This document shows positions 1-21,771 of a stretch of 21,771 nt of DNA, one piece after another (the stretch's first letter is position 1; every line of letters begins with the position of its first letter). The notes beneath the pieces were generated by a model. The model worked only from the letters and a program-made list of their open reading frames with translations. It did not search any database and had not been told where the DNA came from. This stretch comes from a virus, in IMG/VR virus record IMGVR_UViG_3300035181_001449, positions 1 through 21,771 of that record; one strand, given 5' to 3'. The position numbers and the translations under genes were made by a program.

Positions 1-262
1 TCAAAGCCTTTAACCCAAACTTTCGATTAAAAAATCTAGCATAGAAACCACCCATCGAATGACCAACTAAAACGATTTCATCGTTTTGAACTATGAGTTC
101 ATTGAGTCTGGCTAAGTGAGTAACAAACGTACCTTCAATATCACGGTGATTTACTTCATCACAAATCAGCTCATAACCTTTCTCATCACAGTACTTTTTA
201 AGAGCAATGTATTTGCTTGATCTCTTTGAAGAGTCTAACCCATGATAAAAAATAATTTTCAT
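1..262 (-). CDS. Alpha/beta-hydrolase (YqiA/UPF0227-like esterase), 5' part only
   Basis: The first 87 residues are visible; the gene runs off the left edge. The protein starts MKIIFYHGLDSS, which fits the first beta strand and oxyanion-hole HG motif of the alpha/beta-hydrolase fold. At residues 67-72 it has GHSMGG, the nucleophile elbow, with Ser69 as the expected catalytic serine. The short distance between the two motifs is typical of compact YqiA/UPF0227-type esterases. The Asp and His of the triad would lie outside the window. A GGAA stretch precedes the ATG. It is divergently oriented from the structural gene at 358. Substrate cannot be predicted; lipid, peptidoglycan or DNA-modification roles are all possible. 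The hydrolase fold is secure; the subfamily is a guess. Confidence 0.8.
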   Translation of the reverse strand, partial: MKIIFYHGLDSSKRSSKYIALKKYCDEKGYELICDEVNHRDIEGTFVTHLARLNELIVQNDEIVLVGHSMGGFYARFFNRKFGLKAL

Positions 263-357
263 TTAATTCCAAGTTTATTACAATATAAGATAATAAATAA
301 TATCATATCTTACCATAGTTGTAAACACAAATTTATCTTTTATAGGAATTCCTTGAT
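263..357. promoter_or_regulatory. Divergent intergenic region, probable promoters
   Basis: This very AT-rich gap separates the minus-strand hydrolase from the plus-strand structural gene, so each needs a promoter here. On the plus strand AATAAATA at 292-299 differs by one base from the T4 late promoter core TATAAATA and would start a short leader ending in AGGA before the ATG at 358. In DNA this AT-rich, such matches are common by chance. Confidence 0.3.
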
Positions 358-2250
358 ATGGCACAAAAACCATTTGCCGCTCACTCAGGGATTGAGATTA
401 TCGGAGAGTTTAACACTCAAATGATAAACGGATCTGCAGATCCATCTCAATCTCCAGGTATTGCTGCACCTGCTAGCTCTTGCTACACTCAGTCAGTTCT
501 AAATGCTGACAATATAACTTATACAGTAACAATCTATGACAAGTTTGGTCCAAATGATACTGACTGGAAAGCAAGAACGTCAAGTAATTTACTGGGAACA
601 CCTACTGACGGCACTTACACTGACGGATTGTTTCAGTTCACTTCAACAACAAAAACAGGTGATGCTGTAGACACGATCAATGAGTTCTTATCGCTGATGG
701 CTCCTCCTGCAGCTCCGGCTCTTTCTGACTTGGAATCAACGTTAACAGGTGCTACGGGTAAATTAAGCTTTGATCTTAGTCATCCGATCTCAGGATATTC
801 TTATGACAATGCGGTCGCCATTAATACGACCATATCTAAGTCAGGTAATGATCTAGGTATCTTTAATAACTCAACTACGATCACCGGGATCTTAAACAAC
901 AATATTACAGCTAATTCTAGCAACGCTTGGCCAGCTAAAGCGTTTGGACCAGGTGATAATGGAACCCTTGAACTATTCGTAAACGGGACTCAAGTACACT
1001 CAGTTGATCTTTCAACGTTTGGATCTGGAGCTACAGTAACAGGTGGAAGTGGATTTTCATTATCAGCAGCAACTCCCGTTCAGTTTAGTAACGGAAATCA
1101 ATTTCCTGCATTAACTTATAGAACTGGTACTGTTGCAATTGCAGCTGCTGCTCAACGTCCTGGATATAACTACGCTACTGTAACTCAAATAATAAGTGGA
1201 GTTCCACAAACAACTAACATGTATTATTGGTACGTTGACGTTGATGCTACTGCAATGACAGCAACTGCAACTTCTCTGACGCCTACAATGTCAGGTAGTA
1301 GATACTTGTCAGGTGTTCAATATTATAATAGTGGAAGTTTACGTCTTCAAGCTGCAGTTCATGCAGCTTATCAAGATGTTTATAGTGCTTCTAGTTCAGC
1401 AGTAATGATTACCAGCTCACAAGCAACGTTTACTTCCTTATCAATCCCTAACACAACTTCTAATACAGCTGATTTACCTGTTGATGTTTCAGCAAATCTA
1501 TTAAATTCAATTAGATTGCTTGGAGTTGCCCCTACAGCATCTTTATCAGTTCTTCACCCGATCAAGACAACTCTTACAGTATCAGGGATCACTTCAACTA
1601 AAGTTTTATATGATCCGATCGTATCTTCATCTGATCTTGTTGAAGATTTTAACGTTGAAACATATCGAGTTTCAACAGTACCTTCTACCGCGGCAGCTGC
1701 ACCTACTGCTTATGACAGTACTGTAAGTATCTTTGGATCCGGAGATCTACAAGTCTACAATGGTGGTTTAACATATCCTAAACTTGATCTACGTTCAGTT
1801 GCTGACGGAGGTATGATTGATAACGCTCCATTAGGAAACCCAAACTACACAGGAGCATCAGGAACTCGTACGTTTATCCGGGTATTCCAAAACAACAGCG
1901 GTCAAACTCGTGCAAACTTTAAGATCAACATCACAGGAGCTTCTACTACCTTCGTTGCAGCAGGTGCTACCAGTGGAAATAATCTTTCAGTTGAAATGAA
2001 ATTCCCACAGGGTAATCTTTCAGCCGGTACAGGATGGATGGATGCTTATGGTGATTTCGCTACTGGTCAATGGAGTGATGGGGCTGGTGCTAGATCTGAA
2101 ACATTGGGTGCCGGTAGAGCTCTATCAACTGACTGGGGTTTAACGATCGGAACACAAACAATTGCAATAGGTGAACGTGTTTATCTTCGAATCACAGCAC
2201 CTGCAACGTGGACTGGGACACTTTACTCAATCACGTTCACTTGGCTATAA
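358..2250 (+). CDS. Virion structural protein, fibre/tail-like
   Basis: 630 residues, rich in Thr, Ser, Ala, Asn and Gly with alternating beta-strand-like segments and no catalytic motif, as in phage fibre and baseplate-associated proteins. The N terminus (MAQKPFAAHSGIEIIGEFN) resembles the short conserved lead-in KPF..xxGxEIxG seen at the start of many T4-like virion proteins. Around residues 103-125 the segment DAVDTINEFLSLMAPPAAPALSDL matches in style a helix-plus-proline-linker region (DAVDELNE.L..LAPAPPPNLS) that I associate with large-phage structural proteins. The middle and C-terminal parts look like repeated beta domains, ending SITFTWL. An AGGA stretch lies upstream of the ATG. It is followed after 12 bases by another structural gene. 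A structural role is likely; the exact virion position is unknown. Confidence 0.75.
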   Translation: MAQKPFAAHSGIEIIGEFNTQMINGSADPSQSPGIAAPASSCYTQSVLNADNITYTVTIYDKFGPNDTDWKARTSSNLLGTPTDGTYTDGLFQFTSTTKTGDAVDTINEFLSLMAPPAAPALSDLESTLTGATGKLSFDLSHPISGYSYDNAVAINTTISKSGNDLGIFNNSTTITGILNNNITANSSNAWPAKAFGPGDNGTLELFVNGTQVHSVDLSTFGSGATVTGGSGFSLSAATPVQFSNGNQFPALTYRTGTVAIAAAAQRPGYNYATVTQIISGVPQTTNMYYWYVDVDATAMTATATSLTPTMSGSRYLSGVQYYNSGSLRLQAAVHAAYQDVYSASSSAVMITSSQATFTSLSIPNTTSNTADLPVDVSANLLNSIRLLGVAPTASLSVLHPIKTTLTVSGITSTKVLYDPIVSSSDLVEDFNVETYRVSTVPSTAAAAPTAYDSTVSIFGSGDLQVYNGGLTYPKLDLRSVADGGMIDNAPLGNPNYTGASGTRTFIRVFQNNSGQTRANFKINITGASTTFVAAGATSGNNLSVEMKFPQGNLSAGTGWMDAYGDFATGQWSDGAGARSETLGAGRALSTDWGLTIGTQTIAIGERVYLRITAPATWTGTLYSITFTWL

Positions 2251-2262
2251 TGGGAGAATGAC

Positions 2263-3180
2263 ATGTCACTAACTACACAAACGATGTCTGTTGCTTCAAT
2301 GAAGAAGGTGTTGGGTATTGCTCACACTGATGACAATAAGGGCCCAGGTAATGAAGCTTTTAGAACAGGATTTTCAGTTTCTGGTTCAACCGTTTTCGGG
2401 GGAGACGTTCCTAGCACTCCTACAAAGAACGCCCTGTATGATCTAACAGGTTCAGTCGAATTTGTTCGATTAAAAATGGTGCTTGATCCTACGTCAAATG
2501 GATTTGCTTACACTGCACAGTTACCAAATGACTATCAAACAGCATCTTCTAATCCAAATAAAGCAAAATCTTATTTTGCAAACAATGAACGCTTAGTTGA
2601 TTCTGCCGGTAAACTTCAAATTATCCCAGCTTCATTCGGACCTCTATATGAAGCGATCCCTTATTCAGGTGGAACTAGTGCTAAAGGGTCAGGAACTTTG
2701 ATCCCACCAGCATCTGCCCGAGATTGGATCATTGATCCATTTAACGGTGTGATTTTCCAACAACAAACGGGTACTTCAATTGACTATCTTGAGTGTTATA
2801 TTTGGGTAGGAGACTTTGTAACTGATCAGTTAGCAGCGCTTACAGTTTCAGCCAACAATGCTTTTGTAGAAGGATCAACGTTAATACCAGCGATTAACCA
2901 GTATTATGTAGTTGACACTGTACCCAGTGTAAATCCAGACTTGAACGTGATTCAATGGTTTATTTCTACGTTTAATGCAGGTTCTGCTCAAACTACTGAA
3001 GTAACTGCAATGAAGTCAGGAACTGCTGTAACTAATAATAAGTTTAGCAATCTATTGATAGGTTCTAACTTACTTGATGTTCAAGTAGATCTTGACTCTA
3101 CTACTCATGACTTGCGGTTGCTTGCAAAGCCAACGGTTGCAGGAATTACTGTCGAGATAAAACGATTAGTAGTGATCTAA
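2263..3180 (+). CDS. Virion structural protein
   Basis: 305 residues with the same low-charge, Thr/Ser/Asn/Gly-rich composition as the preceding gene and no enzymatic motif. The ATG follows GGGAG at good spacing, only 12 bases after the upstream stop, so the two are co-transcribed and probably belong to the same virion substructure. The first 30 residues mix SVASMKKVLGIAH with a Gly/Asn-rich stretch; the central part has many aromatic residues (DWIIDPFNGVIFQQ) suggesting a packed beta domain. A strong hairpin terminator begins 5 bases after the stop codon. I do not recognise a named family. Calling it structural rests on composition and on its partner gene. Confidence 0.65.
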   Translation: MSLTTQTMSVASMKKVLGIAHTDDNKGPGNEAFRTGFSVSGSTVFGGDVPSTPTKNALYDLTGSVEFVRLKMVLDPTSNGFAYTAQLPNDYQTASSNPNKAKSYFANNERLVDSAGKLQIIPASFGPLYEAIPYSGGTSAKGSGTLIPPASARDWIIDPFNGVIFQQQTGTSIDYLECYIWVGDFVTDQLAALTVSANNAFVEGSTLIPAINQYYVVDTVPSVNPDLNVIQWFISTFNAGSAQTTEVTAMKSGTAVTNNKFSNLLIGSNLLDVQVDLDSTTHDLRLLAKPTVAGITVEIKRLVVI

Positions 3181-3184
3181 AATA

Positions 3185-3213
3185 AGAAAGGGCTACATTT
3201 TGTAGCCCTTTCT
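3185..3213. terminator. Rho-independent terminator, probably bidirectional
   Basis: A perfect 13-bp stem (AGAAAGGGCTACA at 3185-3197 pairing with 3201-3213) encloses a 3-nt loop. The arm ends in CCCTTTCT on the plus strand, and the mirrored A-rich side gives a T-rich tail on the minus strand. It closes the structural operon ending at 3180. The core GGGCTACA/TGTAGCCC recurs in the terminator at 5022-5047. Confidence 0.85.
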
Positions 3214-3267
3214 GATTATTGACTTACACACATTTGTTGTTTTAATTTAGACATTAGTAAAATTATT

Positions 3268-3480
3268 ATGATTCAAAGATTCATTAGATTCACCGCACAG
3301 CATGACCTAAATACGCAGCCAGCTGACTGTATGTGCTGTACCTACCAAGATAAGCACACTGAGATGGCCTGGATGATGTGGCAATGGATATGGAGAGCAC
3401 AAAGTGAGAACCGAGCATCTGGTATGGGTCGTGATAGCGATCCCAATGATTCTGTTTCTGGTAATGATGATATTAAGTGA
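3268..3480 (+). CDS. Hypothetical 70-aa protein (uncertain)
   Basis: This frame encodes 70 residues with an unusual profile: CMCC at 22-25, a Trp-rich core (WMMWQWIW, residues 35-42), and an acidic Asp/Ser/Asn-rich tail ending NDDIK. That bias looks more like a real protein than the overlapping minus-strand frame, which has no convincing pattern. However, there is no Shine-Dalgarno sequence before the ATG, and it lies just after the terminator of the structural operon, so it would need its own promoter; TTGACT near 3219 is a possible -35 but no good -10 follows. It points toward the minus-strand lipoprotein gene. Function unknown; it may be non-coding. Confidence 0.4.
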   Translation: MIQRFIRFTAQHDLNTQPADCMCCTYQDKHTEMAWMMWQWIWRAQSENRASGMGRDSDPNDSVSGNDDIK

Positions 3481-3518
3481 TCTTGTGCACGGAAGAAAGA
3501 TATAAGCATCATCACCAA

Positions 3519-3662
3519 TCAATTACTGTAGCATTGGAACAGGTAATGCTGTACCGTACATTCATGAATCGCTATCAATTCATCTTCATGTGAAGGTTGA
3601 TGTTCAATACATGTACACCCTGTCAATGATAGAAGTATCATGATTTTAAGCATCATTTTCAT
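3519..3662 (-). CDS. Small lipoprotein, 47 aa
   Basis: A 47-residue ORF starts with MKMMLKIMILLSLTGC: a Lys-flanked hydrophobic stretch ending in the lipobox LTGC with Cys16 as the lipidated residue, followed by a short polar peptide containing three more cysteines. The ATG is preceded by AGAGG seven bases upstream, a very good ribosome-binding site that overlaps the stop codon of the AAA+ ATPase gene, so the two are translationally linked. Phage lipoproteins of this size include outer-membrane spanins and superinfection-exclusion proteins. No proline-rich Rz1-like segment is visible, so the spanin label would be a guess. The lipoprotein signal is clear; the role is not. Confidence 0.65.
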   Translation of the reverse strand: MKMMLKIMILLSLTGCTCIEHQPSHEDELIAIHECTVQHYLFQCYSN

Positions 3663-3672
3663 TTCATCACCT

Positions 3673-4965
3673 CTACAAAAAATTCATGTCAACAACAATA
3701 TTCTTAGTATAAAGTTTTTGGTTGATATAAGACCGTTGTCTCGATGTAAATAATCCACCGATCTTAGATAAGATTATCACGATCTGTTGAAAATTAGTTT
3801 GTTTACCCCCTGCAGCACCTTCAATTCCCCAAAAGATTCGTTCTAACGTCTTACCTTGAACAGTGATCATCACATCAGCACAACGATTCGCAAGTTTAGC
3901 AATCAAATTATGTTTAATGTTTGATAAAGTTCTGAGATCATTTTCTAGGTTACCACCACCCTTATAAAGCAGATCTAGATGAACGTTGTTGATGATCGCA
4001 GCAGTTCCTTGATTCCCTTTGTCGTTTGGAAGCTTATCAATTAGTTCTTCAATTGAATTAACTACTTCAAACCCTTGTTTTTTAGCATATAGAAAATCAG
4101 AAAATGGTTCAACTAATTCTTTAGGAAGCTTTTGACCGTACTTCATAAAAAAGTCAATCGCTACAGAACTATTAGCTTTGACCATCTCTAGTAATCTTGT
4201 TGCGTTATTAATATCTTTTACAAATAGCTCAGCAGCAGCATCATCATTGATCTGCTTTAACGTCTCATGAAACGGGAGTGACTTTAACATTCCACGTAGT
4301 TTAGATACATTAGACTCTACAGGTAAAAAGTCTTCAAGTCGACACCCCTTTTCTTGGGCGTCAGCTGCATATTCTAAGCGTCGAGGTGACACCATCTTTT
4401 GAATCTCTTCAGGAAGATCTCCCCACCAGCTAATAAATATCGGTCCAGTGATCGGGTATTTTTCTAAGAAGTAGTCTTCATCAACCTTATACGGAATCTT
4501 ATAGTGAACTTGAAATCGATCAATATGTGCAGGATCAAGGTGATTTACTGAATATGTATCATTATCATCTTCTGGGTTAATTGCAGCCCAGATCACTTTA
4601 AGATTGTTAAGCTTATGTCCATTAATTGACTTGAACTGGATAAGTTCAAGTGTTGCATTAACAATTTTATCAGCGGAACGATTAAATTCATCAATAAAGA
4701 TTGCTTCTACCTCTCCATCTACTACCCAACGAGGTCGAATCAATTCTAATACAGAGCCAGTCGGCTCTTCTATCACCTTTGGTACTCCAACAAAGTCAAC
4801 CCAGGGATCCAGCGTTGACGCGCTTAAATATAAGTACTTTAAACCAGCTTCTTCAAAAACCTGTTTTATGACTGTAGTTTTACCGATCCCATGCAAACCT
4901 ATGAACAGGACATTGTAATTATGGGCGAGATACTGCTTCAATCGAGCTTTATTGATGATAGCCAT
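3673..4965 (-). CDS. MoxR-like AAA+ ATPase
   Basis: 430 residues. The N-terminal two-fifths is a clear AAA+ module of the MoxR/dynein-related (AAA_5) group: Walker A GLHGIGKTT at 23-31, Walker B AIFIDE at 88-93, sensor-1 Asn at about 130 in WAAIN, and DPAHIDRF at 144-151 with a candidate arginine finger. MoxR proteins usually remodel or chaperone another protein, often one with a von Willebrand A domain. No VWA gene is visible here; the only coupled neighbour is a 47-aa lipoprotein. The C-terminal 230 residues are helical and unassigned. A GAGGAA site precedes the ATG, and a good promoter lies about 25 bases upstream. The ATPase call is secure; the target is unknown. Confidence 0.85.
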   Translation of the reverse strand: MAIINKARLKQYLAHNYNVLFIGLHGIGKTTVIKQVFEEAGLKYLYLSASTLDPWVDFVGVPKVIEEPTGSVLELIRPRWVVDGEVEAIFIDEFNRSADKIVNATLELIQFKSINGHKLNNLKVIWAAINPEDDNDTYSVNHLDPAHIDRFQVHYKIPYKVDEDYFLEKYPITGPIFISWWGDLPEEIQKMVSPRRLEYAADAQEKGCRLEDFLPVESNVSKLRGMLKSLPFHETLKQINDDAAAELFVKDINNATRLLEMVKANSSVAIDFFMKYGQKLPKELVEPFSDFLYAKKQGFEVVNSIEELIDKLPNDKGNQGTAAIINNVHLDLLYKGGGNLENDLRTLSNIKHNLIAKLANRCADVMITVQGKTLERIFWGIEGAAGGKQTNFQQIVIILSKIGGLFTSRQRSYINQKLYTKNIVVDMNFL

Positions 4966-4988
4966 CTAAATTCCTCAAGTATAGTGAT

Positions 4989-4994
4989 ATTATA
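4989..4994 (-). promoter_or_regulatory. Extended -10 promoter for the AAA+ ATPase gene
   Basis: On the minus strand the sequence TGATATAAT gives a perfect TATAAT with the TGn extension. TGTACA 17 bases upstream matches four of six -35 positions. Transcription would begin about 16 bases before the ATG at 4965. The -10 lies within the perfect palindrome TGATAT-T-ATATCA, a possible operator. Confidence 0.55.
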
Positions 4995-5021
4995 TCATAC
5001 TATTTAGAAGATGTACATAAG

Positions 5022-5047
5022 AAAAGGGCTACATTTGTAGCCCTTTT
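5022..5047. terminator. Rho-independent terminator, probably bidirectional
   Basis: A 12-bp stem (AAAAGGGCTACA at 5022-5033 with 5036-5047) has a very tight loop and A/T-rich flanks on both sides. It lies between the 96-aa gene ending at 5116 and the promoter of the ATPase gene, so it separates two minus-strand units. Its GGGCTACA core is the same as in the 3185-3213 terminator. Confidence 0.8.
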
Positions 5048-5115
5048 TAAAACTTGAATACAATTTCAGTACGATTCATTAATTATTGTGTAACTAATGA
5101 ATCTGCACTTATATT

Positions 5116-5406
5116 TTAGACAAGGGTTAGACCATAAGCTGTGTTGATCTGTGAAACTGCAGTAAGTCGAACGTCATTTAATTTGTTTAACGTCAAGTCA
5201 GGGATCAAGTTACTTGGATAAGAAACTTTCACCACAAAGTCATTTGTTTTTTCATTGTTTGGGTGATTCCCCATTTGAACTACGATTTTAGGATTTACCA
5301 GTGAAACGTCATGAGTGAAGGGAATCAACTCAATACCGTCTAAGATTAAAGCACCTGTACTTTCATGACACTTTATAACATACAACATTCCAATAGGTGA
5401 AGACAT
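5116..5406 (-). CDS. Hypothetical 96-aa phage protein
   Basis: A compact 96-residue protein beginning MSSPIGMLYVIKCHES, with alternating hydrophobic and polar residues suggesting a small beta-rich fold, and ending INTAYGLTLV. No catalytic motif, signal peptide or membrane segment is visible. The ATG has a strong AGGAG site seven bases upstream, and that site overlaps the stop codon (TAG at 5416-5418) of the interrupted upstream ORF, so the two are coupled. A TATAAATA sequence about 30 bases upstream would suit late transcription. A terminator hairpin follows 70 bases after the stop. I do not recognise the family. Confidence 0.7.
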   Translation of the reverse strand: MSSPIGMLYVIKCHESTGALILDGIELIPFTHDVSLVNPKIVVQMGNHPNNEKTNDFVVKVSYPSNLIPDLTLNKLNDVRLTAVSQINTAYGLTLV

Positions 5407-5415
5407 GTGAAACTC

Positions 5416-5682
5416 CTAAATTATGAGATTATTTTTATTTATATTTACTTTACTGAGTTCATCTTGAACTAATCTATTGATCTCTTTTTCTGTGAAAATA
5501 TGAAGCTTATACATCTCACACATTCCTGTATTGTCATCTAAGAATGTTACTTTTCGTCTTTCTCCAGGGTCTTCAGTAAATTCAGGAGACAGCATAGGGA
5601 TAGTACAAGCATAACCAAAATACTATCTAAATGAACCTTTAGCAAATGATTCATTAGAAGGATGACATCCTACATAAATCAT
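5416..5682 (-). pseudogene. ORF interrupted by an in-frame amber codon
   Basis: Reading from ATG at 5682 gives 19 residues (MIYVGCHPSNESFAKGSFR), then TAG at 5623-5625. The same frame then continues protein-like for 68 more codons (YFGYACTIPMLSPEF... ending NKNNLII) to a TAG at 5416-5418 that overlaps the ribosome-binding site of the next gene. Acidic/basic composition and normal codon use continue across the stop, and the downstream junction is the tidy overlap expected of a real gene. Other genes here end in TAG, so general amber recoding is unlikely. A recent nonsense mutation, a sequencing error, or translation of only the C-terminal part from ATG at about 5595 (59 aa, no clear ribosome-binding site) are all possible. 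Family unknown. Confidence 0.55.
5436..5443 (-). promoter_or_regulatory. T4-late-like promoter core TATAAATA
   Basis: The minus strand reads TATAAATA here, the exact T4 late promoter core, about 30 bases before the 96-aa gene at 5406 and with AGGAG between. It sits inside the end of the amber-interrupted ORF. A few such octamers are expected by chance in 22 kb of AT-rich DNA, so spacing is the main support. Confidence 0.35.
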
Positions 5683-5721
5683 ATACTCGCAGGTGTTATA
5701 GCTCTTTTATTAAAGACCACT

Positions 5722-6894
5722 TTAGAAATCAATCAAGTTTCCTTCATCAACAGTAGTGTCAAGTACATTGATCAAGTAGTCAGTCAAGTCTTTTTCTTGT
5801 GGAGCAGCTTGAGTATCTTCTGCGCTCAACCAAGTTGTCATCCAACCGAACGGATCAGCATTAGTGTCATACTTTGGTTTCAACCCTACTGACTTCATGC
5901 GCTTGTTGGCGATAAACTCAAGATACTTACAAAGCAAGTTCTCATTCAACCCGATGATTGATCCATCTTTAAAGAGATACTTAGCCCAGTCTTTCTCTTG
6001 TTGTACTACTTCATCAAAGAGTGCAATTACAGTGTCAGCTTCTTCTTCAATGATCTTCTTAAAGTCAGGATCATTTTCTTTTTTCAAATTTCTAAGAATG
6101 TTTACAGTAATCCCTACATGCTGTGCTTCATCACGCGCAATCAACTTGATAATGTCAGCATTCCCTTTCATCTTCCCTTGTTGACCAAATGCAAAACTAC
6201 AAGCAAACGATACGTAAAATCGAATTGACTCTAACGCATACACAGAGAACAGAGCTAGATAAAGCTTTCGCTTCAGCTCATACATAGATAGAGTTAGCTC
6301 TTTCTTGTCAGGTGAATTACCCAGTGCATTACCTGTAGCAGGATCAATCTCACAACTTACAATCTCATGATAACCTGGACCAAGAACTCTAACTTGCTCG
6401 GAATACTGAATAAAATCATCATAGTAGTGTACAATCGTGTTTGCTCGACTCATGATGTTTTCATCATCGATGATCGTATCAAACACGATTGACGGATCTG
6501 GGAAAATATTCTGTAAGATCCACTGGTAAGATTGTGAGTGAATCTGCTCAAATGCAGCCCACCAGATCACTGTAGCTTCAAGCTCAGGTAAACTGATCCA
6601 GGGTAAGAACGCGATCAAGGGAGCATGTTGATTCACAGAATCAAGTAACACCTGGTAAGAGATGTTCTTCATGAAGATATGTTTTTCATGAGGTGCTAGA
6701 GATTTAAAGTCACTAGCATCTTTCTGTAGACTGATCTCTTCAGGATTCCAAAAGAAGCTCTTTTGAAGCTTTGTTTGTTTATTGAATATTGAGTACTTTT
6801 GAATATCATATCGTGCAATGTTCTGATGTTCACCGAAGAACATCGGTTGCTGATTCAAGACAACTTTGTTAACGTTAAAAACACTGTATTCCAT
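5722..6894 (-). CDS. nrdB: Class Ia ribonucleotide reductase, beta subunit
   Basis: 390 residues, close to E. coli and T4 NrdB in length and sequence. The di-iron ligands are present: Asp62 (SDFKSL), Glu116 and His119 (FEQIHSQSY), Glu222 (ALESIRFY), and Glu256/His259 (ARDEAQH). The radical tyrosine is Tyr123. The protein should therefore form the tyrosyl-radical cofactor and hand it to NrdA for making deoxynucleotides. The C terminus, DEGNLIDF, is where beta subunits dock on alpha; it ends at the Phe, shorter than E. coli, and resembles the LLEF tail of four other proteins here. The start follows the upstream stop by 3 bases, with GAGG inside the last codons of the upstream gene. Confidence 0.96.
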   Translation of the reverse strand: MEYSVFNVNKVVLNQQPMFFGEHQNIARYDIQKYSIFNKQTKLQKSFFWNPEEISLQKDASDFKSLAPHEKHIFMKNISYQVLLDSVNQHAPLIAFLPWISLPELEATVIWWAAFEQIHSQSYQWILQNIFPDPSIVFDTIIDDENIMSRANTIVHYYDDFIQYSEQVRVLGPGYHEIVSCEIDPATGNALGNSPDKKELTLSMYELKRKLYLALFSVYALESIRFYVSFACSFAFGQQGKMKGNADIIKLIARDEAQHVGITVNILRNLKKENDPDFKKIIEEEADTVIALFDEVVQQEKDWAKYLFKDGSIIGLNENLLCKYLEFIANKRMKSVGLKPKYDTNADPFGWMTTWLSAEDTQAAPQEKDLTDYLINVLDTTVDEGNLIDF

Positions 6895-6897
6895 ATA

Positions 6898-7431
6898 TTA
6901 CCTCGTTTTAATGTCTGGTATAGTACTGTCATCGATCATGTTCATTGTTAAAAGCTGTTCATCTATAAATTCGTTGCTTTCAAATTTGATCTTAGAAACA
7001 ATGAACTCTAATCCATGCTGATCTTTATTGTCATAAACTTTACCACCAACTTTCTTAGAAAGTTTATCAGCTAAGAAAAAATAAATTTTAGCTTTAGTGT
7101 CAAGTTCTTTCTTTGAACTACTATGTCTTGATATGGCTGAAAAGAAAAATGCATCATATTCATGATATTTTTCAGCAAGAGCGTTAGCTACAACTCCATA
7201 AATTTTAAATGGAAGATCTATATCACCTATAGTAGAATGTGTAGCTTCATCACTTAAATCAGTTCTAAAAAATGATATTTCTGCAGTGTTCTTACCTTTT
7301 AGTTCAGTTATATGTATAGGTTTATTTTCAATTTGAATAGTATATTGAAATTCTCCATACTTAAAAGAGCAAAGTTTATATCTTCCATTACGTTGCCATT
7401 CTAGATCAATTGAAGTATCAAAAAATTTCAT
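6898..7431 (-). CDS. Hypothetical 177-aa protein, distant relative of the 171-aa tandem pair
   Basis: Lies between nrdA and nrdB and ends 3 bases before nrdB, supplying its ribosome-binding site. The order of features matches the two paralogues at 16879-17917: an N-terminal beta segment with an aromatic-Gly pair (KYGEFQYTIQI), then AEISFFR, a Gly before a K/R-I pair, a VANALAEKYHEYDAFFFSA segment like VAEAC....CDVIALAAA, then a helix before a basic tail. Large phages carry many proteins of this pattern whose function is, as far as I know, unestablished; an acetyltransferase-like fold has seemed possible. The match is by eye and weak. No clear ribosome-binding site precedes the ATG. A 15-codon mini-ORF (MNPNFDNDWILLKNE) lies upstream. 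Confidence 0.7.
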   Translation of the reverse strand: MKFFDTSIDLEWQRNGRYKLCSFKYGEFQYTIQIENKPIHITELKGKNTAEISFFRTDLSDEATHSTIGDIDLPFKIYGVVANALAEKYHEYDAFFFSAISRHSSSKKELDTKAKIYFFLADKLSKKVGGKVYDNKDQHGLEFIVSKIKFESNEFIDEQLLTMNMIDDSTIPDIKTR

Positions 7432-7521
7432 TTATTTTCATATCAAAATCTTATTCATTTTTCAATAAAATCCAATCATTATCAAAATTAGGATTCATTT
7501 ATATTTTACACATTGTAAAAT

Positions 7522-8679
7522 TTATAATTTACAAGCACCGTCACAACCGCCTGATTCTTCTACATCTTCATCTATTGAAGCTTGTTCAGTTACATAATCA
7601 TCAGTGTGATCTTTTTCACCCTTGGTGTTTACATAATAGCGAGTTTTTAGCCCAAGCTTGGTGCACAGTAAAAAGTGATTGATCAAAACTTCAAGAGGGA
7701 TCTTCTTTTCAAGGTTTCCGGTTTGAGCGTTTATCTTTTCATAGTGATCTGGATTGTAAGAAAGATTGGCTGAAATCGATTGACAAACAAATTTCTGAAA
7801 TACAGCAGCATTCTTAATGTAGCCGTTCATTTGAGAAGCGTCCATGTCCCAGAGATAAGTGTACTGGTTCTTTAGCTTTCCGACTTCAGGTACAACTTGC
7901 ACAAATGAAACTTTCTTGTTTGATTTCTTGATGATCAAAGAACGAATCGGTTCTATTCCATTCGTAGCGTTAGTGACGAAACTAGAGCTTTCAGCAGGCA
8001 TCAATGCTAACAGAGTTGAGTTATAAACTCCATATTGCTTAACTATATCTCTCAATGAATTCCAATCACAGTGAAGTGCTTCATTAGTAATGCTATCAAC
8101 TTCTTTGTTATAAGAATCAATTAAGAGTCCACCTGTAAGATAGATCGTATCTTTGATCCCTTCAATTGATCCTCGTTCTTGTGCCAATTTATTTGAAGCT
8201 TTTAGCGAATAATAATACATCTGTTCTGCAAGACGGTGAGTTATATCATAACTTTCTTGATCGTAATATTTCACTCCGTTCTTTGCTAAAAAATATGCAT
8301 AGTTTATGATCCCGATTCCAAGCGGACGATAAGTCATCGTTGCTCTGCGAGCTTGTGGTGCTTGATAATCTTGATAATCAAGGATCTCATTTGTGAATCG
8401 AACTAACAGTTCCATTCTCTTTTCCATATCTTTTGGATCATTCAAGTCAAGGTTACCAGCATTAATTGCAGCAAGAGTACAAAGCTGTACAAGTCCTTCA
8501 AAATCAACGGTTCCGTGGCTATCATCAATAGTTCTCACAGAGTTTAAGATAGGTTCAGTAGGTAACGCAATCTCTACACAATTATGAACTAACACTTCAT
8601 TAGCATAAAAATTATGAACTTTATCAACAGTAATATCATAGACTGGTGATTTAATGTTTATCTTTTCAACTTTTATCAT
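7522..8679 (-). CDS. nrdA: C-intein fused to the C-terminal half of NrdA
   Basis: 385 residues: a 33-aa C-intein, then 352 aa of class Ia RNR alpha subunit. The C-intein ends VLVHN and is followed directly by CVEIALPTEP, where the Cys (residue 34) equals E. coli Cys439, the thiyl-radical residue, and Glu36 equals Glu441. Cys67 (LVQLCTLAA) equals Cys462, Tyr348-Tyr349 match the radical-transfer pair, and the tail GGCDGACKL carries the C-terminal redox cysteines (three residues between them instead of four as in E. coli). After trans-splicing with the product of 8774-10414, a full 786-aa alpha subunit would form. The ATG is the first possible start after a stop; AGG lies 11 bases upstream, a weak site. 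Confidence 0.95.
   Translation of the reverse strand: MIKVEKINIKSPVYDITVDKVHNFYANEVLVHNCVEIALPTEPILNSVRTIDDSHGTVDFEGLVQLCTLAAINAGNLDLNDPKDMEKRMELLVRFTNEILDYQDYQAPQARRATMTYRPLGIGIINYAYFLAKNGVKYYDQESYDITHRLAEQMYYYSLKASNKLAQERGSIEGIKDTIYLTGGLLIDSYNKEVDSITNEALHCDWNSLRDIVKQYGVYNSTLLALMPAESSSFVTNATNGIEPIRSLIIKKSNKKVSFVQVVPEVGKLKNQYTYLWDMDASQMNGYIKNAAVFQKFVCQSISANLSYNPDHYEKINAQTGNLEKKIPLEVLINHFLLCTKLGLKTRYYVNTKGEKDHTDDYVTEQASIDEDVEESGGCDGACKL
8581..8679 (-). other. Split intein, C-terminal part
   Basis: 33 residues with intein blocks F and G: VYDITVDKVHNFYANEVLVHN followed by Cys+1. The penultimate His and terminal Asn needed for Asn cyclisation are present. Its size equals known natural C-inteins (about 30-40 aa). 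Confidence 0.93.
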
Positions 8680-8773
8680 ATTGTTTTCTACCTAATTTCT
8701 ATTCTTCTGTTATTGTTGATTCATTTAATTGCTTAGATTGTTTAAGAGTGTCAATAATTCATATCTCCCCCAT
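8680..8773 (-). other. Spacer between the two nrdA genes
   Basis: 94 bases separate the stop of the N-half from the start of the C-half. No endonuclease gene is present. It contains GGGGAG close to two short aborted starts, and one frame reads IIDTLKQSKQLNESTITEE before TAG (8758-8699), which looks protein-like but lacks an intact start. It may be the leftover of a deleted insert. Confidence 0.5.
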
Positions 8774-10414
8774 CTATGATTGGAGATATTTATACTCACT
8801 TATATCAAGTTCATCAGTTTCTAGTAGATCTTGAGCTTCAACATATCCTCTTTTTGTGTATATTAAATGATCAGGGGTACATGTTATTGTTATACCAAAT
8901 TGATCATCTATCACCTTAATAATTTCTGCTGATGATGAGGTTTGAGCAAAATTTGTAATTAGATTCCATTCTTGTAAATTTGTGTCTATATTTTTAGATA
9001 AAACATAGAGACCATCAAGTGTGTATCCCTCAAGGTCTTTAATATTAATTGTCATTGGATTTAACCCAATAGAACTATAACTAACACATATTTGAGTGTC
9101 ACCTGTTACACACAAATTACTCATGTAGATCGGAAGATTGAAGGGAGTGTGAGAGTTTACATTATCAGCTAAGAAAGCATAAAGTCTACCAGTCTCTTGA
9201 GATTCTTTCAAGAAAGTAGTTAGCAGCTCACGACCTGAGATTGTCTTCTTATGCTTAATATTAGGATCTTTTTCATATTTCTCATAAAGACGTTCAAACT
9301 CACTACGGTCTTTACCAAAGAAAGCTTCATATAGATCAGGAACTTCATTCGGTGAAAATAAAGTAACATCTTGTTTCTTAACACAACGTCGAATTAGATA
9401 AGAATCCCATTGAATTGCATAATCAAGACGACGAACACGAGTTTCATGAGTACCCTTATTGTTCTTAAGAACCATCACATCTTCGATCTCATGGTGCCAT
9501 ACTGGAAAATATATGGTTGCCGAAGCGTCTCTAATTCCACCTTGTGAACATGACTTGATCGCGCTCTCAAATTTACGAAAATAGGGTACTACCCCTGTGT
9601 GAACTACTTCACCCTTCCCTACTTTTGATCCCTGTGCTCGAATTCTACCACCATTTATCCCAAGTCCAGCACGTTTTGAAGAGTATTTGGTCATAAGTTT
9701 TGTAGCGTCTGTAATTGACTCTAAAGAATCATCTACGTCAATTAATACACAAGACGAAAATTGTTTTGTAGCAGAACGAAGACCACCTAAAACAGGTGTA
9801 GGAAGTGACACTTGAAACTTAGACACAGCATCATACATGTCACGTACGTACTGTAAGCGAGTGCTATTTGGATATTTATGAAAGCCTGTAGCACACATCA
9901 CCATAAATGCAATTTGTGGAGTCTCAAAGAACTGCTTAGTTCCGCGATCTTGAATCAAGTACTTATCCTTGATCTGCTTGATAGCAGCAGCTGTTAGCTT
10001 AAAATCACGATCATGTTTAAGATAAGATCCTAACTTTACCCACTCGGCTTCAGAATACCACTCCAATAGTGCAGCATCGTACAAACCTTGAGCTACATTT
10101 TCTTTAACTATGTCATATAAACGTCGAGGTTCATAGCTCCCAAACACTTTTTTACGTAAATCAAATATCATCATCCTTGCTGCAGCATACTGATAATTTG
10201 GAGATTCTTCTGAAATTAAATCTTCAGCAGCAGAAGTAGTAATATCATGGATTTCACCTGTAGTGATCCCATCATAGAATTGAATGTGTGATTTCATTTC
10301 AATATCACTTACCGAAACTCCAGCTAAATCTTCGCAAGCCCATTCTAAAACTCGGTGCATCTTTTCAACATCAAGAGATTCTTTAGTGCCATCCCGTTTA
10401 ATTACATTGATCAT
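8774..10414 (-). CDS. nrdA: N-terminal half of NrdA fused to N-intein
   Basis: 546 residues: 434 aa of class Ia ribonucleotide reductase alpha, then a 112-aa N-intein. Residues 1-90 form the ATP-cone allosteric domain (VIKRDGTKE...; AARMMIFDLRKKVFG). Cys222 in KQFSSCVLI equals E. coli Cys225. The extein stops at YMSNL, where Asn433 equals Asn437 of E. coli; the catalytic Cys is supplied by the other gene. The half-protein cannot be active alone. The ATG at 10414 has only a weak site (TATGAGTATAA); tandem direct repeats lie about 80-115 bases upstream. TATAAATA occurs at 8787-8794 near the end of the gene and could drive the C-half separately. Confidence 0.95.
   Translation of the reverse strand: MINVIKRDGTKESLDVEKMHRVLEWACEDLAGVSVSDIEMKSHIQFYDGITTGEIHDITTSAAEDLISEESPNYQYAAARMMIFDLRKKVFGSYEPRRLYDIVKENVAQGLYDAALLEWYSEAEWVKLGSYLKHDRDFKLTAAAIKQIKDKYLIQDRGTKQFFETPQIAFMVMCATGFHKYPNSTRLQYVRDMYDAVSKFQVSLPTPVLGGLRSATKQFSSCVLIDVDDSLESITDATKLMTKYSSKRAGLGINGGRIRAQGSKVGKGEVVHTGVVPYFRKFESAIKSCSQGGIRDASATIYFPVWHHEIEDVMVLKNNKGTHETRVRRLDYAIQWDSYLIRRCVKKQDVTLFSPNEVPDLYEAFFGKDRSEFERLYEKYEKDPNIKHKKTISGRELLTTFLKESQETGRLYAFLADNVNSHTPFNLPIYMSNLCVTGDTQICVSYSSIGLNPMTINIKDLEGYTLDGLYVLSKNIDTNLQEWNLITNFAQTSSSAEIIKVIDDQFGITITCTPDHLIYTKRGYVEAQDLLETDELDISEYKYLQS
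8777..9112 (-). other. Split intein, N-terminal part
   Basis: 112 residues starting CVTGDTQI (block A, Cys1 nucleophile) with block B at TCTPDHLIYTKRGYVEAQDL (Thr and His of the TxxH motif). It stops at a TAG with no endonuclease domain. The length matches known N-parts of natural split inteins such as gp41-1 and NrdJ-1 (roughly 90-110 aa). Confidence 0.93.
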
Positions 10415-10489
10415 TTTATACTCATAAGTCTTGTGTTTACAGCACAGAAAATCAAAGAACTATTAAGCTTCTTGTACTGTTCAATTTAC

Positions 10490-10530
10490 TATTTTAGGTA
10501 TTGTAATACTTATTTAGATATTGTAATATT
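10490..10530 (+). repeat. Two tandem imperfect direct repeats upstream of nrdA
   Basis: TATTTTAGGTATTGTAATAC(T) at 10490-10510 is followed at once by TATTTAGATATTGTAATATT at 10511-10530. The units differ by a few bases and repeat every 21 bases, two helical turns. They lie between the membrane-protein gene stop and nrdA, about 80 bases before the nrdA ATG, a suitable place for a regulator binding twice on one face of the DNA. Confidence 0.6.
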
Positions 10531-10532
10531 TT

Positions 10533-10712
10533 CTAAACCCAGATAAATCCGCCTACAATGAAAAGTGTAACTGAAATCAATAATAGAGAAACAACAATTT
10601 CAGTTTCTATATCGCGCGCAATAGAAGCTGCTAATCCTAACACCCCGATCATTAATCCTGAAACAGAACAGAACAGAGAAAATAACATCTTAAGTGCAAT
10701 TATAATTGTCAT
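10533..10712 (-). CDS. Small membrane protein, 59 aa
   Basis: A 59-residue ORF with two hydrophobic stretches, about residues 2-31 (including SLFCSVSGLMIGVLGLAAS) and 38-58 (EIVVSLLLISVTLFIVGG), joined by the charged loop ARDIETE. This is a two-helix membrane hairpin. AGGG lies eight bases before the ATG, inside the stop region of the methyltransferase gene 10 bases upstream, so the two are co-transcribed. Small two-helix phage proteins include holins, antiholins and exclusion proteins, but there is no lysis gene next to it. Function unknown. Confidence 0.7.
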   Translation of the reverse strand: MTIIIALKMLFSLFCSVSGLMIGVLGLAASIARDIETEIVVSLLLISVTLFIVGGFIWV

Positions 10713-10722
10713 TTTATTATCC

Positions 10723-11925
10723 CTAAAATTCTAACAATGAGCTCTCTTGACAGTCAATTCTTTGTGCAAGATTACTTTGCATCAAGAACGTTGAGTTACT
10801 TAGCTTGCTCTCTCCCTTGATAAACTTAATAACTTCTCGAACCATGTCACTACCTGTACTCACAGGCACATTCTGACAAACATGATTTTCACATCCACTA
10901 GTAAGCTCAAAATCATTTGGTAAACCCATCAAGTGCATGGCTTCTCGAGTAGTGATCACCCGATCTTCAGTCGGGTGAATTGCTAAGAAGGTCCTAGCAA
11001 TCAAAGTAGAAAATTCAGCTGAACCCCTATAGATCGGAAAGCTACTGTCCCAAAATCTACCACCTGTTAATGTCTTCTCAATGATCCTCCCGGCTTCTTT
11101 GGCTTGACGATGATATCCATTTGTGAGTAACCAATCTCTGGCTTCAGCTAATTGATCAGTTGCCAACAAATAAGATGTCATGGTAGTACCTCGAGTATCT
11201 GTGTCATCAAGAAACTTTCTTATCATGTCAATTCCAGTACCTTGATACTTTGTCTGCAAGAAAATTACAAAGGGATCAGCTGCTAAGTGTTCTCGCGCAT
11301 TGTCAAGATCTTCTTGGGTATGATGTTTAACTCCTACAGGAACTTCACTTAGATAATCAGATAAGTTCTTCAGAGGCTTACGGTAATAATCAAAGATCGG
11401 TGCTGTAGAATCTCGCCAAAAGAAATAGAACGATCTTTTACGGTTTTGTGGAATTCCATGAAACATGGTATTAGTATGATAAAGTGAGAATGAATAGCCG
11501 TTCTTCTCAGCTGTAGCTCGTAATTGCTCACGAACATGCTTACCTGAATTTGTGTAGAGAGCTGACGCATTTTCACCCCAAAACACCTTAGGACGAACTT
11601 CTTCAGTTACTAAACGAGCAGTTTCAAGCATCCAATAGTTCATTTGATCACGGTGATCTTGTGATCCATTACTTAATTGTGAAAGACCTGCACAAGGGCA
11701 AAGAGCTTGAACAAAGTCAGTGTCTTGATGTAGCTTAGGGTCAAACCCACCGTAATTTTCAGTGTCTAATAGATAGTGTGGAGTTTCTGGAAAATAACTT
11801 TTAACGTTCTGTTCATTTTCAGTAAATGGAGTGTATGAGATCAAGAAAGCAGGATCTACACCTGTGACCTTCTTTGCAGCTACAGATAATCCGCCGATCA
11901 GTGGAACAGCGCAGCCATGTTTCAA
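10723..11925 (-). CDS. C5-cytosine DNA methyltransferase-like protein with LLEF tail
   Basis: 400 residues with the ordered motifs of C5-cytosine methyltransferases: motif I IGGLSVAAKKVTG (10-22), motif IV LCPCAGLS (75-82) with the catalytic Pro77-Cys78, motif VI GENA (117-120) and motif VIII IPQNRKR (158-164). Near the C terminus CQNVPVSTGSDM fits motif X. It should attack C6 of cytosine and transfer a methyl, or act as a variant that installs another group. Start is TTG at 11925 with AAGGAA seven bases upstream; no in-frame ATG fits. The segment between motifs VIII and X is long and probably holds the target-recognition region. The last residues, QESSLLEF, match three neighbours. No endonuclease partner is visible, so self-protection or hypermodification is likelier than restriction. 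Confidence 0.85.
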   Translation of the reverse strand: MKHGCAVPLIGGLSVAAKKVTGVDPAFLISYTPFTENEQNVKSYFPETPHYLLDTENYGGFDPKLHQDTDFVQALCPCAGLSQLSNGSQDHRDQMNYWMLETARLVTEEVRPKVFWGENASALYTNSGKHVREQLRATAEKNGYSFSLYHTNTMFHGIPQNRKRSFYFFWRDSTAPIFDYYRKPLKNLSDYLSEVPVGVKHHTQEDLDNAREHLAADPFVIFLQTKYQGTGIDMIRKFLDDTDTRGTTMTSYLLATDQLAEARDWLLTNGYHRQAKEAGRIIEKTLTGGRFWDSSFPIYRGSAEFSTLIARTFLAIHPTEDRVITTREAMHLMGLPNDFELTSGCENHVCQNVPVSTGSDMVREVIKFIKGESKLSNSTFLMQSNLAQRIDCQESSLLEF

Positions 11926-12003
11926 TTTAATTTCCTTTAAGATCTTGTTATGCTAATATTTATGCAAGGTAGCGTTGTTACACGTGAATCTCTGCTTTCT
12001 TTG

Positions 12004-12150
12004 CTAATAAGATCTCACTCTTAGTCTGTTTACCCCACCACCATAAGTATAGAGAACGTTATTTGGTGACATCAAAAGACATGTCTCACCCGTATATTCT
12101 TTACCTTCCTCACGATCAATGTGAAGGTTTAAATTATCAAGGGTACACAT
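12004..12150 (-). CDS. Hypothetical 48-aa protein (uncertain)
   Basis: The ATG overlaps the end of the HAD gene by 14 bases and gives 48 residues (MCTLDNLNLHIDREEGKEYT ... ending NRLRVRSY). Composition is protein-like to about residue 39 (NNVLYTYGGG). The next frame over then becomes the better coding frame: it reads RSLYLWWWGKQTKSEILL and on to AEIHV before TAA at about 11975. The switch, at a G-rich run, suggests a frameshift or simply two short spurious frames. No strong ribosome-binding site precedes the ATG. It fills most of the gap between the HAD and methyltransferase genes. Confidence 0.35.
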   Translation of the reverse strand: MCTLDNLNLHIDREEGKEYTGETCLLMSPNNVLYTYGGGVNRLRVRSY

Positions 12151-12526
12151 GTCTCATGTTTTCTTTATTTGTTAAATTATGCACTAAAAGCACTACATGA
12201 ACGTCAGGGCACTCTCTACGAATCACTTCAGCTTGTACCTCATCATCTTCAAAATGAACAAGCACCTTAGTCCCATTAGAAAACAGCCATTTGATGATCT
12301 TTGCTTTATGTTTACCTGACGTCTCTCTAGATTTCTGATCATATGTCAAACTATTATAAAACACAGAATTTTTGATTCCACGATCAGCTAGCATTGCAGA
12401 AGTTTCAAGTTCTTCTTCAAAGCTTCTACCTGTGATGATAATATCTGTCGGACCTGGGTAAATACCACCAACATCCTTATTGATGAAAATTACTCCATCT
12501 ATATCATACGTATTACAAGTTTTCAT
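12137..12526 (-). CDS. HAD-superfamily phosphatase-like protein
   Basis: 129 residues with the HAD order of motifs: YDIDGVIF with Asp8 (nucleophile) and Asp10, TGR at 32-34 as motif II, a basic cluster GKHKAK at 71-76 for motif III, and FEDDE at 92-96 as motif IV. There is no room for a large cap, so it is a minimal type, likely acting on a small phosphate ester or a nucleic acid end. GAGGG overlaps the glycosyltransferase stop nine bases before the ATG, so translation is coupled. Next to a glycosyltransferase and with an inositol-phosphate synthase elsewhere in the window, removal of phosphate from a sugar or inositol phosphate is a plausible role; polynucleotide 3'-phosphatase is another. 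Confidence 0.75.
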   Translation of the reverse strand: MKTCNTYDIDGVIFINKDVGGIYPGPTDIIITGRSFEEELETSAMLADRGIKNSVFYNSLTYDQKSRETSGKHKAKIIKWLFSNGTKVLVHFEDDEVQAEVIRRECPDVHVVLLVHNLTNKENMRHVYP

Positions 12527-12535
12527 GCTATTCCC

Positions 12536-13741
12536 TCAAAATTCTAGCAAATTATTGGAAGTTTTTGTTCTAGCTGAAGCTAAAAGCACATCTAATCTAG
12601 CTCTATCTTGCTGTGCTAACAGACGATTTTTAATATACTCACCCTGTACAGAAATAACTTGCTCTCTAAAACTAAGATCTTGTAATTTCTTGTAAAGTGC
12701 TTCAAGTTCAGCTAAATTAGAAAAATAAAACTCAGGGTGATCTGGAAAGATCATTCTTGTTTGATCTGTCTCAGTATATACTAACACAGGTAGCCTAGCA
12801 ATGAAACAATCATATACTGTCTTGTTTACATAAGCACAAGATTTAGTACCTTTGCCGATAAAGACATATCCAAGATAGTTTGATAGGTGTTGAAAGTACT
12901 CAATCGTATCACCTACGATCCCTTCATTCACACACTGAACTCCCGGTAACGTAAACTCAGTATTAGTTTGAATCGTAAACTTCACTGACGTGCTTTGAAC
13001 GTCTTTAAGAAGATCTTGAAACACTTTCTTACGTCCAGAATTTCGATGTTCTATAAACCCGATCCAATACAAAGAATCTTTTATACTTGAGGCTGGAATA
13101 AAATCTTTAACTTGATAAAACTTCTCAAGCACTTGAAAGAACAGATCATCACCCAAGTATAATGCTTGTTCACAGATCTTATCTGTGAACAGTGGCATCG
13201 GTTTACGTACTAAATACGTATCCTTTACCCAGTCAAACTGATCACGTTCACCGTTCACTAATAAGTAAAAACTATTGTAATTGATCTGTGGAGTCTGTTC
13301 AAGATCAGTGATCAGTTCAGAATTTCTAGTGGAAAAAGCAAGATCAGTCTTAGCTCTGCTGAGCACCATCTCTTGATAGTCAAAGATCTCATTCTCAGAA
13401 TCACCTGAACGATACAAGATCGGAGTACCTTTATTTGAATAGTATGACACAAACTTGTAATAATTTACAAATGTTCTTGACACCATCCCACCAAAAAAGT
13501 TTGACATGTTGGTAGAGTTCCACGCGATGATCGCATCATAATCATCTAAAGTCTGATCTGACTCGATTGAATACTTGAAATCAAGATCATACCTCTTGAA
13601 TAACGATTCAGCTCTACTCATACACTTGATCACGATAACCTGACTGGGTTTGATCATGTTTACAAGCTCATTCAAGAAGAGCAATTCACTGTTGATCTTT
13701 TTCACTGTAGGATCAAAGTGAATTAAGATACCAAGCTTCAT
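12536..13741 (-). CDS. Glycosyltransferase-like protein (T4 AGT-like) with LLEF tail
   Basis: 401 residues, almost the length of T4 DNA alpha-glucosyltransferase (400). The N terminus (MKLGILIHFDPTVKK) and later alternation look like the two Rossmann domains of a GT-B enzyme. In the second half, LYWIGFIEHRNSGRKKVFQDLL aligns in my memory with T4 AGT's RWIGRTTTWKGFYQMF, and KTVYDCFIARLPVLVYTETD with its LELGACGTIPVFWKST; both end with an acidic-helical tail. It probably transfers a sugar onto modified bases in phage DNA. CGGAG lies six bases before the ATG. The last residues, KTSNNLLEF, form a flexible tail matching three neighbours. Family assignment is by eye; a sugar transferase acting on other targets is possible. 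Confidence 0.65.
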   Translation of the reverse strand: MKLGILIHFDPTVKKINSELLFLNELVNMIKPSQVIVIKCMSRAESLFKRYDLDFKYSIESDQTLDDYDAIIAWNSTNMSNFFGGMVSRTFVNYYKFVSYYSNKGTPILYRSGDSENEIFDYQEMVLSRAKTDLAFSTRNSELITDLEQTPQINYNSFYLLVNGERDQFDWVKDTYLVRKPMPLFTDKICEQALYLGDDLFFQVLEKFYQVKDFIPASSIKDSLYWIGFIEHRNSGRKKVFQDLLKDVQSTSVKFTIQTNTEFTLPGVQCVNEGIVGDTIEYFQHLSNYLGYVFIGKGTKSCAYVNKTVYDCFIARLPVLVYTETDQTRMIFPDHPEFYFSNLAELEALYKKLQDLSFREQVISVQGEYIKNRLLAQQDRARLDVLLASARTKTSNNLLEF

Positions 13742-13777
13742 GTTTACTCCGAAAAATCTTTTAAGAAAAACTTAACA

Positions 13778-14047
13778 TCATTTTTTAGTTAGTTCATCAT
13801 ACTTTAAGATGATTTGTTTAAGCTGACTTACTTGTTCTTTACTCATACTGGTAACGTCCCAGTGACCATACTTACACTTGTAACCAAAAACGTATTTGAC
13901 TGCAACCCAGATTCTCTGAAAAATTGAACGATATTGGCAGAGAAAGGTGCTAAGATAGATAGTCTGTTCATCAGCATCGATCGTAAACCGCAGAGTGTGC
14001 TCGTCACTTCCACAGTCACACTCAATAAAATAGCTACCGTCTAGCAA
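13778..14047 (-). CDS. Conserved small phage protein, 89 aa
   Basis: 89 residues (first codon TTG). CDCGSDEHTLRF at about 10-21, then the pattern YLSTFLCQYRSIFQRIWVAV and KYVFGYKCKYGHWD, resembles a short protein found in many phages and prophages with a CxC, a beta strand, and an RI..A.KYVFGY..KYG signature. Its function is unknown to me. The TTG start is preceded by GAGGAG at seven bases, an excellent ribosome-binding site, and overlaps the end of the upstream 68-aa gene by 14 bases. It ends 36 bases before the glycosyltransferase start. Confidence 0.75.
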   Translation of the reverse strand: MLDGSYFIECDCGSDEHTLRFTIDADEQTIYLSTFLCQYRSIFQRIWVAVKYVFGYKCKYGHWDVTSMSKEQVSQLKQIILKYDELTKK

Positions 14048-14240
14048 GTTGAATCTCCTCTAACATATCATCAATGCGATGTGCTCTATCTCTTGTCTTG
14101 ACTAGTTTATTCATGTTTGGATAAAATCGTGCAAAATTCAATTTTTGATTAAACTCGTCACGTTTCAACCAAATGACAAACCAGATCCAATCGCTCAAAC
14201 CGACGTGTTTAATCTCATGATACCACTTAACGAGTAGCAT
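14034..14240 (-). CDS. Hypothetical 68-aa protein
   Basis: I start this gene at ATG 14240 (MLLVKWYHEIKHVGLSDWIW), which overlaps the DksA-like stop by 14 bases and has GGAT nearby, in preference to a longer form that would run deep into the upstream gene. The protein is basic and aromatic (KWYHEIKH, DWIWFVIWLKRDEF), ending in a helical charged tail, MLEEIQLARR. Its last codons carry the ribosome-binding site of the next gene. Overlaps on both sides support it being real. No family recognised. Confidence 0.6.
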   Translation of the reverse strand: MLLVKWYHEIKHVGLSDWIWFVIWLKRDEFNQKLNFARFYPNMNKLVKTRDRAHRIDDMLEEIQLARR

Positions 14241-14451
14241 GTCTATCCAGATATTCTGCGCAGTCGATACACAATGTAGCGCTAGGTATCGCTTTTTTAC
14301 GAGCTTCACCGATCGGTTCACCACACTCTAAGCAAACTGAAGTTAGTGAAACTTTCTGTGTGATTTCTCGGATCTGATCTAAACGCTTATCAACTGCAGC
14401 CTGTTGGATCATGAACGGTTCATCATCTTCTGTTACTTGTACTTCATTCAT
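14227..14451 (-). CDS. TraR/DksA-like zinc finger protein
   Basis: 74 residues, the size of short phage TraR/Orf82-type proteins. The C-terminal part has a C4 zinc finger: CLECGEPI (Cys40 and Cys43) and CIDC (about 61-64), with the family's EARKKAIPSATLC between them. The N terminus is a helix (QQAAVDKRLDQIREITQ) that would enter the RNA polymerase secondary channel. Such proteins mimic DksA-ppGpp and redirect host transcription. The classic DxxDxA tip is not obvious here. GAGG lies eight bases before the ATG. A double-hairpin region upstream (14467-14530) may regulate it. Confidence 0.85.
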   Translation of the reverse strand: MNEVQVTEDDEPFMIQQAAVDKRLDQIREITQKVSLTSVCLECGEPIGEARKKAIPSATLCIDCAEYLDRHATR

Positions 14452-14466
14452 GTCAAAATCCTCTTA

Positions 14467-14530
14467 TTAACATGTTTGAATCTTGACTAAAGACCCAAAC
14501 ATGTTAACCCTAAAAATTTTTAGGGTTAAC
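14467..14530 (-). promoter_or_regulatory. Two overlapping, mutually exclusive hairpins
   Basis: A perfect 28-base palindrome occupies 14503-14530 (half-site GTTAACCCTAAAAA). A second inverted repeat pairs TTAACATGTTTG (14467-14478) with 14496-14507. The two share bases 14503-14507, so only one can form at a time. On the plus strand the palindrome is followed by TGTTTTTTT, a terminator tail. On the minus strand the element lies between the 104-aa gene and the DksA-like gene, a suitable position for attenuation or RNA processing. Confidence 0.6.
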
Positions 14531-14537
14531 TGTTTTT

Positions 14538-14852
14538 TTACCAGGTATGAAGATTTGATCCCACTTTAACAACTTCACGCTTACCTTCAATGATCATAAA
14601 ATCAGCAGACATGTTTGCTTTAGCTTGAGCTCTCTTAATCATGGCGCGAACATCACTTTCCCAAGCACCTTTTACAGGACCGTACTCTACTTCAGCACAG
14701 ATCACTGCATGTTTATCCTTACCAGAGATAGTAGATTTCTTAACCTTAAGCTTTGGGCTTACTTTACTCATAATATTGTCAATCACTGACTTTTCAACAT
14801 TACCCATTACAACTTTACACTTGTACTTTGCTACGTCTTTTTCTTTAAACAT
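14538..14852 (-). CDS. Hypothetical 104-aa basic protein
   Basis: 104 residues, Lys-rich (MFKEKDVAKYKCKVVMGNVEK; SPKLKVKKSTISGKDKH), with a mixed alpha/beta pattern and ending VKVGSNLHTW. There are no metal or nucleotide motifs. AGGAG sits seven bases before the ATG. It is the first gene after a long structured leader (14853-15058) driven by a good promoter, which suggests abundant or controlled expression. The basic charge would suit nucleic-acid binding, but that is inference. No family recognised. Confidence 0.7.
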   Translation of the reverse strand: MFKEKDVAKYKCKVVMGNVEKSVIDNIMSKVSPKLKVKKSTISGKDKHAVICAEVEYGPVKGAWESDVRAMIKRAQAKANMSADFMIIEGKREVVKVGSNLHTW

Positions 14853-15058
14853 TTTACAGCTCCTATGATGTCAACTACTACACACGCCCTAAAGGACATG
14901 GCTTGCCCACTCCCATGACCAACAAGCAAACATTACTTGATCTCTTGATTTTACTAGTCATTTTCTGTAGGCCATTGGGATCTCTCCCAAGTCCGCTATT
15001 GCACCGGACTATACTACTTTTAATTACTCTGATAAGATCATTTTACTAAATGATTAGT
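14853..15058 (-). ncRNA. Long structured 5' leader or small RNA
   Basis: About 205 bases between a promoter and the 104-aa gene hold no ORF but several pairings on the minus-strand RNA. GTCCG/CGGAC closes a 9-nt loop (14991-15009). It abuts TTGGGA-GAGA-TCCCAA (14975-14990), a hairpin with a GNRA tetraloop. Further on, GCTTG (14923-14927) can pair with CAAGC (14901-14905), while GGTCATGG (14913-14920) can pair with CCATGTCC (14894-14901), an interleaved H-type pseudoknot order. TTTACTA/TAGTAAA (15042-15061) lies at the presumed start. No tRNA features are present. It could be a riboswitch-like leader, an autoregulatory site or a processed RNA. Confidence 0.55.
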
Positions 15059-15064
15059 AAAGAA

Positions 15065-15070
15065 ATTATA
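15065..15070 (-). promoter_or_regulatory. Extended -10 promoter for the leader and 104-aa gene
   Basis: The minus strand reads TGTTATAAT: TATAAT with the TGn extension, and TTTTCA 17 bases upstream matches four of six -35 bases. Transcription would begin near 15058 and produce a leader of about 205 bases. The same extended -10 form occurs before the AAA+ ATPase gene. Confidence 0.55.
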
Positions 15071-15140
15071 ACATATCATGAATATCTTGAAAATTTATAA
15101 CACTAACAAAAGAGCTACCGTAATCTGAAGTGCAACATTT

Positions 15141-15374
15141 TCACTCGTCGGTGACACGAATCCACTGGCCCAGCACTTCCTTGAAGCAGTGCTGGCACAG
15201 GTCCAGCTCTACTTCATTGCCATCACCGAATATGGAGTAGTATCCCCCACGGAATGCAATGGATATGTGTTCGTCCCATTCTCCATCGCAGCACTGCTTC
15301 TTCATCTCTTGGCCGCAGCGGTCGCAGATGATGGCTGTAACCTGTGAGGTAATGATTTGTTCGAGTTTCAACAT
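15141..15374 (-). CDS. Zinc-ribbon protein of bacterial type, 77 aa
   Basis: 77 residues with CDRC (Cys17, Cys20) and CQHC (Cys60, Cys63) flanking GGYYSIFGDGNEVELDL, a zinc ribbon around a small beta domain. I know this pattern (C.RCG ... FGDG..+.LDLCQ.C) from short bacterial and plasmid-borne proteins of unknown function. AGAGGAAG lies about eight bases before the ATG. The gene is clearly richer in G and C than its neighbours, with codons such as CTG, CGC and GGC that are rare elsewhere here, so it was probably acquired recently from a bacterial genome. It sits beside a decayed ORF in an intergenic island. Confidence 0.7.
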   Translation of the reverse strand: MLKLEQIITSQVTAIICDRCGQEMKKQCCDGEWDEHISIAFRGGYYSIFGDGNEVELDLCQHCFKEVLGQWIRVTDE

Positions 15375-15487
15375 TGATGGCTTCCTCTTGAATCTATTCT
15401 TACTGTTAATCTTTCCGACGTCTGAACCATGCTCGTCTTACTGCTTATTACCAGCGGTGCCCAGACGGCGAAGCTCTGTCTAATATC

Positions 15488-15685
15488 TCAGCTCTTTATA
15501 TCTACTTGAATTTTAATCTTTAGCAGTTCTTCATGACTATCATTCATGTTAATTTTAAGCCCAACCTCACAGAGAGCTAAGGCTTCTCATAAGCTTCTTA
15601 CCCTCTTGGTGAAGTCAAGGGTTTCATGCTTCATAAACACGTTCTTGAACCCAAATGGAAGGTCTCCAAGTGAATCAGTATTCAC
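15488..15685 (-). pseudogene. Decayed ORF with in-frame TGA
   Basis: From a GTG at 15685 the frame reads MNTDSLGDLPFGFKNVFMKH ... KRVRSL (32 codons), then TGA at 15587-15589, then continues protein-like in the same frame (EALALCEVGLKINMNDSHEE ... VDIKS) to TGA at 15488-15490. Composition is consistent on both sides of the stop. No good ribosome-binding site precedes the GTG. The frame is closed upstream by another TGA near 15703. The gap 15375-15733 holds no intact gene, so this is best read as the remnant of a gene brought in with the neighbouring zinc-ribbon gene. Family unknown; it may also be chance. Confidence 0.4.
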
Positions 15686-15733
15686 CGGTGATAAGATTTG
15701 TAGTCATTTATAGAAAATAAAACATTTTTAATG

Positions 15734-16876
15734 TCAGAATTCAAGTAGACAAAGAGCTGAGCTATTTGTTGCCTGTAACTTCTGCATCTTGAACTCATCA
15801 GGAGTGACAGGATTTCCTTCTTCACGAAGTCGAATTGTAGTAAGATCTGGGTCTACTCCGCATCGACGTCTTTCTATTAAATGTGGATTATTTTTCAAGC
15901 GATCATAGATACCGTACTGGCAGTGTCCAACTTCAGTGGCATAAACCATGAATTTATTCTGATCAAAGCTAAACATCTTCTTGCCATTGTTCTCTATGTT
16001 ATATAGAGCTGGATGAAAATAAACTTGAGGATAAAGTTTTTGTTGATTCTGTTCAATCCAAATGATCAACTCACCGTACGGCATCTTTTTGATCTTTTCT
16101 TTAAGCTTAGGAAACATCAAATTTAAAGTATGACAAGCTCCAGGGCCAGGTACGCAGAACTTTTCATCATGGTGAAATTTTGTCCCAGGAGTCAATGAAC
16201 TATCAACACCCAAGTGATATCCATAATAAGCCCCGATCCCATATACCGAGTTGATCTTAGTATAAGCTTCTTCAAGAGTCTTTGCGCCAAGGATTTCATC
16301 AACTAATCCAGAAGTAATAAATCCAGCAACCCACTCAGCGATATCAGTGTTAGACGCGGGTCGGTCTTGATCACTGTACTTTGTTCTACAGAAGTTTCTA
16401 GCTGCGGTCTGTAAGGAGGTATGTAGCTCAGTGGTGCCATAAAACTTAAATCCATGACTTTTTGCATATCTTGCATTGTCATACATCCACTCAACATAAG
16501 CCGCATCAGAGTTGATTTTGTTGAAATCAAGATGGGCTTCCTTTGGATTTGTCTTACCCGTTAACAAACTATTGATACATCTACCACCGTAAAGGTGAGT
16601 AATGATAGAATTGCAGAGCTTGTTTTGAGGAGATAACGAATCTTCTAACACAATGTTATGCCCAATGTAACGCATTCGATCATCACCGGTGATATTGAAG
16701 TGAAAGTACTCTACCTCTTCACCTAAAGCTGCATCACCGTCAGTGCTGTAACTAGGAAGAACTCCCATCTTGTAAAGTAAACGTTCATTTACCTTAATAA
16801 AGAAATGTTCAACCTCTTTTACTCGATTCCAGTCAAGTGAAGCTTCAATCTGCGGGATGATATTAATGTAAGACAT
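15734..16876 (-). CDS. HMUDK helical-domain / AGPT-pyrophosphorylase-like protein with LLEF tail
   Basis: 380 residues. The pattern YGIGAYYGYHLGVDSS (212-227), DEKFCVPGPGACHTLNLMFP (237-256) and EVGHCQYGIYDR (315-326) is that of the helical domain predicted by Aravind and colleagues in thymidine-hypermodification systems (5-hmdU DNA kinase helical domain, alpha-glutamyl/putrescinyl-thymidine pyrophosphorylase group); I also see YGGRCIN at 96-102, matching the family's GGR..N. Such proteins act on hydroxymethyl-uracil bases in phage DNA. No kinase P-loop is fused. The tail NSSALCLLEF matches three neighbours. The ATG comes 2 bases after the upstream stop, without a good ribosome-binding site, so translation depends on coupling. 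Assignment is from remembered signatures. Confidence 0.65.
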   Translation of the reverse strand: MSYINIIPQIEASLDWNRVKEVEHFFIKVNERLLYKMGVLPSYSTDGDAALGEEVEYFHFNITGDDRMRYIGHNIVLEDSLSPQNKLCNSIITHLYGGRCINSLLTGKTNPKEAHLDFNKINSDAAYVEWMYDNARYAKSHGFKFYGTTELHTSLQTAARNFCRTKYSDQDRPASNTDIAEWVAGFITSGLVDEILGAKTLEEAYTKINSVYGIGAYYGYHLGVDSSLTPGTKFHHDEKFCVPGPGACHTLNLMFPKLKEKIKKMPYGELIIWIEQNQQKLYPQVYFHPALYNIENNGKKMFSFDQNKFMVYATEVGHCQYGIYDRLKNNPHLIERRRCGVDPDLTTIRLREEGNPVTPDEFKMQKLQATNSSALCLLEF

Positions 16877-16878
16877 GT

Positions 16879-17394
16879 TTATATTTTATCTAATTTAAGT
16901 TTTTGTGAGATCTGTTTAACTTCAAGCGCGGTAAATTCAGTTTTTGCTAAGAGGATGATCCTTGATCCAGTTTCAGTTTTAAGTTCAATATCTTTCTTAC
17001 GATATTCTGGTCGTTTAAGTTTAATCTCAGCCGTTGCTAAAGAATAAATCATGATTCGTGCAGCAGAAGCTTGATCTGCTGCTGCTAGCGCAATCACGTC
17101 ACAATTTGTTAGCTCGTTATTCGACAAGCAAGCTTCAGCTACAGTAGACATGATAGTTCTTGGTTTACCAAGTTTTGTCAAAGAAGTATCTAAGTCACTA
17201 ACTTCTTTAAATTGATCTCCAATTCTCCCAAATGATATGTTAGCAATATCAATTTTTCTTTTCACTAATTGAAGTTCTAAATATTCAACAAAGATTCCAT
17301 ATCGCTGAGATCCAAGTTTAAAGATAGCTTGATTTTCATTGATCCAATCGAAAGGAAGCGCTTTCATATCCAAGATTTCTTTTAAAGTTGTCAT
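16879..17394 (-). CDS. 171-aa protein, second copy of a tandem duplication
   Basis: 171 residues, the same length as the next gene upstream and about half identical by eye. Shared blocks are LKE-LDMKALP at the N terminus, RYGIFVEYLELQL, ANISFG, GKPRTIMSTVAEACL, CDVIALAAADQA, IYSLATAEIK and KDIELKTETGSRIIL. It looks like a mixed alpha/beta enzyme-like fold; blocks with VAEAC and CDVIALAAADQA resemble the core of GNAT-like phage proteins but no acetyl-CoA motif is certain. It ends 2 bases before the HMUDK-like gene and probably supplies its translation. Only a weak GAG precedes the ATG, which is 7 bases from the upstream stop. A third, diverged member may be at 6898-7431. Confidence 0.75.
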   Translation of the reverse strand: MTTLKEILDMKALPFDWINENQAIFKLGSQRYGIFVEYLELQLVKRKIDIANISFGRIGDQFKEVSDLDTSLTKLGKPRTIMSTVAEACLSNNELTNCDVIALAAADQASAARIMIYSLATAEIKLKRPEYRKKDIELKTETGSRIILLAKTEFTALEVKQISQKLKLDKI

Positions 17395-17401
17395 TTAATG
17401 C

Positions 17402-17917
17402 TCATAATTTCTCAAGATCTAACTGCTGGATGATATAATCTTGTTCTACCTTAGTAAATTCTATCTTAGACATCAAAATCAATCTTGAACCATTTTTAGT
17501 TCTAACTTGAATATCTTTCTTTCGAAACTCTGGTTTCTTTTGTTTAATTTCTGCCATAGCAAGAGAATAAACAAAAATTCGTTGATCTTTTGCTTGATCT
17601 GCTGCAGCTAACGCAATTACATCACACTTCATCAAGTCAAAATTTGCTAAACAAGCTTCAGCAACTGTTGACAAGATCGTTCTAGGTTTACCAAAGTTAG
17701 TAAGTTCAGTATTAATTGAACTATGATCAAAATTATAAGATTTAATCAAACCAAATGTGATGTTTGCTACTTCTAAATCTCGATCTTGTAAAGTAAGCTC
17801 TTGATATTCAATATAGATTCCAAATTGTTTATCATCAAGAGCAAAAACGCATCGTTCAGAACTAATCCAGTTATAAGGAAGAGCTTTCATGTCTAATACT
17901 TCTTTTAGACTAGTCAC
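17402..17917 (-). CDS. 171-aa protein, first copy of a tandem duplication
   Basis: 171 residues beginning at GTG (17917) with AGGTG just upstream; no ATG fits. Same block order as its downstream twin: LKEVLDMKALPYNW, QFGIYIEYQELTL, ANITFG, GKPRTILSTVAEACL, CDVIALAAADQA, IFVYSLAMAEIK, KDIQVRTKNGSRLIL. Differences are spread evenly, as in an old duplication with both copies under selection. It is the first gene after the hairpin at 17957-17993 and heads the unit that ends with the HMUDK-like gene. Function not recognised. Confidence 0.75.
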   Translation of the reverse strand: MTSLKEVLDMKALPYNWISSERCVFALDDKQFGIYIEYQELTLQDRDLEVANITFGLIKSYNFDHSSINTELTNFGKPRTILSTVAEACLANFDLMKCDVIALAAADQAKDQRIFVYSLAMAEIKQKKPEFRKKDIQVRTKNGSRLILMSKIEFTKVEQDYIIQQLDLEKL

Positions 17918-17956
17918 ACTATCACCTAAATTTCTTGTTCATAATTCATTTTATTA

Positions 17957-17993
17957 ATCACCATTTCAAAAATTTATCATATGAAATGGTGAT
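17957..17993. terminator. Hairpin, probable terminator after the inositol-phosphate synthase gene
   Basis: A perfect 12-bp stem (ATCACCATTTCA at 17957-17968 with 17982-17993) has a 13-nt AT-rich loop. It lies between the stop at 18019 and the GTG at 17917. The minus-strand tail is TAATAAAATG, poor in U; the plus-strand tail CTTTTAT is slightly better. It may be a weak terminator or an operator. Confidence 0.5.
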
Positions 17994-18018
17994 CTTTTAT
18001 GAAATTCTTACAAAATCA

Positions 18019-19248
18019 TTATTTGTACTCTACTTGAGGTTTATTAATAAGTCTTAAGTAATCCATACCACCTGCGTCAAATTCTGATTGCATGAACTCC
18101 AAAGCAGATTCTTTAGAAGTTTGTTTAGCAGTAGTTTCTGTCAATCTACGGTTTGCTAGCTCTTCACATTCAAACAGCGAATCTTCAAAAGTTAACTGTT
18201 TTGGTGGAGATTTTTGAGTGAAAGCACTAGGACCTCTCAAACAACCAACAATTCCCATCTCTTTAGCAACTTTTAGATAGCGCAGTGCATCAATCACTAC
18301 TCCAGCTGAATTTTCTGAATCTTGTACTGATAGCTTTACATCTACCGTCACAGGAGCATCACCAAAACCACGCATATGCAAATTAAAGTAAGCAATCTTG
18401 TTGTCCTTTAAGTATGGGATGAACGTTGATGGACCAGCGAACAAGGCGTCTGGATCGACAGGAATTCCACGTAAATCATTTTGAGCTCTAATTACATTCT
18501 CTTTAGAAACTTTTTTATTTGACAAACGTGATTGAACCATCATTGAATTAAAATCAGTATTCCCACCGACGTTTAATTGTTGGTGATAATCAACTTCCAT
18601 TCCTCGAGAAAATGCAAGTTCTTGTAACATCTGTGATAAGATTGAAGCACCAAACTGGGATTTCATATCAGACCCGATGTAAGGCAGGCCAGCCTCAATA
18701 AATTTTCTTTCCCATTCAGGAGCATTGATGTTAAGAACTGGAATGCAGTTCAAGAACATTACTCCAGCTTCAATTGCTGCGTTTGCATAATATTCTGTTG
18801 CCAACTGTGAACCCACAGGAAGATAGTTAATCAAGATATCAGCTTTGGTGTCCTTGAGAACCTGAACTACATCTACAGGTTCTTCATTTGATACTCTAAA
18901 ACCATACCTTTCAGGTTGATGTTCCATATAATCACTGATCCCATCTAATGGCACCCCCATGTGAACTTCAGGGCCAGCTGGAACATCTTCACAAAACACT
19001 CTAGCACAATTAGGGTGAGCAAAGATAGCCTCACCTACTGGACGACCAACCTTTCGACGATCAACGTCAAAAGCAGCAACTACTTGAATGTCAGCTGGAT
19101 GATATCCACCAATCCTAGAGAACATTACACCTGGAATTGAACGACCTTCAGCATCTTCATCGTGATCTTTGTAATACTCAAGACCTTGATACAAAGATGA
19201 AAAACAATTTCCACAGCCAGTGACTGCTACGCGTATTTTTTTAGACAT
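18019..19248 (-). CDS. myo-Inositol-1-phosphate synthase-like protein
   Basis: 409 residues, close to archaeal and actinobacterial myo-inositol-1-phosphate synthases. The NAD-binding segment VAVTGCGNCFSSLYQGLEYY (8-27) matches the family's GxGNCASSLxQGxxYY, followed by the IQVVAAFDVDRRKVG strand-helix unit. SDMKSQFGASI and NVGGNTDFNSM near the middle match the conserved catalytic region, including its Lys and Asn/Asp residues. The enzyme turns glucose-6-phosphate into inositol-1-phosphate. Phages rarely need inositol, so with the HAD phosphatase and base-modifying proteins nearby a role in making an inositol-derived DNA modification is plausible. GAGGA lies eight bases before the ATG. It has its own promoter and an approximately 170-base structured leader. 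Confidence 0.88.
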   Translation of the reverse strand: MSKKIRVAVTGCGNCFSSLYQGLEYYKDHDEDAEGRSIPGVMFSRIGGYHPADIQVVAAFDVDRRKVGRPVGEAIFAHPNCARVFCEDVPAGPEVHMGVPLDGISDYMEHQPERYGFRVSNEEPVDVVQVLKDTKADILINYLPVGSQLATEYYANAAIEAGVMFLNCIPVLNINAPEWERKFIEAGLPYIGSDMKSQFGASILSQMLQELAFSRGMEVDYHQQLNVGGNTDFNSMMVQSRLSNKKVSKENVIRAQNDLRGIPVDPDALFAGPSTFIPYLKDNKIAYFNLHMRGFGDAPVTVDVKLSVQDSENSAGVVIDALRYLKVAKEMGIVGCLRGPSAFTQKSPPKQLTFEDSLFECEELANRRLTETTAKQTSKESALEFMQSEFDAGGMDYLRLINKPQVEYK

Positions 19249-19418
19249 TTTTTTTCCTCATTATGTCAGTTGTTGACGAACATTGACTCCTTTTAGGAGA
19301 GTAGGTCCGTGGTTTCTTGCAGAAACCAAAGTGAGATGATTAAATCGCAAATTGGAATCATTATTTCAGTTTCTAGTCATTGACTCGTCTAAGATTGAAC
19401 TTAGTAGAGAGTAGGACT
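19249..19418 (-). ncRNA. Structured leader with a duplicated hairpin element
   Basis: The leader before the inositol-phosphate synthase gene contains two elements with identical borders on the minus strand, CCTACTCTC ... GAGTCAATG. One lies at 19378-19415 with the inner stem CTAAG/CTTAG; the other lies at 19281-19305 with the inner stem CTCCT/AGGAG. In both, the borders can pair (ACTC with GAGT), so each is a hairpin with conserved ends and a variable core. Between them TGGTTTCT-TGC-AGAAACCA (19310-19328) forms a further 8-bp hairpin. The tandem arrangement resembles a duplicated regulatory RNA or protein-binding site. Confidence 0.55.
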
Positions 19419-19424
19419 GTTATC

Positions 19425-19430
19425 ATTATA
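19425..19430 (-). promoter_or_regulatory. Promoter for the inositol-phosphate synthase leader
   Basis: Perfect TATAAT on the minus strand with only a weak -35 (TAGTGA, three of six). Just upstream is the perfect palindrome CTATCATGATAG (about 19446-19460), a possible binding site for an activator or repressor that would make up for the poor -35. Confidence 0.45.
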
Positions 19431-19498
19431 AGATGTTATTTATTCTATCACTATCATGATAGTTTGTATATTTATCTGAAACCTATTTTGAAAGAAAA

Positions 19499-19861
19499 TC
19501 AAACATAAGATTCATTCCTTTGTCTGATCAGATCAACATTAATGCATACAAGTAAAGTTTCTTGCAATCCGACTTTAGTGAACTTATTAACATCAATCTC
19601 AGTTACATTGAAATTTTTATTGATCTCTGAACTATATAAATTTGACAAACTAGCTGCTAAATTTCTGATCTCTGAATTCTGCATCCCTGAATCAAGATGA
19701 TCAATAATGTACCATGAAGTAAGATCTTTCAATTGATCAGAAAGCTCAGTATCTATCATCATAGTCTTATGTTGATAATCATCTTGATAAACTTCAGAAC
19801 AATAAATGTTCACCTTAAGATCTTCTATGTTGTTGAATGACTTATTGAGATTGATGCTCAT
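19499..19861 (-). CDS. Hypothetical 120-aa protein
   Basis: I start at ATG 19861 (MSINLNKSFNNIEDLKVN), with GGACC nine bases upstream. A TTG four codons earlier has its best GGAG 13 bases away. The protein is acidic and looks alpha/beta, with YQHKTMMIDTELSDQLKDL and LVCINVDLIRQRNE near the end. No motif is recognised. A 12-codon reading frame (MIFGPYNEHQSQ) with its own strong GGAG at six bases starts 24 bases upstream and overlaps this start in another frame; it may act as a leader peptide. Confidence 0.6.
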   Translation of the reverse strand: MSINLNKSFNNIEDLKVNIYCSEVYQDDYQHKTMMIDTELSDQLKDLTSWYIIDHLDSGMQNSEIRNLAASLSNLYSSEINKNFNVTEIDVNKFTKVGLQETLLVCINVDLIRQRNESYV

Positions 19862-19969
19862 TATAAGGTCCAAATATCATTTAAAACTCCAATAACGTTT
19901 AAGATTAAAATGGAATGAAAAGTCTGAAGATCAAGAAATGCTGAGCTTCTTTCACCAAGGAAACCAAAT

Positions 19970-21076
19970 CTAAAATTCTAAAAGAGAATTTACAATCGGA
20001 GATACTGCTTCATGTTGATAATCAATCTTATGATAATCATTAAGAACGTTATTAACTAAATCCCACCTATAAAATTTTCTTGCAAGATGAACACTTCTAG
20101 GTTTTTCAAGTCGAGTTTTCATGAACTCAACTCCATCCATTTCATACCAATACTCCGGCCAAGCAAATACTGTCCAACCATTACGAGCGGCCATTTCATG
20201 TAGTTCTTCTTTGAAAATCTTCACCAGATCTTGACGTTCTTCTCTTGTCCCAAAGAACGGGGTACCTTTAAAATACCCTGACTTAGGGATCACTCTGCTT
20301 TCATCTTCAATCGGAAGAGGCGTAACAAGCTCAATCTTTTTATTAAGTGTCTTAAGTTCAGCTTCATAACGCTTTAAAAGATCTCTTGTGGCTGCAGTTG
20401 GATCTGTTTCTCGACAAAGATGATGCCGAATGTCAATATTTCCCCAGTAACATGTCAGTGAATCTATCTCAGTTAGATCATAACCATAATCAGTGATCTC
20501 TTTTGAAATTGTTTTCTTCAGGACACCGTTCAATGTGCGCCCATCTTTACGTAACATCATTGAGTTTGCAACGTAAGCTGAGTGAGAGTGAGAATCACCG
20601 ATCACTAAGTGACGAACCTTACCTGGTGCATAGTGCAAGGCAGGTTCTTTAAACCAATCTACGTTCTCACAACGCTTAGAAACACCATCCCAGTCAACGT
20701 TAGTCCAGTAACTGCCTGGTTCACCGCCCCGGGCTTTACAAAGAGCACCGTAATCAGGCATAGGGTGATCGATTGAGATATACTTGATATGAGAGTGCTG
20801 TGGATAATTTAAGCGTGAAAAATTTCTAGCAGAATATTCTACTAGACCGTCAAAGATGTTCAAATTGCCATCATCACGATAATCCATTCCGTGATAAACA
20901 AATATCGTATCATAAGCGGACCAATCACGTGAGTGGCGAGGACCGTCATAGTCAAGAACATCAACTTCAATACCTAAATTTCTTAATTGATTCGCTCTTA
21001 AGTGAGCCCAGCTCGATTGATGTGAATACTCACTTGATGCAAGTTTACGGCTAATCAAGTCAATTGCGGCTTTCAT
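19970..21076 (-). CDS. SGNH-hydrolase-like protein with LLEF tail
   Basis: 368 residues from ATG 21076, whose ATGA overlaps the stop of the acb1 gene; a start 14 codons earlier would lie inside acb1 and is less likely. GDSHSHSAY at 160-168 is SGNH block I with Ser162 as nucleophile. WGNIDIRHH at 211-219 has the Gly-Asn of block III, and His330 in RSVHLA fits the catalytic His of block V. These enzymes are esterases or acyltransferases. The N-terminal 150 residues form a separate domain with a Rossmann-like start (LGIEVDVLDYDG) and no known match. The tail SPIVNSLLEF matches three neighbours. In this setting, adding or removing an acyl group on a modified base is a reasonable but unproven role. 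Confidence 0.7.
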   Translation of the reverse strand: MKAAIDLISRKLASSEYSHQSSWAHLRANQLRNLGIEVDVLDYDGPRHSRDWSAYDTIFVYHGMDYRDDGNLNIFDGLVEYSARNFSRLNYPQHSHIKYISIDHPMPDYGALCKARGGEPGSYWTNVDWDGVSKRCENVDWFKEPALHYAPGKVRHLVIGDSHSHSAYVANSMMLRKDGRTLNGVLKKTISKEITDYGYDLTEIDSLTCYWGNIDIRHHLCRETDPTAATRDLLKRYEAELKTLNKKIELVTPLPIEDESRVIPKSGYFKGTPFFGTREERQDLVKIFKEELHEMAARNGWTVFAWPEYWYEMDGVEFMKTRLEKPRSVHLARKFYRWDLVNNVLNDYHKIDYQHEAVSPIVNSLLEF

Positions 21077-21546
21077 GTGCCCATCCAATTCAAATTTAAA
21101 GGTTCTGAATAAATGCAAATAGGAGTAAATTTTATCTGAGGAAGAGATAATTTCTTCACGTCAAGATCATCAGGGACTTCATAGGACAAGGTCACATGGG
21201 GATGATAGTCTGGATAGTCATGAGTAGCTCCTATTGTACGCAAAGCATAGTGTAAAAGCTTTAGAGCTGAAGCTTCTAAAACAAGAACTAAAGCTTTTTT
21301 ATCTCCTGAATCAAACAGATCTAATCTAATAGGATTAAATTGAAGATCAGACAATTGATCTTTCGTCAGATTTACATGATACTCATCCGCGATCTTTGCT
21401 CGACTATAAATGATTGTAGTATGTAGATTAGATAGCTCAATTGGGTTTGGGATCTTTTCAAGATTAAACCAATCGTTCAGTCCTTCCAACTTTTCGGGAT
21501 CATACTTACAAGCAACGTAAGTTCCGGATTGACGTTCTTCCATCAT
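21073..21546 (-). CDS. acb1: Anti-CBASS cyclic-oligonucleotide nuclease, Acb1 family
   Basis: 157 residues, nearly the length of T4 Acb1 (gp57B, about 152). It is a 2H phosphoesterase with two HxT motifs: LHTTIIYSR (His42, Thr44) and HPHVTLSY (His117, Thr119). The surrounding pattern also fits T4 Acb1: SGTY at the N terminus (Tyr10), LDLFDSGDKKALVLVL, ATHDYPDYHPHVTLSY, and a C-terminal Glu148 with Trp154 matching the nucleotide-binding Glu and Trp. Acb1 cleaves the cyclic di- and trinucleotide signals made by bacterial CBASS defence, so infection is not aborted. Both ends are ATGA-type overlaps with neighbours, so it is translated within an operon. The start has GGAAG seven bases upstream. 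Confidence 0.9.
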   Translation of the reverse strand: MMEERQSGTYVACKYDPEKLEGLNDWFNLEKIPNPIELSNLHTTIIYSRAKIADEYHVNLTKDQLSDLQFNPIRLDLFDSGDKKALVLVLEASALKLLHYALRTIGATHDYPDYHPHVTLSYEVPDDLDVKKLSLPQIKFTPICIYSEPLNLNWMGT

Positions 21547-21771
21547 AGAACCACTTCCATTGCAGTCATTCCGTGCATATGTTTACCAAGATCTTGTGGA
21601 GAAAGCAAACAACAATAATTTAACTCAGATCTTGTTTGACGACTGCCTTTAGCTGTTTGAATAGTACCCACAGGGTGAAGCATCATGTTCATCCTTGGGA
21701 TCATTGTGTGAGCACAGCTCTCTTTCATGTACAGATCTTCAAGAATTATCGGAGAAAGATGATAATCAAAA
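21543..21771 (-). CDS. Unknown protein, 3' end only
   Basis: The frame is open to the right edge, so only the last 75 residues are visible, reading FDYHLSPIILEDLYMKESC at the edge and ending GMTAMEVVL. The stop overlaps the acb1 start (ATGA), so the genes are coupled. HPVGTIQTAKGSRQ and LLSPQDLGKHMHGMTA are distinctive segments but I cannot place the family. The visible internal Met codons should not be taken as the start. Confidence 0.7.
   Translation of the reverse strand, partial: FDYHLSPIILEDLYMKESCAHTMIPRMNMMLHPVGTIQTAKGSRQTRSELNYCCLLSPQDLGKHMHGMTAMEVVL

What the first reader, a model, noticed from the sequence alone, without database searches (positions are those of the whole stretch)
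7522..10414. nrdA is a fractured gene: a trans-splicing split intein sits directly before the catalytic thiyl-radical cysteine
Seen: the N-half ends SNL then a 112-aa N-intein beginning CVTGDTQI with block B TCTPDHL; the C-half begins with a 33-aa C-intein ending VLVHN followed by CVEIALP. Joined exteins give a 786-aa NrdA with all catalytic residues. Known: E. coli NrdA has Asn437-Leu-Cys439-Leu-Glu441 here, so Cys439 is the +1 nucleophile of splicing and the active-site radical residue. No active NrdA can exist without splicing. Such fractured genes with split inteins (gp41-1, NrdJ-1, NrdA types) were first found in marine metagenomes. This pair looks intact and may be a new natural split intein.
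Basis: partly seen in the sequence, partly recalled or inferred. Interest (0 to 1): 0.8.

Follow-up and report, generated by a model that had tools for sequence, protein, structure and literature searches.

The report
Split-intein-fractured phage ribonucleotide reductase gene
A virus of bacteria carries its DNA-building-block enzyme (ribonucleotide reductase) as two genes whose products must be joined by a self-cutting protein splice exactly at the catalytic cysteine; this is a genuine new example of an arrangement that turns out to be common in phages, here caught after the parasitic nuclease gene that usually sits between the halves has been lost.

Summary
NrdA is encoded as an N-half (8774-10414, minus; 434 aa extein + 112 aa N-intein) and a C-half (7522-8679, minus; 33 aa C-intein + 352 aa extein), with all splicing motifs intact. 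The joined exteins give a 786-aa class Ia NrdA with every catalytic residue. The +1 residue of splicing is the catalytic cysteine (E. coli Cys439). A syntenic relative on a 389-kb contig (L176, 82% identical N-extein) has an uninterrupted NrdA reading ..SNLCVEI..: the empty site, which fixes the insertion point. The kind is not new: the same or the adjacent codon holds related split inteins in 58 distinct-sequence loci (57 besides the window), including Yersinia phage TG1 and Klebsiella phage KP13-7. Forty-eight have an open reading frame (mostly GIY-YIG or HNH nucleases) between the halves; ten, the window included, do not. Eight further loci are contiguous inteins. The 94-nt spacer reads as a degraded nuclease C-terminus, probably a deletion scar (moderate evidence). 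NrdA identity to L176 drops from 82% to 61% within eight residues of the intein and recovers 280 codons later, as expected if the intein arrived by homing with one-sided co-conversion. Splicing itself is untested.

The parts
9113..10414 (-). N-extein of NrdA (434 aa: ATP-cone, all-alpha domain, first part of barrel), ending Asn433-Leu434
8777..9112 (-). N-intein, 112 aa: block A CVTGDTQI, block B TCTPDH (TxxH)
8774..8776 (-). stop codon TAG of the N-half, in the loop of an 8-bp hairpin (fold not better than shuffles)
8680..8773 (-). 94-nt spacer with no endonuclease gene; one frame reads IIDTLKQSKQLNESTITEE*KLGRKQY, similar to the C-terminus of endonucleases between the halves in relatives (L158 DTLKNSKQ..GRKYG; L017 DKLKISKLL..GRK): probable scar of a deleted endonuclease gene
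8581..8679 (-). C-intein, 33 aa with its own ATG: block F VYDITVDKVHNFYA, block G VLVHN (penultimate His, terminal Asn)
7522..8580 (-). C-extein of NrdA (352 aa + stop); first residue is the +1 Cys = Cys435 of the spliced protein = E. coli Cys439
5722..6894 (-). NrdB (class Ia small subunit), downstream partner gene; 71% identical to NrdB of the syntenic relative L176

Best explanation
This is a class Ia ribonucleotide reductase large-subunit gene fractured by a natural split intein. The two halves are translated separately. Their intein parts find each other and fold into one HINT splicing domain. Cys1 of the N-intein attacks the Leu434-Cys1 bond; the +1 cysteine (Cys435, E. coli Cys439) takes over the N-extein; Asn cyclisation at ..VHN releases the intein; and an ordinary 786-aa NrdA results, with the splice nucleophile becoming the radical-bearing catalytic cysteine. 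Shown from sequence: gene layout, motifs, exact site, empty site in a near relative, recurrence. Inferred: the splicing reaction, and the history. For the history, a split intein with an associated homing endonuclease entered this phage lineage from a sister lineage, co-converting about 280 codons downstream, and the endonuclease gene was then deleted, leaving the 94-nt spacer.
For: Layout and lengths. Intein homology to NrdJ-1 and other inteins; Pfam Intein_splicing. Extein integrity and residues. Empty site in L176 and L177. Same layout in 57 other distinct-sequence loci, same site in Yersinia phage TG1. No group I intron in Rfam. Spacer similar to HEG C-termini (8 of 2000 shuffles as good). 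HEG loss seen directly elsewhere: L038/L039 have near-identical inteins with and without HEG, and the L041 spacer is a HEG with its middle deleted. Mosaic step at residue 442, support interval 417-448, ending near residue 724 (gain 19.4 lnL with two change points; one change point gives 15.4 against at most 7.6 in 300 shuffles; control pair 1.2).
Against: No splicing or expression data. The HEG-remnant match is moderate: 8/2000 against C-termini, but 16/300 against whole HEGs. The mosaic tract could instead lie in L176; the data do not polarise it, and no donor was found. The window is a 21.8-kb fragment, so a second reductase elsewhere in the genome cannot be excluded.
Confidence: 0.93

Rival explanations
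1. Genes-in-pieces without splicing (as in Aeromonas phage Aeh1): the two polypeptides assemble and work as a split enzyme, and the intein segments are dead tails.
For: Such a case is known for NrdA (cited). Splicing was not tested here.
Against: All splicing motifs are intact in window and relatives. The C-intein would sit directly before the catalytic cysteine. Intact inteins at this point in many lineages indicate purifying selection on splicing.
Confidence: 0.03
2. Assembly or sequencing error: truly one continuous cis mini-intein gene.
For: Contiguous inteins at the same site exist (8 distinct). Spacer is short.
Against: Spacer has several stops in all frames. C-half start codon is at the position conserved in split relatives. 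Nine other short-spacer split loci were found.
Confidence: 0.02
3. Group I intron or other RNA-level splicing joins the halves.
For: RNR genes of phages often carry group I introns (PMC3653736).
Against: No Rfam match in the window. A 94-nt spacer is too short for a group I intron (general knowledge). Flanks encode intein, not extein, right up to the spacer.
Confidence: 0.01
4. Decaying pseudogene: the split marks loss of nrdA.
For: Degenerating intein-laden nrdA is suggested for Campylobacter phages (PMC3653736).
Against: Both halves are full length with all catalytic residues. NrdB follows intact.
Confidence: 0.02

Closest known systems
Yersinia phage vB_YenM_TG1 nrdA (KP202158, YenMTG1_233/232/231)
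   Same: Same insertion point (QSNL|C..VHN|CAEI), two NrdA genes each bearing half an intein; N-intein 31% and C-intein 45% identical
   Different: Carries an HNH homing endonuclease gene between the halves; the annotation does not mention an intein
Klebsiella phage KP13-7 and Campylobacter phages vB_CcoM-IBB_35/CPt10 nrdA inteins
   Same: Split intein in the same active-site motif
   Different: Inserted one codon later (SNLC|C..HN|CEI), so the +1 residue is the cysteine after the catalytic one; ORF or HEG between halves; further interruptions in the gene
Fractured genes of Dassa et al. 2009 (doi 10.1093/nar/gkp095; includes nrdA, e.g. NrdA-2)
   Same: Conserved phage enzyme broken in two by a split intein; 7 nrdA and 2 nrdJ cases with inteins from Global Ocean Sampling data (cited in PMC3653736)
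   Different: Those loci have a free-standing endonuclease between the halves (own knowledge; paper not held), here lost; sequences could not be compared directly
NrdJ-1 split intein (PDB 8ubs)
   Same: Best solved relative of the joined intein, E 4e-16; fast, efficient trans-splicer (PMC7090010)
   Different: From class II NrdJ, not class Ia NrdA; only moderate sequence similarity
Aeromonas phage Aeh1 nrdA genes-in-pieces
   Same: nrdA in two genes
   Different: Split by a homing endonuclease with no intein; peptides work unspliced (cited)

Membership tests
Natural split intein | Block A with N-terminal nucleophile (Cys1) | tested here: met
   CVTGDTQI, aligned in all relatives
Natural split intein | Block B TxxH | tested here: met
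   TCTPDH, invariant C-T-x-D-H columns
Natural split intein | Blocks F and G with His-Asn and a +1 Cys/Ser/Thr | tested here: met
   VYDITVDKVHNFYANEVLVHN|C; V-H-N-C invariant
Natural split intein | Halves encoded by two separate genes | tested here: met
   stops in all spacer frames, own start codon for the C-half
Natural split intein | Protein trans-splicing occurs | not testable with these tools
   needs co-expression
Fractured-gene arrangement (Dassa et al. 2009) | Conserved enzyme broken in two by a split intein at a catalytic motif | tested here: met
   site fixed by empty-site relative L176, SNLCVEI
Fractured-gene arrangement (Dassa et al. 2009) | Free-standing endonuclease gene between the halves | tested here: not met
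   94-nt spacer without a gene; only a probable degraded HEG C-terminus. It is therefore described as an endonuclease-less derivative.
Class Ia NrdA | Catalytic residues C225, N437, C439, E441, C462, Y730, Y731, C754, C759 (E. coli numbering, established knowledge) | tested here: met
   C218, N433, C435, E437, C466, Y749, Y750, C780, C784 in the spliced product
Group I intron | Conserved intron RNA fold in the interrupting sequence | tested here: not met
   no Rfam match in the window

The most novel reading that the evidence does not exclude
The split persists after the endonuclease is gone because it has been put to use. For example, trans-splicing at the radical cysteine may gate when active reductase appears, or the break may let the two halves of NrdA be exchanged as modules between phage lineages; the mosaic step at the intein would be such an exchange.
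Probability: 0.1. Interest if true: 0.6.

Novelty: new member of a known kind. Interest (0 to 1): 0.36.

Why it matters
It adds a natural split intein whose splice nucleophile becomes the catalytic residue of the host enzyme. More usefully, it comes with an empty-site relative, many endonuclease-bearing relatives and nine other endonuclease-less ones. These make the life cycle of fractured genes (arrival by homing, endonuclease loss, persistence or re-fusion) testable in one gene. The intein itself could be tried as a protein-ligation tool.

Tried and rejected
Direct comparison with Dassa 2009 sequences: paper not held. Close relatives through the C-half protein: none. megablast of the whole window against phage records: no match. 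T4 late promoter TATAAATA upstream of the C-half: present but not above chance. Hairpin around the N-half stop codon: fold no better than shuffles. AlphaFold of the N-half without an alignment: mean pLDDT 33.7, unusable. Charge segregation of the halves: N-intein -11, C-intein 0 in the window, but only 37 of 58 split loci have N more acidic than C, so weak. HEG remnant tested against whole HEGs rather than C-termini: 16/300 shuffles as good, so claimed only as probable. Tree of inteins: too short for deep placement; the window has no starred neighbours. Contiguous inteins: most share one linker; L134 looks like a re-fusion, not pursued.

Full report
What is there. On the minus strand, nrdA is in two open reading frames. 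The N-half (8774-10414) is 546 aa: 434 aa of NrdA followed by a 112-aa N-intein. The C-half (7522-8679) is 385 aa: a 33-aa C-intein followed by 352 aa of NrdA. Pfam places ATP-cone, all-alpha domain and the first part of the barrel in the N-half, and Intein_splicing plus the rest of the barrel in the C-half. Joined at SNL|CVEIALP, the exteins make 786 aa and match class Ia NrdA structures over nearly their whole length (E 7e-235 to 7mdi, 4e-233 to E. coli 2r1r). The class Ia catalytic residues are at C218, N433, C435, E437, C466, Y749, Y750, C780 and C784 (E. coli equivalents from established knowledge). The +1 residue of splicing, C435, is the thiyl-radical cysteine (E. coli C439).

Is it an intein, and is it intact? 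All blocks are present: CVTGDTQI (A), TCTPDH (B), VYDITVDKVHNFYA (F), VLVHN|C (G). They align with relatives in which V-H-N-C and C-T-x-D-H are invariant. The joined intein is nearest, among solved structures, to NrdJ-1 (E 4e-16), Spl DnaX (1e-10) and gp41-1 (1e-4). No Rfam family, and so no known group I intron, matches the window.

Is the split real? The 94-nt spacer has stops in all three frames. The C-intein starts at an ATG 33 residues before the junction, and 33 is the modal C-intein length in the 58 split loci. The two-gene layout recurs in isolates: Yersinia phage TG1 at the same point with an HNH endonuclease gene between, Klebsiella KP13-7 and Campylobacter IBB_35 one codon later.

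How common is it? Profile scans of IMG/VR, with junctions read from six-frame translations, gave, with the window and the isolates, 66 distinct inteins at this active-site motif with both ends found. In 48 the halves are separated by 300 nt or more, with an open reading frame between; 10 (window included) are split with a short spacer or overlap; 8 are contiguous. Fifty-four sit at SNL|C and 12 one codon later at SNLC|C. Of 47 intervening proteins scanned, 26 match GIY-YIG and 5 HNH. So the arrangement is an abundant phage phenomenon. Its discovery belongs to earlier work: Dassa et al. 2009, cited in PMC3653736 as reporting 7 nrdA and 2 nrdJ with inteins in ocean data. NrdA-2, previously identified by metagenomics, was later put in a splicing library (PMC7090010).

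Empty site. L176, part of a 389,331-bp contig, has the same neighbours (methylase, kinase-like protein, NrdB, AAA ATPase; 57-71% identical). Its NrdA is one uninterrupted 785-aa gene reading FMSNLCVEICLP, and no relative of the N-intein was found anywhere in that record. L177 (60% identical) is also uninterrupted. The intein is therefore sporadic and sits precisely between Leu434 and Cys435. The window is probably a fragment of a similarly large phage (inference).

How it may have arrived. Identity between the window and L176 NrdA is 82% up to residue 442, 61% from there to 724, and 83% after. The change point (support interval 417-448) includes the insertion point. One change point gains 15.4 log-likelihood units against at most 7.6 in 300 shuffles; the L176/L177 control gains 1.2. 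In other NrdA pairs the two halves differ far less. This fits homing with one-sided co-conversion of the downstream flank (inference). The data do not show which of the two genomes received the tract, and no donor was found.

How the endonuclease may have gone. One frame of the spacer reads IIDTLKQSKQLNESTITEE*KLGRKQY. HEG C-termini in relatives read DTLKNSKQSKNHPGDGWYKGRKYG (L158) and DKLKISKLLKKEEVTMDWTIGRK (L017). Against the last 40 residues of the HEGs the match beats all but 8 of 2000 shuffles; against whole HEGs all but 16 of 300, so this is probable, not proven. The process is plain elsewhere. L019 and L154 keep clear remnants. L041 keeps a HEG start joined to a HEG end. L038 and L039 have near-identical inteins with and without the HEG. 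L134 looks like a split intein fused back into one frame.

Verdict. The object is a new member of a known and common kind, distinguished by the missing endonuclease, the empty-site relative and the mosaic flank. Splicing and enzyme activity remain to be tested at the bench.

Noticed in passing
window 10723-11925, 12536-13741, 15734-16876, 19970-21118 (all minus); L176:3406-4614, L200:1603-2649: Four proteins end in the same four residues LLEF: a C5-cytosine-methylase-fold protein, a 5-hmdU-DNA-kinase-like protein and two unassigned ones. In the relative L176/G001 the kinase homologue (57% identical) ends GLLEF and the methylase homologue ALLSF. T4 sliding-clamp-binding epitopes are short hydrophobic-acidic C-termini, and T4 alpha-glucosyltransferase binds the clamp. 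A shared clamp tether for DNA-modifying enzymes is a lead worth its own study.
   Followed up: partly
window 10723-19248 (minus): Likely DNA hypermodification set: methylase fold, polynucleotide-kinase-like protein, 5-hmdU DNA kinase helical domain, myo-inositol-1-phosphate synthase.
   Followed up: no
window 21073-21546 (minus): Acb1 anti-CBASS protein (Pfam PF23474, E 3e-31).
   Followed up: no
window 16879-17394 and 17402-17917 (minus): Tandem duplicate of a 171-aa protein; the DNA is 71% identical over 259 nt; a weak match to phrog_6387 was seen for the first copy, the only one scanned against PHROGs.
   Followed up: no
L102, L121, L147, L151, L134 and relatives: Contiguous and HEG-split inteins at the same NrdA site are interleaved in the intein tree: a possible data set for the direction of intein splitting and re-fusion.
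   Followed up: partly
L021:5025-7125: Fractured nrdA with C-intein ending VLVSN|CQEI: Ser instead of the penultimate His.
   Followed up: no
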